Shown one piece after another: positions 1 through 64,000 of a DNA stretch of 64,000 nucleotides; position 1 is the stretch's first letter, and every line of letters begins with the position of its first letter. The notes beneath the pieces are model-generated. The model saw only the letters and a list, made by a program, of their open reading frames with translations. It was not told the origin of the DNA and searched no databases. The translations under genes were made by a program, and so were the position numbers. Origin of the DNA: Tsukamurella tyrosinosolvens (GTDB lineage: Bacteria; Actinomycetota; Actinomycetes; Mycobacteriales; Mycobacteriaceae); assembly GCF_900104775.1 (NCBI RefSeq), contig NZ_FNSA01000003.1, forward strand, positions 2,294,001-2,358,000. The letters run 5' to 3'.

Positions 1-763
1 CCGCGGTGATCGACTGCCCGAGCGGGCCGAGCGCGATCCAGGCCGTCGGGATCATCGCGGGCGCCCACAGCGGGCCACGCAGGAGCCGCAGCAGGACCGG
101 GGGCAGCACGATCAGGGAGGCCAGGAGCGTGAAGGCGAAGCAGCCGTAGCTGAACCACAGCAGCGACGTCCGCACGGTGCCGGCGGCCGCGTAGGGCAGG
201 AGCACCGCGCCGCCGGAGGCCGTCACCATCGGGGAGACGACCGGCATCAACCAGCCCGCGAACGCGCCGTCCTCGCGGTAGTGGCCGCCGCTGACCATCA
301 GGGCGGGGATGGCGAGTGCGAAGAACAGGCCCAGTGCCGATCCGATCACCCAGAGCGTGGTTCCCAGCGCCAGGGCTGCCGTCAGGCCGATCCAATCCCG
401 GCCGACCAGCACCGCGCCGATGCCGACGGTGAGGAAGGCCATCGCCATCGCGCCGTAGAAGTTCCCGATCACCGGGTCGCGATGGTGGCGTCGGGCGAAC
501 GCGGGGTAGCGGATCCAATGCGCGACGGTGCCCGCGGTGAGCACCGCGAGCAGCACCGCGGCCAGCACCCACACGGCGGCGGCCGCCGTGCGCAGGCCGG
601 GCACGTGCACCGGCAGGCCGACCGCCGCGTTGGCGATGATGCCGGTGCCCATGACCGACGCGAACCAGTTCGGCGTCAGGTTGGAGACGGCCTCCCGCGG
701 GCTGCGGAGATCGCGCAGGAGCCCGGCCCGGGCGGCGCGGGGTTCGGTGGTCGTCGCGTGCAT
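1..763 (-). CDS. TDT/TehA (SLAC1-fold) carrier, 3' end outside window
   Basis: Integral membrane protein of the tellurite-resistance/dicarboxylate transporter family. I translated it by hand from the ATG at 763. It has a short polar N-terminus, then the motif LTPNWFASVMGTGIIAN (about residues 32-48), which is typical of the first helix of this family, and further hydrophobic helices separated by short charged loops. The family moves C4-dicarboxylates, sulfite or other anions across the plasma membrane; the substrate cannot be read here. The gene runs off the left edge. It is divergent from a LysR regulator 71 bp away, the usual arrangement for a regulator and its target. Confidence 0.8.
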   Translation of the reverse strand, partial: MHATTTEPRAARAGLLRDLRSPREAVSNLTPNWFASVMGTGIIANAAVGLPVHVPGLRTAAAAVWVLAAVLLAVLTAGTVAHWIRYPAFARRHHRDPVIGNFYGAMAMAFLTVGIGAVLVGRDWIGLTAALALGTTLWVIGSALGLFFALAIPALMVSGGHYREDGAFAGWLMPVVSPMVTASGGAVLLPYAAAGTVRTSLLWFSYGCFAFTLLASLIVLPPVLLRLLRGPLWAPAMIPTAWIALGPLGQSITA

Positions 764-822
764 ACCGACCACTCTGTTCGGGCCGAGCGGCGTTCGGAAC
801 CCACAGGGCGCCTATCTACCCA

Positions 823-828
823 TAGACT
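823..828 (+). promoter_or_regulatory. -10 box TAGACT, leaderless LysR gene
   Basis: TAGACT is followed by exactly 6 nt and the ATG at 835, so the expected transcription start coincides with the start codon. Confidence 0.55.
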
Positions 829-834
829 CACGCT

Positions 835-1764
835 ATGGAAACGCCGTCCGTGGAATCGCTCCGCCTCCTGGTGGCCGTCGCCGATCTCGGCTCGATCTCC
901 GCGGCGGCGCGCGCGTGCTCGATCTCCCAGCCGAGCGCCAGCTCGCGCCTGCGCCACCTGGAACGGCAGCTCCGGCTCGATCTGCTGGATCGGCGCACCC
1001 GCGGCGCCGAGCTCACGCCCGAGGGCGCCGCGGTCACCGAGTGGGCCCGCTCGGTGACGGCCGCGATGGACGCGCTGCAGACCGGTGCCGAGGCCCTCCG
1101 GTTCGACCACACCGTGCGCATCGCGTGCAGCCAGACGATCGCCGAGTACCTCATGCCGGCGTGGTTGGCCCGGCTGCGCGAGCACACCGACGAGCCGGTG
1201 CACCTCACCGTCGGAAACTCTGCGGCCGTCGTCGCGGACGTGCGCGGCCACGTCGCCGACCTGGGCTTCATCGAGGGCCCGACGGTGCCCGACGACCTCG
1301 CCTCACGCACCGTCCGGACCGACCGGATGGTGCTGGTCGCAGCTCCCGGGGACCGTCTGGCCCGGCGGCGTGACGACCGGCCGCTCACCGCGGCGGAACT
1401 CGCGGAGCTGCCGTTGGTGACCCGCGAGCCGGGCGCCGGGACCCGCGACGCGCTCGAGGCGGCGCTGCGGCGGGCGGGGTTCGAGCCGGATCCGCGATCC
1501 ATCGCGCTCGGCACGAACGCCGCCGTGAAGATCATGGTCGCCGCGGGCGGGCGGGCCGCGGTGCTCAGCGAGCTCGCGGTCGCCGCGGAGCTGCGCGACG
1601 GCCGGCTCGTCGAGATCCCCACCGAGGGCGTCGACCTGCACCGACGCCTGCGCGCGGTGCGGCGTAAGGACGCCGCACCGCGCGAGGTGGTCGATACCTT
1701 GCTGGCGGTCGCTAGCGGGCGCGCCGCCGGAACGCCGAGAGCACGCCGAGGATCGCCACGGTGA
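835..1764 (+). CDS. LysR-family transcriptional regulator
   Basis: 309-residue LysR protein. The N-terminal winged helix-turn-helix (about residues 5-64) contains the typical SISAAARACSISQPSASSRL segment. The effector-binding domain follows (about 88-300), with the family-style sequences near LGFIEGP and RAAVLSE. It is divergent from the TDT carrier and probably controls it and/or itself. The 3' end overlaps the convergent permease gene by about 50 bp. No Shine-Dalgarno is visible; a TAGACT box 6 nt upstream of the ATG suggests a leaderless mRNA. The inducer is unknown. Confidence 0.88.
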   Translation: METPSVESLRLLVAVADLGSISAAARACSISQPSASSRLRHLERQLRLDLLDRRTRGAELTPEGAAVTEWARSVTAAMDALQTGAEALRFDHTVRIACSQTIAEYLMPAWLARLREHTDEPVHLTVGNSAAVVADVRGHVADLGFIEGPTVPDDLASRTVRTDRMVLVAAPGDRLARRRDDRPLTAAELAELPLVTREPGAGTRDALEAALRRAGFEPDPRSIALGTNAAVKIMVAAGGRAAVLSELAVAAELRDGRLVEIPTEGVDLHRRLRAVRRKDAAPREVVDTLLAVASGRAAGTPRARRGSPR

Positions 1765-2503
1765 CCAGCACGAGGAACATGGTGTTCGCGGCCGCGCCGA
1801 ACAGGTCGCCGCGGTCGGACTGGGTGAACACCGTGACGGGCAGCGTCCGCCACGAGGCGGGGTAGACCATGATCGTCGCGCCGAGCTCGCCCATGCAGAG
1901 CGCCACCGACAGTCCGGCCGCCGCGGCGATCGACGGCAGCAGCAGCGGCAGGCGCACCGTCAGCAGCAGGCGCAGCGACGACGCCCCGAGGGAGCCGCCG
2001 ACCTTGTCCAGCATCGGATCGAGCTGCGAGACCGCCGCCGACACCATCGAGTAGGCGAACGCGAAGACGAGGATCGCCTGCACCAGGATCACGATCGACG
2101 GGGTGCCGCCCAGCACCAGCGGCGGCGCCGAGAAGGCCACGAGCACACCGAGACCGACCACCACCGACGGCACGGCCACGGGCAGGTGGAAGAACGCGTC
2201 GACCGCGCCGCGGAGCCGGCCGGGCAGGCTCGGTACCGCCAGCGCCGCCCAGGTGCCGGCCACCACCGCGAGCGCGGACGCCAGGAGCGCGGTCTGGACC
2301 GAGACCCCGATGCTCGCGGCGTTCTCGGGCGTGAAGACGTCGGCGACGTGGTCCGTCGTCAGGGCGGCGGGAAGGACCGAGGTCCAGCTCGCGCTGAACG
2401 CCGTGATCACGGTGACGGCGACCGGCGTGACCACCAGCGTCAGCAGGACGACGGCGAAGACCGCCCACACGGCCACGCGGGCCGCCGGATTGCGCACCAG
2501 CAT
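1712..2503 (-). CDS. ABC transporter permease 2, aminophosphonate type
   Basis: Inner-membrane permease of 263 residues with about six hydrophobic helices. The BPD_transp_1 core carries an EAA-like loop (GGSLGASSLRLLLTVRLPLL) that contacts the ATPase. It is the last gene of the importer operon; its ATG overlaps the stop codon of the upstream permease (TGATG at 2501-2505), so the two are translationally coupled. Together with the first permease it forms the channel for the substrate delivered by the lipoprotein at 4454-5485. The phosphonate assignment rests on the neighbouring oxidase and phosphonatase-like hydrolase, not on this sequence alone. Confidence 0.85.
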   Translation of the reverse strand: MLVRNPAARVAVWAVFAVVLLTLVVTPVAVTVITAFSASWTSVLPAALTTDHVADVFTPENAASIGVSVQTALLASALAVVAGTWAALAVPSLPGRLRGAVDAFFHLPVAVPSVVVGLGVLVAFSAPPLVLGGTPSIVILVQAILVFAFAYSMVSAAVSQLDPMLDKVGGSLGASSLRLLLTVRLPLLLPSIAAAAGLSVALCMGELGATIMVYPASWRTLPVTVFTQSDRGDLFGAAANTMFLVLVTVAILGVLSAFRRRAR

Positions 2504-3363
2504 CAGCGCACCCCCTTCTTCATGAGCAGGCGGTACGCGACGTACGCGCCGATGGAGATGACCAGCTGCACCGTGGCGAGGACCGCCGCCGAGGCGAAGT
2601 CCTGGCCCACGATCGAGCGGGTGTAGATGAGCATCGGCACCGTGATGACGTCCTTGGCGCCGGTGAACAGCACGATCCCGAACTCGTTCAGCGTGAGCAG
2701 GAAGGTCAGCGAGCCCGCGGCGGCCAGCGCCGGGAGCACGGCGGGCAGGATGACGCGGGCGATGATCCGCAGCGGGCCGGCGCCCAGCGACGACGCCACG
2801 TCGATCTGCACCGTCGGGAACTGGCCGAACGCGGCGAGCATCGGCCGCACCACGAATGGCGTGTAGAAGGCGATCTCGGCGAGCACGACACCCCACAGCG
2901 ACGTCGTGAACGACCCCGTCGGCACGCCCAGCGACTGCGCGACGCCCACCGGGCCCAGCAGGACGCCCAGCGCCAGCGGGATGAGGAAGCTCGGGAACGA
3001 GACCACGACCTCGATCAGCCGTCCGACCGTCGCGGCGCCGGGGAAGGGCACGAACGCCAGCACCAGCGCGAGGAACGTGCCCGCGACGAGGCAGCCCGCC
3101 GTCGACAGGGCCGCGACCTTCACCGTCGTGCCCAGGGCGCTGAGCACGGCACCGTCGGTGAGGGGCTCGCGCCAAGTCGTGAATCCCGCCGGGCGCTCCG
3201 CCTTGTCGGTGAACGTGCGCGCGACGATCCCGACCAGGGGATACACGACCGCGACGAGGATGAACGCCACCGGCGGCAGCACCCAGACCCAGCGCGGCAC
3301 CGCGAACGAGGGTCCGCCGGCCCGCGCCGGGGGAGCGGGCGGCGCGTCGAGCACCGCGGTCAC
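2503..3363 (-). CDS. ABC transporter permease 1, aminophosphonate type
   Basis: 286-residue permease. After a proline-rich cytoplasmic N-terminus (residues 1-25) it has about six membrane helices and the EAA-type loop near SSLGAGPLRIIARVILPAVLP. I chose the GTG at 3363 because it overlaps the ATPase stop codon as GTGA, the junction style used throughout this operon; the longer open frame upstream lies inside the ATPase gene. It pairs with the permease at 1712-2503. Two separate permease genes are typical of the PhnSTUV-like 2-aminoethylphosphonate and Fe/spermidine-type importers. Confidence 0.85.
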   Translation of the reverse strand: MTAVLDAPPAPPARAGGPSFAVPRWVWVLPPVAFILVAVVYPLVGIVARTFTDKAERPAGFTTWREPLTDGAVLSALGTTVKVAALSTAGCLVAGTFLALVLAFVPFPGAATVGRLIEVVVSFPSFLIPLALGVLLGPVGVAQSLGVPTGSFTTSLWGVVLAEIAFYTPFVVRPMLAAFGQFPTVQIDVASSLGAGPLRIIARVILPAVLPALAAAGSLTFLLTLNEFGIVLFTGAKDVITVPMLIYTRSIVGQDFASAAVLATVQLVISIGAYVAYRLLMKKGVR

Positions 3364-4457
3364 TGCGGCACCACCATCACGTCCGCGGGGTCGACCTCGA
3401 CCCACAGCGTCTCCGCCTTGAGCGGTGCCTCGGTGAGCACCGGCACGTCGACGCCGATCGTCGCGCCCGCGTCGGCGACGCGCGCCGTCACGTGCCGGAC
3501 CGCGCCGCGCCACTGCTCCTGCTCGACGGTCACCCGCAGGCCGTTCGACGGTGCCGTCCGCGTGAACCGCCAGGCCCACGGCCGGACCGCGAGGAGGTGG
3601 TCGCCGTCGGGCAGCGGCCGCGAGGTGCGCAGCGCCCCGCCCGGCAGGACGTCCGCGCCGCCGAGGAAGGTCGCGGTGAATCGCGTCGGCGGGCGGTGGA
3701 AGAGCTCGTCGGTGGTGCCGATCGCCTCGAGCCGGGCGTCGCGCATGATCGCGACCCGGTCCGCCAGGGCGAGGGCTTCGCTCTGGTCGTGCGTCACGTA
3801 GACCATCGCGACGTCGGGCAGCTCGGCGCGCAGGCGCTGCAGCTCGCCGAGCATGTCCTTGCGCATCCCCGCGTCGAGCGCGGAGAGCGGCTCATCGAGC
3901 AGCACGACGTTCGGCCGGGTGGCCAGCGCGCGGGCGATCGCGACGCGCTGCTGCTGGCCGCCGGACAGCTGCCGCGGCAGGCGATCCGCGTACTCCGCCA
4001 TGCCGACCATGCCGAGCACCTCCGCGACGCGGGGCGCGATCGCCGACCGGTCGGCGCCGCGCGAGCGCAGGCCGAAGGCCACGTTCTTCGCGACGGTCAT
4101 ATGGGGGAACAGGGCGTAGCTCTGCACGACGATGCCGATGCCGCGCCGGGCGGGCGAGAGGTGCGTGACGTCGCGGCCGTCGATGGTCACGGTGCCGGAC
4201 GAGACCCGCTCGAAGCCGGCGATCGCCTTGAGGGCGGTGGACTTTCCCGACCCTGACGGCCCGAGCAGGGCGACGGTCTCGCCGCGCGCAACCTCGAAGC
4301 TGCAGTCCTGCAGGGCGACCGTGTCGCCGTAGGTGACGCTCACGTTCTGGACACCGACCGCCACCGTCCGGCGGACCGTCCGGTCCACGGCCTCGTCGTC
4401 GAGGCCCTTGGGCACGGACGGGACCGCGGTGGAGCGGGCGTTCTTGGGCGCGGTCAC
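3360..4457 (-). CDS. ABC transporter ATP-binding protein, aminophosphonate type
   Basis: 365-residue ATPase that energises import. Visible motifs are Walker A (LLGPSGSGKST), the Q-loop (VVQSYALFPHMTV), the signature LSGGQQQR, Walker B (NVVLLDEPLSALD) and the H-loop (YVTHDQSEA). A C-terminal extension of about 110 residues has the TOBE-like pattern of the CysA/PotA group. The start is the GTG at 4457, which overlaps the binding-protein stop as GTGA. About 40 residues of low-complexity N-terminus precede the first conserved strand, so a slightly later start is possible. Confidence 0.88.
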   Translation of the reverse strand: MTAPKNARSTAVPSVPKGLDDEAVDRTVRRTVAVGVQNVSVTYGDTVALQDCSFEVARGETVALLGPSGSGKSTALKAIAGFERVSSGTVTIDGRDVTHLSPARRGIGIVVQSYALFPHMTVAKNVAFGLRSRGADRSAIAPRVAEVLGMVGMAEYADRLPRQLSGGQQQRVAIARALATRPNVVLLDEPLSALDAGMRKDMLGELQRLRAELPDVAMVYVTHDQSEALALADRVAIMRDARLEAIGTTDELFHRPPTRFTATFLGGADVLPGGALRTSRPLPDGDHLLAVRPWAWRFTRTAPSNGLRVTVEQEQWRGAVRHVTARVADAGATIGVDVPVLTEAPLKAETLWVEVDPADVMVVPQ

Positions 4458-5485
4458 TGACCCGTGGCCTTCTCGTACGCCTTGACGTCGGCGTCCAGCC
4501 CGCCGAGGACCTCGTCCCAGTTCGGGTACCAGATCTCGACGCCGTCGAGGGCCTTGCGGAAGGCGTCGGCCTCGGGGCCGGAGGCGGTCACGTCGGAGCG
4601 GACCGGCGCGCCCCAGGCGCGAGCCGGAACGTTCTGCTGGACGTCCTTGGACAGCAGGTGCTCCATGAGCTTCTTGCCGTTGGCGGCGTGGGGAGCCTTG
4701 TCGGCGAGGCCCATGTAGTACGGCAGCGGCAGCGTGGTCCGCTTGCCGCCCCAGGTCGGGTAGAAGACCTCGTAGGCCACCTTGTCGGCGGCGATCGCGG
4801 CCAGCGCCATCTGGACGTCGGAGTTGGCGACGGTCAGCTCGCCCTTGGAGGTCTTCGGGCCGAGCTTGCCGGTGGACGTCGACGGGCCGACGTTGTTCGG
4901 CTGGAGGTCGGCGAGGTACTTCAGCGCGGCCTCCTTGCCCATGACGTGCTGCAACAGGAGCAGCAGGGCGGTGCCGTCGCCGGCCTTGCCGGGCGTCGAG
5001 TACTGGATCTTCTGCGCGAAGGCCGGGCCGGTGAACTCGGCCCAGTCGGCGGGCTTCGGCTGGGCCGCGGTGTTCCGGATCATCGCGAAGTAGTTGTTGA
5101 CCACGGCGACGTACGTCCCGTCGGCGGCCTTGAGCTCCGCCGGCACCGCCGACGTGTCGACCTCGGACTTCACGAGGGATCCCTGCTGCTGGGCCTGCTG
5201 GATGAACGGCGGCAGGGTGACGAGGACGTCGACCTGCGGGTTCGCCTTCTCCTTCTGGGCGCGGGAGACGACCTCGCCCGAGCCGGCCTCGACGAGCGCG
5301 ACCTTGACGCCGGTGCGCTGGGTGAAGTCCTCGAACTCGGCCTTGTACCAATCGCCGAGGCCGTCGGCGCTGTAGACGGTGACGGTGTCCGACGAGGCGG
5401 CGCCGCCGCCGGTGCCGCCGCACGCGGCGACCGCGAAGACCGCGGCCACGGCCGTGATCGCGGAGAGGGATCGGGTGATGCGCAT
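4454..5485 (-). CDS. 2-aminoethylphosphonate-type ABC substrate-binding lipoprotein
   Basis: 343-residue extracellular solute-binding protein. The signal peptide ends in a lipobox VAAC with the lipidated cysteine at residue 22. The mature part begins with DTVTVYSADGLGDWYKAEF, the Fe(III)/thiamine/AEP-binding type II fold. The closest family I recall is TIGR03261, proposed to bind 2-aminoethylphosphonate in genomes lacking classic PhnSTUV. It is followed by the ATPase and two permeases with 4-nt or 1-nt overlaps, giving one operon. Substrate is inferred from the hydrolase and oxidase next door; a related aminophosphonate is equally possible. Confidence 0.82.
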   Translation of the reverse strand: MRITRSLSAITAVAAVFAVAACGGTGGGAASSDTVTVYSADGLGDWYKAEFEDFTQRTGVKVALVEAGSGEVVSRAQKEKANPQVDVLVTLPPFIQQAQQQGSLVKSEVDTSAVPAELKAADGTYVAVVNNYFAMIRNTAAQPKPADWAEFTGPAFAQKIQYSTPGKAGDGTALLLLLQHVMGKEAALKYLADLQPNNVGPSTSTGKLGPKTSKGELTVANSDVQMALAAIAADKVAYEVFYPTWGGKRTTLPLPYYMGLADKAPHAANGKKLMEHLLSKDVQQNVPARAWGAPVRSDVTASGPEADAFRKALDGVEIWYPNWDEVLGGLDADVKAYEKATGQ

Positions 5486-5555
5486 GGGGGAGTGCCCTTC
5501 GTTCTCAGTGCTGCGGAGGTGGGGGGAGTGGGGTGTGACGGAGGTGTTCGGTCGG

Positions 5556-6662
5556 TCAGCTCGGGAAGTGCCGCCGGGCGAGGCCGTGGGCGATGGTCAT
5601 ACCGACGCCGGAGGTCACGATGCGCACGCTGAGGCGCTCCTCCGGCTCGGCGACGAGGTAGGGGCGCAGGGGGCTCGTGGCATAGACGCCCTGCCAGCGC
5701 TCGATGATCCGCAGCCCGTCGACGCCCAGGACGCGGGCGGCCTCTGCGCGGAGGGTCTCGGTGACCGTCTCGTCGAGGAACGGGGCGACGGTGCGCTCGG
5801 TGTGGTGCGAGTCGCCGATGAGCAATGTGCCGTCGGGACGCTGGGTGAACATGACGTTCGCGTCGATGTCCAGCAGGTCGGGCCGGTCGGCCGCCATCCG
5901 GGTCCGGAGCGCCGCGGCCGCCGTGGTCTCGGCGAAGGCGGGGTAGCGCAGGAGCGAGGTCGCGGTGAGGACGGCGGGCGTGACGACGGCGCCGGGATCC
6001 GCGGCGCGGGCCATCTGCAGAGCGCACCGCTGCACGCGGTGCTCCTCGGCGAGGTCGGGGTACAGGTGGTCGAGGTCGTGCCCGACGCAGACGATCACGC
6101 GCTGCGCCTCGATGGGGCCGCGGCTGGTGTGGGCACGGGCGCCATCGAAGCCGAGGTAGGCGGTGCCGAAGCGGACCTCGGCGCCGGGCTGCGCGTCGAC
6201 CCAGGCGGCCAGTCGCGCGACGGTGACCCGCGGGTCCACCCGCAGGTCCGCGAGGAGCGCGGCGCCGCCGATGACGTCGTCCGCTCCGCCGCCCGGGAGT
6301 TCGGCCCGGACCTCGCCGGCGGTGCGGAGGGCGACCTCGCCGGGCCGGGCCGCGGCCAGCTCCTCGAGGACGGCGAGCTCGGTGGCGTGGCGGGCGACGG
6401 CGAGGCCGCCCGTGGCGCGGGCACCGAGGCCTGCGCGACCGTCCAGGTCGAGCCAGCGCTCCCGCGCCAGGTGCGCGAGCTCGGCGAGGTCGCCCGACTG
6501 CCCGGTCACGCACGCGTGCCCGAAGTTGCGGATGGAGGCGCCCACGGCGCGGCTGTCCCGCTCGACGACGGTGACCGTGAGGCCCCGGTCGAGCGCCTCC
6601 ACGGCGTGCGCCAGGCCCACGATGCCGGCGCCGACGACGAGGACGTCCGTTGTGGTGTTCAT
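5556..6662 (-). CDS. FAD-dependent amine oxidase of phosphonate clusters (TIGR03364-like)
   Basis: 368-residue DAO/glycine-oxidase family flavoenzyme. The Rossmann dinucleotide motif GAGIVGLAHA sits at about residues 11-20, followed by VVERD at the end of strand 2 and ASIRNFGHA, which is characteristic of this clade. The family is repeatedly found beside phosphonatase-like hydrolases and is proposed to oxidatively deaminate an aminophosphonate to a phosphonoaldehyde, replacing the PhnW transaminase. Here it precedes the importer operon on the same strand (70-bp gap) and is divergent from the GntR regulator, so uptake and the first catabolic step are co-directional. Confidence 0.85.
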   Translation of the reverse strand: MNTTTDVLVVGAGIVGLAHAVEALDRGLTVTVVERDSRAVGASIRNFGHACVTGQSGDLAELAHLARERWLDLDGRAGLGARATGGLAVARHATELAVLEELAAARPGEVALRTAGEVRAELPGGGADDVIGGAALLADLRVDPRVTVARLAAWVDAQPGAEVRFGTAYLGFDGARAHTSRGPIEAQRVIVCVGHDLDHLYPDLAEEHRVQRCALQMARAADPGAVVTPAVLTATSLLRYPAFAETTAAAALRTRMAADRPDLLDIDANVMFTQRPDGTLLIGDSHHTERTVAPFLDETVTETLRAEAARVLGVDGLRIIERWQGVYATSPLRPYLVAEPEERLSVRIVTSGVGMTIAHGLARRHFPS

Positions 6663-6713
6663 GGCTCTCAGCGTGGCGTCCCGGCGCTGCCCTTGGCAAG
6701 ACAGATCGCTCGA

Positions 6714-6742
6714 TGTCTATACAAGTTGGTTCGATGTACATC
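6714..6742. promoter_or_regulatory. Palindromes in the divergent phosphonate promoter region
   Basis: TGTCTATACA (6714-6723) and the perfect palindrome GATGTACATC (6733-6742) lie between the divergent oxidase and regulator genes. The 9-mer ACTTGTATA occurs here on the minus strand (6718-6726), running into a TATAGA -10 box (6716-6721) for the oxidase operon, and again on the plus strand at 6800-6808. These are candidate operators for the adjacent GntR/UTRA protein. Confidence 0.5.
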
Positions 6743-6799
6743 CAGGTAATGCAGCCGTTCATCTGCCGTTCATCGACCGTGCAGGTGGGGCACGCTTTC

Positions 6800-6810
6800 A
6801 CTTGTATACT
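6800..6810 (+). promoter_or_regulatory. Operator half-site plus -10 box TATACT of the GntR gene
   Basis: ACTTGTATA (6800-6808) overlaps a near-consensus -10 box TATACT (6805-6810) seven nt before the GTG at 6818. The GTATAC core is itself palindromic, so regulator binding here would block the promoter. Confidence 0.5.
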
Positions 6811-6817
6811 CAATGGC

Positions 6818-7591
6818 GTGGTTGCAGCTCACCCCCTTCATCAACGCCTCGCCGCGGAGTTCCGTGCGCGCATCGCCTCCGGCCGCTGGCCGGAGGGCGA
6901 GCAGGCGCCCAGCGAGGCGCTGTTGTGCGAGGAGTTCGGCACCTCGCGCGGGCCGGTGCGCCAGGCGCTGGCCACCCTGCGCGCGGAGGGCCTGATCGTC
7001 GGCGGTCAGGGCCGCTCCCCGATCGTCCGCCGCAACGTCCCCAGCCACAGCGCCAGCGCCCTCGGCTCGTTCACCGCGTGGGCCCGCGAACAGGGCCGCG
7101 AGCCCGGACAGCGCACCACCCTCCAGGCCCGCGTCCCCGCGTCCCCGGACATCGCCGAGCGCCTGCAGGTGAAGCCGGGGGAGCCCGTTCTGGAGCTCCG
7201 CCGTGTCCGCACGCTCGACGGTGCCCCCGCGCTCTGCGAGACCATGTACTTCGTCTGGTCGCTGGGCAAGCGGCTCATGGAGTTCGACCCCGACGCCGGC
7301 TCCGTGAACCGCTTCCTCCTGGACGCCGGCGCCGACCTCTACGCCTCCACCCATCAGATCGATGCCGTCGCCGCGACCGCCGAGGACGCGGCGCAGCTCG
7401 GCCTCACGGAGGGCGCCCCACTGCTGCGCGTCCGCCGCACCACCACCGACGCCGCCGGCGACGTCGTCGAATACGGCGAGGACCGCTACGTCCCCGGCGT
7501 GACCACCGTGATCGTCGAGAACCGACTCTTCGCAGCGCCCACGGCGAACCCGCCGGCGTTGCGATCCGTACCCGTCAGGAGAGACGCATGA
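6818..7591 (+). CDS. GntR-family regulator (HutC/UTRA type) of the aminophosphonate locus
   Basis: 257-residue regulator: N-terminal winged helix (residues 5-70, with PSEALLCEEFGTSRGPVRQALATLRAEGLI) and a C-terminal UTRA ligand-binding domain (about 90-245). I chose the GTG at 6818 because it lies 7 nt after the TATACT -10 box and places the HTH at the usual distance; upstream in-frame codons have no support. Its stop overlaps the hydrolase ATG (ATGA), so regulator and enzyme are co-transcribed. Likely a repressor released by an aminophosphonate or its aldehyde, acting on the shared intergenic palindromes. Confidence 0.87.
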   Translation: MVAAHPLHQRLAAEFRARIASGRWPEGEQAPSEALLCEEFGTSRGPVRQALATLRAEGLIVGGQGRSPIVRRNVPSHSASALGSFTAWAREQGREPGQRTTLQARVPASPDIAERLQVKPGEPVLELRRVRTLDGAPALCETMYFVWSLGKRLMEFDPDAGSVNRFLLDAGADLYASTHQIDAVAATAEDAAQLGLTEGAPLLRVRRTTTDAAGDVVEYGEDRYVPGVTTVIVENRLFAAPTANPPALRSVPVRRDA

Positions 7592-8286
7592 CCGCACCCG
7601 CCCGCACCATCGACCTCGTCGCGCTGGACATGGCCGGCACGACGATCGACGACGGTGGCGCCGTCTACGAGGCGCTCCGCGGCGCCGTCGAGGACGGCGG
7701 GGCCACCGTCGCGCAGGCCGACCTGCAGGTGTGGATGGGTACCGACAAGGTGGAGGCGATCACCAACCTGCTCCGCCTCGGCGGCGTCGAGCCCACCCCC
7801 GAGCGCGTCGACGCGGGCTTCGCCCGCTTCCGGGAGCGACTGCAGGAGGCCTACGCCGCGACGCCGCCCACCGCCATCGAGGGCGTGCCCGCCGCGCTCG
7901 CCGAGCTCCGCGGGCGCGGGATCAAGATCGCCCTGACCACCGGGTTCGACGATGCCGTCGCCCTCCCGCTCCTCGCCGCGCTCGGCTGGAAGATCGGCGA
8001 CGGCGCCGACGCGGTCGTCGACGCCGTGGTCACCACGTCCGACGTGGCCGCGGGCCGCCCGGCGCCGTACATGATCCACCGCGCGATGGAGCGCACCGGC
8101 GTCCGCGACGTCCGCCGCGTGCTCGCCGCGGGGGACACCGCCGTCGACGTGCAGGCGGCGAACAATGCCGGCGCCGTCTCCGTCGGCGTGCTCACCGGCA
8201 AAGCCGACCCGCAGGTGCTCGCGGACGCCGGCGCCGACCACGTGCTCGGCGGCGTCGTCGACATCCCGGCCCTGCTCGACGCGTAG
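7588..8286 (+). CDS. Phosphonatase-like HAD hydrolase (TIGR03351-like)
   Basis: 232-residue HAD-superfamily enzyme related to phosphonoacetaldehyde hydrolase PhnX. HAD motif I is LDMAGTT with the nucleophile Asp14, the DxAGT form typical of phosphonatases. The cap segment has MGTDK with Lys54 where PhnX forms the Schiff base with the aldehyde. Motif III uses Arg in GRPAP instead of the usual Lys, also a phosphonatase trait. It should cleave the C-P bond of phosphonoacetaldehyde or a close analogue (for example the hydroxylated one) supplied by the oxidase at 5556-6662. ATGA-coupled to the regulator. No PhnW transaminase is present in the window. Confidence 0.87.
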   Translation: MTAPARTIDLVALDMAGTTIDDGGAVYEALRGAVEDGGATVAQADLQVWMGTDKVEAITNLLRLGGVEPTPERVDAGFARFRERLQEAYAATPPTAIEGVPAALAELRGRGIKIALTTGFDDAVALPLLAALGWKIGDGADAVVDAVVTTSDVAAGRPAPYMIHRAMERTGVRDVRRVLAAGDTAVDVQAANNAGAVSVGVLTGKADPQVLADAGADHVLGGVVDIPALLDA

Positions 8287-8350
8287 GGATCGGCCTCAGC
8301 AGCGGAGCCGAATCGTGATCGCCGGCGAGTGCACGACCGGCTCCCGCGAT

Positions 8351-8398
8351 CGTTTCCACCTCGTCATTCCGTTGCGACGGTATGACGAGGCGGAAACG
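8351..8398. terminator. Long hairpin between the hydrolase and the VTT protein
   Basis: Arms CGTTTCC (8351-8357)/GGAAACG (8392-8398), CTCGTCAT (8360-8367)/ATGACGAG (8382-8389) and CCG/CGG close a TTGCGA loop, giving 18 pairs with small internal mismatches. There is no T-tract. It sits in the 200-bp gap between convergent genes, so a bidirectional terminator is likely; a dispersed palindromic repeat is the alternative. Confidence 0.55.
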
Positions 8399-8485
8399 GG
8401 CTGGGGACCGCGGTCCGGCGTGCCGCACCCGACTTGAGCGGTGTGTGCACTTCGCGGCAAGCTCGCGGGCTTGCCTCCGCGGATA

Positions 8486-9175
8486 TCAAGTCTCAGGCCT
8501 TGCGGGCATGCGGGCGTCGAGGAGCAGCCCTGCGATGCCCGTCGCCATGAGGGCGCCGCTGATCACCACGAGCCACGGTGAGGATTCCCCGGTCAGCGCG
8601 TCGCCCAACAGCACGACGGCGATGGTGCCGGGCGCGAGCCCCGCGACCGTCGCACCGAAGTACGGCCAGAACCGCACCGGCGAGAGCGCGGACGCGTAGT
8701 TGACGAGCGAGAACGGCGCCGCCGCGATGAGCCGCAGCGACCCGACGGCAAGCCACCCGCGGGCCCGGAGCCGGGCGGCGATCGGCGCGTAGGCGCGGTG
8801 CTCCCGGGCCCGCGCGATCACCCGCGACGGGTGGCGCCGGTCGATCTCGCGGACGCCGAGGAAGGCGATCGACGCCGCGACCGTCGACGCCGCCATGCAC
8901 ACCGCGATCCCCACGACGGGCCCGAACAGGAATCCCGCCGAGACGGTGAAGACGGTCCGCGGGATCGGGAACACCGTGACGACCGCGTGCGCGAGGAAGA
9001 AGAGGGCGAGGAACCAGGGCCCCGTCGAATCCGCCCAGGCCCGGATCGTGGCCGCGCCGGGGTGCGGCAGCAGCATGCCGAGCGCGACGAGCCCGAGGAT
9101 CACGGCGCCACCGACGACCGCTCGGACCAGCAGCCCGCGGTCGCCGGGCCGGATCCGAGATTCGTTGGCACCCAC
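8486..9175 (-). CDS. TVP38/TMEM64 (VTT domain) membrane protein
   Basis: 229-residue DedA-superfamily protein. About six hydrophobic segments flank the VTT core (about residues 65-190) with FPIPRTVFTVSAGFLFGPVVG and the reentrant-loop sequence RLIAAAPFSLVNYASAL. Family members are thought to handle membrane lipids or proton-coupled transport; no specific substrate can be read. The GTG start at 9175 has a TAGGGT box (9182-9187 on this strand) exactly 6 nt upstream, suggesting a leaderless transcript. Divergent from mutA. Confidence 0.85.
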   Translation of the reverse strand: MGANESRIRPGDRGLLVRAVVGGAVILGLVALGMLLPHPGAATIRAWADSTGPWFLALFFLAHAVVTVFPIPRTVFTVSAGFLFGPVVGIAVCMAASTVAASIAFLGVREIDRRHPSRVIARAREHRAYAPIAARLRARGWLAVGSLRLIAAAPFSLVNYASALSPVRFWPYFGATVAGLAPGTIAVVLLGDALTGESSPWLVVISGALMATGIAGLLLDARMPARPET

Positions 9176-9181
9176 GGGACG

Positions 9182-9187
9182 ACCCTA
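9182..9187 (-). promoter_or_regulatory. -10 box TAGGGT, leaderless VTT gene
   Basis: Ends 6 nt before the GTG at 9175 on the minus strand. Confidence 0.5.
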
Positions 9188-9295
9188 CTGGGGCGTAGCA
9201 AGAGCAATCGGTTAACGTGGGTTCTCGGACGCCGTTGTGACGCGACGGCGGGTGCGCGGCCGTGCGTGTGCGCGGCCACAGGTGAGGAGGCCCAC

Positions 9296-11089
9296 GTGGT
9301 GGACAGTCCCTACGACGCATGGCGCGAGTCCGTCGGCGCCGTGCTCGCGAAGTCGCGCGGCGGCACGCCGCCCGAGGATCCGATCGCCGCACTGACGACT
9401 CCCACCGAGGACGACGGCGTGCAGGTCGCGCCGCTGTACTCGCAGCGCGACGAGCTGCCCGAGGCGCCGCTGCCCGGCGCCTTCCCGTTCGTGCGCGGCG
9501 GCAACCCCACCCCGGACGTGCGGCTGGGCTGGAAGGTCGCGGAGCGCTTCGACGGCACCACCGACGCCGCGGACGTGCTGGGGGCGCTGGAGTCCGGTGC
9601 GAGCGCGCTGTGGCTCACCCGGCCCGATCCCGCGCCGCTCCTCGAGGGCGTCTACCCGGACATGGCGCCGATCCTGCTCACCGCGGGCGGTCGCGCCGCG
9701 GACGCGGCGGCGCAGGTCTACGCCGCGCTCGACAGGGCCGCCGAGTCCGACGCCTACCGCGCCGACCTGGTCCGGGTCAGCCTCGGCGCCGCGCCGCTGA
9801 CCTCGCAGGTCGTCGGCCGCGCCGACGTCTCCGTCGACGAGGCGCTCGACCTGGCCCGCGCGGCGGACGCGCGCACCGAGGACGTCCGCGCCCTCCTGGT
9901 CGACGGCGCCGACCTCCACAACGCCGGCGCCACGGCCGCGCAGGAGCTGGGCCTGACGGCGGCCGCCGCGCTCGACCAGGTCCGCGCGCTCACCGCGGCG
10001 GGCCTGACCACCGCCGCCGCCCTGAACCAGCTCACGATCCGCCTGGCCGCGACCGACGACCAGTTCCTCACCCTCGCGAAGATCCGCGCCTGGCGCACCG
10101 TCTGGGCCCGCGTCGCGCAGCATCTCGGCGCGCCCGAGGCCGGGAACGCGCCCGTGCACGCCGTCACCTCGCTGGCCGCGACGACGCAGCGCGATCCGTG
10201 GGTGAACCTGCTCCGCACCACCGTCGCCGCCTTCGGCGCGGGCCTGGGCGGCGCCGACTACGTCACCACCCTCGACTACGACGAGGCCCTGCCCGGTGGC
10301 GTCGAGGGCTACTCGCCCGCCTTCGCCCGACGCATCGCCCGCAACACGCAGCTGCTGCTGCTCGAGGAATCGAACCTCGGCCGCGTCGTCGATCCCGGCG
10401 CGGGCTCGTGGCACGTCGAGTCGCTCACCGACGACCTCGCGCGCGCGGCGTGGGGCGTCTTCCAGTCCACCGAGGCCGCGGGTGGCTTCGCCCGCGGTGC
10501 CGCCGAGGAGACGATCGCGGCGCAGCTCGGCGAGTCCGCCGACCGTCGCGACGCCGCCGTCGCCCGGCGCGCCAAGAAGCTCACCGGCGTCAACGAGTTC
10601 CCCAACCTGGCCGAGCCGCCCGTGGCACCGTCGGCCGCGACGAACGGCCCCGTCGTGCGGTCGTACGCCGCGCCCTTCGAGGCGCTGCGGGCCCGCTCCG
10701 ACGCCTTCCTGCGCGAGCACGGCGTCCGCCCGCGGATCCGGATGGTGACCATCGGCACCGTCGCGCAGCACAACGGCCGGTCGACCTTCCTGACCAACCT
10801 GCTCGCCTCCGGCGGCATCGAGACGGTGCTGGACGCTGCCGAGCAGGCCGCCGGCGCCGCCACGCTCGACGGCACGGCGGGTGCGGCGATCGCCGCGCTG
10901 GCCGGCTCCGACGCGGGGTACGCCGCCGAGGGCGAGGCCCTGGCCCGCTCCCTGCGCGACGAGGGTGCGCTCGTGCTGCTCGCGGGCGCGCCGGGCACCG
11001 TCGACGACGGCCTCATCGACATCTACCTGCACGCGAAGATCGACGCCGCCGCAGCGCTCGACGATCTGCTGACCCGGCTGGGGGCATGA
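9296..11089 (+). CDS. mutA: Methylmalonyl-CoA mutase small subunit
   Basis: 597-residue non-catalytic (beta) subunit of the heterodimeric B12-dependent mutase that interconverts methylmalonyl-CoA and succinyl-CoA. The TIM-barrel domain spans about residues 60-420 and contains [10 protein letters not shown] and a [18 protein letters not shown] segment parallel to the large subunit. The C-terminal flavodoxin-like domain lacks the DxHxxG cobalamin motif, as expected. The GTG at 9296 lies 5 nt after GAGGAGG (9284-9290); GTG 9299 is also possible. The stop is 1 bp before mutB. Confidence 0.93.
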
Positions 11090-11090
11090 G

Positions 11091-13318
<2,228 letters not shown>

Positions 13319-13322
<4 letters not shown>

Positions 13323-14302
13323 TCACCGTCGCCGAACTCGCGGACGGGGTCCGGGCCGACAAGCGCGCCGTGCTGGCGCGCGCCATCACCCTCGTCGAGT
13401 CCCGGCGCCCCGACCATCAGGCCCTCGCCCAGGAGCTGCTGCTCGCGGTGACGCCGGGACCGGACGCGCCGATCGCCACCCGCGTGGGGATCACCGGCGT
13501 GCCCGGGGTGGGGAAGTCGACCACCATCGAGGCCCTGGGCAACCACCTGATCTCGTTGGGGCACAAGGTCGCCGTGCTCGCCGTGGACCCGTCGTCCACG
13601 CGGAGCGGCGGATCCATCCTGGGCGACAAGACGCGCATGGGCACCCTCGCCGTGAACCCGCGCGCGTACATCCGGCCGTCGCCCACCTCGGGCACGCTCG
13701 GCGGGGTCGCGAAGGCCACCCGCGAGACGATGGTGCTCATGGAGGCCGCCGGCTTCGACGTGATCCTGGTCGAGACCGTCGGCGTCGGGCAGTCCGAGGT
13801 CACCGTCGCGAACATGGTGGACACGTTCACCTTCCTCACGCTGGCCCGCACCGGCGACCAGCTGCAGGGCATCAAGAAGGGCGTGCTCGAGCTCGCCGAC
13901 GTGGTGGCGGTCAACAAGGCCGACGGGGATCACGTCGTCGAGGCGCGCGTCGCCGCCCGCGAGCTGTCGAGCGCGCTGCGCCTGATCCACCCGCGCGGCT
14001 CCCTCTGGCGCCCGCCCGTGCTCACGCAGAGCGCCGTCGAGGGCACAGGCATCCCCGAGTTCTGGGACGCCGTGCTCCGGCACCGCAGCACGCTGCAGGA
14101 GGCGGGGGAGTTCGACCGCCGCCGCCGGCAGCAGCAGGTCGACTGGACCTGGACGATGGTCCGGGACGCGATCCTCGGGCGGGTCGAGCATTCCGACGGT
14201 GTCCGGTCCGTCCGGTTCGGCGTCGAGGCGTCGGTGCAGGACGGCTCGCTGACGCCGGCCCTCGCCGCGCAGCGGATCCTCGACGCCTTCGACGGCCGCT
14301 GA
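13319..14302 (+). CDS. meaB: Methylmalonyl-CoA mutase G-protein chaperone MeaB
   Basis: 327-residue G3E-family GTPase (ArgK/MeaB) that gates adenosylcobalamin loading and protects the mutase. Walker A is GVPGVGKST (residues 60-68), switch region [19 protein letters not shown], Walker [13 protein letters not shown], and guanine specificity NKAD. The GTG start overlaps the mutB stop by 4 nt, so stoichiometry with the mutase is probably set by coupling. Its 3' end faces the LuxR-type gene with only 5 bp between. Confidence 0.95.
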
Positions 14303-14307
14303 GCGCG

Positions 14308-14970
14308 TCAGGGTAGGAGGCGATCGCGGGCCGCGGTGGCCACGGCGGCGGCGCGGTTCGAGACGCCGAGCTTGGCGAAGATGTGCTCGACGTGTGTGCC
14401 GACCGTCGACGGGGCGATCCCCAGCGTTCCCGCGATGCGGCGGTTGGTCGCGCCGTCGGCCAGGAGCCGCAGCACGTCGAGTTCCCGCCGCGTCAAGGCC
14501 GCGCTCGACGGTTCCGTGGCGCTCCGCGCGAGCTCGACCAGCTGCGGCCGCAGGCACGCCAGGAATCCGCGGGCGTGCGACGGGACGTCGGGGCTGTCGA
14601 AGCTGAGGTGCATCGCGCCGATCAGTTCGGCGCCTCGTGTGAGCGCCATCGATGTTCCCTCGCGGAATCCGGCGGGCGTGAGCAGCGACCGGGCGGTGGC
14701 CCCGTTCCGGAAGCCGGGGAGGTCCGCCCAGAACAGCGTGCGCTCGGGCGCCGCGACCACCGCCGCGAATCCGGGGTCGGTCTCCACGAACTCGGTGAAG
14801 AGGAATCTCTCGACCGGAGCGCGGTAGCCCCAGGTGATCAGGGGCAGCATCGCCGCCCGGGCGGACGGCCGATACCCCAGGGCCCCGGCGGCGCTGGGTA
14901 GGGCCGCGCGGGTGAGCTCGATGAGCCACTCGACGCGGTCCTGCAGGGCCGCCGGGGACAGGGTCATCAC
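14308..14970 (-). CDS. LuxR-family HTH regulator with GAF-like N-terminus
   Basis: 220 residues. The C-terminal 65 residues form a LuxR/GerE helix-turn-helix with LTRRELDVLRLLADGATNRRIAGTLGIAPSTVGTHVEHIFAKLGV split across the typical scaffold. The N-terminal about 145 residues resemble a GAF-type sensor, but no ligand residues can be assigned. It has no receiver domain, so it is not a phosphorelay response regulator. It lies 51 bp upstream of the start-distal end of the amidase gene's 3' end on the same strand, so co-transcription with the amidase is possible. A second ATG at 14967 is an equal start candidate. Confidence 0.8.
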   Translation of the reverse strand: MMTLSPAALQDRVEWLIELTRAALPSAAGALGYRPSARAAMLPLITWGYRAPVERFLFTEFVETDPGFAAVVAAPERTLFWADLPGFRNGATARSLLTPAGFREGTSMALTRGAELIGAMHLSFDSPDVPSHARGFLACLRPQLVELARSATEPSSAALTRRELDVLRLLADGATNRRIAGTLGIAPSTVGTHVEHIFAKLGVSNRAAAVATAARDRLLP

Positions 14971-14982
14971 GTCATTGTGGCG

Positions 14983-16419
14983 TCATTCGGCGAGCGCTGG
15001 GGTGGTATCGGCCCACGGGTTCACCCGTTCGAGGACCGCCCCGACGCCGAGGACGACCGCGTCGGCGTGGTGGCCGCCCGCGATCTGCAGTCCCACCGGC
15101 AGCCCGTCGGCCGTGAACCCCGCGGGCACGGTCAGTGCGGGCGCGGTGAGCATGTTGTACGGGTAGGTGAGCAGCCATCCGAGGAGCCGGCGCCGGAGCG
15201 ATTCGCCGTCGAGCCACTCGGGGGCGAATCGGTCGTTGGGGAACGCCGCCGTCGAGAGCGTCGGCGAGATCAGCACGTCGTAGTCCTGCATGAACGCGGC
15301 GTACGTGTCCCACATCGCGCCGCGGTACAGGTCGGCGCGCCCCACATCGACGCCGGTGAGGCGCTCGCCCTCGCGCAAGAGCTCGATCAGCTCGTCGTCG
15401 ACGGTGCCGCGGGCGGCCTCCCAGTCGAGGAGGTCGTGCTCTGCGGCGAAGCCGGGCACCCAGACGCCGTTCCACATCGCCTCCTCGGGATCGCCCCAGG
15501 CGGGCGTGGCCTCGGTCACCGTGGCGCCGGCGGCCGCGAGCCGGTCGACGGCGGCGGCGCAGATCCGCGCGACCTCGGGGTCGACCCGCCCGAAGCCCAG
15601 GTCGGGGGAGTATGCGATCCGAAGGCCCTCCGCCGTCGCCTCCCGCACGGCGGAGACGAACGACGGGCCGGTCCGGGGGAAGGACATAGGATCGCGGCTG
15701 TCGGCGCCCGAGATCACATCGAGCATGAGGGCCGCGTCCTCGACGGTCCGCGTGATGGGGCCGTGGTACGCCCACTCGTAGTAGCGTCCGGCGAGGATCG
15801 TCTGGGGGATGAGTCCAGCGGTCGGTTTGAGACCGACGACGCCGCACAGGGCCGCGGGTATGCGGACGGAGCCGGCCCCGTCGCTCCCCTCGGCGAGGGG
15901 ACCGAGCCCCGCCGCCACGGCCGCGGCCGCGCCGCCCGACGAGCCGCCGGGCGTGTAGCCGGTGCGCCACGGGTTCTGGGTGGGGCCGAACAGGTGATTG
16001 TCGGTGCCGCCGTAGTAGCCGGACTCGGGGGTGTTGGTGCGCCCCAGGAAGAGCCCGCCCGCAGCGGTGAGCCGCTCCACGATCGGCGCGTCCGCCTCGG
16101 CCACCTGGTCCTTCATCGGCAGCATTCCGAAGGTGAGCGGAAGCCCCTTCTGCGCGGTGAGGTCCTTGATCGTGTACGGCACGCCGCCGAGCGGCCCGAG
16201 GTCCTCGCCCGCGGCGCGGCGCCGGTCGAGTTCCGCGGCGTCGGCGCGGACCTGCTCGGCGTCGAAATGGACGATCGCGTTGATCGCCGGATTGATCCGC
16301 TCGACCCGCTCGATCGCGGCGTCGGCGATCGCACCGACGGAGACGCTGCCGTCGGCGACCCGGGCGGCGAGTTCGGTGGCGCTGGTCCACGCGAGGTCGA
16401 TGGCATCGGAGGTGGTCAT
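14983..16419 (-). CDS. Amidase-signature hydrolase
   Basis: 478-residue amidase with the full Ser-cisSer-Lys triad: Lys85 in YTIKDL, Ser160 in GGSSGG and nucleophile Ser184 in DGAGSVRIPA. It hydrolyses an amide, possibly a 6-aminohexanoate-cyclic-dimer or aryl-acylamide type compound; the substrate is not predictable. Cytoplasmic, with no signal peptide. The ATG at 16419 has AAGGAG about 8 nt upstream, so I prefer it over the longer open frame that continues to 16596. It is divergent from the flavodoxin-like gene. Confidence 0.88.
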   Translation of the reverse strand: MTTSDAIDLAWTSATELAARVADGSVSVGAIADAAIERVERINPAINAIVHFDAEQVRADAAELDRRRAAGEDLGPLGGVPYTIKDLTAQKGLPLTFGMLPMKDQVAEADAPIVERLTAAGGLFLGRTNTPESGYYGGTDNHLFGPTQNPWRTGYTPGGSSGGAAAAVAAGLGPLAEGSDGAGSVRIPAALCGVVGLKPTAGLIPQTILAGRYYEWAYHGPITRTVEDAALMLDVISGADSRDPMSFPRTGPSFVSAVREATAEGLRIAYSPDLGFGRVDPEVARICAAAVDRLAAAGATVTEATPAWGDPEEAMWNGVWVPGFAAEHDLLDWEAARGTVDDELIELLREGERLTGVDVGRADLYRGAMWDTYAAFMQDYDVLISPTLSTAAFPNDRFAPEWLDGESLRRRLLGWLLTYPYNMLTAPALTVPAGFTADGLPVGLQIAGGHHADAVVLGVGAVLERVNPWADTTPALAE

Positions 16420-16586
16420 GGTGGCTCCTTCTCTCTGGTCCGGTTCGAACGCTAGGCAGGGGCCCGCCGCGGGGGTATCGGACGAACACCCGATACCGAC
16501 CGATGTCCGGACCGGATACCGTGCGCACCCGGCGCGGGCCGCGGTGGCCCGGAGCGGCGGCCGCGGATCCGTGTCACGATGGGGCC

Positions 16587-17054
16587 ATGTCGGCACTGGT
16601 GATCTGCGCGTCCTCCCACCACGGCAACACCCGGAAGGTGGCCGATCGAATCGGCGGGGTGCTGGGCGCGCCGGTGCTGGCGCCGAGCGAGGTCACGGCG
16701 GACCAGATCGACGCCGCCGACCTGGTCGGCTTCGGCTCGGGCGTGTACTGGATGTCCTTCGACCCCGAGCTGGTCCGGCTCGTGCGCGGCCTCGCCGCGA
16801 AGCCGCGCGGCACGGCCTTCGTCTACGCCACCAGCGGCCTGCCCGAGACGCCGCTGCGCCGGTACACCCGCACGCTCGCCGATCAGCTCACCACGGCGGG
16901 ATTCCGGGTCGCGCCGGAGGTCTTCCACTGCCGCGGCCTCGACACGATGGGGCCGTTCGCGCTGGTCGGCGGGATGAACAAGGGGCGCCCCGCCGCGACG
17001 GACCTCGCCGCAGCGGAGGACTTCGCCCGCCGGTTGCAGGAGCGACAGCCCTAA
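16587..17054 (+). CDS. Flavodoxin-like protein
   Basis: 155-residue FMN-binding flavodoxin-fold protein. The N-terminal strand ALVICASSHHGNTRKVADRI gives the phosphate-binding loop; GFGSGVYWMSFDPEL and YATSGLPE correspond to the two isoalloxazine loops. It probably acts as an electron carrier or small quinone/flavin reductase. The start at 16587 aligns the first strand with the family; the longer frame from 16503 adds unrelated Arg-rich sequence. It lies upstream of the ThDP operon with a 59-bp gap, which contains that operon's own promoter box. Confidence 0.8.
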   Translation: MSALVICASSHHGNTRKVADRIGGVLGAPVLAPSEVTADQIDAADLVGFGSGVYWMSFDPELVRLVRGLAAKPRGTAFVYATSGLPETPLRRYTRTLADQLTTAGFRVAPEVFHCRGLDTMGPFALVGGMNKGRPAATDLAAAEDFARRLQERQP

Positions 17055-17100
17055 GCGGACGGTGTTCGCCTGCCCGGTTGTGAAGGGGGTCACACGGGCC

Positions 17101-17106
17101 TACTGT
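17101..17106 (+). promoter_or_regulatory. -10 box TACTGT of the ThDP operon
   Basis: TACTGT followed by 7 nt and the GTG at 17114, in a locally AT-rich patch (about 17100-17210) that stands out from the surroundings. Confidence 0.5.
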
Positions 17107-17113
17107 GATGTTT

Positions 17114-18760
17114 GTGACTTCAAGGGTCGCCGACCGGATTGCAAATGCTTTGTATGCCTATGGTTTTCGCCACGCATACGGTATTCATGGTGCCAATTCG
17201 GAGGACCTCTTCGCCGCGCTGCTCCGCGCGCCCTCGGACCGCCGCCTCACGGTGACCATCGCCAAGCACGAGTTCGGTGCCGGCGCCATGGCCGACGGCT
17301 CGGCCCGCATGACCGGCCGCCCGGGGTGCCTCATCGCGACCTCGGGCGGGGCCGCGATGAACTGCGTCCCCGCGCTCGCCGAGGCGCACCAGTCCCGCTC
17401 GCCCGTCCTCGCCCTGATCGGCAGCCCGTCGACCGCGGCCGAGGGACGCGGCGCCTTCCAGGACATGTGCGCCGCGCCGCGCACCGTCGACGCCCTCGCA
17501 GTCCTGCGCGGCGTCACCGGTTTCGCCGCCAAGGTCTCCGGCCCGGAGGACCTGGAACCCGCGCTCGACGGTGCCTTCGCCGCCTTGGAACAGGGCCTGC
17601 CCGCGGCGCTCCTGCTGCCCAAGGACGTCCAACTCGCCGAGCACGCCGGACCGGTGGGCCGATCACCCGTCCCGCCCGGGCGGGCGGCACCGTCGGACGA
17701 GGTGATCCGCCTCGTCCGCGCGGCCCGCAGACCCCTGATCCTGCTCGGCGAGGCCGCTTCCCGCGCCCGGCTCGCCGAGCCGGTCGGGGAACTGGCCGCC
17801 GCCACGGGCGCCGTGATCGCCGTCGGGCCCAACGGCCGGGACGCCGCGCCGCCGACCGCCGTCGTGGGCGTCGCGGGCGTGATGGGACACCCGTCCGTCC
17901 CGCGGGTCGCCGCCGAGGCCGACCTCGTCCTCGCCGTCGGCACCGACCTCGATCTCATGGACCGCACCGGGCTCGACGAGGCGATGGACGTCACCTGCAC
18001 GGTGCACGTCGCCGCCGAGCAGCCGCTGCGCGAAGTCACGATCCACGAGCCCGCCCGCGACCTCTCCGCGTACACCCGGTCCCTGACGGCCGCCCTCGGC
18101 TCCCGCGTCCGCGCGCCCTGGACGGAGGCCGCCCCCGTTCCGATCACCGTGCCGAGGAACGACTCCGGGCTGATGACCTGCGCGGACGCCGTCGATGCGC
18201 TGGCCGCCGCCATCCCCGCCGACGCCCTCGTCTTCGCGGACGCCGGCAACGCCGGGGCCGCCGCGGTGCACCGCCTGCCCCTCGGCACCGGCGAGCGCTT
18301 CCTGGTCGCCCTGGGGATGGGCGGTATGGGCCACGGCATCGCGGCGGGCGTCGGCGCGGCGATCGCCACCGGCCGGCCCACGGTGATCCTCGCCGGCGAC
18401 GGCGCCTTCTTCATGCACGGCATGGAGATCCACACCGCCATCGAGGCGCAGGCACCGGTCCTCCTGGTGGTCCTCAACAACGACGCGCACGGCATGTGCG
18501 TGGTGCGCGAGGGCACGTTCTTCCCCGACCTGCCCAGCATCAACCGGTTCCGGCCCAGCCGCATCGCCGACGGCCTCGCCGCCATGTTCCCGTCCCTGCC
18601 CGTCCGCTCGGCCACCACGCCCGACGGTGCGCGGTCCGCCGCCGCCGAGCTGCTGGCCGGCGCGGGCCGCGGACCGTCGTGCCTGGAGATCGCGACCGAC
18701 CCCGCGGAGATACCGCCATTCGCAGCGCTGCTGCCCGACACCGCGAAGGAGAGGCAATGA
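17114..18760 (+). CDS. Thiamine-diphosphate enzyme, acetolactate-synthase-like
   Basis: 548-residue ThDP enzyme with the three-domain order PYR (1-165), central (about 185-310), PP (about 345-535). The activating Glu is Glu53 in AKHEFGAGAMADG. The ThDP/Mg motif runs from GDGAFFMHG to VVLNNDAHG. The closest groups are acetolactate synthase, benzoylformate decarboxylase and similar acyloin-forming or decarboxylating enzymes; key residues for any one reaction cannot be called. The GTG at 17114 is chosen because a TACTGT box lies 7 nt upstream and the family normally begins here; 17105 or 17108 are alternatives. ATGA overlap with the next gene. First gene of an unrecognised operon. Confidence 0.83.
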   Translation: MTSRVADRIANALYAYGFRHAYGIHGANSEDLFAALLRAPSDRRLTVTIAKHEFGAGAMADGSARMTGRPGCLIATSGGAAMNCVPALAEAHQSRSPVLALIGSPSTAAEGRGAFQDMCAAPRTVDALAVLRGVTGFAAKVSGPEDLEPALDGAFAALEQGLPAALLLPKDVQLAEHAGPVGRSPVPPGRAAPSDEVIRLVRAARRPLILLGEAASRARLAEPVGELAAATGAVIAVGPNGRDAAPPTAVVGVAGVMGHPSVPRVAAEADLVLAVGTDLDLMDRTGLDEAMDVTCTVHVAAEQPLREVTIHEPARDLSAYTRSLTAALGSRVRAPWTEAAPVPITVPRNDSGLMTCADAVDALAAAIPADALVFADAGNAGAAAVHRLPLGTGERFLVALGMGGMGHGIAAGVGAAIATGRPTVILAGDGAFFMHGMEIHTAIEAQAPVLLVVLNNDAHGMCVVREGTFFPDLPSINRFRPSRIADGLAAMFPSLPVRSATTPDGARSAAAELLAGAGRGPSCLEIATDPAEIPPFAALLPDTAKERQ

Positions 18761-19389
18761 TCCCCGTGATCGATATCGAGGGAACCATCCGGATCGAGAG
18801 CCACCCCCGCCCCGTGGCGCAGCCGATCCTCGTCGACCGCATGCGCTCGGTGTACCCGCACCAGCAGATCTACGGCGACTTCTGCCCCGTGCAGTCCTAC
18901 GTCGACGCCCCGCCGGACGAGCTCTACGACTGGCTCTCCGACACCCGCTCGCTCGAGGAGTGGACCTACAGCCTGCGCGGCTTCCGGGAGACCGACGAGG
19001 CCGGACTGTGGGTCGCGCGCGACATGCTCGGCGCCGACACCGAGATCTACACGCGGACCGTGGCACAGCCCGACGCGCGCACCGTCGACTACCACTGCGC
19101 CTGGGACCAGGGGAAGCACCTCTGGATGATCTACCTGATGCGGGTGGTCGACGCGCAGCTCGTCCTGAACCGGCCCGGCTCCGTGGTGCTGTGGGTCAAC
19201 TGCCACCACCCCTTCTACGACGAAAACCCGTACCCCGAGACGGCGCCGCCCGGCCGCCCGGTGTGGGTCGGCGACCTGTGGGACACCTTCGGAGCGGGGC
19301 ACCAGATGGAGCTCGAGAACCTCAAGGCCATCGCCGAGTACCGGCACGCGCACGGTGAGCCGGTCAAGCCCGAATGGATGACGTCGTGA
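18757..19389 (+). CDS. SRPBCC/START-like protein
   Basis: 210 residues, probably a START/Bet v1 fold (helix-grip): a segment YVDAPPDELYDWLSDTRSLEEWT (about 45-68) corresponds to the first helix and strand of polyketide-cyclase/SRPBCC proteins. Rich in Trp, Tyr and His, with CHHPFYDENPY near residue 150 that could bind metal. No signal peptide. ATGA-coupled to the ThDP gene and overlapping the KAS III-like gene, so it is likely a small-molecule-binding or cyclising partner in the same pathway. I do not recognise the precise family. Confidence 0.65.
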   Translation: MIPVIDIEGTIRIESHPRPVAQPILVDRMRSVYPHQQIYGDFCPVQSYVDAPPDELYDWLSDTRSLEEWTYSLRGFRETDEAGLWVARDMLGADTEIYTRTVAQPDARTVDYHCAWDQGKHLWMIYLMRVVDAQLVLNRPGSVVLWVNCHHPFYDENPYPETAPPGRPVWVGDLWDTFGAGHQMELENLKAIAEYRHAHGEPVKPEWMTS

Positions 19390-20411
19390 CCGCCCCGGCC
19401 GCGACACCGCGGATCGTGGGGCTCGCCTCGCACCTCCCCGAGAACCGGGTTCCCGCCGCGTACTTCCGCCAGTTCGCCGACGCCGACAGCCGCACACTCA
19501 CGTCGAACCCGATGTTCGCGCCGCCCGCGTACCGGCACCACGCGGCGGCGGGGGAGTCGAACGTCGACCTCATGTGCGCGGCGGTCGACCGGCTCCGGGA
19601 ACAGGTCGGGGACGAGGCACTGCAGGCCGACGTGGTCCTCAGCCACTCCCAGCTGCCCGACCTGCCGGTCGTCGGCTGCGGCGGCGACGTCGTGCGCCGG
19701 CTCGGCACCCGGCCGTCGCTCGTCCTCGACATCCACAACGGCGGCTGCGCCGCGTTCCTGCTGATGCTGCACCTCGCCCGCACCATGTTCACCGCGGGCA
19801 CCGCGCGCTCGGCGCTGCTGCTCACCGCCACCAACGCGGCGGGGAACGTGTTCACGCAGGACCGGGTGCGGAACCTGCCGCAGGCCGCCATCCCGGGCGA
19901 CGGAGCCGCCGCCGCCCTCGTGGTCGCCGACCCGCAGGCCGGCGGGCTCGAGGTCCGCGAGGTGGTGTGCGCGCAGCACAGCGAGTACGCCGGCGACATG
20001 ACCGCGGCGGTCGAGCCGCCGCGCAAGTACTGGGAGGCGGGCGAGGGGCAGCTGCACGTCGGCTTCACCGAGGCCAAGATCGCCAAGGTGCTGGCCCGAG
20101 GGAACCGGCTCGTCCCCGAGGTCGCCCTCGCGGCCGCGGCGGCGGGCGGGCTGCGCGGACCCGAGGTCGGGCACCTCGTCACCAATCAGCCCAACCGCAC
20201 GTTCCTCCGGAACTGGCGCGACGCCCTCGAGCTCCCGCCCGAGCGGCACCCGGACACCTTCGACGAGTGCGGCAACCTGTTCGCCGTCGGCGTCCCGCAC
20301 ACCTTCGCCACGGCCCGCGCCGACGGCCGCATCGGCTCCGGGGAGGACGTGGTGCTGGCCGCCTTCGCCCACGCCGGAGACTTCGCCGCCGGCGCCCTGA
20401 TCCGGACCTAG
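19374..20411 (+). CDS. KAS III-like (FabH-fold) acyltransferase with Asn at the catalytic His
   Basis: 345-residue thiolase-fold enzyme of the FabH group. The nucleophile Cys125 (DIHNGGCAAF) and the Asn301 of the GN motif (ECGNLFAVGVP) align with FabH, but the canonical HQAN reads NQPN: the catalytic histidine position is Asn271. The protein keeps the PGDGAAA motif. Without His, decarboxylative Claisen condensation should be impaired, so acyl transfer or another reaction is more likely. The start is ATG 19374; GTG 19386 overlaps the previous stop as GTGA and may be the true start. Last gene of the ThDP operon. Confidence 0.82.
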   Translation: MDDVVTAPAATPRIVGLASHLPENRVPAAYFRQFADADSRTLTSNPMFAPPAYRHHAAAGESNVDLMCAAVDRLREQVGDEALQADVVLSHSQLPDLPVVGCGGDVVRRLGTRPSLVLDIHNGGCAAFLLMLHLARTMFTAGTARSALLLTATNAAGNVFTQDRVRNLPQAAIPGDGAAAALVVADPQAGGLEVREVVCAQHSEYAGDMTAAVEPPRKYWEAGEGQLHVGFTEAKIAKVLARGNRLVPEVALAAAAAGGLRGPEVGHLVTNQPNRTFLRNWRDALELPPERHPDTFDECGNLFAVGVPHTFATARADGRIGSGEDVVLAAFAHAGDFAAGALIRT

Positions 20412-20420
20412 CGGTTCCGC

Positions 20421-21665
20421 CTAGCCCTGCAGGCCGAGTCGGCGGCCGAGCCAGTCGAGCTCCGCCGTGAGCCCGCCCGACCACACCGTGAAGTCGTGTC
20501 CGCCCCGCAGGCGCAGGGTGCGCACCTCCATGCCCGCGCGGCCGGCGGCTGCGGAGACCCTCTGTGCCGCCGCGGACGAGGCGGCGTCGCCCGTGCCCGC
20601 GACCAGTACCCCGGCCGAGTCGGGGTAGCGGCGCAGCGACAGGTGCGTCATCGGGTCCGCGAGCGCGTACGCGGCGCGGTCACCCGCGAACGCCTCGCGG
20701 ATCGTGGCCTCACGCCCGCCGCCGAGGTCGGGTTCAGCCTCGGGGGAGAGGGCGAGGAAGGTGCGGAAGACGTCGGGGAAGCGCGTGGCCAGCTGGAGCG
20801 CGCAGGTGCCGCCGTAGGAGTAGCCGCCGACGGCCCACGCGCGCGGCGCCGTCTCGACGGCCAGGTTCTGCCGCACCCACGCGGGCACGTCCTCGGCGAG
20901 GTACGTCGCGGCGCGCGTGCGCCGGGTGTCGGCGCAGAGCGGGTTCTCGAACTGCCCACCGGTCGCGTCCGGCACCACCACGACCGGGGCGAGCCCGCCC
21001 CGGCGCTGCGCGTACGCGTCCATGGTCCGGGCCAGCTTCCCGCCCGAGAACCAGTCCCGTGGCGATCCCGGCTGCCCGTGCAGCAGCATCAGGACCGGCA
21101 GGCGCGCACGGGCGCCCGACAGGTAGGCCGGCGGCAGGTAGACCAGCGCCTGCCGGGCGGCGAACCGGGACCGCACGGACGGCACCGTCGCCCGGACGAC
21201 GACGCCGCGCTCGGCGGTCGTGCCCGGCGAGGGCCGGGGCACCGTCGCCGGGTAGTCCACCGGTAGGAGGTCCTCCACCGACGGGTACGCCGAGTACAGC
21301 GAGTTCACCTGGCCGGCGCCCATGAGCACCACGACGGCGACCGCCGCGCCGCTGAGCCCGGCGGAGCGCCACGAGCGGGTGCGGGCGACGGCCACCGCGG
21401 CCAGCAACAGCGCCAGCACCCCGAGGGCGAACCACAGCAGCACCAGCGGGTCGAGCCGGTCCGGGAAGGGCTTCCACACGAACTCGACGAGGTAGTCGGC
21501 GAGCGCGGTCACCGCGAGGGCGGCGCCCGCGCACGCGAGGACGGTGCGCGCCGATCCGGTGCGCCGGCTCGCGCTCATCAACCCGGCCAGCGCGGCGGCA
21601 CCCGCGAGGAGCAAGAGCAGTGGCACGGGACCCGCCGTGAGCTGCAGGTTCCGCAGCGGGTTCAC
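20421..21665 (-). CDS. Membrane-anchored esterase (esterase D/Ag85-like fold)
   Basis: 414 residues. Four hydrophobic helices (about residues 8-28, 38-60, 72-92, 99-118) anchor it in the membrane. An alpha/beta-hydrolase domain of the putative-esterase family (about 150-410) follows, with the nucleophile elbow GYSYGG, an oxyanion-type LMLLHGQPGSP segment and a late His in RGGHDFTVW. In Mycobacteriales such proteins sit near mycolyltransferases in fold; a cell-envelope lipid esterase is a guess. The GTG at 21665 is preceded by GGGAG. Convergent with the KAS III-like gene, 9 bp apart. Confidence 0.8.
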   Translation of the reverse strand: MNPLRNLQLTAGPVPLLLLLAGAAALAGLMSASRRTGSARTVLACAGAALAVTALADYLVEFVWKPFPDRLDPLVLLWFALGVLALLLAAVAVARTRSWRSAGLSGAAVAVVVLMGAGQVNSLYSAYPSVEDLLPVDYPATVPRPSPGTTAERGVVVRATVPSVRSRFAARQALVYLPPAYLSGARARLPVLMLLHGQPGSPRDWFSGGKLARTMDAYAQRRGGLAPVVVVPDATGGQFENPLCADTRRTRAATYLAEDVPAWVRQNLAVETAPRAWAVGGYSYGGTCALQLATRFPDVFRTFLALSPEAEPDLGGGREATIREAFAGDRAAYALADPMTHLSLRRYPDSAGVLVAGTGDAASSAAAQRVSAAAGRAGMEVRTLRLRGGHDFTVWSGGLTAELDWLGRRLGLQG

Positions 21666-21751
21666 CGGCCGCACTCCCTTCCTCGCACGTGCCCAGGATA
21701 GGTGCACTCGGTAAGACGGACCTGTGGGAAGGTGCCGGATTCGCGGCGTTC

Positions 21752-21757
21752 TAGTCT
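21752..21757 (+). promoter_or_regulatory. -10 box TAGTCT, leaderless trpB2
   Basis: Ends 7 nt before the ATG at 21765; no Shine-Dalgarno. Confidence 0.5.
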
Positions 21758-21764
21758 GTGAGCC

Positions 21765-23063
21765 ATGACACTCTCGGACGCCGCCGCGCACCAGGACATC
21801 ACGACCGTCGAGGTCCCCACCCACTGGTACAACCTGGCCGCGGAGCTCGACACTCCCATCCCGCCGCACCTGCACCCCGGCACCAAGGAGCCGGTGCAGC
21901 CGGAGGATCTTGCGCCGCTGTTCGCGTCCGGGCTCATCGCGCAGGAGGCGTCGACCGAGGCCTACCACGAGATCCCCGAGCCGGTCCGCGAGATCCTGTC
22001 GATGTGGCGCCCGTCGCCGCTCATCCGCGCGCGGAGGTTCGAGGACGCGCTCGGCACCACCTGCCGGATCTACGTCAAGTACGAGGGCGTGAGCCCCGTC
22101 GGCTCGCACAAGACGAATTCGGCCGTCGCGCAGGCCTACTACAACGCCGTCGACGGGGTGAAGAAGCTCACCACCGAGACCGGCGCCGGCCAGTGGGGCA
22201 GTGCGCTGTCGTTCGCAGGCGCCCAGTTCGGCATCGACGTCGAGGTGTGGCAGGTGCGGGCCTCCTACGACTCGAAGCCCTACCGCGGCCATCTCATGCG
22301 CACCTACGGCGGCACCGTGCACCCCAGCCCGTCGGAGCTCACCGAGGCGGGTCGCGCGATGCTGGCGAAGGACCCCGGCACCACGGGCAGCCTCGGCATG
22401 GCCGTTTCGGAGGCCGTCGAGGTCGCCGCCCAGGACCCGGAGGCGCGCTACGCCCTGGGCAGCGTGCTCAACCACGTGGTGCTGCACCAGTCCGTGATCG
22501 GCCTCGAGGCCGTCGAGCAGCTGAATCTGCACGAGAAGGGCGCCGACGTCGTGTTCGGCTGCGCGGGTGGCGGATCCAACCTCGCCGGCCTCGCGTTCCC
22601 GTTCCTGCGGGAGAAGATCCACGGCCGGCAGGACCCGCGGATCGTGGCGGCCGAGCCGGTGGCGTGCCCGTCGATCACGAAGGGCGAGTACCGCTACGAC
22701 CACGGCGACGTCGCCGGCCTCACGCCGCTGCTGAAGATGCACACGCTCGGCATGGACTTCGTCCCGGACCCGATCCACGCGGGCGGCCTGCGCTACCACG
22801 GCATGTCGCCGGCGCTGAGCCACACCGTCGAGCTGGGCCTGGTCGAGGGTGTCGCGATCGAGCAGAACGACGCCTTCGCGGCGGGCGTGCTGTTCGCGCG
22901 CTCGCAGGGCATCGTGCCGGCGCCCGAGTCGACCCACGCCATCGCGGCCGCCGCCGACTACGCACGGGAGCACGCCGACGAGGTACTGGTCATCGGCCTC
23001 TCCGGCCACGGCCAGCTCGACCTGCCGGCCTACGCGGAGTACCTGTCGGGCAACCTGGCCTGA
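21765..23063 (+). CDS. trpB: Tryptophan synthase beta chain, TrpB2 type
   Basis: 432-residue PLP enzyme condensing indole with serine. The PLP lysine is Lys116 in GSHKTNSA, the phosphate loop is GCAGGGSNLAG, and the C-terminal SGHGQLDLPAY matches the TrpB2 subgroup. The N-terminal HWYNLAAEL and PPHLHPGT extension of about 75 residues also marks TrpB2, which usually lacks a TrpA partner and may salvage free indole or use another nucleophile. It stands alone here, with no trpA or other trp gene nearby. TAGTCT 7 nt before the ATG indicates a leaderless transcript. Confidence 0.92.
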   Translation: MTLSDAAAHQDITTVEVPTHWYNLAAELDTPIPPHLHPGTKEPVQPEDLAPLFASGLIAQEASTEAYHEIPEPVREILSMWRPSPLIRARRFEDALGTTCRIYVKYEGVSPVGSHKTNSAVAQAYYNAVDGVKKLTTETGAGQWGSALSFAGAQFGIDVEVWQVRASYDSKPYRGHLMRTYGGTVHPSPSELTEAGRAMLAKDPGTTGSLGMAVSEAVEVAAQDPEARYALGSVLNHVVLHQSVIGLEAVEQLNLHEKGADVVFGCAGGGSNLAGLAFPFLREKIHGRQDPRIVAAEPVACPSITKGEYRYDHGDVAGLTPLLKMHTLGMDFVPDPIHAGGLRYHGMSPALSHTVELGLVEGVAIEQNDAFAAGVLFARSQGIVPAPESTHAIAAAADYAREHADEVLVIGLSGHGQLDLPAYAEYLSGNLA

Positions 23064-23073
23064 CGGGCCGCCG

Positions 23074-23430
23074 CTACCTCCCCGGCGCGTCCGGGGGCGT
23101 AGCGGGCGAGCCGAGGGACCGTCGGATCTCGTCGAGCTTCGCCTTCGCGGCCTTCTCCCGCTCCTCGAAGGCGCGTGCGGCGTCCTGCCCCGCGGTGGTG
23201 CCGTGCGCGAGTTCCTCTGCGCCCAGCGCGGTGGTGGTGCGGCGCTCGATCTTCTCCCGCACGTGGTCGAAGGTGGGGACGCCGGAAGTCGTGTACCCGG
23301 TGACCTCCTCGTAGGACGGTGCGACGGGGCCGCTCGGCGGGAGGTCGACGATCTCGGCGTCGATCGGCTCCGCCGCAGCGGTCGTCGGATCGGAGTCCAG
23401 AGGCTGCGCGTCGTCGCCGGGGTTCGTCAT
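23074..23430 (-). CDS. Hypothetical acidic/helical protein
   Basis: 118 residues, not recognised. The first 45 residues are acidic and Pro/Ala-rich, probably disordered. The remainder contains a charged helix (about 75-108, REEKAAKAKLDEIRR-like) that could form a short coiled coil. No signal peptide or membrane segment. Supported as a gene by codon pattern and by a TACCCT box exactly 6 nt before the ATG (23437-23442 on this strand). Lies between TrpB2 (convergent) and the c-di-GMP protein. Confidence 0.65.
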   Translation of the reverse strand: MTNPGDDAQPLDSDPTTAAAEPIDAEIVDLPPSGPVAPSYEEVTGYTTSGVPTFDHVREKIERRTTTALGAEELAHGTTAGQDAARAFEEREKAAKAKLDEIRRSLGSPATPPDAPGR

Positions 23431-23436
23431 GATCCC

Positions 23437-23442
23437 AGGGTA
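23437..23442 (-). promoter_or_regulatory. -10 box TACCCT, leaderless hypothetical gene
   Basis: Ends 6 nt before the ATG at 23430 on the minus strand. Confidence 0.45.
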
Positions 23443-23478
23443 GCGCCGGTCGGCGCGGGTCCGATCCCGTCGACGCGG

Positions 23479-26007
23479 TCAGCCGTCGGCGCCCCCTGGA
23501 TCCGCCCAGCGGGGCAGGTGCTCGATGTCGACCGGACGGCTCCACAGGAAGCCCTGCGCGTACTGCGCGCCGGCTGCGGAGAGTGCGGCCGACTCCGCGG
23601 GGCACTCGATGCCCTCGGCGATGACATCGAGGTCGAGCGCCCGTGCCATGGCGACGGCGGCGTCCAGCATCGCCTCGAGCTGCGGGTCGTCGTGGCCCGT
23701 CGAGGCGACCACGACGGACCGGTCGATCTTCACCAGCGCGAGGTCGAGGTCCCGCAGTTGCGCGAGGCTGGACCAGCCGGTGCCGAAGTCGTCCAACGCG
23801 ATCCTGACGCCGATCTCGACGAGCCGCTGCGCTGCGGCGAGGACGTGACGCTCCGGTACCACGCGCTCGTTGATCTCCAGGATCAGCCGCTCGGAGGGCA
23901 GTCCGGTCCGCGCGAGTGCACTCTCCACGACGTGCGGCAGGCGGGGGTCCGCGAGGTCCTCCGAGGCGAGGTTCACCGATACCCACCCCAGATCCGGTGC
24001 TGCGGCGAAGTCGGTGCAGGCCCGGTCGAGCACGACCCGGGCGAGGTCGGGCAGCATCCCGAGAGCCTCCAGGTGCGGGAGGAAGTCGGCTGGTGCCAGC
24101 TCGCCGCCGTCGGGATGCGTGAGTCGGGCGAGCGCCTCCGCCCCCACCATGGCGCCGGTCGCGAGGTCCACGATCGGCTGATAGCGGACCGTCACCTCCC
24201 CGCGATCGATGAGGGCGCGCACGTGGGTGGCGAGCGCCACCCGTTCCTGCTGCGGTGCGCGGAGCCCGGCGGAGTGCTGCACGATCCGGTTCCGTCCGTC
24301 GCGCTTCGCCTGCAGCAGCGCCAGGTCGCCGTCGATCAGCAGCTGCGTGATGCCGTCGTCCGCCGCCCCGGATTCGACGAGACCGATCGAACAGGTCACC
24401 GTCAGCTGCAGCCCGTCGACCTCCACGGGCCGCGCCATGGCGCCGCGGACCCGCTCGGCCCAGTCCGACGTGCGGCGCGCCGCGTCGACCCGGGGACGGA
24501 GGACGACGAACTCGTCGCCGCCGAGCCGTGCCACGAGGTCGGTGGGCAGGCTCGCGGACTGCAGCCTCCTGGCCACGACCTGGAGCACCTGGTCGCCGAT
24601 CTTGTGCCCGAGGGAGTCGTTGATCCGTTTGAAGGAGTCGAGGTCGATCCAGAGCACCGCGAGGGCGTCACCGTCGGCCCGCCGCTGTTCGACGACGTCG
24701 GTGGCGCGCTCGATGAAGCCCGCCCGGCCGAGCAGACCGGTGAGGTCGTCGTGGTCGGCGCGCCAGCGCAGCCGGCGGTTGAGCTCGCGGATCTCCGACT
24801 CGGCCCGGCGCCGTTCGGTGATGTCCGTGATGGTGCCGATCAGTCGGGTGGGCGCTCCGTCGGGGCCGGTCTCCATCGCGCGACCCCGGTCGTGGACCCA
24901 CCGCCAGCCTCCGTCCTTGGTCCGCATGCGGTGTTCGATCGAGAACTCTGCGGTGTCGCCCCGGACCACGCCCTGGATGACCTTCCACGAGCGCTCGTAG
25001 TCGTCCGGATGCACGCGCGCGGCCCAGTCATCGAGACTCCCGCTCAGATCGTCGGGCGCGTAGCCGAGCAGCGCCAGCCACTGCTGCGAGCGGAACACCG
25101 TGCTCGAGGCGACGTCCCAGTCCCAGATGCCGTCGCCGGCGCCGTCGATCGCGAACTGCCACCGCGCCTCGGCGTGCCGGAGCAGGTCCTGATCGTGGCG
25201 GGCGGCCGTGATGTCGCGCGAGATGCCGATCAGGCCCACCACCGTGCCGTCGGCGTCCCAGTACGGCGCCTTGTTCGACAGATAGGTCCGCAGCTCGCCG
25301 TCGACCTCCGGGTACTCCTCGACCTCGTGGCCGACGCCGGTCTCCATGATCTCCCGGTCCGTCGCCATGAGCGTCTCGGCGATGGCGGGGAAGACGACGG
25401 TGTCGTCGGAGCCGATCGCGAGAGCGGGTGGGATGCCGGCCAGTTCGGCCACCGCCGAGTTGATGTACTGGTACCGGCCCTGGCGGTCCTTGATGTAGAC
25501 GAGGTCGGGTGCGGCGTCGATGACGGCCTGCAGCAGGCCCGCCACGCGCTCGGAGTGGTGCGCCGACTCGACGGCCCGTTCCTCGAGGCGGCGCTGCGCG
25601 TCGCTCATCGCGCGGACGGAGGCGACGCGCTCCGAGATGTCGCGGGTGAGACCGGCGATGTACCGTCGGCCGTCGATCTCGTGGAAGAAGAGGTGCGCCT
25701 CCACGGGGAAGGTGCTCCCGTCCTTGCGCCGGTGCATCGCGGGGATGACGAGCATCGTGCCGGCGAGCGCGAGCTCCCAGTTGTGGCGCGCCTCGCCGAC
25801 GGTGACCTGCACGATGTCGAGGGCGTTCATGCGGAGCAGTTCGGCGCGCGTGTAGCCGGTACTCGTGCACGCGGCCTCGTTGACGGCGACGATGCGACCG
25901 TCCTCGTCGTGGACGAAGAAGCCGTCCAGCGACCGATCGATGAACGCGCGCGCGATCTCCGGGCCCAGCGACGTTCTGCCGGTCGCGTCCGGCCGTTCCG
26001 CGATCAC
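23479..26007 (-). CDS. PAS-PAS-PAS-GGDEF-EAL cyclic-di-GMP protein
   Basis: 842 residues, soluble. Three PAS/PAC sensor modules (about 17-135, 150-275, 285-410) precede GGDEF (about 425-580) and EAL (about 590-835). The cyclase signature RLGGDEF is intact. The phosphodiesterase site is also intact: EAL in GAEALARL, EINE, DDFGTG, VKIDRS, AEGIE and the final QGFLWSRP. The inhibitory I-site RxxD, five residues before GGDEF, reads LPTD, so product inhibition is probably lost. GTG 26007 overlaps the stop of the Gfo/Idh gene (GTGA). It can in principle make and break c-di-GMP, with direction set by the PAS ligands. Confidence 0.9.
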   Translation of the reverse strand: MIAERPDATGRTSLGPEIARAFIDRSLDGFFVHDEDGRIVAVNEAACTSTGYTRAELLRMNALDIVQVTVGEARHNWELALAGTMLVIPAMHRRKDGSTFPVEAHLFFHEIDGRRYIAGLTRDISERVASVRAMSDAQRRLEERAVESAHHSERVAGLLQAVIDAAPDLVYIKDRQGRYQYINSAVAELAGIPPALAIGSDDTVVFPAIAETLMATDREIMETGVGHEVEEYPEVDGELRTYLSNKAPYWDADGTVVGLIGISRDITAARHDQDLLRHAEARWQFAIDGAGDGIWDWDVASSTVFRSQQWLALLGYAPDDLSGSLDDWAARVHPDDYERSWKVIQGVVRGDTAEFSIEHRMRTKDGGWRWVHDRGRAMETGPDGAPTRLIGTITDITERRRAESEIRELNRRLRWRADHDDLTGLLGRAGFIERATDVVEQRRADGDALAVLWIDLDSFKRINDSLGHKIGDQVLQVVARRLQSASLPTDLVARLGGDEFVVLRPRVDAARRTSDWAERVRGAMARPVEVDGLQLTVTCSIGLVESGAADDGITQLLIDGDLALLQAKRDGRNRIVQHSAGLRAPQQERVALATHVRALIDRGEVTVRYQPIVDLATGAMVGAEALARLTHPDGGELAPADFLPHLEALGMLPDLARVVLDRACTDFAAAPDLGWVSVNLASEDLADPRLPHVVESALARTGLPSERLILEINERVVPERHVLAAAQRLVEIGVRIALDDFGTGWSSLAQLRDLDLALVKIDRSVVVASTGHDDPQLEAMLDAAVAMARALDLDVIAEGIECPAESAALSAAGAQYAQGFLWSRPVDIEHLPRWADPGGADG

Positions 26008-26876
26008 GGCGCCGACGGGGCTGCCTGGACCTGGGCGATCGCGCGCTGCAGGTCGAGTCCGCGGCGCACGTCGAGCGGATGGTCCGCGCCCGTCGCGATC
26101 ACCGCGAGGAATTCGTCGAGCAGCACCCGGAAGCACTCGGTCGACGGCGTCTCCCGGCGCTCGAGGACCGCCATGCCCTGCGCGGAGTGCGCGGACACCC
26201 GCATCACGGTCGGCAGCACCGGCGTACGCAGCGACAGCGAGAGTGTGGAGGTGGCGCCCCCGTCGTGGGCGAGCTGCGCCGTCCAGGTGTCGGAGGCGGC
26301 GTCGTACCGGGCGGCGTCCACGCCGCTGAGGGGACCGGCGACGGCGTCGAGCAGGTCCAGCACGTGCGGCCCCACGTCGAACAGCGCGCCCTGCTCCTGG
26401 CGCCACGCGGACGCCGCGAACTTCCCGGCCAGCGCCGCCCCGGAGAGCCACTGCGCCTCCGCGGCGACCGGCCCGAGCTCGGCGGCGCGGGCGAGGAACT
26501 CCCGGGTCTCGGGCGCGAACCGTCGGGTGAAGGCGACGATCGAGCGGACACCGGCCGCTTCGACGGCCTCCGTGAGCGCGACGGCACCGTCGACGTCGAG
26601 CGCGATCGGCTTGTCGAGGACGAGGTGTTTGCCGGCGCGCGCCGCCTCGACGGCGAGCTCGGCCTGGACGTTCGGCGGCACGGCGAAGGCGACGGCGTCG
26701 ACGGCGTCGAACAGCTCAGCGGGGGAGTCGAAGGACCGGGGGAAGAGCTCGGCGGCGGCCGCGGGATCGCGGGCCCATCCGCCCACGAAATCGACGCCCG
26801 GATGTGCCGTGAGCGCAGGTGCGTGGGTCTCCCGCGCCCAGGGACCCGCTCCGACCAGACCGATGCGCACTGTCAC
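26004..26876 (-). CDS. Gfo/Idh/MocA-family oxidoreductase
   Basis: 290-residue NAD(P)-dependent dehydrogenase. N-terminal Rossmann motif GLVGAGPWARETH (about 5-17), the EKP-like triad position reads LDKPIALD (about 88-95) with the conserved Lys, and the C-terminal alpha/beta domain follows. Substrate (sugar, inositol or similar) unknown; shorter than the usual 330-380 residues because the C-terminal domain is compact. GTG start at 26876 overlaps the permease stop, and its own stop overlaps the c-di-GMP gene, so the three genes form a coupled operon. Confidence 0.85.
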   Translation of the reverse strand: MTVRIGLVGAGPWARETHAPALTAHPGVDFVGGWARDPAAAAELFPRSFDSPAELFDAVDAVAFAVPPNVQAELAVEAARAGKHLVLDKPIALDVDGAVALTEAVEAAGVRSIVAFTRRFAPETREFLARAAELGPVAAEAQWLSGAALAGKFAASAWRQEQGALFDVGPHVLDLLDAVAGPLSGVDAARYDAASDTWTAQLAHDGGATSTLSLSLRTPVLPTVMRVSAHSAQGMAVLERRETPSTECFRVLLDEFLAVIATGADHPLDVRRGLDLQRAIAQVQAAPSAP

Positions 26877-28336
26877 CCATCAGAGTCTGCCACGGCCGCC
26901 TCCCGGCCCAGCACCGAGTGGCGCCGACCGTAGAGGAGATAGATGGCGACGCCGAGCGCGAACCAGACCAGGAAGCGCAGCCACGTCGCCACGGCGAGGT
27001 TGAGCATGAGGTAGACGCAGGCCAGTCCGGACAGCACCGGAATCACCGGCGAGAACGGAACCTTGAACGGTCGCTTGAGATCCGGCTTGGTGCGTCGCAG
27101 GATCGGCACGGCGAGGGAGACCAGGAGGAAGGCGAAGAGCGCGCCGATGCTCACCATCTCCGAGAGCGCCTCGATCGGGATGAAGCCGCCCATGAGGGCG
27201 CAGACGATCACGATGATCACGGTCAGGCGCGTCGGGGTGCCGAACCTCGGAGAGACCTTGGCGACCGCGGGCGGGATCAGGCCGTCCCGCCCCATGGCGT
27301 AGCCGATCCGGCCCATGGTGACCAGCTCGACCAGGATGACCGAGGTCAGGCCGGCGACGGCCGCGATCGCCACGAGGTCACCCGCCCAGGACGCACCGAC
27401 CACGTCGAAGGCCTTCGACAGCGGTGCGCTGGAGTCGATGTCGGTGTACTTGACCATGCCGGTCAGCACCACCGAGACGAGCACGTAGAGCAGCGTGCAG
27501 GCCAGGAGCGTGCCGATCAGGGCCCGCGGCATGTCGCGCTCGGGGCGCCGCGCCTCCTCGCCGAGGTTCGCCACCGCCTCGAATCCGGTGTACGCGAAGA
27601 AGACGACCGCCGCCGCGGTGAGGATGCCCGCGACGCCGAAGTGCGAGGGGGCACCGCCCAGGATCGTCTCGATCAGCGGCCGGTCGAGCGCGTCGCCGCC
27701 GGACTCCGCCGGCACGGACTCCGGGATGAACGGCACGAGGTTGGAGCGGGTGATGAAGAAAGCGCCGACGATCACCACGAAGACCGAGATCGCGACCTTG
27801 ACCAGCACCAGCAGGTTGGTGACCCGCGCCGACTCGCGGATGCCCACGGTGGCGATCACGCCGAGCACGACGATCACCAGGATGGCGCCGACGTTGACCG
27901 GCGCCTCCTCGGTGAACCACTGCGGCGGCAGTCCGAACAGGTCGGCCAGGTAGCCGGACCAGCTGCGGGAGACCACGGCGGCGCCCAAACCGAATTCGAG
28001 GAGCAGGTCCCAGCCGATGATCCACGCGAAGACCTCGCCGATCGTGGCGTAGGCGTACGTGTAGGCGCTGCCGGCCGTGGGGACCGCGGACGCGAGCTCG
28101 GCGTAGCAGAGGGCCGCGAACAGGCTGACCACGCCGGCGACGATGAACGAGATCGCGATGCCGGGACCGGCGTTCACCTTGGCCTGCACGCCGGTCAGGG
28201 TGAAGATGCCGGTCCCGATCACGATGCCGACGCCGAAGCCGACGAGGTCGAACAGCCGCAGATCGCGCCGGAGGCCGCCCTCAGCAGCGCCGTCGGCCTT
28301 GATCCTGGCGAGGGGTTTCGTCCGCAGGATGTCCAT
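26873..28336 (-). CDS. APC-superfamily amino-acid permease (CAT-like)
   Basis: 487 residues with about 12-13 membrane helices. The first helix carries GFGVGIVIGTGIFTLTG, the unwound Gly-rich substrate site of APC transporters; FFAYTGFEAVANLGEEARRPERDMPRAL is the conserved loop between helices 6 and 7. Likely imports cationic or other amino acids by proton symport. The ATG at 28336 is the first Met before DILRTKPLARIKADG; the open frame upstream belongs to the FAD enzyme in another frame. A TAGCGT box sits 8 nt upstream, a borderline leaderless signal. Confidence 0.9.
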   Translation of the reverse strand: MDILRTKPLARIKADGAAEGGLRRDLRLFDLVGFGVGIVIGTGIFTLTGVQAKVNAGPGIAISFIVAGVVSLFAALCYAELASAVPTAGSAYTYAYATIGEVFAWIIGWDLLLEFGLGAAVVSRSWSGYLADLFGLPPQWFTEEAPVNVGAILVIVVLGVIATVGIRESARVTNLLVLVKVAISVFVVIVGAFFITRSNLVPFIPESVPAESGGDALDRPLIETILGGAPSHFGVAGILTAAAVVFFAYTGFEAVANLGEEARRPERDMPRALIGTLLACTLLYVLVSVVLTGMVKYTDIDSSAPLSKAFDVVGASWAGDLVAIAAVAGLTSVILVELVTMGRIGYAMGRDGLIPPAVAKVSPRFGTPTRLTVIIVIVCALMGGFIPIEALSEMVSIGALFAFLLVSLAVPILRRTKPDLKRPFKVPFSPVIPVLSGLACVYLMLNLAVATWLRFLVWFALGVAIYLLYGRRHSVLGREAAVADSDG

Positions 28337-28347
28337 TCCGCGGGACG

Positions 28348-29652
28348 CTACACCCGTTCGTACGCCTCCGCAGTGGTCTTCGCGTCCTCGATGAAGCGCT
28401 CGACGTCCGCCTCCGTGTGGAAGTCGAGGATCGGCGCGGGCTCGGAGAGCAGGCCGAACAGCGCGGCACCCACCGCATCGTCGGAGACCGCGCCGGCGAA
28501 GAGCAGGCCGGCGGCGAAGGCGTAGTCCGGATCGCCGAGGAACAGACGGGTGACCTCCGCCGCGGCGTGGCCGCGCTCCTCCCAGTGCCGGTCGAACTGG
28601 TCGGTGATCCATTCGGCCGTGAAGTCCGAGCCCCGCGCCTCGATGGCCTTCACCAGCGCCGCGACCTGGATGAGCCCCGTCTGCGCGCCCTGCCCGGCGA
28701 TCGGGTCGAACGCGATCGCGGAGTCGCCGAGCGCGAGCACCGGGCGACCGCTGCGGGTGTAGCCGACACCCTGGCGGACCGTCGGGGTGACGGCGCCGCG
28801 GAGCCACGAGTGCCGGTCCTCCTCGATGACGCGGAGCTTCTCGATGTCCGCGAGGTCGTCGGGGAAGTAGTCGCGGTAGATGCTCACCACCACCTCGAGG
28901 GCGCTCTGCGCGTCCGTCACCTCGCCCCACCGCTGCACCCAGTCGCCGTCGGGCTTCGCGAACCCGAGCACGCTCCACGTGGCGCCGACATCCTTGTGCC
29001 AGTACGGGCCGATCCAGATCTCGCCGTGGTCGGTGTGCAGGTTGAAGACGTTGTGCTTCCCGGCGCCGTGGCCGCGGGCGGTGAAGACGTCGTCGCCGTG
29101 GCCGAGCCCGGTGAAGGCGGCGGCCAGCAGGTGCCGCTGTGGGGAGCGGTAGACCGTGCGTGCCTCGTCGACGGGGAACAGGCCCGACAGTCCGCCCTTG
29201 CCGGTGGAGACCAGCGTGAGGTCGTGCGCGGCCGCGACGGCGTCGAGCTCCTCGGGCGTGACGGTCTCGACGTGGAACGAGCCGCCCGCCTCCTCGAACA
29301 GCCGGATCCGGTCGTGGGCGCGCAGCCGCACGTCGATCCCGGCCGCGGTGTAGGTGAAGTCGGGATCGAAGGCGAGCACCTGCTCGAGCGCGCCCGGCTC
29401 GCCCGTGTTCAAGCGGGTGTTCATGCCGGTGGACAGCGGCGCGTCGGGGTAGAGCTCCTCGACGAGGGTGTGGTCGACGTCCCGGGAGTGCCCGAAGAGG
29501 ACGGCGGTGCCGGTGGCCGGGACCTCGTCGCGCAGTTGCTCCGCGGTGCGGTCGCTGTAGAGGTCGACGGGGTGCCCGGCGCGGGCGAGGACGAGCGCGG
29601 CGGTGGCTCCCACCACTCCGGCGCCGATGATGGCGATGCGTGCCTGGGTCAT
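28348..29652 (-). CDS. Styrene monooxygenase StyA-like FAD enzyme
   Basis: 434-residue group-E-type flavoprotein. The FAD-binding motif GAGVVGATAALVLARAGH begins at residue 10, a Ser/Thr-Arg pair at strand 2 (LYSDRT) replaces the usual Glu, as in styrene/indole monooxygenases, and ALGDSAIAFDPIAGQGAQTG is the second FAD motif. No fused reductase is present, and no styB-like reductase is adjacent, so reduced FAD must come from elsewhere. It is 31 bp downstream of the DszC-like gene and probably co-transcribed with it. Substrate unknown. Confidence 0.8.
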   Translation of the reverse strand: MTQARIAIIGAGVVGATAALVLARAGHPVDLYSDRTAEQLRDEVPATGTAVLFGHSRDVDHTLVEELYPDAPLSTGMNTRLNTGEPGALEQVLAFDPDFTYTAAGIDVRLRAHDRIRLFEEAGGSFHVETVTPEELDAVAAAHDLTLVSTGKGGLSGLFPVDEARTVYRSPQRHLLAAAFTGLGHGDDVFTARGHGAGKHNVFNLHTDHGEIWIGPYWHKDVGATWSVLGFAKPDGDWVQRWGEVTDAQSALEVVVSIYRDYFPDDLADIEKLRVIEEDRHSWLRGAVTPTVRQGVGYTRSGRPVLALGDSAIAFDPIAGQGAQTGLIQVAALVKAIEARGSDFTAEWITDQFDRHWEERGHAAAEVTRLFLGDPDYAFAAGLLFAGAVSDDAVGAALFGLLSEPAPILDFHTEADVERFIEDAKTTAEAYERV

Positions 29653-29683
29653 GGTCGTGCCTTTCGGTGGTCGGATCGATCGG

Positions 29684-30910
29684 TTACTGCGCGGTGGTTC
29701 CGGTGGGCGCGGTGCGGGCGCCCGCGTTCCAGGCGTACGGCAGGTCCGCGCCGTTGAGCAGGAGGTCGCCGATGGCGCGGGCCTTCTGGATCGCGGGGTT
29801 GTGCACGGCGAGGGTGCGGGCGTTGCGCCAGTGTCGGTCGAGCCGCAGGTCGGCGTCGACGATGGACGCGCCGCCGACCTCGAACAGGTCGGTGGTGGCC
29901 CTCAGGACCGTGTCGATGACGGCGAGCTGCGCGTGCGCGGCCGCCAGCTCGGCCTCCGGCACCAGGTCCTCGTGGACCCGACGGTCCGCGAGGGCGTCGT
30001 CGAGCACGTCCGCGACGGCGAGCACGGCCTGCTTCGCCGACCACGCCGCGCTGGAGAGCCGGCCGATCACCTGCTGGACCAGCGGGTCGTGGCGCTGCAG
30101 GTCGGCGGCGGCGTGCGAGAACGTCCGGGTGCGGGCCTGCACCCAGGCCACGGCGTCGTCGGTGGCGCGCTGCGCGATGCCGGCGAGTCCCGCGAGCTGC
30201 ACCAGCTGCAGATACGAGGTGGCGTAGGTCGCACCCGGCGCGCCGTAGCCGGCGCCGAGAAGGCGGTCGGCGGGGACGGCGACGTCGGTGAAGACGGTCG
30301 TGCCGCTCGCGGTGAGGCGCTGTCCGAAGCCGTTCCAGTCGTCGACCTTCTCGACGCCGTCCGCGTTCGCGTCGACCAGGACGCCGACCCGCTCGCCGTC
30401 GAGGTCGGCGGCGACCAGGATCTGGTCCGCGTACAGGGTGCCGGTGGAGTAGAACTTGGTGCCGCTGAGCCGGTAGTCACCGTCGTCCTGCTTGGTCAGC
30501 GTCGTGGCGTAGCCGCCCACGGAGCCGGCGCCGGGCTCGGTGATCGCGTTGCCGACGACGGTGCCGTCGACGACCGCGCGGAGCCACGCGTCGCCCGCGG
30601 AGGTGTTCGCGAGCCGCTGATCCTCGACGAAGTTGACGTGCACGCGCAGCGCCTGCGGGATGTTGGAATCGGCGGCGGCCAGGTTGATGAGCTGGCGGAA
30701 GAATTGCCGCAGCGTCACGCCGCCGCCGCCGAGCTCGCGGGGCACGCGGAGCGCGGTGAAGCCGGCTTCCTTGAGCTGTGCGATCGGCTCGTGCACGAGT
30801 TCGCGGTCGCGCTCGCGGGCGACGGCGCCCTCGGCGATCCGGGCGTAGACGGGGCCGAGGGTCGCGTCGAGCTCGGCGTCGGACTTCGATGGCGTCAGCG
30901 AGGTGGTCAT
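29684..30910 (-). CDS. Acyl-CoA-dehydrogenase-fold flavin monooxygenase (SfnB/DszC-like)
   Basis: 408 residues with the acyl-CoA dehydrogenase fold. The N-terminal helices end in LREFF-like FRQLINLAAADSNIPQ; the central beta domain has NAITEPGAGSVGGYATTL and LSGTKFYSTGTLYAD, diagnostic for the SfnB/DszC/IsoB group that oxygenates organosulfur compounds or nitrogen substrates using free FMNH2. The dehydrogenase catalytic Glu is not evident. Followed by the StyA-like gene in a probable two-gene operon, both flavin-dependent oxygenases lacking an adjacent reductase. The ATG at 30910 starts the first conserved helix region. Confidence 0.83.
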   Translation of the reverse strand: MTTSLTPSKSDAELDATLGPVYARIAEGAVARERDRELVHEPIAQLKEAGFTALRVPRELGGGGVTLRQFFRQLINLAAADSNIPQALRVHVNFVEDQRLANTSAGDAWLRAVVDGTVVGNAITEPGAGSVGGYATTLTKQDDGDYRLSGTKFYSTGTLYADQILVAADLDGERVGVLVDANADGVEKVDDWNGFGQRLTASGTTVFTDVAVPADRLLGAGYGAPGATYATSYLQLVQLAGLAGIAQRATDDAVAWVQARTRTFSHAAADLQRHDPLVQQVIGRLSSAAWSAKQAVLAVADVLDDALADRRVHEDLVPEAELAAAHAQLAVIDTVLRATTDLFEVGGASIVDADLRLDRHWRNARTLAVHNPAIQKARAIGDLLLNGADLPYAWNAGARTAPTGTTAQ

Positions 30911-31000
30911 GGCCGACAACTGTGGTCTGCGAACGATCACCTGACGAGGGTTCGCCGCGCCGTGAACGTATTCCGGCCGGACCGGGGCGCCGCGGTGGCC

Positions 31001-31006
31001 TAGGTT
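31001..31006 (+). promoter_or_regulatory. -10 box TAGGTT, leaderless secreted-protein gene
   Basis: Ends 6 nt before the ATG at 31013. Confidence 0.5.
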
Positions 31007-31012
31007 CGACGG

Positions 31013-32266
31013 ATGGTACGTCGTCTCGCGCACGCGATCTCCCTGTCCGCCGCCGGTGCCGTTCTCGCCGGGACGCTGGTCGCGGCGCCATCCGTGGCCG
31101 CGGGCCCGTCGACCGTCCCCACCGCCGAGGAGCGTCTGTACGACGCGGGGGAGATTCCCGCCCGCCTGGTCGCCTCCGCGGGGCTCGAGCGGTATCCCGG
31201 CGAGCTGCGCCGGGCGCTGGCGCGGTCGAGGACCGTCGACGAGGCGGAACGCGCGGCCGAGCAGTCGTCGCGGGACGTGTGGCGCGCGGCCGTGCAGCGG
31301 GTGCAGAGCGGCGCGGACGGTTTCGCGGCCGACGACCGACCGCTCTACTGGGCCCGGCTCGCCATGATCCGCGCCGTGCGCGACTGGCGGCCGGGGTTCG
31401 CGGTGCCGGAGGCGCGGCGTTCCGGGATCGTGACCGCCATCGACGAGATCTCGCGCGGCCAACGGCGCGCACCGTCGGGCAGGACGGTGCTCGTCACCGG
31501 GTTCGACCCGTTCCGCCTGACCCGGGACATCCGGCAGGGCAACCCGTCCGGGGCGATCGCGCTGGCCCTCGACGGCACCCGGGTCGACACCCCGACCGGG
31601 CCCGTGACCGTGGTCGCGATGACCTTCCCGGTGCGCTGGCGGGACTTCGGTGCCGGGATGGTCGAGCGGGCGGTGACCCCGTTCCTGCGGCCCGGACCGT
31701 CGCGCGCGGTCGGCTTCACGACGGTGAGCCAGGGCCGGCCCGACAAGTTCGACCTGGAGGCGATCAACGGGGTGTGGCGCGGCGGCGCGGTGGACAACGA
31801 GGCCGCCTGCTTCCGGGGCGAGGCGCCGGTGGCCGGGGTCGCGCCGCAGTGGACCCGCAGCACGCTGCCGATGGGCGCCATCGGTGCGGCGGCCCGGGGC
31901 CGCTATCCCGTGGTCCGCAATCCCGAGATCGCCTACGCCACCGGGACGAACCCGCCGGTGTCGACGGCGTGCGGTCTGCCCCCGATGTCGGCCACCGCGA
32001 CCACGGGGGAGCCGCCGGCCGGTGCGCTCGCGCGGCAGGGCGCGGGCGGGGACTACCTCTCCAACGAGATCGGCTACCGCGTCACGCTGGTGCGCGACCG
32101 GCTCGCCGCGCCCGTGCCCGGCGGTCATCTGCACACGCCCGTGCTCGACGGGCTGCCCGCGGACCGGAGCGTCGTGGACTCGGCGCAGTACCGGGCGAAT
32201 CTGGCGGCGATCGTCGCCCAGGCGCGGTCCGTGGTGGCGGTGGTGGCGCGCGGCGAACGCGGCTGA
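31013..32266 (+). CDS. Secreted pyroglutamyl-peptidase-like protein with Ser at the catalytic Cys
   Basis: 417 residues. A Sec signal peptide (about 1-30, ending in VAA) precedes a helical region and a C15 pyroglutamyl-peptidase-like domain from about residue 158, beginning TVLVTGFDPF. The Glu (FDLEAIN, Glu249) and His (HLHTP, about 372-374) of the C15 triad are retained, but the position of the Cys in the family motif (AGxYxCN) reads GGDYLSN, with Ser350. It is either a Ser-hydrolase variant or a non-peptidase. A TAGGTT box 6 nt before the ATG suggests a leaderless mRNA. Export suggests action at the cell envelope or outside. Confidence 0.75.
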   Translation: MVRRLAHAISLSAAGAVLAGTLVAAPSVAAGPSTVPTAEERLYDAGEIPARLVASAGLERYPGELRRALARSRTVDEAERAAEQSSRDVWRAAVQRVQSGADGFAADDRPLYWARLAMIRAVRDWRPGFAVPEARRSGIVTAIDEISRGQRRAPSGRTVLVTGFDPFRLTRDIRQGNPSGAIALALDGTRVDTPTGPVTVVAMTFPVRWRDFGAGMVERAVTPFLRPGPSRAVGFTTVSQGRPDKFDLEAINGVWRGGAVDNEAACFRGEAPVAGVAPQWTRSTLPMGAIGAAARGRYPVVRNPEIAYATGTNPPVSTACGLPPMSATATTGEPPAGALARQGAGGDYLSNEIGYRVTLVRDRLAAPVPGGHLHTPVLDGLPADRSVVDSAQYRANLAAIVAQARSVVAVVARGERG

Positions 32267-32312
32267 GCGCGATCTCCGCGCGTTTCGCGCCCGAATCCGC
32301 CCCACGCGGCGG

Positions 32313-32342
32313 TAGAACCTGTTACAACTAGAACACGTTCTG
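32313..32342. promoter_or_regulatory. Two tandem KstR-like operator boxes
   Basis: TAGAACCTGTTACA (32313-32326) matches the KstR consensus TnnAACnnGTTnnA fully; TAGAACACGTTCTG (32329-32342) matches all but the last base. Centres are 16 bp apart, 41-70 bp before the FadD19-like start. KstR is the TetR-type repressor of sterol catabolism in Mycobacteriales. Other TetR proteins recognise similar AAC-GTT palindromes, so the regulator is inferred. Confidence 0.55.
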
Positions 32343-32382
32343 CCGAGCTGAACGGGTTCGCAGGTCAGGAACAGGAGTGCGC

Positions 32383-34023
32383 ATGAAGTTCAACCTCGCC
32401 GATGTCTTCGAGGCGGTCGTCGACGCGGTGCCGGAACGGATCCTACTGAGTTTCGAGGGGGATCAGACCTCGTACGCGGAGATGGACGGGCAGGCGAACC
32501 AAGTGGCGCACCTGTTCGCCGCGAACGGGATCGGCGCCTTCGACCACGTCGCACTGTTCCTCAAGAACAGCGTCGAGCACGTGCAGTCGCTGCTGGGGCT
32601 CATCAAGATCCGCGCGGTGCCGGTCAACGTCAACTACCGGTACACCGCACCCGAGCTCGAGTACATCTTCACCAACTCCGATGCGCGCGGCATCATCGTC
32701 GAGATGCCGGAGCATCAGCGCACGCTCGCGACGCTCGTCGACAAGCTCCCCGAGCTGCGGACCGTGTTCGTGATCGGCGAGACCGATCCGGCCCTCGCGG
32801 CCGCGGTCGACGGTGCCGACGGCGTCGCCCTGGTGCCGTTCGCCGACGCGGCGGCCCAGTCCACCGAGCGCGACTTCGAGGAGCGCACCGGCGAGGAGCA
32901 CTACATCATCTACACCGGCGGCACCACGGGCTACCCGAAGGGCGTGGTGTGGCAGCACGACGACTTCTTCCGCAAGCCCTTGTCCGCCGGCGTGCCGTAC
33001 GGCGGAGAGCCGCGCCAGAGCCTCGACGAGGTGGGGGAGGGCGCGAAGCAGTTCCCGCCGCTCGCCTTCCTCGTGGCCGCGCCGCTCATGCACGGCGCCG
33101 CCGCCTACTCGCTGTTCACGTTCTTCGTGCTCGGTTCCCGGATCATCCTCGAGCGGGACTTCAAGGCCGAGCAGATCGTGCGGAACATCAAGCGCGACCA
33201 GACGCAGACGATCCTCATCGTCGGCGACGCCATGGGCATCCCGCTTGTCGAGGAGATGGAGAAGCAGAAGGACACCGCGGACTTCTCGTCGCTGTTCTCG
33301 ATCACGTCGGGCGGCGCCATCTGGTCCAAGCACGTGCGCGACCGGATGGCCGCGATCAAGCCCGAGCTGATCCTGCGGGACAACTTCGGCGCGTCCGAGT
33401 CGGGCAACGACGGTGTCATGACCCTCGACGAGAACGGCAACCTGCACGCGCCGCCCACCGACAAGATGATGGTGGTCGACGAGTCCTTCGAGCAGATCAC
33501 CGAGACGGGCCAGGTCGGCTACATCGCCCGCGTCGGCAACGTCCCGCTCGGCTACTACAACGATCCGGAGAAGTCGGCGCGCACTTTCCCGACCCTGCCC
33601 GATGGCCGGCGGATCTCGGTGCTCGGCGACATGGGCTACCCCGCCGAGGACGGCGGCATCGTCTTCCTCGGCCGGGGGAGCCAGTGCATCAACACCGGCG
33701 GCGAGAAGGTCTACGCGGAAGAGGTCGAGGCCACCCTGCACGGGCACCCCGCGATCGCCGACGCGCTCGTGGTGCCGGTGCCGGACGCCCGTTACGGCCA
33801 GCGCGTCGCCGCGGTCATCTCCGTCGCAGCGGGCCAGGAGCGCCCGTCGATCGAGGACGTGCAGACCTTCGCCCGCAGCGAGCTCGCCGGCTACAAGGTG
33901 CCGCGCACCATCGTCTTCGTCGACCAGGTCAAGCGCACCCCGGCGGGCAAGGCCGACTACCGGTGGGCGAAGACCACGGCCGAGGACGCCGCCCAGGAGG
34001 CCTCGGAGGGGCAGCCCGCCTGA
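32383..34023 (+). CDS. Acyl-CoA synthetase, FadD19-like
   Basis: 546-residue AMP-forming acyl-CoA ligase. The P-loop is YTGGTTGYPKGV (about 176-187), the adenine region is DNFGASESG, the motor segment is LGRGSQCINTGGEKVYAEEVE, and the C-terminal catalytic Lys is in KRTPAGKADYRWAK. Length, and especially the C-terminal AGYKVPR...DYRWAK pattern, match M. tuberculosis FadD19 (steroid side-chain CoA ligase) as I remember it. The ATG at 32383 follows AGGAG at spacing 5, so I prefer it to the GTG at 32377. The KstR-like boxes upstream support a role in sterol or fatty-acid catabolism. Confidence 0.87.
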   Translation: MKFNLADVFEAVVDAVPERILLSFEGDQTSYAEMDGQANQVAHLFAANGIGAFDHVALFLKNSVEHVQSLLGLIKIRAVPVNVNYRYTAPELEYIFTNSDARGIIVEMPEHQRTLATLVDKLPELRTVFVIGETDPALAAAVDGADGVALVPFADAAAQSTERDFEERTGEEHYIIYTGGTTGYPKGVVWQHDDFFRKPLSAGVPYGGEPRQSLDEVGEGAKQFPPLAFLVAAPLMHGAAAYSLFTFFVLGSRIILERDFKAEQIVRNIKRDQTQTILIVGDAMGIPLVEEMEKQKDTADFSSLFSITSGGAIWSKHVRDRMAAIKPELILRDNFGASESGNDGVMTLDENGNLHAPPTDKMMVVDESFEQITETGQVGYIARVGNVPLGYYNDPEKSARTFPTLPDGRRISVLGDMGYPAEDGGIVFLGRGSQCINTGGEKVYAEEVEATLHGHPAIADALVVPVPDARYGQRVAAVISVAAGQERPSIEDVQTFARSELAGYKVPRTIVFVDQVKRTPAGKADYRWAKTTAEDAAQEASEGQPA

Positions 34024-34075
34024 CGGGCCGATCCTCGGTGCGATCGGCGAAGGGCCGGCCGAAACGCACCGTGGA

Positions 34076-34498
34076 TCAGCCGGTGAACTCCCAGGGATTG
34101 ACGACGGGCACGCCGGCGCGCTCGAAATCCTTGGTATTGCGGGTGATGACGGTGAGTCCGTTAAAGATCGCGGTGGCGGCGAGAAGTGTGTCGTTCTCAG
34201 GCGCCGGATCGGGTACGTGCAATTGCGCAGCGAAGCGCGCGACAGGACGATCGACGGGGATCGTCCGGTCCGCGAACACACCGAGCACCTCGTCGTCGAA
34301 CCACCGCCGATAGGTGCGGCCGCCCGCGGGATCCCGCCGCTCGATTCGGAGCACACCCCGTTCTACTTCCAGCAACGTGATCACGCTGATGAAATAGCGA
34401 TCCGAATCCTGATCGCCGGCCCAAGCGAGAACTCGAGGATCCGCGCGAGATGCCTTGCGCAGTTCGCTGAGCACGTTCGTGTCGAGTAGGAAACTCAC
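34076..34498 (-). CDS. vapC: VapC-type PIN-domain toxin
   Basis: 140-residue PIN ribonuclease. Metal-binding acidic residues are visible in FLLDTNVLSEL (first Asp), ITLLEVERG (Glu), and PENDTLLAATA (Asp), followed by LTVITRNTKDF with the final Asp. These would cleave a tRNA or rRNA loop when freed from the antitoxin. The GTG at 34498 overlaps the antitoxin stop as GTGA, the standard toxin-antitoxin layout; the longer frame beginning upstream lies within the antitoxin gene. Confidence 0.9.
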   Translation of the reverse strand: MSFLLDTNVLSELRKASRADPRVLAWAGDQDSDRYFISVITLLEVERGVLRIERRDPAGGRTYRRWFDDEVLGVFADRTIPVDRPVARFAAQLHVPDPAPENDTLLAATAIFNGLTVITRNTKDFERAGVPVVNPWEFTG

Positions 34499-34776
34499 GA
34501 CAGATCGATCTCCCGTGGGGTCCAATCGATCGAAGCGACCGCTCGATCGAACTCCAGATCGAGATCGGGATCGACCGGCTCCTTCATCGCGAGCGCATCG
34601 GCGAGGCTCACCCGGGGCTTCTCGAGCCGGCGATACGCCGCGATCGACATGAGAACGTACGCCGGTTCGCCTCGGTCGGTGATGAGGACCGGCGCCTCAT
34701 CGGCGGCCCGCTTCGCCGCGCTGACGTCCCGGTTGAAGTCGCGGGCGGATATCGACCTGTTCACCATGTCAGTCAT
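34495..34776 (-). CDS. vapB: Phd/YefM-type antitoxin partner of the PIN toxin
   Basis: 93 residues. The N-terminal Phd/YefM DNA-binding domain is clear from ISARDFNRDVSAAKRAA, PVLITDRGEPAYVLMSIAAYRRLE. The acidic C-terminal tail (about 65-93, DPDLDLEFDRAVASIDW) should wrap the toxin. Mixed pairing of a Phd-fold antitoxin with a VapC toxin is common. Shine-Dalgarno AGGAGG lies upstream of the ATG at 34776 and touches an inverted repeat that is the likely autoregulatory operator. Confidence 0.9.
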   Translation of the reverse strand: MTDMVNRSISARDFNRDVSAAKRAADEAPVLITDRGEPAYVLMSIAAYRRLEKPRVSLADALAMKEPVDPDLDLEFDRAVASIDWTPREIDLS

Positions 34777-34787
34777 CGCGCGCCTCC

Positions 34788-34807
34788 TGGTAGGTAAGTG
34801 CCTACCA
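34788..34807. promoter_or_regulatory. Inverted-repeat operator of the VapBC pair
   Basis: Perfect arms TGGTAGG (34788-34794) and CCTACCA (34801-34807) separated by 6 nt, adjoining the AGGAGG ribosome-binding site of the antitoxin gene. Expected binding site of the antitoxin-toxin complex. Confidence 0.6.
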
Positions 34808-34832
34808 AACTACGCTCGATGAAGCCCGCTCG

Positions 34833-35450
34833 CTACTGGGTCGCCAACCAGTCCAGGTACGCGGCGCCGCGGGGGGAGAGCTCGTAGCCGACCTCGTGGC
34901 TGATCGTTAGGCCCATGCCCTTGAGCTTGCGGATGTCCGCCTTCATGGGCAGCAGCTCGACGCCGCGCTCGGCGGCGAGCTCCTTCGAGACGATGTGCGG
35001 GTGGTCGCGGATCCAGGCGAGGATGTCGCGGGTCCACGGGCCGGTCTCGCGGGCATCGAGCCGCGCCAGGCGTCGCGCGATCGCCGCGAGCTCGGCGTCG
35101 TCGGGGAGTTCCTCCCGCAGCGCGAGCCGCGGGTCCTCGCCGGCCCATTCCAGGTGGACGCGGTAGACGTGTTCGCCGCCGCGGGCGGACCGCTCCCGGC
35201 GGGGCGCATCGGGGTCGCGGGGCGTGAGCAGTTTGCGCAGCGCCGCCGCGTCCTTGACGCCCGCGGCGCGCGCGGCGCGGTCGCTGATCCTCTCGACGTC
35301 CGGCACGCGGGTGACGCGGGTGAAGCGCAGCAGCCCGGCCGGGGTGAGCTGGGTGCCGCCGACCTTGACCCGCGGCGTGTCCCAGCGCCGGTACTGCGTG
35401 GTGATGCGGCCGTCGCGGACGCCCTCGGCCACGGCCTTCGGAATCAGCAT
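34833..35450 (-). CDS. ASCH-like domain fused to winged-helix domain
   Basis: 205 residues, family not firmly recognised. The N-terminal about 55 residues (MLIPKAVAEGVRDGRITTQYRRW, then KVGGTQLTPAGLLRFTRV) follow the ASCH/PUA-like pattern associated with RNA or modified-nucleotide binding. The C-terminal about 70 residues (DILAWIRDHPHIVSKELAAERGV, then KADIRKLKGMGLT) look like a winged helix of a type used in DNA-binding proteins. The ATG at 35450 starts the ASCH-like strand; it is separated from the DinB gene by only 4 bp and probably co-transcribed. Confidence 0.68.
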   Translation of the reverse strand: MLIPKAVAEGVRDGRITTQYRRWDTPRVKVGGTQLTPAGLLRFTRVTRVPDVERISDRAARAAGVKDAAALRKLLTPRDPDAPRRERSARGGEHVYRVHLEWAGEDPRLALREELPDDAELAAIARRLARLDARETGPWTRDILAWIRDHPHIVSKELAAERGVELLPMKADIRKLKGMGLTISHEVGYELSPRGAAYLDWLATQ

Positions 35451-35454
35451 GGCT

Positions 35455-35928
35455 TCAGTCTGCGCGCCGCGCGACCACGTCGCGACAGATCTCCATGTGC
35501 CCGGTGTGCTGGGCCAGCTCGCGCAGCATGTGGGTGAGCACCCATTCCGGCGTCGCCGTGGCGGCGTTGCGCCGCGTGGTGCCGGTGGCGCCGGGGTTGC
35601 GGATCCCGGTGGCCGCGACCGCGGCCCAGCGCGGGACGTCCGTGCGCAGCCGGGCGACGATCGCCCGGGCCTCGGCGACGGTGCCGGTCGCACGGAACTC
35701 CGTGGACCGCTCGCGGGGGATGTCCTCCCCGGCCATCAGCGAGCCGCCCCAGTAGCCGAGCGCCCCGCCGACGTGCGTGACGAGCGCGAACACGGTGTTC
35801 ACGCCGGGGACCGGAGGCGCCGCGTTGACGGTCGTGTCGTCCAGGTCGTCGAGCACGCGGTCGATCGTGTCCAGGGTCTCCGCGGCGACGTTGAGGAAGG
35901 CCGCGATCTGGCCGTCAGCCGCGGGCAC
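35455..35928 (-). CDS. DinB-superfamily (DUF664-like) protein
   Basis: 157 residues in a four-helix-bundle DinB arrangement. Candidate metal-ligand histidines occur in ALVTHVGGALGYWGG (about residue 52) and LRELAQHTGHMEICRD (about 139 and 142), the typical three-His pattern. In mycothiol producers many DinB proteins are thiol-dependent transferases or detoxification enzymes; that role is inferred. GTG start at 35928 overlaps the 3' end of the nucleoside hydrolase gene by 14 bp. Confidence 0.75.
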   Translation of the reverse strand: MPAADGQIAAFLNVAAETLDTIDRVLDDLDDTTVNAAPPVPGVNTVFALVTHVGGALGYWGGSLMAGEDIPRERSTEFRATGTVAEARAIVARLRTDVPRWAAVAATGIRNPGATGTTRRNAATATPEWVLTHMLRELAQHTGHMEICRDVVARRAD

Positions 35929-36952
35929 GGGCGAGTCCTGCGATCGAGTCGATCAGATCGTCGAAGAAGGCCGCCTGATCGGTGGCGACGGCGACCTGCG
36001 CCGTGTCCGGCCGGTTCCAGCTGCCGTGCACGTCGGCGATCGTCGTTCCGCGGGTGAGTGATCCGGTGAGCTCCACGTCCACAGGGTAGGCCCGGGTCTC
36101 GGCGATCGTCGGATCCAGGGCGACGGCCGCGGCGAACGGGTCGTGCATGTGCGCGATGTAGCCGAGGTCGTGGTCGCGGTGGAACTCGAAGTAGAACCGC
36201 ACGGCGTCGGAGGCGGCCCGGACGACGGGATTGCTCGCGGCCGACCGCGTACCGTCGGCGTCCTCGGGATCGAGGCACTCCGCCGGGCTGCTGCCCGCGG
36301 CGTCCGCGAGCCGCAGCAGGTGGTCGGGCGTCAGCTCGATGGTCTCGGTGAGGTCGAGCGGGCAGAGGATCGGGAGCGGGGTGCCGGTGCCGTCGAGCTC
36401 GCCGTACGCGCGCAGCACCTCCCACAGCGACTCGGGGTCGACGGCGACGTTCCACTCGGACGTGGGCGTGGTGTTGCCGGGGTGCCAGAAGACGCCGCCC
36501 ATGATCACGAGGCGGCGCAGCCGGGCGAGGATCCCGGGGTCGTCGCGCAGGGCCAGCGCGAGGTTCGTGCACGGACCGGTCACCAGCGCGACGACCTCGC
36601 CGGGGTGGGCACGGGTCAGATCGGACCAGGCCTGCGGCCCCGTGATCTCCGACGGTCCGCGGCCCGGCGTCGGCAGCTCGGCGTAGCCGACACCGAACGG
36701 TCCGTGGGTCTCCTCGGTGGTCATCAGCGGGGTCGACAGCGGCGCGTCCGAGCCGGGGTGGACCTCGATGTCGGTGCGGCCCAGCAGTTCCAGCCAGGCG
36801 AGGTTGTTCTCCACGACCTGCGGCGCGGGCACGTTGCCGGCCGTCGAGACGATGCCGAGGAGATCCACACCGGGTTTGCTCAGCAGGTACAGCAGGGCCA
36901 GGGAGTCGTCGACGCCGGTGTCGCAGTCGAACAGGACCTTCGTTTCCGCCAC
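35915..36952 (-). CDS. Inosine-uridine-type nucleoside hydrolase
   Basis: 345-residue ribonucleoside hydrolase (IUNH family). The calcium/ribose-binding DCDTGVDDSLAL motif lies at residues 9-20, with further ligand regions LVTGPCTNLA, the WNVAVDPES loop and MHDPFAA (last Asp). It cleaves N-glycosidic bonds of nucleosides for salvage. I set the start at GTG 36952, because TAGGGT (36960-36965 on this strand) lies 7 nt upstream and the conserved motif begins immediately after; GTG 36976 is the longer alternative. Heads a probable operon with the DinB and ASCH-like genes. Confidence 0.87.
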   Translation of the reverse strand: MAETKVLFDCDTGVDDSLALLYLLSKPGVDLLGIVSTAGNVPAPQVVENNLAWLELLGRTDIEVHPGSDAPLSTPLMTTEETHGPFGVGYAELPTPGRGPSEITGPQAWSDLTRAHPGEVVALVTGPCTNLALALRDDPGILARLRRLVIMGGVFWHPGNTTPTSEWNVAVDPESLWEVLRAYGELDGTGTPLPILCPLDLTETIELTPDHLLRLADAAGSSPAECLDPEDADGTRSAASNPVVRAASDAVRFYFEFHRDHDLGYIAHMHDPFAAAVALDPTIAETRAYPVDVELTGSLTRGTTIADVHGSWNRPDTAQVAVATDQAAFFDDLIDSIAGLARARG

Positions 36953-36959
36953 ATCGACG

Positions 36960-36965
36960 ACCCTA
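36960..36965 (-). promoter_or_regulatory. -10 box TAGGGT, leaderless nucleoside hydrolase gene
   Basis: Ends 7 nt before the GTG at 36952 on the minus strand. Confidence 0.45.
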
Positions 36966-37008
36966 GCGCCCGGCACCGACAGCGATCACCGCGGCGGAGG
37001 ACCGCACC

Positions 37009-38475
37009 TCACCACGGCGACGGCTTGTAGTCCTTGAGGAAGCAGCCGTACAGGTCGACGCCGTTCTCGCCCTGGACGATCGGGTCGTACACGCGGGCGG
37101 CACCGTCGACCAGGTCGAGCGGGGCGCGGAAGCCCTCGTCGGCGAGCCGCATCTTGGTGTGATGCGGCCGCTCGTCGGTGATCCACCCGGTGTCGACGGC
37201 GGTCATGAGGATGCCGTCCTGCTCCAGCATCTCCCCGCTCGAGGTGCGGGTGAGCATGTTCAGCGCCGCCTTGGCCATGTTGGTGTGCGGGTGGCCGGGT
37301 CCCTTGTACCCGCGGCCGAACTGGCCCTCCATGGCGGAGACGTTGACGACGTACTTGCGGCGCGCGGGCGAGGCGGCCAGGGCCGGACGCAGCTTCGAGA
37401 TGAGGATGAACGGTGCCACGGAGTTGCACAGCTGGACCTCGAGCAGCTCCAGCGGCTGCACCTCCTCGACGGTCTGCACCCAGGAGTTGGTGTGCACGAG
37501 GTCGGGCAGGAGGCCGCCCGCGTCGATGGCGGTGCCGTCCTCGATGCGCGCGGCGGACGACGAGCCGCCTCGCAGCGCGAGCGCGGTGAGCGCCGCCGGA
37601 TCCAGGGCCGCGAGGTCGCCGGAGACGCCGCCGGTGTGCCCGTCGAGGGCCTCGGTCAGCGCGGCGGGATGCGCGGAGCTGGCGCGCCCGAACCGGATGA
37701 TCCGGCTCGCGAGCTCGGGCGGCACCTCGCCGGCCTCGGCGTCGACGAGGGCGGAGTACGCACCGGGGGAACGGCGCACCGTCTGCGCGGCGTTGTTGAT
37801 GATGATGTCCAGCGGCCCGCGCGCGGCGACGGCGTCCGCCAGTGCGCTGACCTGCGAGGGGTCGCGCAGGTCGATGCCCACGATGTGCAGGCGATCGAGC
37901 CACTCGGCGCTGTCGGCGAGCTCGGCGAAGCGGCGCGCGGCGTCGGTCGGGAAGCGGGTGGTGATGGTGAGGTCGGCACCGTCGCGCAACAGGCGCAGGG
38001 CGATGTACATGCCGATCTTGGCGCGGCCGCCGGTGAGCAGCGCGCGGCGTCCGGTGAGGTCGGTCGTCGCGTCGCGCTTGGCGTGGCTGAACGCGGCGCA
38101 GTCCGGGCACAGCTGGTGGTAGAACGCGTCGATCCGCGTGTACGGCTGCTTGCAGATGTAGCAGCTCTGCGGGCGCGACAGCTCGCCGGCGCTGTCGCCG
38201 GCGGTCGGCGTGGTCAGCAGGATGCCGGCGGTCTCGTCGTCGATGCGCTCGGCGTTGCCGGTGGCGGTGCGCTCGAGCACGTCGCGGTCGGCGGCCTTGA
38301 CCTTCGCGCGGGCAGACTTGCGGCGCTCACGCTTGAGCAGCTTGAACATGTGCCCGACGGCGCGCTGCACCTCGACGGACTGCGGATCGCCGTCATCGAG
38401 CAGCGCGGCGGTCTCGAGCACGCGGTGGAACGCGGCGAGATCCTCCGCGGAGATCGGGGCGGTGGGTTCGGGCAT
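37009..38475 (-). CDS. Large SDR-family protein with N-terminal zinc ribbon
   Basis: 488 residues. The N-terminal about 95 residues are helical and basic (KLLKRERRKSARAKVKAADRD), followed by a probable zinc ribbon with Cys105, Cys108, Cys123 and Cys126. A Rossmann SDR domain starts at about 142 (ALLTGGRAKIG) and has the NNAAQ strand-4 motif and SAMEG catalytic-Ser region. The usual YxxxK is not present: the motif around the Lys reads PHTNMAKAALNML, with Thr at the Tyr position. An insertion of about 110 residues separates NNAAQ from the Ser region. Reaction unknown; NAD(P) binding is likely. Confidence 0.78.
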   Translation of the reverse strand: MPEPTAPISAEDLAAFHRVLETAALLDDGDPQSVEVQRAVGHMFKLLKRERRKSARAKVKAADRDVLERTATGNAERIDDETAGILLTTPTAGDSAGELSRPQSCYICKQPYTRIDAFYHQLCPDCAAFSHAKRDATTDLTGRRALLTGGRAKIGMYIALRLLRDGADLTITTRFPTDAARRFAELADSAEWLDRLHIVGIDLRDPSQVSALADAVAARGPLDIIINNAAQTVRRSPGAYSALVDAEAGEVPPELASRIIRFGRASSAHPAALTEALDGHTGGVSGDLAALDPAALTALALRGGSSSAARIEDGTAIDAGGLLPDLVHTNSWVQTVEEVQPLELLEVQLCNSVAPFILISKLRPALAASPARRKYVVNVSAMEGQFGRGYKGPGHPHTNMAKAALNMLTRTSSGEMLEQDGILMTAVDTGWITDERPHHTKMRLADEGFRAPLDLVDGAARVYDPIVQGENGVDLYGCFLKDYKPSPW

Positions 38476-38490
38476 GGGGACGATTGTCCC

Positions 38491-39222
38491 TCATCCGCCG
38501 AGGGGCACCGTCGCCTCGTGCGCCGTGAGGTCGACCACGAGCGCGTCCTCGGACCATCGGATGTCGGTGATCGTGAGCGCGTCGACGGCCGGCGGCACGA
38601 TCCGGGCCCGCAGCGCGGTGATCCACGAGTCGATCGCCCAGGCGATCGGGATCGGCACCGGGACGACGCTGACCGGCATCGACAGGTCCGTGGCCCGCAG
38701 TGCGACCCGGCCGTCCCGGACCGACACGGCCACCACGACCCGCACGTCCACGCCGAGGCCGAAGGCGACCGGCAGCCCGACGGTGACCGCCACCGACCGG
38801 CGGCGCGGGAGCAGCCTGAGGGTCCGCACCACGATCGCCGCGTCGTCGGCCTCCTCACGGGCCGTGTCGACGAGGTGCCGCATCCAGGACAGCCGCAGCT
38901 CGGCGGTCGCGTCTAGGGACCCGACGGTGACCGCTGCGTTCCCTGGGACCACGTCCGTCGCGTCGGCGGTGAGAACCAGGACCCGCGGGTCGGCCGCGGC
39001 GTGCCGGGTCTCGACGTGCAGCCGCGGGATCCGCCGGTGCCGCGCGAGCGGGACGAGGGCGGGGCGCGGTCCGAGGGCCACCGTCGGTGCGGCGCCGAGC
39101 GGGTCGGTGGTGGCGCGGACGATCTCCGACCGCACCCGGGCGCGGGCCCACGCCTCGGCGGCGAGCAGCGCGAGCGCCAGCAGGAGGACGACCGCGATCA
39201 CGGCCGCGACGGACATCGGCAT
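38491..39222 (-). CDS. DUF2993-like (LmeA-type) anchored envelope protein
   Basis: 243 residues. One N-terminal hydrophobic helix (about 4-22, VAAVIAVVLLLALALLA) anchors or exports the protein; the rest is beta-rich, with alternating hydrophobic strands resembling DUF2993, the family of the mycobacterial envelope protein LmeA involved in lipomannan maturation. No lipobox. The assignment is by pattern only. The ATG at 39222 follows GGAG at spacing 5; ATG 39216 is possible. Divergent from gntK. Confidence 0.62.
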   Translation of the reverse strand: MPMSVAAVIAVVLLLALALLAAEAWARARVRSEIVRATTDPLGAAPTVALGPRPALVPLARHRRIPRLHVETRHAAADPRVLVLTADATDVVPGNAAVTVGSLDATAELRLSWMRHLVDTAREEADDAAIVVRTLRLLPRRRSVAVTVGLPVAFGLGVDVRVVVAVSVRDGRVALRATDLSMPVSVVPVPIPIAWAIDSWITALRARIVPPAVDALTITDIRWSEDALVVDLTAHEATVPLGG

Positions 39223-39335
39223 CCGGTCTCCCTCCCTCGTGCGGGTCAAGTATGCGGTGCCCGCCGGCGGGCGCGTCGGCGGCGGGGTGCGCGCTTGCGC
39301 CGCGCCCGCCCGGGCGGGCGTGATCTACTCGACCG

Positions 39336-39860
39336 ATGGCGACGATCCAGATCTGCGTGATGGGCGTGTCCGGCTCGGGGAAGTCGACGGTGGGGGCCGA
39401 ACTGGCCGCCCGCCTGGGCCGGGGCTTCGCCGACGGCGACGATTTCCACAGCGAGGCGAACCGCGCCAAGATGGCCGCCGGTCAGCCGCTCACCGACGAG
39501 GACCGGTGGCCCTGGCTCGGCACCATCGGTGCCTACCTGCGCGACGAGATGATCGCGGACCGGCCCACGGTGGTGGCCTGTTCGGCCCTCAAGCGGGTGT
39601 ACCGGGACCGGATCCGCGCGGCGGGGGCCAGCGTCTACTTCGTGTTCCTCACCGGCAACGAGGAGCTGCTGCAGCAGCGCATGGAGAGCCGCGCCGGGCA
39701 CTTCATGAAGGCCGGGATGCTGGAGTCGCAGCTGAGCATCCTCGAGCCGCTGGACGACGACGAGTTCGGCGTCACCGTCAACGTCACCGGCGACGTCCCG
39801 CAGATCGTCACCGAGGCCCTCGCCGACTTCGCCGCGACCGAGGTGCCCGGCATCGCCTGA
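39336..39860 (+). CDS. gntK: Gluconokinase
   Basis: 174-residue kinase phosphorylating gluconate to 6-phosphogluconate for the pentose-phosphate pathway. The Walker A loop is GVSGSGKST (residues 10-18), the DGDDFHSEANRAKMAAGQPLTDEDR-type segment (split between 33 and 57) is the gluconate/phosphate-binding signature, and CSALKRVYRDRIR and ESRAGHFMKAGMLESQ are typical of the GntK family. Length is normal. It is followed convergently, 3 bp away, by the OYE reductase gene. No gluconate permease or regulator is adjacent. Confidence 0.93.
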   Translation: MATIQICVMGVSGSGKSTVGAELAARLGRGFADGDDFHSEANRAKMAAGQPLTDEDRWPWLGTIGAYLRDEMIADRPTVVACSALKRVYRDRIRAAGASVYFVFLTGNEELLQQRMESRAGHFMKAGMLESQLSILEPLDDDEFGVTVNVTGDVPQIVTEALADFAATEVPGIA

Positions 39861-39863
39861 GGC

Positions 39864-41030
39864 TCAGCCCGCCTCGGCGACGGGGCAGTGGGTGCGGGTG
39901 TAGATGGTGGGCATGCACAGGTTGCAGTGGGTGCAGCGGTCCGGCTCGACGGGGTTCTCCCGCATGCGTCGCACCAGATCGGGCGTGCGGAGCAGGCCGC
40001 GGCCCATCGCCACGAACTCGAAGCCCTCGGCCATGGCCCGGTCCACCGCGGCGCGCTCGGCGATCCCGCCGAGCAGGACCAGCGGCATCGTCAGTGCGGC
40101 CCGGAAGCGCCGCGCGAGACCGAGCAGGTAGGCGGGCCGGTACGGGTACTCCCGCAGGAAGACGGGGCCGGCGGCGCGCAACCCGACCCGGAGCGCGGGG
40201 CTGGGGAACGCGGCGGCGAACTCGCGCCGCGGCGGCGTGCCGTGGAACAGGTACATCGGGTTCAGCAGCGAGCTGCCGGCGGTGAGCTCGAGCGCGTCGA
40301 GCGTGCCGTCGGACTCGAGCCAGCGGGCGGTACGGAGGGCGTCGTCGGGGCTCAGCCCACCGGGTACGCCGTCGGTCATGTTGAGCTTGGCGGTCACGGC
40401 CAGGCGCCCGCCGACCGCGCCGCGTACCGCCTCCGCGACCTCGCGGGCGAGGCGTGCGCGGCCCGCGAGATCGCCTCCGTACGCGTCGCGGCGACGGTTG
40501 AGCAGCGGGCTGAGGAAGGCACTGATCAAGTAGTTGTGCCCGAAGTGGAGCTCCACGGCGTCGAACCCGGCCTCCTCGGCGAGCAGTGCGGCGTCGGCGT
40601 GCGCCCGGACCAGCGCGCGGATGTGCGTGACGTCCGGACGGAGGGTCGGGCGCAGCGCCAGCGGGCTGATCATCCGGCTCGGCGTCACCGGGCGCCGGTG
40701 CTGGGCCCCGTCGGCGACGGGCCCCGCGTGTCCCAGCTGCGCGGAGATCGCGGCGCCCTCGGCGTGGACGGCGTCGGTGAGCCGGCGCAGGCCGGGAACG
40801 GCCTCGGGGCGCATCCACAGTTGGCGGCGTTCGGTGCGACCCTCCGGTGCTACGGCGCAGTACGCCACCGTCGTCATGCCGACGCCGCCGCGGGCGAACT
40901 CGGTGTGGAAGTCGATGAGATCGTCGGTCACGAGGGCCTCGGGGGTGCGGCCCTCGAAGGTCGCGGCCTTGACGATCCGGTTGCGCAGGTCGACGGGGCC
41001 GAGCCGGGCGGGGGCGAAGGCGTCCTCCAT
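39864..41030 (-). CDS. Old-yellow-enzyme-family NADH:flavin oxidoreductase with Fe-S cysteines
   Basis: 388-residue FMN-dependent TIM-barrel reductase. FMN/substrate residues include AQLGHAG, the HFGHNYLISAFLSP motif (the active-site His/His-Asn pair) and LLGGIAERAAVDRAM with VAMGRGLL at the phosphate site. The C-terminal CTHCNLCMPTIYTRTHC (about residues 368-384) gives the CxxCxxC-x11-C pattern of 2,4-dienoyl-CoA reductase-type iron-sulfur OYEs, but the following second flavin domain is missing, so an external electron source is needed. The KstR-like palindrome 9 bp before the ATG suggests sterol or lipid-linked control. Confidence 0.87.
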   Translation of the reverse strand: MEDAFAPARLGPVDLRNRIVKAATFEGRTPEALVTDDLIDFHTEFARGGVGMTTVAYCAVAPEGRTERRQLWMRPEAVPGLRRLTDAVHAEGAAISAQLGHAGPVADGAQHRRPVTPSRMISPLALRPTLRPDVTHIRALVRAHADAALLAEEAGFDAVELHFGHNYLISAFLSPLLNRRRDAYGGDLAGRARLAREVAEAVRGAVGGRLAVTAKLNMTDGVPGGLSPDDALRTARWLESDGTLDALELTAGSSLLNPMYLFHGTPPRREFAAAFPSPALRVGLRAAGPVFLREYPYRPAYLLGLARRFRAALTMPLVLLGGIAERAAVDRAMAEGFEFVAMGRGLLRTPDLVRRMRENPVEPDRCTHCNLCMPTIYTRTHCPVAEAG

Positions 41031-41038
41031 CCCCGGAT

Positions 41039-41052
41039 TAGAACATGTTCTG
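41039..41052. promoter_or_regulatory. KstR-like operator box at the OYE gene
   Basis: TAGAACATGTTCTG contains the perfect 12-bp palindrome AGAACATGTTCT (41040-41051), 9 bp upstream of the OYE ATG. Eleven of fourteen bases plus the AAC-GTT core match the second box at 32329-32342. Confidence 0.55.
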
Positions 41053-41053
41053 G

Positions 41054-42217
41054 TCAGTCGCGGGTGGCGATCGCCGCGGTCAGTCCGCCGAAGGCGAGGA
41101 CCGCCGCGCCACCGAGCGCCACGGTCGTGAGCCCGCCGCCGAGAAGGGCGTCGAGGGGCGCGCCCAGGCTCGCGCCGCCGAAGATGGCCACGGTGTAGAG
41201 CGAGGCGGCGGCACCGATCGCGGGGGCGCCCAGCCGCGTCACCTCCGCGACGACGGAGGGTGCGGCGAGCGCGATCGCGCCGACGAGCAGGAACAGGCCC
41301 GCGCCGACCGCGACCGTCGCGCCCGTGGCGCAGAGCAGCGCACCGGCGACGGCGAGGGTGACCGCGGACAGGATCCGCGTGCGCGGCGGGATGCCGCCCA
41401 GGCGCAGCGTGAGGACGCCCGCGACGATCACCGCCGGGAGCGAGCCGGCGCGCAGCGCGAGGAGCGTCGTGGCGGTCCACCGGCCGTCCGCCGCGAGCGC
41501 GGCGTAGAGCGCCACGAGGACGCTGAGGAAGGTCAGGCCCGTGCAGTAGAGGAGGACCAGCCGGGGCCGGGCGAGCAGGCCGGGGATCGCGCGGTGCACG
41601 GCGGTGGGCGACGGTCGTTCGCCCACGGGGGCGTCATCGCCGGGGAGCAACGCCCGCACCGCGAGGGCGGCGGCCGCGGCGGCACCGGCGAACGTGAGGA
41701 GGACTCCCGTGATCCCGGCCGCCGGCGCGATCAATTGCGCCGCGACCTGGCTGACGACGGCGGACGCGAGGCCGGCGCCGATCGCGGCCGTGTTGAGCAG
41801 GACGCGCGCCGACACGGGTGCGGTGCGCGCGATGTAGGCGAGCGTGGCCGGGGTGAACGCCGCGGCGGCGAGTCCCTGAGCGGCGCGGCCGAGGAGGAAC
41901 CACGACGCCGACGGAGCGAACGCGGTGAGGGCCGTGACGATCGCGGTCGCGGCCGCGCTCGCCACCATGAGGCGCCGGGCTCCGAGGCTGTCGGCGAGGG
42001 GGCCGAGCGCGAGGATGCCCACCGCGTAGACCAGGGCGAAGGCGGTGCTGGCGAGCGCTGGCGTGGAGCCGGAAGCGCCGGGTAGCGCCCCGATCTCGGC
42101 TGCGAGCGGCAGGACGACGTAGAGCTGCCCGACGATCGGCAGCGCGCCGAGGGCGGTGATGACACCGGTGCGGATCAGGACGGGGCGGGCGGTGCCGGAG
42201 CGGGTGGTCGTCGTCAT
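41054..42217 (-). CDS. MFS-family drug/metabolite exporter
   Basis: 387 residues with about 12 hydrophobic helices. The loop 2-3 motif GPLADSLGARRLMVASA corresponds to motif A of the major facilitator superfamily and GRAAQGLAAAAFTPATLAYIA to motif C-like sequence of antiporters. Likely a proton-coupled exporter. The ATG at 42217 follows the region of two TetR operators; the longer frame to 42415 is inside the divergent regulator. The pairing with a divergent TetR repressor indicates substrate-induced expression. Confidence 0.88.
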   Translation of the reverse strand: MTTTTRSGTARPVLIRTGVITALGALPIVGQLYVVLPLAAEIGALPGASGSTPALASTAFALVYAVGILALGPLADSLGARRLMVASAAATAIVTALTAFAPSASWFLLGRAAQGLAAAAFTPATLAYIARTAPVSARVLLNTAAIGAGLASAVVSQVAAQLIAPAAGITGVLLTFAGAAAAAALAVRALLPGDDAPVGERPSPTAVHRAIPGLLARPRLVLLYCTGLTFLSVLVALYAALAADGRWTATTLLALRAGSLPAVIVAGVLTLRLGGIPPRTRILSAVTLAVAGALLCATGATVAVGAGLFLLVGAIALAAPSVVAEVTRLGAPAIGAAASLYTVAIFGGASLGAPLDALLGGGLTTVALGGAAVLAFGGLTAAIATRD

Positions 42218-42229
42218 GCCGGGAACGTA

Positions 42230-42265
42230 CCAACCGCACGGTTGGCGGGTCAACCGGACGGTTGG
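42230..42265. promoter_or_regulatory. Tandem TetR operators between exporter and regulator
   Basis: CCAACCGCACGGTTGG (42230-42245, near-perfect palindrome with 7-bp arms) and TCAACCGGACGGTTGG (42250-42265, 6-bp arms) repeat with 20-bp centre spacing, about two helical turns. They lie between the exporter ATG and the TetR -10 box, so one regulator dimer pair could repress both genes. Confidence 0.7.
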
Positions 42266-42268
42266 CGG

Positions 42269-42274
42269 TAGTCT
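42269..42274 (+). promoter_or_regulatory. -10 box TAGTCT, leaderless TetR gene
   Basis: Ends 7 nt before the GTG at 42282 and 4 bp after the second operator. Confidence 0.5.
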
Positions 42275-42281
42275 GTCGACC

Positions 42282-42896
42282 GTGACCGACGCCGCCGGAT
42301 ACGAATCGACGCCCACCAGCGAGGCGCTCATCGCCGCCGCCCGCACTGAGTTCACCCGGCGGGGCTTCGACGGTGCGCGCGTCGCCCGGATCGCCGCCGA
42401 GGCCGGCGTCAACAAGGAGCGGATCTACGGCTACTTCGGGAGCAAGGAGGGGCTGTTCGAGATCGTCATGGCGAAGGCGCTCACCGAGCACGTCGAGCAC
42501 AGCCCGTTCCTCGAGGGCCAGACCCTCACCGAGCACGTCATGGCGGCCTACGATCACCACCGCCGCGACCCCGAGCTGGTGCGCCTGCTCATGTGGGAGT
42601 CCCTGCACTACGACGCCGACGCGGGGGAGGTGCCGCCCTTCAGTGACGGCCGGCGGGAGTTCTACCGCCGCAAGGTGGAGCGGCTGCGCGCGGTGACCGG
42701 CGGGACCGACGACCTCCGCGCGGCGATCGCGCTCTACGTCGCCATCGGCCTGCAGGCCGCTCCCTTCATGATTCCGCAGCTCGGCGCCGTCATCCTGGGC
42801 CGGCCGCTCTCGGACGACGAGGTGCAGGAGTCGCTGCGCCCACTGATCGAGCAGACGGTGCGGTTCATCGAGGAACGGCTCGCCGAGGACGGCTGA
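42282..42896 (+). CDS. TetR-family repressor
   Basis: 204 residues. N-terminal HTH (about 12-58): SEALIAAARTEFTRRGFDGARVARIAAEAGVNKERIYGYFGSKEGLF-type sequence, the classical TetR_N pattern. The C-terminal helical domain (about 75-200) binds the inducer. Divergent from the MFS exporter across the tandem operators, so it most likely represses that exporter and itself. GTG 42282 is chosen because TAGTCT ends 7 nt upstream; the longer frame from 42156 would run through the operators. Confidence 0.9.
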   Translation: MTDAAGYESTPTSEALIAAARTEFTRRGFDGARVARIAAEAGVNKERIYGYFGSKEGLFEIVMAKALTEHVEHSPFLEGQTLTEHVMAAYDHHRRDPELVRLLMWESLHYDADAGEVPPFSDGRREFYRRKVERLRAVTGGTDDLRAAIALYVAIGLQAAPFMIPQLGAVILGRPLSDDEVQESLRPLIEQTVRFIEERLAEDG

Positions 42897-42899
42897 GGA

Positions 42900-43889
42900 T
42901 CAGGGCCGGCGCAGCGCGCCGGTGAACATCATCGACTTGTACGGATGCCCGACCGCGGTGTTCCACTGCGAGACGACCAGCCGCGCCGATGCCAGCGTCG
43001 AACCGGGGACGAGGTAGCCGCCGTACAGCTGTGCGACCCGCCCCGCGGCGTGGTCCTCGTCCTGCCAGGAGGATCCCTGCAGCAGGGTCACCGGCTCGGA
43101 CCAGACGCCGTCGATCCGGTCGGCGAAGCGCGCGGCGATCCGGTACCCCGCGGCGTCGAAGTACGTCAGCACCCACGTGCCCTCGACGATCGACAGGCTC
43201 AGCTCGCCGTAGCCCTGGCCCAGCACCAGATCCGTCGGTGGATTGCCCCACGCCCACCCCGTGTCCTGCCGCCAGCCCCACGACTCCCACTCGACGTTGA
43301 CGCCCTTGCGGAGAGTTCCGAGGGTCTCGGTGCGCATGCGGTGCAGCCGCAGCCCCTTGTCGCGCGTGAGGCCGCCCGTGGAGACGTTGTACGTGTAGCC
43401 GTCCGGCGCCGGACACAGCGCCCACATGCACCAGGCGCCGTCCGCGTGCCCCGCGTTGTACTGGGCCACCTCGCGCCAGGTGGCGGCACCGTCGTCGCTG
43501 CGCCACAGGCCGGTCTGCACGACGGTGTCGAGGCTCTGCATGGTCATCGTGTGCAGGAAGAGGACCCCGTCGACCCGGATGCACGTCGTCGGCAGGATCG
43601 TGGTGAACAGTCCCGTGTCGTGCGAGTAGTCGAGCAACTGCCGGGCGCGGTCCGGGTCGGGGCCGGCGGGCCGGCTCATGACCCCGTTGCGGTCGCCGAA
43701 CAGGCCGACGGGGGAGCGCCATTCGCCGGCGCCGATGCTCAGCCCCTCGAAGGTGTCGCCGAAGACGTAGAGCACTTCGTCGTCGACCCGGCACGCGATG
43801 CCCAGATCGGTACCGCCGACACCGAACCGGGTGACGGGCGTGATGTCGCGGAGCTTGCGGAGGCGGGCGGGCTCGATCGACTGGGGCAC
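42900..43889 (-). CDS. DUF4185 protein, GH183-like D-arabinanase candidate
   Basis: 329 residues of the DUF4185 family, a five-bladed beta-propeller-type repeat with aromatic strands. Members of this family in mycobacteria have been reported as endo-D-arabinanases (GH183) acting on arabinogalactan or lipoarabinomannan. Candidate acidic residues include the Asp in GGTDLGIA and in VFGDTFEG near the N-terminus and SWQDEDHA near the C-terminus. No signal peptide or anchor precedes the domain (MPQSIEPARLRKLRD), so secretion by Sec is not supported; it may be cytosolic or exported differently. Convergent with the TetR gene, 3 bp apart. Confidence 0.75.
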   Translation of the reverse strand: MPQSIEPARLRKLRDITPVTRFGVGGTDLGIACRVDDEVLYVFGDTFEGLSIGAGEWRSPVGLFGDRNGVMSRPAGPDPDRARQLLDYSHDTGLFTTILPTTCIRVDGVLFLHTMTMQSLDTVVQTGLWRSDDGAATWREVAQYNAGHADGAWCMWALCPAPDGYTYNVSTGGLTRDKGLRLHRMRTETLGTLRKGVNVEWESWGWRQDTGWAWGNPPTDLVLGQGYGELSLSIVEGTWVLTYFDAAGYRIAARFADRIDGVWSEPVTLLQGSSWQDEDHAAGRVAQLYGGYLVPGSTLASARLVVSQWNTAVGHPYKSMMFTGALRRP

Positions 43890-44026
43890 ATCGTCAGACT
43901 GCCAGACGGTGCGCCGTCGTGCTCCGCTCCCGGTGGCGCGGGGACAGGTTCGGAGGAACTGTTCCGAATGTCCGGTACGCCGCGGAATCCGTCGCGGCCC
44001 GGCGCGAACGGGCGCACCATGAGGGT

Positions 44027-44272
44027 ATGGACACGTTCACCGGACGCGAACTGTACGAGGCCTTCCACGCGGACTACGACGCCATCACCGATCGTGACGC
44101 GCGGATCTTCGACGCGGAGGGCCGCCTGCTGGCCGCGGGGCGGCTCTCAGGACTCAGGTTGGACGAATCGGACGGCACCGAGAAGCTGGAGTACAGCTTC
44201 CTGTCGCTGCACGACGACGTCCTGTGGGAGCCGACGCACCGCATCGTGCTGGCGCCGCAGCCCGTGCAGTAG
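44027..44272 (+). CDS. Hypothetical small protein
   Basis: 81 residues, not recognised. Acidic, with alternating strands (ARIFDAEGRLLAAGRLSGLRLDE, YSFLSLHDDVLWEPTHRIVL) suggesting a small beta fold. No signal peptide. The ATG at 44027 is the first plausible start; a GAGGG precedes it closely. Coding is supported by high third-position GC and a strong terminator immediately downstream. Confidence 0.6.
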   Translation: MDTFTGRELYEAFHADYDAITDRDARIFDAEGRLLAAGRLSGLRLDESDGTEKLEYSFLSLHDDVLWEPTHRIVLAPQPVQ

Positions 44273-44278
44273 AAAGAC

Positions 44279-44306
44279 GAGAACCCCGGCCGGGGCCGGG
44301 GTTCTC
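44279..44306. terminator. GC-rich bidirectional terminator
   Basis: Perfect 13-nt arms GAGAACCCCGGCC and GGCCGGGGTTCTC with a minimal loop, between the small hypothetical gene and the convergent tRNA gene. No long T-tract, as usual in actinobacteria. Confidence 0.75.
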
Positions 44307-44312
44307 GTTCTG

Positions 44313-44398
44313 TGCGCGGAGGGGGACTTGAACCCCCACGTCCGTTAATAGGACACTAGCACCTCAAGCTAGCGCGTCTGCCATTCCGCCACCCGCGC
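44313..44398 (-). tRNA. tRNA-Leu (anticodon GAG)
   Basis: 86-nt type II tRNA. Acceptor GCGCGGG pairs with TCCGCGC (one G-T pair), discriminator A. D-loop GGCGGAATGGCAGACGC, anticodon stem CTAGC/GCTAG closing loop TTGAGGT with anticodon GAG, a long variable arm TGTCCTATTAACGGACG, and T-arm GGGGGTTCAAGTCCCCC. CCA is not encoded. It reads CUC and CUU codons. Confidence 0.95.
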
Positions 44399-44501
44399 TG
44401 GGAAGCTCGTTCACAGTAATCCACGCGCGCCCGCGAAACCAAATCGCCACGTCGGGACACCCGCGGGCGCGACGATCCGTCCGGCGGTCCGTGGTACTCA
44501 T

Positions 44502-45842
44502 ATGGGTGTGGCTACTGCAGTGAACGCGCTCGACGAGGTCGTCGAGACCGTGAGCGCCCTCATCCGATTCGACACCTCCAACACCGGTGAGCTCGAGACG
44601 ACCAAGGGGGAGGCCGAATGCGCCCGCTGGGTCCAGGCCCGGCTGGAGGAGGTCGGCTACGAGACGGAGTACGTCGAGTCCGGGCAGCCCGGCCGCGGCA
44701 ACGTCTTCGCCACCCTCAAGGGCGCCGACCCCCGGCGCGGCACCCTGCTCGTGCACGGCCACCTCGACGTGGTGCCCGCGGAGCCCGCCGACTGGAGCGT
44801 GCACCCGTTCTCCGGCGCCGTGGAGGACGGCTACGTGTGGGGCCGCGGCGCGGTCGACATGAAGGACATGTGCGGCATCATGCTGGCGCTGGCGCGGCAG
44901 TTGAAATCGACCGGCACCGTCCCGCCCCGCGACATCATGTTCGCGTTCCTGGCCGATGAGGAGGCCGGAGGCACGTGGGGATCGCACTGGCTGGTGCAGC
45001 ACCGGCCGGAGCTGTTCACGGGCGTCACGGAGGCCGTGGGCGAGGTCGGCGGCTTCTCGCTGACCGTCGACACCCCGTCGGGCGACAAGAAGCGCCTGTA
45101 CCTCGTGGAGACCGCCGAGAAGAGCATGTGCTGGATGCGGCTGACCGCGAAGGCGCGGGCCGGACACGGATCGTTCGTGCACGAAGACAACGCGGTCACC
45201 CTCCTGTCGGAGGCCGTCGCCCGTCTCGGCCGGCACACGTTCCCGCTGGTTCTGACCGACAGCGTGATCGCCTTCCTGCGCGCCCTCGACCGGGAGTCGA
45301 CGATCGACATCGACCTGGACGGGCCCGACCTCGAGGGGCAGCTCGCCAAGATCGGCGGGCTGGCCCGCATCGTCGGCGCGACGCTCCGCGACACCGCGAA
45401 CCCCACCATGCTCAAGGCCGGCTACAAGGCGAACGTGATCCCGCAGACCGCCGAGGCCGTCATCGACTGCCGCGTCCTGCCCGGCCGGCAGGCCGCGTTC
45501 GAGAAGGAACTCGACGAGATCCTGGGCCCCGACATCGAGCGCGAGTGGATCACCAAGCTCGACTCCTACGAGACCCAGTTCGACGGTGACCTCGTGGACG
45601 CGATGAACGACGCGATCCTCGCGTTCGACGCCCACGGCCGCACCGTGCCGTACATGCTGTCCGGCGGGACCGACGCGAAGGCCTTCGCCAAGCTCGGGAT
45701 CCGCTGCTTCGGCTTCGCGCCGCTGCAGCTGCCCGAGGAACTCGACTTCGCGGCGCTGTTCCACGGCGTCGACGAGCGGGTGCCCGTCGACGCGCTGAAA
45801 TTCGGCACGCAGGTCTTCGAGCACTTCCTGATGAACTCCTAG
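44502..45842 (+). CDS. M20-family metallopeptidase
   Basis: 446 residues of the M20/DapE/ArgE group (counterpart of Rv2141c). Zinc ligands are visible: HGHLDVVP (His and Asp), GAVDMKD (bridging Asp), LADEEAGG (catalytic Glu-Glu), and a late His in FHGVDERVP. The dimerisation lid spans about 190-340. It hydrolyses a dipeptide or N-acyl amino acid; the exact substrate is not known. A GTG at 44508 is an alternative start. It begins the region syntenic with the M. tuberculosis Rv2141c-Rv2124c block and is followed by the PEBP gene after 35 bp. Confidence 0.9.
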
Positions 45843-45877
45843 AACCCCGAGAACCGCGCAACACGAGAGGATTCGAG

Positions 45878-46414
45878 ATGACCGTTCCGTTCGATCCGTA
45901 CGCGGGGCTGCCGGCCCTGCCCGCGCTCACCGTCACCTCCGAGAGCATCGTCGACGGTGCCGAGCTGCCCGTCGCGCACCGCAGCGGGATCATGGGCGCG
46001 GGCGGCGAGGACGTCTCGCCCCAGCTGTCCTGGAGCGGCGCGCCCGCAGGCACCAAGTCCTACGCCGTCACGTGCTACGACCCGGATGCCCCGACGGCCT
46101 CCGGGTTCTGGCACTGGGCCGTCGCGAACATCCCCGCTTCCGTCACCTCGCTCGCCGCCGGCGCGGGCGACGGTGCGCCCGGTTCGCTCCCGGAGGGCGC
46201 GCTGACGCTCAACAACGACGCGAGCCTGCCGCGCTACGTCGGCGCGGCGCCGCCCGCCGGCCACGGCCCGCACCGGTACATCTTCGTCGTGCACGCGCTC
46301 GGCGTGGAGAAGCTGGACCTGCCGGCGACGGCGACGCCCGCCTACCTGGGCTTCAACCTGTTCGGCGCCGCGATCGCCCGCGGCTCCATCACGGCCACGT
46401 ACGCGCAGGTCTGA
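45878..46414 (+). CDS. YbhB/YbcL family PEBP (Raf-kinase-inhibitor-like) protein
   Basis: 178 residues, counterpart of Rv2140c. The PEBP fold is shown by [34 protein letters not shown] (split around residues 48-85), with the DPDAP ligand-pocket motif, and [14 protein letters not shown] near the C-terminus. It has no export signal. These proteins bind small anionic ligands such as phosphatidylethanolamine head groups; function in actinobacteria is not settled. GAGAGGA upstream of the ATG gives a ribosome-binding site; likely co-transcribed with the M20 gene. Confidence 0.92.
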
Positions 46415-46429
46415 TGCCGTAACGAAGTA

Positions 46430-46470
46430 GACGAAGGCCGCGTCCGGGAGTCCCGGGCGCGGCCTTCGTC
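46430..46470. terminator. Bidirectional terminator between PEBP gene and pyrD
   Basis: Perfect 13-nt arms GACGAAGGCCGCG and CGCGGCCTTCGTC with an inner CCGGGA/TCCCGG extension, between two convergent genes. Confidence 0.8.
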
Positions 46471-46483
46471 GTGCGATGGGGCG

Positions 46484-47578
46484 TCAGCGGTCGACGCCGA
46501 CGGCCTCGGAGATCGAGGCGAAGCCGTCGGCGCGCAGCCGTGCGGCCAGCTCCTTGTGCACGGTCCGGGTCCACGCGGGGCCGCCGTAGATGAACTGGGT
46601 GTAGACCTGCACCAGCGAGGCGCCGGCGCGGATGCGCTCGTAGACGTCGTCGACGGTCTCGATGCCGCCGACGGAGATCAGCACCAGATCGTCGCCGACG
46701 CGGGCGGCGAGGCGCCGCAGCACCTCCAGCGAGCGCGCCTTGACGGGGCGGCCGGAGAGGCCGCCCGCGCCGATGGCCTCGACCTCGGCGTCCGGCGTGG
46801 CCAGGCCCGCGCGGCTGATCGTGGTGTTGGTGGCGACGATGCCGGCGAGCCCCAGCTCCAGGGCCAGGTCGGCGACGGCGTCGACGTCCTCGTCGGCGAG
46901 GTCCGGGGCGATCTTCACGAGCACGGGGACGGTCACGGTGTCGAGCACCGCCTGCAGGAGCGGGCGCAGTGACTCGGTGGCCTGCAGGTCGCGCAGGCCG
47001 GGGGTGTTGGGGGAGGAGACGTTGACGACCATGAAGTCGGCCAGCGGGCCGAGCAGCATGGCGCTGACGCGGTAGTCGTCGGCGGCGCCCTCGAGCGGCG
47101 TGACCTTCGTCTTGCCGATGTTCGCGCCGATCGGCACCGCGGTCGGACCGGCGTCGCGCTTGCGCAGCTCGTTCGCGGCGGCGCCCGCGCCGTAGTTGTT
47201 GAAGCCCATCCGGTTGATCAGGGCGTGATCGGCGGGGAGCCGGAACAGGCGGGGCGTCGGGTTGCCGGGCTGCGCGTGGGCGGTGACGGTGCCGATCTCG
47301 GCGAAGCCGAAGCCCAGCGCGCCCCAGCCGTTCACGGCGCGCGCGTTCTTGTCGAAGCCGGCGGCCAGGCCCACGGGCGCGGGGAAGCGGACGCCGAAGA
47401 CGGTCTGCTCGAGGATCGGATCCCGGTACGCGAGGCCCCGTCGGATCCCGGCACGGACGGGCGGGACCGCGGTGGTGCCCCGGATCAGGCCGAAGACCCA
47501 GTGGTGGATCCGCTCGGGCGAGACGAGGAACATCACGTTCAGGAGCGAACGGTAGATCGCCTGGGACATCGCCGACAT
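46484..47578 (-). CDS. pyrD: Dihydroorotate dehydrogenase (quinone), class 2
   Basis: 364-residue membrane-associated FMN enzyme of pyrimidine synthesis, oxidising dihydroorotate to orotate with quinone. The N-terminal helical extension ([25 protein letters not shown]) is the class 2 quinone tunnel. [32 protein letters not shown] and the catalytic-serine motif [14 protein letters not shown] are present, as are LISVGGIE and [12 protein letters not shown] at the FMN phosphate. I chose ATG 47578; GTG 47587 is a longer option. Counterpart of Rv2139; here it is transcribed away from the peptidase/PEBP pair. Confidence 0.95.
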
Positions 47579-47583
47579 GGTGC

Positions 47584-47823
47584 TCACAACCCCTTCGTGG
47601 CGTCCGGCGGCAACATGCCGGACGTTTTCGTGCGTTTGCGGCGCAGCAGGACCCGCCGCGAACCGTCGGTGTACAGCCGCACGCGGGACAGCTCCCACCC
47701 GCCGAACTCGGCCTCGATGGTCAGCCGCATCGCCGCGGTCACCCGGGAGACCTCCCGCGGCAATCGCAACGGCAGGAAATCGTACTCGTCCTCGTCGGGG
47801 GCGCTCCGGGTGCCGCTGGTCAA
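47584..47823 (-). CDS. DUF5703-like small protein upstream of pyrD
   Basis: 79 residues, basic C-terminus. Pattern [51 protein letters not shown] is a conserved actinobacterial small-protein family I associate with DUF5703, usually beside pyrD. No membrane segment. Its stop lies 5 bp before the pyrD ATG, so the two are co-transcribed. Function unknown. Confidence 0.8.
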
Positions 47824-47833
47824 TGTCCGTTCC

Positions 47834-48853
47834 CTAACGCGTCGGGATCGCCTGGATGCCGGCGCCCGTCGCCGACTGCACGTACAGCGTGCCGGTCTTC
47901 GCGTCCACCGCGATCGAGTTGGGCTGCCGGACGGTGGGGTACACCTTGCGCTGTTCGGGGATGCCGGAGCTCAGTGCGTAGCCGACCACCTCGTTCGTCG
48001 CGGTGCGCGTGACCCACATCAGCTTGTCGGTCGCGTCGTAGTCGACCGCCCACGGGGAACCCGCCTCCGGGTACAGGAAGCGCTCCATCAGCGGCGCGGC
48101 GGTGTAGCCGATGACCTGGTTCTTGCCGGTGTCGACGGCGAAGACCCGGCCGTCCGGCGCGATGGACGCGTTCGTGATGCCGCGACCCACCCGCAGGCCC
48201 TTGCCGATCTTGCCGCCCGCCACATCGACCTCGGTGATCGACGACTGCAGCCGGTCCACGACCACCACGTCGGAGCCGTGCACGAGGATCCTGCTCGCCT
48301 CGACGGGCCCGGTGATGGTCTTCGGGTTCGGCGAATCCCCGAGCGCGACGATCCGTCCGTCGGAGGTGCCTGCGAGCACGGAGGCACCGTCCGCGCCGTA
48401 CGGCGCCACCGTGAGGACCTCACCGTCGACGTCGAAGGTCTTGCGTCCGACCGTGACGGCGCCGTCGGCTCCGCCGTCGCGCGGTAGTACGACCACCTGC
48501 TTCCCGGCCGCGACGAGGAATCCGCCGTCGTGGTTGGCGACGACCTGGCTCGGACGCGCCGACAGCGTCGCCCGAGCTGCTACCGCGAGGCCGCCGTCGA
48601 CCCGGTACTGCACCACCTCGTTCCCCTCGATCGCGGCGAGCCGCCGGCCGACCGGGTCGAAGGCGAGGCCCTCGCCCGCAGCGGCGGGTGCCACCACGCC
48701 GGCGGGAGGCACCGTGGGCTCGGGCGCGACAGCGGGTTGCGCCGGGACGATCGTGGGCCGGTCCTCGCGGGCGGGCGTCGTGGAACAGCCGGTGAGGGCG
48801 ACCGCTGCGACGACGGTGAGGGCGGCGATCCGGGAGGCGAAGGTGCGGGTCAT
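47834..48853 (-). CDS. LppL-like beta-propeller lipoprotein
   Basis: 339-residue lipoprotein. Signal peptide with lipobox LTGC, lipidated Cys23, then a Pro/Ala-rich linker (about 28-58) and a seven-bladed NHL/YVTN-like propeller built from repeats such as GEGLAFDPVGRRLAAIEG, GRIVALGDSPN, NASIAPDGRVFAVDTGKNQVIGY and NSIAVDAKTGTLYVQSATG. It is anchored outside the cell membrane; function unknown. Position next to pyrD matches lppL (Rv2138) in M. tuberculosis, although orientation relative to pyrD differs. GAGGGA precedes the ATG. Confidence 0.87.
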   Translation of the reverse strand: MTRTFASRIAALTVVAAVALTGCSTTPAREDRPTIVPAQPAVAPEPTVPPAGVVAPAAAGEGLAFDPVGRRLAAIEGNEVVQYRVDGGLAVAARATLSARPSQVVANHDGGFLVAAGKQVVVLPRDGGADGAVTVGRKTFDVDGEVLTVAPYGADGASVLAGTSDGRIVALGDSPNPKTITGPVEASRILVHGSDVVVVDRLQSSITEVDVAGGKIGKGLRVGRGITNASIAPDGRVFAVDTGKNQVIGYTAAPLMERFLYPEAGSPWAVDYDATDKLMWVTRTATNEVVGYALSSGIPEQRKVYPTVRQPNSIAVDAKTGTLYVQSATGAGIQAIPTR

Positions 48854-48898
48854 GATCCCTCGAAACTACCGCCCCGGGCCCGTCCCGGCTCAGGCCGG

Positions 48899-48904
48899 TA
48901 GCCT
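48899..48904 (+). promoter_or_regulatory. -10 box TAGCCT, leaderless uppP
   Basis: Ends exactly 6 nt before the GTG at 48911. Confidence 0.5.
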
Positions 48905-48910
48905 GCCCGG

Positions 48911-49762
48911 GTGGACATGACGTGGTTGCAGGCGATCGTGCTCGGCTTGGTGCAGGGATTGACGGAGTTCCTCCCCGTCTCGTCCTCGGGGCACCTGCGG
49001 ATCGTGTCGGAGCTCTGGTTCGGCGATGATGCCGGCGCCTCGTTCACCGCGGTCACGCAGCTGGGCACCGAGGCGGCGGTCCTGATCTACTTCGCCCGCG
49101 ACATCTATCGCATCGTGGTGGCGTGGTTCCGTGGGTTGTTCGACGCGGGCGAGCGGGGTGTGGACTACCGGATCGGCTGGTACGTGATCATCGGCACGAT
49201 CCCGATCGGGGTGCTCGGCTACCTGTTCAAGGACGAGATCCGCACGGCCGCCCGGAACCTGTACCTGGTCGCGACGATGCTCATCGTCTTCTCGATCGTG
49301 ATCTTCGCCGCGGAGTACGTGAGCTCGAAGGTGTACGCGAACCGGCAGCGCTCGCTGGAGCAGGTCACGGCCCGCGACGGCATCCTCATGGGCCTGGCAC
49401 AGTGCCTGGCGCTGATCCCCGGCGTCTCCCGCTCGGGCGCGACGTCCAGCGCGGGCCTGTTCCTCGGTCTGCAGCGCGAGGCGGCGGTGCGCCTGTCCTT
49501 CCTGCTGGCGATCCCCGCGGTCACGGCGTCGGGCCTGTTCAGCCTCCCGGACGCCTTCAAGCCCGCCGGGGAGGGGCTGCACGCCTCGGGGCCGCAGTTG
49601 CTGGTCGCGACGGTGATCGCGTTCATCGTGGGCTACGCGGCGATCGCCTGGCTGCTCAACTTCGTGGCGAAGCACTCGCTGAACTGGTTCGTGGGCTACC
49701 GGATCGCGGTCGGCTTCCTCGTGCTCGGCCTGCTCTGGGGCGGGGTCATCAGCGCGACGTGA
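48911..49762 (+). CDS. uppP: Undecaprenyl-diphosphatase (BacA/UppP)
   Basis: 283-residue membrane phosphatase that recycles undecaprenyl diphosphate for peptidoglycan and arabinogalactan synthesis; loss or inhibition sensitises cells to bacitracin. Eight or so helices, with the two signature motifs [14 protein letters not shown] (near the N-terminus) and [15 protein letters not shown]. The leaderless-type TAGCCT box 6 nt before GTG 48911 favours this start; ATG 48917 is the alternative. Counterpart of Rv2136c. Its 3' end overlaps the convergent LysR gene by 14 bp. Confidence 0.95.
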
Positions 49763-50612
49763 GCGCCGTCCGCGCCGCCCCGATGAGGGGGTCGCGCGCC
49801 GCGCCGCGCCGATAGGCCAGCGCGGTGTGCCGCGCGACGTCGAGCGGGGTGAGCAGCACGTTCTCGGGCACGTCGACGGCCGCGAGCTCGGGGATCACGG
49901 CCACGCCCTGCCCGGCTTCGACGAGCGCCAGCACGGCGGCGAAGTCGTCGGTGCGGTGCCGCACCCGCGGGGTGAAGCCCGCGTTCTCGCAGGTCCGGAC
50001 GGTGGCGTCGTCGCACAGCGTGCCGACGGTTCCGGAGATCCACCGCTCCTCGGCGCAGTCCGCGAGCGCGCGGGGCCGGTCGCGGCGGGTCGCGAGGTGC
50101 ACGGCCTCGTCGAACAGCGGCTCGGTATCGAGCGCGGGCTCGTCACGAGCGGGGAGGCAGTCGTAGCTCTGGATCAGCGCGACGTCCAGCCGCCGTGAGC
50201 GCAGTTCCTCGGGTGCCGTGGCGGGGTCGATCTCCGTGACCCGCACCCGGAGCAGCGGATGGTCGCGCGAGAGCCGCAGGAGCGCCGGGGTGACGACGGT
50301 CCGCATCGCGGAGCTGAACGCGCCGATCCGCAGCTCGCCGGCCACCTCGGTGCCGAGCGCGTCGAGCTCCGCCTGGGCGCGCTCCAGTCGTTCGAGCACC
50401 GCGTCCGCGTGGCCGACAAGGATGCGGCCCGCCTCGGTGAGCCGGACGCTGCGCCCGGTGCGCTCCAGCAACGGCCGCCCGGCCTCCTTCTCCAGCGTCG
50501 CGAGCTGCTGCGAGACGGCCGACGGCGTGTAGTCGAGCGCCTGCGCGACGGCCGCGATGGTGCCGCGCAGGGAGAGTTCGCGGAGGAGCCGCAGGCGGTG
50601 CACATCGAGCAT
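49749..50612 (-). CDS. LysR-family regulator (ArgP-like HTH)
   Basis: 287 residues. HTH segment [50 protein letters not shown]-type pattern in residues 5-62, followed by a LysR substrate-binding domain (about 88-280). A TAAGCT box (50619-50624 on this strand) ends 6 nt before the ATG at 50612, indicating a leaderless transcript. Divergent from the DapA-like gene, 70 bp away, which is its likely target. These two genes plus the DUF4173 gene are inserted between uppP and the histidine phosphatase relative to M. tuberculosis order. Confidence 0.88.
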
Positions 50613-50618
50613 CAGCTC

Positions 50619-50624
50619 AGCTTA
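50619..50624 (-). promoter_or_regulatory. -10 box TAAGCT, leaderless LysR gene
   Basis: Ends 6 nt before the ATG at 50612 on the minus strand. Confidence 0.5.
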
Positions 50625-50682
50625 CGCTCGACATCGCGATCTCGCGCTGGACCTTCCGCTCATCGTGCCGGAACCTGAGACC

Positions 50683-51579
50683 ATGCAGCTCACCGGCCTC
50701 CACGTCCCGCTCGTCACTCCCTTCGCCGCCGACGGCACCGTCGACCTCGCCTCGCTCGAGCGCCTGGCCCACGACACCCTCGCCGACGGTGCCGACGGCC
50801 TGGTCGCGCTCGGCACCACCGGCGAGCCCGCGACCCTGACCCCCGCGGAGCGGGTCGCGGTGATCGACCGGATCGGCGGCGTCTGCACCGAGCACCGCGC
50901 CGTCTTCACCGTCGGCGCGGGCAGCAACGCCACCGCCGACACCGCCGACGCCCTCGGCGGGATCGACCCGCGGGCCGACTTCGCGCTCGTCGTTGTCCCG
51001 TACTACACGCGGCCGTCCGAGGCGGGCGTCGTCGAGCACTACCGCCGGATCGCCGCCGCGAGCCCGGTGCCCCTGATCGTCTACGACATCCCGCAGCGCA
51101 CCGGTCGCACGCTCTCGCTCGACACGCTCCTCGACCTCGCCGCCATCGATGGAGTGGGCGGGTTCAAGCACGCCGCGGGCGCCGTCACGGAGACGACGGT
51201 GCGGCTGCTGGCCGCGATCAACACGTCGACTCCGGGCGCCGTCTCGGTCCTGGCGGGCGACGATCCGTTCGCCGCCGCGGTGCTCGCGCTCGGCGGGCAC
51301 GGTGCCATCTCGGCCAGCGCGAACGTCGCGGCAGGGGAGTTCGCGGCACTGCTCGCGGCGTGGCGCGAGCACCGGCTCGAGGAGGCCCGCGTCATCGGCG
51401 GCGCGCTCGCCGGCCTGTCCGCCGCCCTGTTCGCCGAGCCCAACCCGACGGTGATCAAGGGCGTCCTCGCCGCGCAGGGCCGGATCGCCACGCCCGCCGT
51501 GCGCCTCCCGCTGCTCCCCGCCTCCGACGGTGCCGTCGCCGCCGCCGTCGAGCTGGTGCGCGTCACCGTGGCGGCCTGA
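50683..51579 (+). CDS. DapA/NAL-superfamily pyruvate-dependent aldolase
   Basis: 298-residue TIM-barrel lyase of the dihydrodipicolinate synthase/N-acetylneuraminate lyase family. Schiff-base Lys162 (GVGGFKHAAGA), Tyr134 (LIVYDIPQRTG), Tyr108 in PYYTRP and the pyruvate loop TTGEPATL (about 45-52) are intact, as in DapA. Its isolated place beside a divergent LysR regulator, away from any dap genes, makes a catabolic or paralogous aldolase equally plausible as the biosynthetic enzyme. Convergent with the DUF4173 gene, 4 bp apart. Confidence 0.83.
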   Translation: MQLTGLHVPLVTPFAADGTVDLASLERLAHDTLADGADGLVALGTTGEPATLTPAERVAVIDRIGGVCTEHRAVFTVGAGSNATADTADALGGIDPRADFALVVVPYYTRPSEAGVVEHYRRIAAASPVPLIVYDIPQRTGRTLSLDTLLDLAAIDGVGGFKHAAGAVTETTVRLLAAINTSTPGAVSVLAGDDPFAAAVLALGGHGAISASANVAAGEFAALLAAWREHRLEEARVIGGALAGLSAALFAEPNPTVIKGVLAAQGRIATPAVRLPLLPASDGAVAAAVELVRVTVAA

Positions 51580-51583
51580 CGGG

Positions 51584-53188
51584 TCACCGCGTCGTCGAAC
51601 GCCCGTCCCCGCACGCGTCCGTGTCGCGCTTGGATTCGATCGTCACGGCGTCGGCGCGGCTGCGGCCGAGGTTCCAGTCGAGCCAGGACCGGTCGTCGGA
51701 GAACCGCGGCCGGACGGCACACTGCGCGAGGTCGGGCGGGAGCTGGGCGATCGCGGGTCGGGCGTCGGGGCCGAGGGTGGCGAGGTAGTCGACGTCGACC
51801 TTGCCGGACTCCCGGAACCGCTCGACGTTGTGCTCGGCGACCCACGCCTCCGGATTCATCACGCCGAGACCGAACAGGACGAGCGCCGCTGAGCACACCG
51901 CGGCCCGGGGCAGCTGCGCCACGGCGCGCAGTGCGACCGCGAGCGCGGTGAGGATCAGCAGGAGTCCCATCCACAGTTCGAAGGCGTCGACCACGAGCCG
52001 CAGCACCGTGAAGCCGTAGGCCTGCTGGTAGACGTGCATCCGGTACAGCGCGGAGGCGACCACGACGAGCGCGAGGGCGCACAGCGTCCCGAGCGCGACG
52101 GACAGCGCGAGCCGATCGGAGCGCGTCTCCCGCGGTGCCGCCCACCAGGTCAGCCCCACGACGACGAGCGCGAGGAGCGTCGCGACGGTGAGCTGGCCGA
52201 ATCCCTTGTGCACCGACTCGGCGTAGGTGACGCCCGCGGTGCGCTGGACGTAGTCGTGGCCGGCCCACAAGGTGGTGGCCTGCGCCGCGACGAAACCGGC
52301 GAACATGGCGATGACGACCACGAGGGGTGCGAGCCACTCGAACCGCTTGAGCGCGCGCCGGTCCGCGAACGGTGTGGGACCGAGAACGCGGCCGGGCGGG
52401 TTGATCGCGGTGTACCCGATGCCGACGGCGAGCACGGTGACGACCGCCGCGAGCGCCGCCCGCCCGAAGAGTTCGTCGCCGTCGAACCGGGGGAGCAGCG
52501 CCTGCACCCATGACCCGAAGACCGCGTCGCCCGTCGCGAACAGCGCGCCGAAGACCACGAGCGCGGCGACGCACAGCGCGAGGGTCCGCAGCACCGGCCA
52601 GCCGATCGGCAGCCGGCGGACCGTGCCGACGGTGCGCTTTGCCCAGGGCGCGGCCCGGAGCAGCGACAGCGGCCAGAGCGCGGCGCTGACGGCGATGTCG
52701 CGCACCGTCCGCGCCCCCGAGAGCGCCGAGAACACCAGCGGCACTAGGGCCAGCACCACCAGGGCGGCCAGCCATCCCGCGGCCCGCAGGACCAGAAGCG
52801 ACGTCAGGCCGGCCGCGATCGCGCCCACCGCCCACGTGAAGGGCGAGCGCCGGTTCCTGGCGAACGTGAGCGGCGCGAGCAGCAGCGCCGCGGCCACCAG
52901 GAGGCCGGCCACGGACGTGACGCCGTGATCGGGGAGCAGCACCGCCGCGAGCACGCCGACCACGATCGCCCCCGCCAGCAGAGCCGGCCGCACTGGCACG
53001 TCGCGGTCGGGCCAGAACGCGCCGAAGAGGACGTCGGTGCCCGATTCGGGCGGCAACGGCGGGCCGTACACGCGGACAGGCTCACCCGGCCGCAACGGTG
53101 GAATCGGGGCCTGGACCGGCCCGTCGACGGGGTTCCGCGCGGGCGACCAGGATCCGGTCGGCCCGTGCGACGGCGGGGGAAGTGTCAT
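51584..53188 (-). CDS. DUF4173/DUF4153-like multi-spanning membrane protein
   Basis: 534 residues. A Pro-rich cytoplasmic N-terminus (1-65) is followed by about 12 hydrophobic segments (72-440) and a hydrophilic C-terminal domain with conserved-looking YLATLGPDARPAIAQLPPDL and SWLDWNLGRSRAD. This domain order and the LYRMHVYQQAYGFTVLRL segment match DUF4173. Function unknown; a tyrosine/serine-sensing or transport role has not been shown to my knowledge. GGAGGAG lies 5 nt before the ATG. Divergent from the histidine phosphatase gene. Confidence 0.78.
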   Translation of the reverse strand: MTLPPPSHGPTGSWSPARNPVDGPVQAPIPPLRPGEPVRVYGPPLPPESGTDVLFGAFWPDRDVPVRPALLAGAIVVGVLAAVLLPDHGVTSVAGLLVAAALLLAPLTFARNRRSPFTWAVGAIAAGLTSLLVLRAAGWLAALVVLALVPLVFSALSGARTVRDIAVSAALWPLSLLRAAPWAKRTVGTVRRLPIGWPVLRTLALCVAALVVFGALFATGDAVFGSWVQALLPRFDGDELFGRAALAAVVTVLAVGIGYTAINPPGRVLGPTPFADRRALKRFEWLAPLVVVIAMFAGFVAAQATTLWAGHDYVQRTAGVTYAESVHKGFGQLTVATLLALVVVGLTWWAAPRETRSDRLALSVALGTLCALALVVVASALYRMHVYQQAYGFTVLRLVVDAFELWMGLLLILTALAVALRAVAQLPRAAVCSAALVLFGLGVMNPEAWVAEHNVERFRESGKVDVDYLATLGPDARPAIAQLPPDLAQCAVRPRFSDDRSWLDWNLGRSRADAVTIESKRDTDACGDGRSTTR

Positions 53189-53273
53189 CGCTCCTCCTTC
53201 GACGATGCGCACCCCGGGTCCCATCCACGACGGTGCGCCAAGACTTTGAAATAGTGTACGTGGCGCGCACGCA

Positions 53274-53279
53274 TAGACT
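53274..53279 (+). promoter_or_regulatory. -10 box TAGACT, leaderless histidine phosphatase operon
   Basis: Ends 7 nt before the ATG at 53287. Confidence 0.5.
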
Positions 53280-53286
53280 CGGGAAC

Positions 53287-53946
53287 ATGACCGTGATCCT
53301 GCTGCGCCACGGCCGCTCGACCGCGAACACCTCCGGGGTGCTCGCGGGCCGGGCCGAGGGCGTCGCGCTCGACGACGCCGGCCGCGCCCAAGCCGCCGAC
53401 CTCGTCGGCCGCCTCGCCGACGTCGACCTGGTGGCGGCCGTCCGCTCCCCGCTCCTGCGCTGCGAGCAGACCCTCGCACCGCTCGCCGCCGCGCACGGCC
53501 TCACGCCCGAGGTCGACGACCGGCTCGTCGAGGTCGACTACGGCGCGTGGACCGGCAGGGCGATCAAGGACCTCCTGCAGGAGCCGCTGTGGAAGGTCGT
53601 GCAACAGCAGCCGTCCGCGGCGGTCTTCCCGGACGGGGAGGGCCTCGCCGACGTCCAGGCCCGCGCCGTCGCGGCCATCCGTGAGGCCGACCGCCGGTTC
53701 ACCGAGGAGCACGGCCCCGGCGCCGTGTGGGTCGCGTGCAGCCACGGCGACGTCATCAAGGCCGTCGTCGCCGACGCGCTCGGCACGCACCTCGACCAGT
53801 TCCAGCGGTTGTTCGTCGCGCCGGCGTCGGTGTCCGTCGTGACCTACGGGCCGGCGCGCCCGCTCGTGCAGTGCGTCAACTCGTCCGGTAGCGTCACGCT
53901 GCCCAAACGTCCAGCCAAGGAGGCCACGGTGGGAGGCGAGGCATGA
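53287..53946 (+). CDS. Histidine-phosphatase superfamily protein (Rv2135c-like)
   Basis: 219 residues. The phosphohistidine motif is LLRHGRST with His8; Arg in SPLLRCEQT, the Glu of VEVDYGAWTG and the second His in CSHGDVIKAVV complete the active site. It is the mycobacterial MSMEG_4193-like phosphomutase/phosphatase subgroup; acid-phosphatase activity is reported for members, but the in vivo substrate is unknown. ATGA overlap with the DUF3090 gene, which is adjacent to the SCO1664-family gene: a conserved three-gene operon in actinobacteria. Confidence 0.9.
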   Translation: MTVILLRHGRSTANTSGVLAGRAEGVALDDAGRAQAADLVGRLADVDLVAAVRSPLLRCEQTLAPLAAAHGLTPEVDDRLVEVDYGAWTGRAIKDLLQEPLWKVVQQQPSAAVFPDGEGLADVQARAVAAIREADRRFTEEHGPGAVWVACSHGDVIKAVVADALGTHLDQFQRLFVAPASVSVVTYGPARPLVQCVNSSGSVTLPKRPAKEATVGGEA

Positions 53947-54524
53947 GCCGCTCCGTCCATGTTTTCCGCACCCCCGACAGGTTCGTCGTGGGCACCGTCG
54001 GGCAGCCCGGCGATCGTGCCTTCTACCTGCAGGCCGTGCACGAATCCCGCATCGTCTCGGTGCTCCTGGAGAAGCAACAGGTCGAGGTGCTCGCCGAGCG
54101 GATCGCCGCGCTGCTCGACGAGGTGGCCCGCCGCTTCGGCACCGCGATGCCCGGCGCCGACACGCCGGTCACCGACCTGCAGCCGCTCGTGATGCCCGTC
54201 GACGCGGAGTTCCGTGTCGGCACCATGGGCCTCGGCTGGGACTCCGAGGAGAAGGCGGTGGTCATCGAGCTGCTCGCGATCACCGAGCAGGAGCTCGACG
54301 AGTCCGTGGTGCTGGCCGACGACGCCGAGGAGGGACCCGACGCGGTCCGCGTCTTCCTCACGCCCGTCGCGGCGCGCGAGTTCGCGAACCGCTCCGAGAA
54401 GGTGCTCGGCGCCGGTCGTCCGGCGTGCCCGCTGTGCGGCGAACCGCTCGATGCCGACGGGCACATGTGTGTGCGCCTCAACGGCTATCGCCGTGGCTCC
54501 GCCTTCGGCGCCGAGGACGAATAG
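53943..54524 (+). CDS. DUF3090 family protein
   Basis: 193 residues, counterpart of Rv2134c. The N-terminal domain has VHVFRTPDRFVVGTVGQPGDRAFYLQA and a basic/helical LLEKQQVEVLAERI; the C-terminal CPLCGEPLDADGHMC (about 162-176) is a probable zinc knuckle with three cysteines and a histidine. Function unknown. Coupled by ATGA to the phosphatase and by adjacency (TAG followed directly by GTG) to the SCO1664-family gene. Confidence 0.9.
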   Translation: MSRSVHVFRTPDRFVVGTVGQPGDRAFYLQAVHESRIVSVLLEKQQVEVLAERIAALLDEVARRFGTAMPGADTPVTDLQPLVMPVDAEFRVGTMGLGWDSEEKAVVIELLAITEQELDESVVLADDAEEGPDAVRVFLTPVAAREFANRSEKVLGAGRPACPLCGEPLDADGHMCVRLNGYRRGSAFGAEDE

Positions 54525-55301
54525 GTGGATCTCACGGTGGACCTCGAGAGCGCAGACCTGACGATCCTCGGCCGGATCACCAGCGCCTCCAACGCCACCC
54601 TCCTGTGCGATCTCGGCGACACGGGGGAGCGCGCGGTCTACAAGCCGATCCGCGGCGAGGTGCCGCTGTGGGACTTCCCCGACGGGACGCTCGCCGGCCG
54701 CGAGGTCGCCTCGTACCGGGTGTCCGAGGCGCTCGGCTGGGGCCTCATCCCCGAGACCGTGCTGCGCGACGGCCCGCTCGGCCCGGGGATGGTGCAACGG
54801 TGGGTCGTCGAACCGGACGACAGCCCGGAGCTCATCGACCTGTTCCCGCTCGACGGGGTGCCCGACGGCTATCTCAAGGTCTTCACCGGCTACGTCGAGG
54901 ATGCGGACGCGCCGGACGGGATCGCCGAGGTCGCACTCGCGCACGCCGACGACCCGCGGCTGCGCCGCCTGGCCGTGCTCGACGTGCTCATCAACAACGC
55001 CGACCGCAAGGGCGGCCACGTGCTCACCGGCCCGGACGGCCGCGTCCAGGGCGTCGACCACGGCATCTGCCTGCACGCCGCGCCGAAGCTCCGCACGGTG
55101 CTGTGGGGCTGGTCCGGGCGGCCCGTCGGCGACGAGCTGCTCGCCGACGTCGAGTCCTTCCGGGCAGCCCCTCCGGACCTGACCGGACTGATCACCGACG
55201 AGGAGCAGGACGCCCTCGTCGCGCGGGCGGCGGTCCTGCTCGAGCTCGGCGCGATGCCGCTGCCGACACCGAGCCGGCCGATCCCGTGGCCGCCGTTCTG
55301 A
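54525..55301 (+). CDS. SCO1664 family protein (PI3/4-kinase-like fold)
   Basis: 258 residues, counterpart of Rv2133c. A kinase-like fold is suggested by AVYKP (ATP-binding Lys), the catalytic-loop pattern VLINNADRKGGHVL and VDHGICLH in place of DFG. No signal or membrane segment. Activity unproven; kinase or AMP transferase are options. The GTG at 54525 immediately follows the DUF3090 stop. It is the last gene of the conserved block before the MNIO operon interrupts it. Confidence 0.85.
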   Translation: MDLTVDLESADLTILGRITSASNATLLCDLGDTGERAVYKPIRGEVPLWDFPDGTLAGREVASYRVSEALGWGLIPETVLRDGPLGPGMVQRWVVEPDDSPELIDLFPLDGVPDGYLKVFTGYVEDADAPDGIAEVALAHADDPRLRRLAVLDVLINNADRKGGHVLTGPDGRVQGVDHGICLHAAPKLRTVLWGWSGRPVGDELLADVESFRAAPPDLTGLITDEEQDALVARAAVLLELGAMPLPTPSRPIPWPPF

Positions 55302-55340
55302 TCTCGGCCGTCCCGCCCCGGACATGACGACGGAGCCGGG

Positions 55341-55526
55341 TCAGCCCCGCCGCGCGCGCCACCAGCGCCGACGGTGCGCCGGCACCGCATGAGCGGCGTG
55401 CGCGTCGCGCTTGTGGCGGCACACCGCTCCGGCGGCCGCGACCTCGTCCGGGTCGAAGCCCTCGGGCACGGGACCGTCCGCGACGAGGGCCCGGACCAGC
55501 GCCTCCTGGCGCTCCCGCAGGCTCAT
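55341..55526 (-). CDS. Small SCO6045-like partner protein of the MNIO operon
   Basis: 61 residues. MSLRERQEALVRALVADGPVPEGFDPDEV followed by CRHKRDAHAAHAV and a basic Arg/Trp tail. It resembles the small SCO6045-type domain and the N-terminal part of DUF2063/putative DNA-binding partners found next to DUF692 enzymes, which recruit the peptide substrate. Start ATG 55526 lies 2 nt after the MNIO stop, so it is the last gene of the four-gene operon. A longer frame to 55565 lies inside the MNIO gene. Confidence 0.72.
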   Translation of the reverse strand: MSLRERQEALVRALVADGPVPEGFDPDEVAAAGAVCRHKRDAHAAHAVPAHRRRWWRARRG

Positions 55527-55528
55527 GC

Positions 55529-56389
55529 TCACTTTTTCCGCGCGTGCTGCGTGATCGGCGCGCAACCCGCTGCCGCGGCGATCGCGTCGAGTTCGTCGAA
55601 GAGCTCGGCGGCGGGCGGGTAGCGCCCGTCACGCTCCAGCATGAACGGCACGTCCACGCGTTCCCGCAGCGCCGTGACCAGCGCCAGCACGCCCGCGTTC
55701 ACCGGGTCGGTGTGCGTGTCGTGGTAGCGGCCGCCGCCCTCGGACCCGCCGGCGACGTGGCTGTAGGCGATCCGGTCGACGGGCAACCGGGACAGCTCGT
55801 CCTGCGGGTCGCGGCCCCGGTTGAGGGCATTGGCGTAGACGTTGGCCACGTCGAGCACGAGCAGGGCTCCGGTGCGCTCCAGCAGTGCGGCGAGGAACTC
55901 CGCCTCGGTGTACTCCTCCTCGGGCCAGCGCAGGAACGCGGCGATGTTCTCCACCGCGAGCGGTACCGGCAGGGCGTCCTGCATCCGCGTGATGTTGCGG
56001 ACCAGAACGTCGAGTGCTTCTCGCGTGCGCGGCACGGGCAGGAGGTGCCCGGCCTCGATGCCGCCCGCACGGACGAAGGCGATGTGCTCGCTGACCAGGG
56101 GAGCGTCGAGGGCCTCGGCGCAGGCCGTCAGACGGTGCATCCGTTCCGGCTCGAGCTCGTCGGCCCCGCCCAGCGAGAGCGCGACGCCGTGCGGCACCAG
56201 GGGGACCCCGCGGTCGCGCAGCTCGACGAGCAGCGGGTCGGGCTCGGCGCGGCCCCGTCGGATCCGGACGGATTCGGCGATGACCTCGCAGAACCCCGGT
56301 CGCAGGTCGGCGATCACGCCCGCGATCTCGCGCCGCCAGCCCAGGCCGAGCGGTCCGAGGGCGGGGACGGTGCCGGTCATGGCGCTCAT
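55529..56389 (-). CDS. DUF692/MNIO family multinuclear iron oxidase
   Basis: 286-residue TIM-barrel enzyme of the MbnB/ChrH class (MNIO). Expected metal ligands are all present: HG in LVPHGVALSL, SEHIAF, Glu in AVENIAAF, LDVANVYANA, SHVAGG, the DTHTDP motif and the late Glu in LERDGRYPP. Such enzymes use two or three irons and O2 to rewrite Cys, Asp or Asn residues of a peptide. The ATG overlaps the stop of the upstream Cys/Gly-tail protein gene (ATGA), which makes that tail the prime substrate candidate. The small partner gene follows after 2 nt. Confidence 0.87.
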   Translation of the reverse strand: MSAMTGTVPALGPLGLGWRREIAGVIADLRPGFCEVIAESVRIRRGRAEPDPLLVELRDRGVPLVPHGVALSLGGADELEPERMHRLTACAEALDAPLVSEHIAFVRAGGIEAGHLLPVPRTREALDVLVRNITRMQDALPVPLAVENIAAFLRWPEEEYTEAEFLAALLERTGALLVLDVANVYANALNRGRDPQDELSRLPVDRIAYSHVAGGSEGGGRYHDTHTDPVNAGVLALVTALRERVDVPFMLERDGRYPPAAELFDELDAIAAAAGCAPITQHARKK

Positions 56390-57297
56390 CCTCCGCACCC
56401 GCCGCAGCCGCCACAACCCCCGCAGCCCCCGCAGCCTCCGCCCCCGTCGCCGCCGCAGGAGGCGCCCCCGCACGACCCGCCGCCCTCACCGGAGGCCTCG
56501 GCGCTGCCGGCCAGCTCGACGTTCTCGGCGAACGCCCCGTCGAACTGCCACAGGGCGGCCGTGCCGAAGACGGCCACGGACGGTCCGACGGCGGCGGAGC
56601 CGTACGTCGCCCAGGCGGGCTTCCGGGAGGGCGCGAGGTACTCCAGGCGGTCCTTCTCGGCACGGAGCAGTCGCTTCCCGGCGCGGGTGTCACGTCCGAC
56701 GGACCACAGGTGCGGAGCCACGACGATCGTCGTGATCAGTCCCGGCACCAGGAACCCGGTCACGAGCGGAACCTCGTGGTGCCCCAGCACGACGAGGCGC
56801 ACGAAGGCCGTGATCACGCCGCCCACGGCGGCGGCGGTCACCGGGGCGGCGCCGAGTCGCATCCGCCAGCGGTCCGCCTCGGAGCGCAGGTAGCCCCGGG
56901 CGGCGACGCGCTCCTCGAGCGCGTCGAGCTCGTCCGACAGCGCGAGGGTGACCTCGTTGACCGTGTACGACGACACGTCGTCGCAGTACGCGTGAACGGC
57001 ACGGACGAACGGGTCGGCGTCCCGCGGCAGCGGCGGCCCGGACATCTGCCGTACCGAGCTCACGTGTCCGCCCGTGCGCAGCTCGGCCAGCGCCACGACG
57101 ACGGGGGCCTGCCGGCTCCGCACGCACGCCAACTCGACGGGTGTCAGCGGCGGTTCGCCGACGCGGCGCCGACGGGGCGCGGTCACGAATCGCCAGGCCA
57201 GAGCGAACGCGATGCCGCCGAGGAGCAGGAGCAGGAACCACCGGGTGTCGGTGGGCAGGAGTGTTTCGAGGACGCGCTCGAGCGTGGTGCGGGACAT
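56386..57297 (-). CDS. TIGR04222-like membrane protein with Gly-Cys repeat tail, copy 1
   Basis: 303 residues. N-terminal helix (about 18-35, FLLLLLGGIAFALAWRF), a soluble region with LTPVELACVRS (about 52-62), two further hydrophobic segments (about 155-198), a basic loop, one more hydrophobic segment and a C-terminal tail. The tail contains two SCGG motifs and ends in five consecutive Gly-Gly-Cys-type units, seven cysteines in the last 30 residues. I associate the domain with TIGR04222. AGGAGGT lies before ATG 57297; the stop is shared with the MNIO start. The tail looks like a modification substrate or metal-binding module. Confidence 0.83.
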   Translation of the reverse strand: MSRTTLERVLETLLPTDTRWFLLLLLGGIAFALAWRFVTAPRRRRVGEPPLTPVELACVRSRQAPVVVALAELRTGGHVSSVRQMSGPPLPRDADPFVRAVHAYCDDVSSYTVNEVTLALSDELDALEERVAARGYLRSEADRWRMRLGAAPVTAAAVGGVITAFVRLVVLGHHEVPLVTGFLVPGLITTIVVAPHLWSVGRDTRAGKRLLRAEKDRLEYLAPSRKPAWATYGSAAVGPSVAVFGTAALWQFDGAFAENVELAGSAEASGEGGGSCGGASCGGDGGGGCGGCGGCGGCGGCGG

Positions 57298-57392
57298 GAC
57301 GTTCACCTCCTGGTGAGTGGATCGGCGAGACCGCGGCGCCCTCGCTGCTGAAGGGCCGGTGCGTGGAACAGGTCGGAGCCGAGAGGGGCGGC

Positions 57393-58317
57393 TCAGCCTC
57401 CGCAGCCGCCCCCGCCGCCGCAGCCGCCTCCTCCGCCGCACGACGATCCGCCGCCGCTGCAGGAGGATCCGCCGCAGGTGAAGGAGCTGCCGCAGGACGA
57501 TCCGGAGCCGCCGCTGCCGGTCCCGCCCGCAACGGCCATCGCCGCCGCGTACCGGGGGTCGATCTGCCACAGGGCGGCGGTGCCGAAGAGGGCGACGGAC
57601 AGGCCCACCGCCGCGGCGCCGTAGGTGCCGAAAGCCGGCCGCAGCGACGGCCGCAGGTAGCTCGCGCGAGCCTGCTCGGCCGCGAGGAGCCGCTTTCCCG
57701 CGCGGGTGGTGCGCGGCGCCGATGCCAGCGGGGGGGAGGAGGAAGACCGCCGTGAGCACGGACGGGACGAGGAAGGACATGACCGCCGCCTCTACCGGAT
57801 AACGCCCGGTGATGGCCAGTACGGGCGTGCACAGGACCCCCGCGACCACGACGGCGGCGAGCGGCATCGCACCGAACCGGGTGCGCCAGCGCTCACTGCT
57901 GGTGCGCAGGTAGCCCCGCCGTGCGAGACCGTCCTCCAGGTCTCGCAGGGGCTGCAGCTGGTCGTGGAGCAGCAGGGTCACGGAGAACTGCGAGCCGTCG
58001 AGCCGGTGCAGCATGCGCCGGGTGAAGTCGTCCGCGGTGGGCGGCAGCGGTCGGGCGGGGTCGGCGCGACCGTCGGCGTCGAGGTGCCCACCCGCCCTGA
58101 GCAGGCCCATCGCCGCGACGAGCGGCGCCTGCCAGGAACGCAGGCAGGCGATCTCCGCCACGGTGAGCGGTGGGTGCTCGACGACCGGGCGCCGGACCGC
58201 GGTCAGGAAACGCCAGGTCAGAGCGAAGGCGATGCCGCCGAGCAGGCAGTACAGGAACCAGCGGGACTCGGTGGGGAACAGATTGTCGAGGACGTTCTCG
58301 AAATCATTGCGGGACAT
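57393..58317 (-). pseudogene. TIGR04222-like Gly-Cys tail protein, copy 2, +1 frameshift
   Basis: Paralogue of copy 1 (same start MSR-x-x-x-E-x-VL, same order of domains). Length 925 nt is 3n+1. The reading frame runs correctly to LLPP, then shifts at a run of seven C (G on the plus strand, 57730-57736); removing one C restores TRAGKRLL...FGTYGAAAVGLSVALFGTAALWQ and a tail with six cysteines in SCG and GCGG motifs. Unshifted, the frame continues open through copy 1, with no stop. It could be a sequencing error, a true pseudogene or a slippage switch. Its Shine-Dalgarno AGGAGGT and promoter region (58318-58565) are intact. Confidence 0.8.
57730..57736. repeat. 7-nt G/C homopolymer at the frameshift
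   Basis: Seven consecutive G on the plus strand (C on the coding strand) where six would keep the gene in frame. Length is in the range seen for slippage or homopolymer sequencing errors. Confidence 0.6.
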
Positions 58318-58553
58318 GACATTCACCTCCTGAGACGAGCGGACCTTCAATGGTGGGTAAAGCATGGCGGCAGATCGGGCTACCCGCTAGTAACCGAGGG
58401 CAAGAATTTGCTGAGAGTTCGTGTGGCACAGGATCGTCCCTCGTAGGACGGCCGTTCGTTCACCTTCCGTCCCCGCCGGTCCGCGTCGCGGCCCGACGCG
58501 AAGGCCTCCGCCGGCCGGGCCCGGGCCGGAATCCACGCCCGGATGAGTGCGCA

Positions 58554-58559
58554 TAGGGT
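58554..58559 (+). promoter_or_regulatory. -10 box TAGGGT, leaderless mshC
   Basis: Ends 6 nt before the ATG at 58566. It lies within the 248-bp region shared with the divergent Cys/Gly-tail operon. Confidence 0.55.
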
Positions 58560-58565
58560 GGGGGT

Positions 58566-59810
58566 ATGCGTTCCTGGCCGACCCCCACCGTCCCCACCGT
58601 GCCCGGACCGTCGGTCCCGCTGCGCCTGTACGACACGTCCGACGCGGCGGTCCGCCCCGTCAACCCCGGCGCGGTGGCCGGCATGTACGTCTGCGGTATC
58701 ACCCCGTACGACGCCACACACCTCGGTCACGCCGCCACGTACCTCGCGTTCGACCTGGTCAACCGAGTGCTGCGGGATAACGGCCACGAGGTGCACTACG
58801 TGCAGAACGTGACCGACGTCGACGATCCCCTCTTCGAGCGGGCCGAGCGCGACGGCATCGATTGGCGCGACCTCGGCGCCCGGGAGACGGACCTGTTCCG
58901 CGAGGACATGGAGGCGCTCCGGGTCATTCCTCCCCGCGACTACATCGGCGCCGTCGAATCGGTCGGCGAGGTCGTGGACTACGTCGGCAAGCTGCTGGAC
59001 AACGGATCGGCGTACGTCGTCGACGATGCCGAGTTCCCGGACGTCTACTACCGTTCCGACGCCACGGAGCAGTTCGGCTACGAGTCGGGCTACGACCGCG
59101 CGACCATGGAGACGTTCTTCGCCGAGCGCGGCGGCGACCCGGAGCGGCCCGGCAAGCGCGACAGCATCGACCCGATCCTGTGGCGCGCCGAGCGGCCCGG
59201 CGAACCGTCGTGGCCGTCGCCGCAGGGTCCGGGCCGCCCCGGCTGGCACATCGAGTGCGCCGCGATCGCCGCGAACCGCCTGGGCGCGACGTTCGACATC
59301 CAGGGCGGCGGCAGCGACCTGATCTTCCCGCACCACGAGTACTCCGCGGCGCACGTCGAGGCCGCGACCGGCGAGCGGCGGTTCGCCCGGCACTACGTGC
59401 ACGCGGCCATGATCGGCCTCGACGGCGAGAAGATGTCCAAGAGCCGCGGCAACCTCGTCTTCGTCTCGAAGCTGCGCCGCTCCGGCGTCGACCCCGCCGC
59501 GATCCGGCTCGGGCTGTTCGAGGGACACTACCGCCAGGACCGCCCGTGGTCCGACGAGGTGCTGCAGCGAGCTCTGGCGCGACTCGACCTGTGGCGCCGC
59601 GCTTTCCGGGCGTCCTCGGGACCGGACGGCGACGAGGTCATCGCCCGCGTCCGCCGGTACCTGGCGGACGATCTGGATACCCCGCACGCCCTCGCCGCGA
59701 TCGACGCCTGGGCCGAGAAGGCCGTCACCGTCGGCGGTCCCGACACCGGCGCGCCGGCCGCCGTGGCGACGGCGATCGACGCGCTGCTCGGCGTACCTGC
59801 CGCGGCCTGA
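58566..59810 (+). CDS. mshC: Mycothiol ligase MshC (L-cysteine:GlcN-Ins ligase)
   Basis: 414-residue class I tRNA-synthetase-like enzyme that joins cysteine to GlcN-inositol in mycothiol synthesis. The HIGH motif is THLGH (51-55), KMSKS is at 289-293, and a zinc ligand Cys43 sits in [10 protein letters not shown], with GWHIECAA and HHE supplying the others. High similarity over the full length to the M. tuberculosis MshC sequence I recall, including PGEPSWPSP and YRQD/HYRAD. It makes the major thiol of this organism, so the cell is a mycothiol producer. Leaderless promoter with TAGGGT. Confidence 0.95.
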
Positions 59811-59823
59811 CAGCGCGACACGA

Positions 59824-59829
59824 TATATT
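59824..59829 (+). promoter_or_regulatory. -10 box TATATT, leaderless small gene
   Basis: Ends 6 nt before the GTG at 59836; the best -10 match in the window. Confidence 0.55.
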
Positions 59830-59835
59830 GCGCCT

Positions 59836-60147
59836 GTGAGGACCGTCAGCGAGCTGGCCCCGGATCTGACCGAGGGCGTGTGGACCGTTCAGACCCGCAC
59901 GTCCACCTACGTGGTCGACCTGGGGGAGATGACCCTGATGCGCGCTCCCGGTATCGGCGGTGATTCCGAGGACGAGCAGTGGAGCATCAGCTCGCTGCGC
60001 CGCGACTCGGAGGACATCCCGCTGCTGGGTATCAAGAGCTGCCGGGTGGGTGAATCGGCCCAGTTCTGGGTCCGCGCCGCCGACGATCCGGACGTGCGCA
60101 CGTGGCGGATCACCACGCCGGTCGTCTCGATCGAGCGGATCGGCTAG
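59836..60147 (+). CDS. Hypothetical small beta-rich protein
   Basis: 103 residues, not recognised. VWTVQTRTSTYVVDLGEMTLMRAPG and PLLGIKSCRVGESAQFWVR then WRITTPVVSIERI predict an all-beta fold with one cysteine. No export signal. It has its own strong leaderless promoter and lies between mshC and the convergent PAC2 gene; conserved small genes occupy this area in mycobacteria as well. Expression is likely; function unknown. Confidence 0.7.
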   Translation: MRTVSELAPDLTEGVWTVQTRTSTYVVDLGEMTLMRAPGIGGDSEDEQWSISSLRRDSEDIPLLGIKSCRVGESAQFWVRAADDPDVRTWRITTPVVSIERIG

Positions 60148-60162
60148 AACCGCCCGTCCCGC

Positions 60163-61017
60163 CTAGGGGCCCGTGCCCGGGTCCCGCCGGCGCAGGTACT
60201 TCTCGAACTCCTCCGCGATCGCGTCGGCGTCGATGTGCTGCTCGACGTCCTTCGCCTCCGCGTCGCCGCGCTCCTCGAGCCCCCGCACGTAGTCGGCGAC
60301 ATCCTCATCGTCCTCCGTCATCTCCGTCACCGAGGCCTCCCACGCCTCGGCACGGGTCGGCAGATCGTTGAGCGGCACCGCGAGGTCGAGAACCTGCTCC
60401 ACCCGCTGGAGCAACGCGACGGTGGCCTTCGGGTTCGGGGGCTGGGAGACGTAGTGCGGCACCGCGGCCCAGAACGAGACGGCGGGGAATCCCGCCCGCA
60501 CGCACGCGTCCTGCAGCACGCCGGTGATCCCGGTGGGACCCTCGTACCGGTTCTGCTCCAGGCCGAAGCGCTTCGCGGACTCCGCGTCGTAGCCGGCGCC
60601 GGTCACCGGGACGGGGCGGGTGTGCGGGGTGTCCGCGAGGAGCGAGCCCAGGATCACCACGCTGTCGATGTGCAGCTCGGTGAAGATCGACAGCAGCTGA
60701 TCGCAGAAGGCGCGCCAACGGAAGTTCGGCTCGGTGCCACGGAGCAGCACCACGTCGCGGTCCGCCTTGGGCGGCCGGCACACGGAGAGCGTGGTCGACG
60801 GCCACTCGACGGCCCGGGTCACCCCGTCGACCTGCTTGATGATGGGCCGGTTGACCTGGAAGTCGTAGAAGTCGTCGGAGTCGACCTCGGTGATGAGCTG
60901 GGCGTCCCAGGTCAGTTCGAGGTGCTCGACGGCGCCCGACGCGGCGTCACCCGCGTCGTTCCAGCCCTCGAACGCCGCGATGAGGACCGGGCGGTCGAGC
61001 TTCGGGAAGGACGTCAC
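60163..61017 (-). CDS. PAC2-family protein (proteasome-assembly-chaperone-like)
   Basis: 284 residues, counterpart of Rv2125. PAC2 domain with FEGWNDAGDAASGAVEHL, VLLRGTEPNFRW, VVILGSLLADTPHTRPVPVTG and EGPTGITGVLQDAC. The C-terminal about 70 residues are acidic helices (EMTEDDEDVADYVRGLEERGD) with the last segment EKYLRRRDPG typical of actinobacterial members. A chaperone or ATP-independent assembly role is suggested by fold. The GTG 61017 follows TACTCT (61025-61030 on this strand) by 7 nt, again leaderless; it is divergent from metH, 62 bp away. Confidence 0.9.
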   Translation of the reverse strand: MTSFPKLDRPVLIAAFEGWNDAGDAASGAVEHLELTWDAQLITEVDSDDFYDFQVNRPIIKQVDGVTRAVEWPSTTLSVCRPPKADRDVVLLRGTEPNFRWRAFCDQLLSIFTELHIDSVVILGSLLADTPHTRPVPVTGAGYDAESAKRFGLEQNRYEGPTGITGVLQDACVRAGFPAVSFWAAVPHYVSQPPNPKATVALLQRVEQVLDLAVPLNDLPTRAEAWEASVTEMTEDDEDVADYVRGLEERGDAEAKDVEQHIDADAIAEEFEKYLRRRDPGTGP

Positions 61018-61024
61018 TTCGATC

Positions 61025-61030
61025 AGAGTA
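61025..61030 (-). promoter_or_regulatory. -10 box TACTCT, leaderless PAC2 gene
   Basis: Ends 7 nt before the GTG at 61017 on the minus strand. Confidence 0.5.
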
Positions 61031-61067
61031 CGCGCCGGTCGTGCGGATTCGATTTGCCCGCACCCAC

Positions 61068-61073
61068 TACCCT
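61068..61073 (+). promoter_or_regulatory. -10 box TACCCT, leaderless metH
   Basis: Ends 6 nt before the ATG at 61080. This leaves no room for a leader riboswitch upstream of metH. Confidence 0.5.
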
Positions 61074-61079
61074 GGGACT

Positions 61080-64000
61080 ATGACCCGTACGCATCAGCAG
61101 CCGCTGCAGTCGAGTTTCCTGGAGGCGGCCTCGAGCCGTGTTCTCATAGGCGACGGTGCGATGGGCACGATGTTGCAGGCAGCGGACCTGACCCTGGACG
61201 ATTTCCTGGGGCTGGAGGGCTGCAACGAGATCCTCAACGACACCCGGCCGGACGTGCTGGAGGGGATCCACCGTGCGTACTTCGCCGCCGGCGCCGACGC
61301 GGTGGAGACCAACACCTTCGGCTGCAACCTGAGCAATCTCGGCGATTACGACATCGCCGATCGCATCCGGGAACTGTCGGAGAAGGGCGTCGCGATCGCC
61401 CGGAAGGTCGCCGACGAGTTCGCTGCGGACGGCACGCCCCGGTTCGTCCTGGGCTCGATCGGGCCCGGGACCAAGCTGCCGACGCTGGGCCACACGTCGT
61501 TCGCGGTGATCCGCGACGCGTACGCGGAGGCCGCGCGCGGCATGCTCGACGGTGGCGCCGACGCCTTCCTCATCGAGACCTGCCAGGACATCCTGCAGTC
61601 GAAGGCCGCGGTGCTGGGCTGCCATGCCGCGATGGAGGAGTTGGGTCGGCGGATCCCGATCATCGTGCACGTCACGGTGGAGACCACCGGCACGATGCTG
61701 CTCGGTTCGGAGATCGGTGCCGCGCTCACGGCGCTGGAGCCGCTGGGCATCGACATGATCGGGCTCAACTGCGCCACCGGCCCGGCGGAGATGAGCGAGC
61801 ACCTGCGGCACCTGTCGCGGCATTCGACGATCCCCGTCTCGGTCATGCCGAACGCGGGCCTGCCCGTGCTGGGCAAGAACGGCGCCGAGTACCCGCTCAC
61901 TCCGGAGGAGCTGGCGGAGGCCCTGTCCGGGTTCGTCGCCGAGTTCGGGCTGAGCTTCGTCGGCGGCTGCTGCGGTACCACCCCGGAGCACATCCGGCAG
62001 GTCGCCGAGGCGGTGCGCGGAACCGAGCGCCTGCAGCGGGTTCCCGAGACCGAGAGCGCGGTCAGCTCGCTGTACACCTCGGTGCCGTTCGCGCAGGACA
62101 GCTCGATCCTGATGATCGCCGAGCGCACGAACTCCAACGGCTCCAAGGCCTTCCGCGAGGCGATGCTGGCCGGCGATCACGACAAGTGCGTCGACATCGC
62201 CAAGGACCAGGTGCGCGACGGCGCCCACATGCTCGACCTCAACGTCGACTACGTCGGCCGCGACGGCGCCGCGGACATGGCGGCGCTGGCGTCCCGGTTC
62301 GCGACCGCGTCGACACTGCCGGTGATGATCGACTCGACCGAGCCGGCGGTGATCCGGGCCGGCCTGGAGCACCTGGGCGGACGGTGCGCCGTGAACTCGG
62401 TGAACTACGAGGACGGCGACGGCCCGGAGTCGCGGTTCACCAAGATCATGGAGCAGGTCGTGGCGCACGGCGCCGCGGTCGTGGCTCTCACGATCGACGA
62501 GGAGGGCCAGGCCCGCACCGCCGAGTGGAAGGTGCGGATCGCCGAGCGGCTCATCGCCGACCTCACCGGCAACTGGGGCCTGTCGCTCGACGACGTCATC
62601 ATCGATCCACTGGTCTTCCCGATCTCCACCGGCCAGGAGGAGGTCCGGCGCGACGCACTCGAGACCATCGAGGCCGTGAAGATCCTGCACGCGAAGTACC
62701 CGAGCCTGCACTTCACCGTCGGCCTGTCGAACGTCTCGTTCGGGTTGAACCCCGCCGCGCGGCAGGTGCTGAACTCGGTGTTCCTGCACGAGCTCACGGA
62801 GGCCGGGCTCGACTCCGCGATCCTGCACGCGTCGAAGATCCTGCCGATGAGCAGGATCGAGGACGTGCAGCGCGAGACCGCGCTGGACCTGGTCTACGAC
62901 CGCCGCGGCCTCGACGGGCTGCAGTCGCAGGGCGACCCGGACTACAACCCGCTGTCGAAGCTGATGGAGCTGTTCGAGGGCGTCTCGGCGGCCGGTGCGC
63001 GTGAGTCCCGCGCGCAGGAGCTCGCGAAGCTGCCGCTGTTCGAGCGGCTGGAGCGGCGCATCGTCGACGGCGAGCGGGAGGGCCTGGACGCCGATCTGGA
63101 CGCGGCGCTGCAGGAGAAGCCTGCGCTGGCGATCATCAACGAGACGCTGCTGTCCGGCATGAAGACCGTCGGTGAGCTGTTCGGCTCCGGCCAGATGCAG
63201 TTGCCCTTCGTGCTGCAGTCCGCCGAGGTGATGAAGGCGGCCGTCGCCTACCTCGAGCCGCACATGGAGAAGTCGGAGGACGACGCGGGTAAGGGCCGGA
63301 TCGTGCTCGCCACTGTCAAGGGCGATGTGCACGACATCGGCAAGAACCTCGTCGACATCATCCTGTCCAACAACGGCTACGAGGTGGTCAACATCGGCAT
63401 CAAGCAGCCGATTGCCGCCATCGTCGAGGCCGCGGAGGACAAGCACGCCGACGTGATCGGCATGTCCGGCCTGCTCGTGAAGTCGACCGTGGTGATGAAG
63501 GAGAACCTCGAGGAGCTCAACACCCGCGGCCTGGGGGAGAAGTACCCCGTGCTGCTGGGCGGCGCTGCCCTGACCCGCGCCTACGTCGAGAACGACCTGG
63601 CGGAGGTGTACGCGGGCGAGGTCAGCTACGCCCGCGACGCCTTCGAGGGCCTGCGTCTGATGGACGACATCATGGCGCTCAAGCGCGGCGACGGGCCAGA
63701 CCCCGACAGCCCCGAGGCCCTGGCGGCTGCGGAGAAGGCCCGCGAGCGCAAGGAGCGGCACGCCCGCAGCCGCCGTATCGCCGAGAAGCGCAAGGCCGAG
63801 GCGGCGCCGGTCGTGGTGCCGGACCGCTCCGACGTGGCGCTGGACTTCGAGGTTGCCACCCCGCCGTTCTGGGGCACCCGCGTCGTCAAGGGCATCGCGA
63901 TCAGCGAGTACGCGTCCCTGCTCGATGAGCGCGCACTGTTCTTCGGCCAGTGGGGCCTGCGCGGCGCCCGGAAGGGCGAGGGCCCGTCGTACGAGGAACT
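61080..64000 (+). CDS. metH: Cobalamin-dependent methionine synthase, 3' end outside window
   Basis: At least 973 residues, cut by the right edge. Homocysteine domain (1-325) with zinc cysteines Cys231 (GLNCATG) and Cys297-Cys298 (GGCCGTT); pterin-binding domain (about 340-640, NERTNSNGSKAF and EDGDGPE); cobalamin domain with cap (about 650-745) and DxHxxG at Asp749-His751 in KGDVHDIGKNLV. The C-terminal SAM-reactivation domain starts before the edge (about 925 onward). It transfers methyl from methyltetrahydrofolate via B12 to homocysteine. Promoter TACCCT 6 nt before ATG. Counterpart of Rv2124c. Confidence 0.96.
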   Translation, partial: MTRTHQQPLQSSFLEAASSRVLIGDGAMGTMLQAADLTLDDFLGLEGCNEILNDTRPDVLEGIHRAYFAAGADAVETNTFGCNLSNLGDYDIADRIRELSEKGVAIARKVADEFAADGTPRFVLGSIGPGTKLPTLGHTSFAVIRDAYAEAARGMLDGGADAFLIETCQDILQSKAAVLGCHAAMEELGRRIPIIVHVTVETTGTMLLGSEIGAALTALEPLGIDMIGLNCATGPAEMSEHLRHLSRHSTIPVSVMPNAGLPVLGKNGAEYPLTPEELAEALSGFVAEFGLSFVGGCCGTTPEHIRQVAEAVRGTERLQRVPETESAVSSLYTSVPFAQDSSILMIAERTNSNGSKAFREAMLAGDHDKCVDIAKDQVRDGAHMLDLNVDYVGRDGAADMAALASRFATASTLPVMIDSTEPAVIRAGLEHLGGRCAVNSVNYEDGDGPESRFTKIMEQVVAHGAAVVALTIDEEGQARTAEWKVRIAERLIADLTGNWGLSLDDVIIDPLVFPISTGQEEVRRDALETIEAVKILHAKYPSLHFTVGLSNVSFGLNPAARQVLNSVFLHELTEAGLDSAILHASKILPMSRIEDVQRETALDLVYDRRGLDGLQSQGDPDYNPLSKLMELFEGVSAAGARESRAQELAKLPLFERLERRIVDGEREGLDADLDAALQEKPALAIINETLLSGMKTVGELFGSGQMQLPFVLQSAEVMKAAVAYLEPHMEKSEDDAGKGRIVLATVKGDVHDIGKNLVDIILSNNGYEVVNIGIKQPIAAIVEAAEDKHADVIGMSGLLVKSTVVMKENLEELNTRGLGEKYPVLLGGAALTRAYVENDLAEVYAGEVSYARDAFEGLRLMDDIMALKRGDGPDPDSPEALAAAEKARERKERHARSRRIAEKRKAEAAPVVVPDRSDVALDFEVATPPFWGTRVVKGIAISEYASLLDERALFFGQWGLRGARKGEGPSYEE

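What the first reader, a model, noticed from the sequence alone, without database searches (positions are those of the whole stretch)
55341..58317. MNIO iron oxidase coupled to two membrane proteins with Gly-Cys repeat tails
Sequence shows four tightly packed minus-strand genes: two paralogous membrane proteins ending in SCGG/GCGG repeats (6 and 7 cysteines), a DUF692 enzyme with the full ligand set overlapping the tail gene by ATGA, and a 61-residue partner. Family knowledge: MNIO enzymes modify Cys/Asp/Asn of ribosomal peptides, usually soluble leaders. Inference: the Cys tail, displayed on a membrane anchor, is the substrate or a metal site; thiol chemistry could connect to mshC next door. 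Substrates of this type (anchored, about 10x GC repeats) are not described as far as I know.
Basis: partly seen in the sequence, partly recalled or inferred. Interest (0 to 1): 0.9.

Follow-up and report, generated by a model that had tools for sequence, protein, structure and literature searches.

The report
Iron oxidase with membrane-anchored cysteine tails
Next to a gene for an iron-dependent peptide-modifying enzyme sit two genes for membrane proteins with long glycine-cysteine tails, probably what the enzyme modifies; the pairing was predicted in print in 2025, is common in actinobacteria, and still awaits a chemical test.

Summary
The cluster is real: two tandem TIGR04222 membrane-protein genes with Gly-Cys tails, an MNIO (DUF692) enzyme starting in an ATGA overlap, and a 61-residue ORF, in Tsukamurella tyrosinosolvens. 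Tail gene 1 is frame-broken at a C7 run; relatives carry intact pairs. The claim that such substrates are undescribed is wrong: Antoine et al. 2025 (PMC12452194) reported the TIGR04222-MNIO link and proposed the tails as substrates. Added here: (1) tail genes and this type of MNIO are both present (11) or both absent (5) in 16 Tsukamurella genomes; TIGR04222 lies just upstream of the MNIO in 76 of 80 named loci, 75 with at least two tail cysteines; (2) the 61-residue protein is a shortened member of the partner family found after 80 of 80 of those MNIOs; (3) charges favour tail outside, soluble loop inside; (4) a second MNIO of the same genome sits beside a Cys tail on a single hydrophobic segment, in 11 of 11 Tsukamurella genomes with that enzyme. 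Against: in one unnamed genus, 6 of 8 MNIO-linked TIGR04222 proteins lack a Cys tail. mshC adjacency was seen only in Tsukamurella. The modification and the function are untested.

The parts
57393..58317 (-). TIGR04222 membrane-protein gene 1, 6-Cys tail; the reading frame changes at the C7 run 57730-57736, so it is not one intact ORF in this assembly
   Evidence: the same fused ORF is annotated in NZ_LR134462.1
57393..57551 (-). Gly/Ser/Cys tail of gene 1 (6 Cys)
56386..57297 (-). TIGR04222 membrane-protein gene 2, 303 aa, four hydrophobic segments, 7-Cys tail
56386..56541 (-). Gly-Cys tail of gene 2, ending CGG
55529..56389 (-). MNIO (DUF692, PF05114) enzyme; ATGA overlap with gene 2
55341..55526 (-). 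61-residue partner: shortened member of the partner family that follows these MNIOs (provisionally PME-type 2)
58399..58417 (-). conserved element CTCTCAGCAAATTCTTGCC upstream of tail gene 1; candidate promoter or regulator site

Best explanation
This is an MNIO modification cluster whose substrate is a membrane protein. The cytosolic MNIO, helped by a very small partner, oxidises cysteines in the Gly-Cys tails of the TIGR04222 proteins, most likely to a metal-binding heterocycle such as 5-thiooxazole; the membrane domain then holds the modified tail at the cell surface as an anchored metal (perhaps copper) ligand. Shown: genes, families, conserved putative active-site residues, co-occurrence, homology of the small partner to longer ones. 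Inferred: that the tail is the substrate (about 0.8), a thiooxazole-type product (about 0.5), export of the tail and metal handling (about 0.4). In this assembly only gene 2 is an intact substrate gene.
For: Both present in 11 and both absent in 5 of 16 Tsukamurella genomes, adjacent in all 11. 14 of the 15 TIGR04222-positive genomes among 296 have an MNIO, within about 2.1 kb in 14 of 14. TIGR04222 directly upstream on the same strand in 76 of 80 named MNIO loci, 75 of the 76 with at least 2 tail Cys; of the 4 misses 3 are MNIOs at a contig edge and one (L138) has a 7-Cys tail ORF. 19 of 20 further loci agree (one of them, L206, looks like the same locus as named L149); the odd one, L195, has a Cys tail on one hydrophobic segment. 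In 73 aligned proteins Cys is 8.9% of tail residues against 0.49% of the body; 312 of 352 tail Cys precede Gly; 68 of 73 tails end CGG. Nine putative iron-ligand residues are invariant in 9 of 9 MNIOs; HvfB variants N175A, D242A and H244A are inactive (PMC13419390, section 23), and I map these to N179, D220 and H222. A second MNIO with another anchor and a Cys tail in 11 of 11 Tsukamurella genomes that have it.
Against: No chemistry was tested. In genus g8 (unnamed, 6-10 Mb genomes) 6 of 8 MNIO-linked TIGR04222 proteins have no Cys-rich tail, and 2 of 10 such MNIO loci have no TIGR04222; L162 also has the domain without a Cys tail. Five of 19 MNIO-bearing genomes of the phylum sample have no TIGR04222 over its cut-off. 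Three Tsukamurella genomes carry an extra Cys-tailed TIGR04222 copy with no MNIO in the 12 kb read. If the tail is outside, a cytosolic enzyme must act before it crosses the membrane. None of the 13 features annotated within about 5 kb of the cluster is a copper gene (other loci not checked). The 80 named loci are the best of 519 relatives of MNIOs taken from such clusters, so that sample is biased.
Confidence: 0.75

Rival explanations
1. The tail is an unmodified metal-thiolate or structural Gly-rich tail, and the MNIO acts on something else, for example another part of the membrane protein or a substrate elsewhere in the genome.
For: 6 of 8 g8 loci keep MNIO and TIGR04222 without a Cys-rich tail. 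Cys-tailed copies exist without a nearby MNIO. Cys-free Gly-rich tails exist on a DUF2207 protein (L084) and on small single-segment relatives in genomes without MNIO.
Against: Tail Cys goes with the enzyme: 75 of 76 named loci. Among single-segment tail proteins, at least 2 Cys in 7 of 7 genomes with MNIO against 2 of 10 without (p 0.0023). The eight Cys-free ones are all of family f80, so relatedness confounds this, and four of the 21 matched genomes were dropped. One dropped case, G318, has an MNIO and a Cys-free single-segment protein without a Gly tail; counting it gives 7 of 8 against 2 of 10, p 0.015.
Confidence: 0.17
2. The cluster is linked to mycothiol: mshC next door supplies or senses the thiol chemistry of the tails.
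For: mshC lies divergently beside the cluster here and is found in 11 of 11 Tsukamurella cluster regions.
Against: 0 of the other 77 named loci have mshC within the flanks held, at most 6 kb and some cut short. The g8 loci sit by genes that I recognise as haem-synthesis genes (recalled, not searched).
Confidence: 0.03
3. The frame change in gene 1 is used: slippage on the C7 run gives a mixture of products, or the 643-residue fused frame is the real protein.
For: The run is seven C; the fused frame is open and is annotated in RefSeq.
Against: Relatives carry two separate intact copies (L049, L054). The stretch between the change and the start of gene 2 reads as an arginine-rich sequence in the fused frame, while the other frame carries the rest of the TIGR04222 match and a Cys tail.
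Confidence: 0.05

Closest known systems
TIGR04222-MNIO clusters of Antoine et al. 2025 (PMC12452194; abstract, passages, sections 15, 17 and 18 seen; supplements not seen)
   Same: TIGR04222 membrane protein with a C-terminal Ser/Gly/Cys tail, adjacent MNIO, small partner, mostly Actinomycetota, proposed as MNIO substrate
   Different: Two tandem tail genes, one frame-broken; partner cut to 61 residues; charges here put the soluble loop in the cytoplasm, where they describe large periplasmic domains
Bufferins and captophorins (MNIO with PME-type 1; HvfABC, fontiphorin; PMC12668002 passages, PMC13419390 passages and section 23 seen)
   Same: MNIO oxidises Cys followed by Gly in repeated motifs; the nearest NCBIfam model to this enzyme is bufferin maturase
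   Different: No EGKCG motif in the tails, no DUF2063 match in the partner, no DoxX-named gene among the 13 annotated features around it; substrate is a polytopic membrane protein; enzyme below the BufB cut-off (190 against 310 bits)
DUF2207 membrane proteins (PF20990, DUF2207_C)
   Same: Distant relative of the TIGR04222 domain (52 of 73 members match weakly; L083 matches both models, TIGR04222 below its cut-off); L084 has a Gly-rich tail
   Different: The L084 tail is Cys-free; these genes were not examined for an MNIO neighbour

Membership tests
MNIO (PF05114) | Profile match over the curated cut-off | tested here: met
   261.5 bits against 25
MNIO (PF05114) | Conserved multi-iron ligand residues | tested here: met
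   H63, H98, E143, D176, N179, H207, D220, H222, E248 invariant in 9 of 9; most are seen in the alignments to 3bww and 8hci. That these are the iron ligands is recalled, apart from the three site-3 ligands mapped from PMC13419390
MNIO (PF05114) | Iron-dependent oxidation of a peptide | not testable with these tools
   needs biochemistry
TIGR04222 | NCBIfam cut-off of 43 bits | tested here: met
   gene 2 95.8 bits; N-terminal part of gene 1 alone 51.5 bits; its C-terminal part alone 33.7
PME-type 2 partner (Antoine et al. 2025) | Encoded after the MNIO and homologous to the longer partners there | tested here: met
   the 61-residue protein matches longer partners down to E 5.5e-13 (L145); a partner hit (E up to 0.01) follows 80 of 80 named MNIOs
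PME-type 2 partner (Antoine et al. 2025) | Structural relation to the DUF2063 protein NGO1945 (3dee) | tested here: inconclusive
   a profile of 20 longer partners (A4) matches no PDB chain up to E 10; DUF2063 matches 1 of the 20, E 0.016; no structure prediction was available
PME-type 2 partner (Antoine et al. 2025) | Full or partial C-terminal RRE-type part (present in some members only) | tested here: not met
   the homology ends about 45 residues in; the part where longer partners go on is missing. That the longer ones carry an RRE-type fold there is the paper's statement, not tested here
Bufferin maturase BufB (NF050167) | Equivalog cut-off of 310 bits | tested here: not met
   190.2 bits
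Captophorin/oxazolin | EGKCG motifs in the precursor and a DUF2063 partner | tested here: not met
   no EGKCG in the tails; the partner has no Pfam match up to E 1
RiPP precursor | Post-translational modification of the tail | not testable with these tools
   needs mass spectrometry

The most novel reading that the evidence does not exclude
Actinobacterial MNIOs serve a class of membrane-anchored protein substrates rather than secreted peptides: the anchor is interchangeable (a four-segment TIGR04222 domain, or one hydrophobic segment in the second MNIO cluster of the same genome) while a low-complexity Cys tail is the constant part. Because the Tsukamurella partner has shrunk to about 45 conserved residues, substrate recognition would be done by the substrate itself, through its cytoplasmic soluble loop, which also occurs alone as a soluble Gly-Cys-tailed protein in another genus.
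Probability: 0.2. Interest if true: 0.75.

Novelty: new member of a known kind. Interest (0 to 1): 0.45.

Why it matters
If the tails are modified, MNIO enzymes would act on polytopic membrane proteins and give cells anchored metal ligands instead of secreted ones. The question is already posed in print; this genome makes it easier to test, because it holds a 61-residue partner and a separate cluster with an 89-residue candidate substrate with one hydrophobic segment, which should be far simpler to express than a four-segment membrane protein.

Tried and rejected
Programmed frameshifting in gene 1: judged unlikely because relatives have two separate intact copies. mshC link: seen only in Tsukamurella among the loci read. 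Winged-helix or RRE-like fold for the soluble loop: only weak hints and no better than unrelated top hits (an unrelated receptor fusion E 0.09, ArsR chain E 0.098, HosA E 0.6; a wHTH Pfam model in 3 of 73, best E 0.017), so not claimed. PME-type 2 label for the partner: kept as provisional, since the longer partners match neither a solved structure nor, with one weak exception, DUF2063; for this reason I lowered the novel case from 0.25 to 0.2. MprA-type operator for the upstream element: a recalled likeness only; one search found no paper with 'MprA box' among its 8 listed. Single-segment tails as an MNIO-only family: rejected, since genomes of family f80 carry Cys-free versions without MNIO. 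Of the 21 genomes matched four were dropped before the Cys count: G318 (single-segment protein without Gly tail, MNIO present), G521 and G565 (no such ORF evident) and G336 (not fetched as a locus). The second MNIO match of G310 (91.9 bits; L075) was not counted among the g8 loci.
Full report
What is there. The cluster is 100% identical over 3101 bases to a Tsukamurella tyrosinosolvens NCTC13231 record. On the minus strand lie two tandem TIGR04222 genes, an MNIO and a 61-residue ORF. Gene 2 (303 aa) scores 95.8 bits for TIGR04222 (cut-off 43). Gene 1 is split between two frames: its N-terminal part covers profile positions 1-182 and its C-terminal part 184-229, the change falling in a C7 run at 57730-57736. 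RefSeq bridges it with one 643-residue CDS. Antoine et al. give a TIGR04222 size range of 70 to 643 residues; that their longest member is this fused frame is my inference.

Prior art. A full-text search for DUF692 with TIGR04222 found one paper; TIGR04222 alone found two, the second a Pseudonocardia genome paper seen only in the listing. Antoine et al. 2025 (PMC12452194; abstract, passages and sections 15, 17 and 18 seen, supplements not seen) report that 40% of more than 1,000 signal-peptide-less Cys proteins encoded before MNIO genes are TIGR04222, and propose the Cys-rich tails of a subset as MNIO substrates. They also report that more than a quarter lack C-proximal Cys and that a third of TIGR04222 genomes have no MNIO.

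Co-occurrence. TIGR04222 is in 11 of 16 Tsukamurella genomes, and the MNIO of this type (250-264 bits) is in the same 11, next to the tail gene in each. In 296 actinobacterial genomes, the window's own included, 15 have TIGR04222 over its cut-off and 19 have an MNIO; 14 have both, within about 2.1 kb in all 14. The fifteenth, G028, has its match at a contig end. Of 80 named MNIO loci, 76 have TIGR04222 just upstream on the same strand, 75 of these with at least 2 tail Cys. The misses are L105, L121 and L123 (MNIO at a contig edge) and L138 (a tail ORF with 7 Cys, membrane domain not recognised). L162 has the domain without a Cys tail. These 80 are the best of 519 relatives of an alignment built from such clusters, hence biased, and some are near-duplicates (L142 and L143 have the same tail). 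From the 101 of 298 order-level genomes with an MNIO at E 1e-40 or better I read 20 loci: 19 have TIGR04222 with a Cys tail, some with two or three tandem genes, and one (L195) has a Cys tail on a single hydrophobic segment.

Tail and topology. In 73 aligned proteins the tail is 43.7% Gly, 16.8% Ser and 8.9% Cys against 0.49% Cys in the body, with 2-9 Cys per tail; 312 of 352 tail Cys precede Gly and 68 of 73 tails end in CGG. Tails without a match were not in this set: rows with odd domain lengths and twelve loci, L162 among them, were left out. Mean K+R counts beside the four hydrophobic segments are 0.42 | 1.73 ... 3.32 | 0.22 | 3.63 ... 1.36 | 0.41, which favours N-terminus out, loop 1 in the cytoplasm and tail out; row by row this holds at the first segment in 57 of 73 (11 equal) and at the last in 53 of 73. 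By parity, a tail outside after four segments requires loop 1 inside; Antoine et al. describe large periplasmic domains. The domain looks like a distant relative of DUF2207_C: 52 of 73 members match weakly, best E 1.3e-4, and L083 matches both models, TIGR04222 at 27.5 bits, below the cut-off.

Enzyme and partner. Nine putative ligand residues are invariant in 9 of 9 MNIOs. The nearest NCBIfam model is bufferin maturase, below its cut-off. The 61-residue ORF is conserved in all 11 Tsukamurella clusters and is homologous over about 45 residues to the longer partners elsewhere and to the C-terminal domain fused to the MNIO in genus g8. A partner hit follows 80 of 80 named MNIOs; in 13 of the 80 no more than 65 residues follow the start of the homology (3 Tsukamurella, 9 Mycolicibacterium or Mycobacterium, 1 Rhodococcus). 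Filing it under Antoine's PME-type 2 is provisional: a profile of 20 longer partners matches no solved structure up to E 10, and DUF2063 matches only 1 of 20, weakly.

Results against. In g8 (unnamed; I take it for Streptomyces) 10 MNIO loci were read: 8 have TIGR04222, and only 2 of these (L063, L070) have a Cys-rich tail. Three more MNIO-bearing genomes of the phylum sample (G068, G104, G109) have no TIGR04222 over the cut-off. Three Tsukamurella genomes have an extra Cys-tailed copy with no MNIO in the region read, though each has the cluster elsewhere.

Second MNIO. In the same genome L058 holds another MNIO, an 89-residue protein with one hydrophobic segment (read by eye) and a Gly/Ser/His/Cys tail, and a 126-residue partner. 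Such a tail protein lies beside this enzyme in 11 of 11 Tsukamurella genomes that have it and in G375 (L195). It has no Pfam or NCBIfam match up to E 1. The arginines after its hydrophobic segment suggest that this tail stays in the cytoplasm (inference), unlike the TIGR04222 tail. Of 298 genomes searched with an alignment of these proteins, 21 match; after dropping four, at least 2 Cys are found in 7 of 7 genomes with MNIO and in 2 of 10 without (p 0.0023). All eight Cys-free cases belong to one family, and counting the dropped G318 gives p 0.015.

Neighbourhood. mshC and SCO1664 are in all 11 Tsukamurella cluster regions and in none of the other 77 named loci, within flanks of at most 6 kb. 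A 19-base element upstream of gene 1 occurs once in each of 9 of the 11 genomes with the cluster and in none of the 5 without; the other two have variants.

Verdict. A well-supported member of a published, untested class. The useful additions are the co-occurrence figures, the origin of the small partner, the topology argument, and the small second substrate candidate.

Noticed in passing
L058:5616-7194 (G000:C3, about 1217615-1219193): Second MNIO cluster of the same genome: MNIO, 89-residue protein with one hydrophobic segment and a 5-Cys Gly/Ser/His tail, 126-residue partner; such a tail protein lies beside this MNIO in 11 of 11 Tsukamurella genomes that have it.
   Followed up: yes
window 58399-58417, minus strand: Element CTCTCAGNAANYTCTTGCC, once per genome in 9 of 11 cluster-bearing Tsukamurella genomes and absent from the 5 without the cluster.
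   Followed up: partly
L079-L082: Proteins of the unnamed large-genome genus g8 (G168, G187, G237, G290) match only the loop part of TIGR04222 (roughly profile 25-147), show no membrane segment by eye, and end in a Gly-rich tail with a single Cys.
   Followed up: partly
L231, L233-L238, L240: Eight genomes of family f80 carry small single-segment proteins with Cys-free Gly/Asp/His tails and no MNIO.
   Followed up: partly
L055:5639-6661: The second tail gene of Tsukamurella G010 (assembly 83% complete) appears out of frame at its N-terminal end.
   Followed up: no
L007 (NZ_LR134462.1): The record labelled 'plasmid 20' carries metH, mshC and dapA, and its cluster is identical to the window's, which lies on a 4.9-Mb contig, so it is probably a chromosomal piece.
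   Followed up: no
L201, L203, L204: Some MNIO loci have three tandem ORFs with TIGR04222 matches, with Cys tails on two or three of them.
   Followed up: no
L063-L067, L069-L073: In genus g8 the MNIO is 431-484 residues long; where aligned (L063, L070) its extra C-terminal part is homologous to the separate partners elsewhere.
   Followed up: partly
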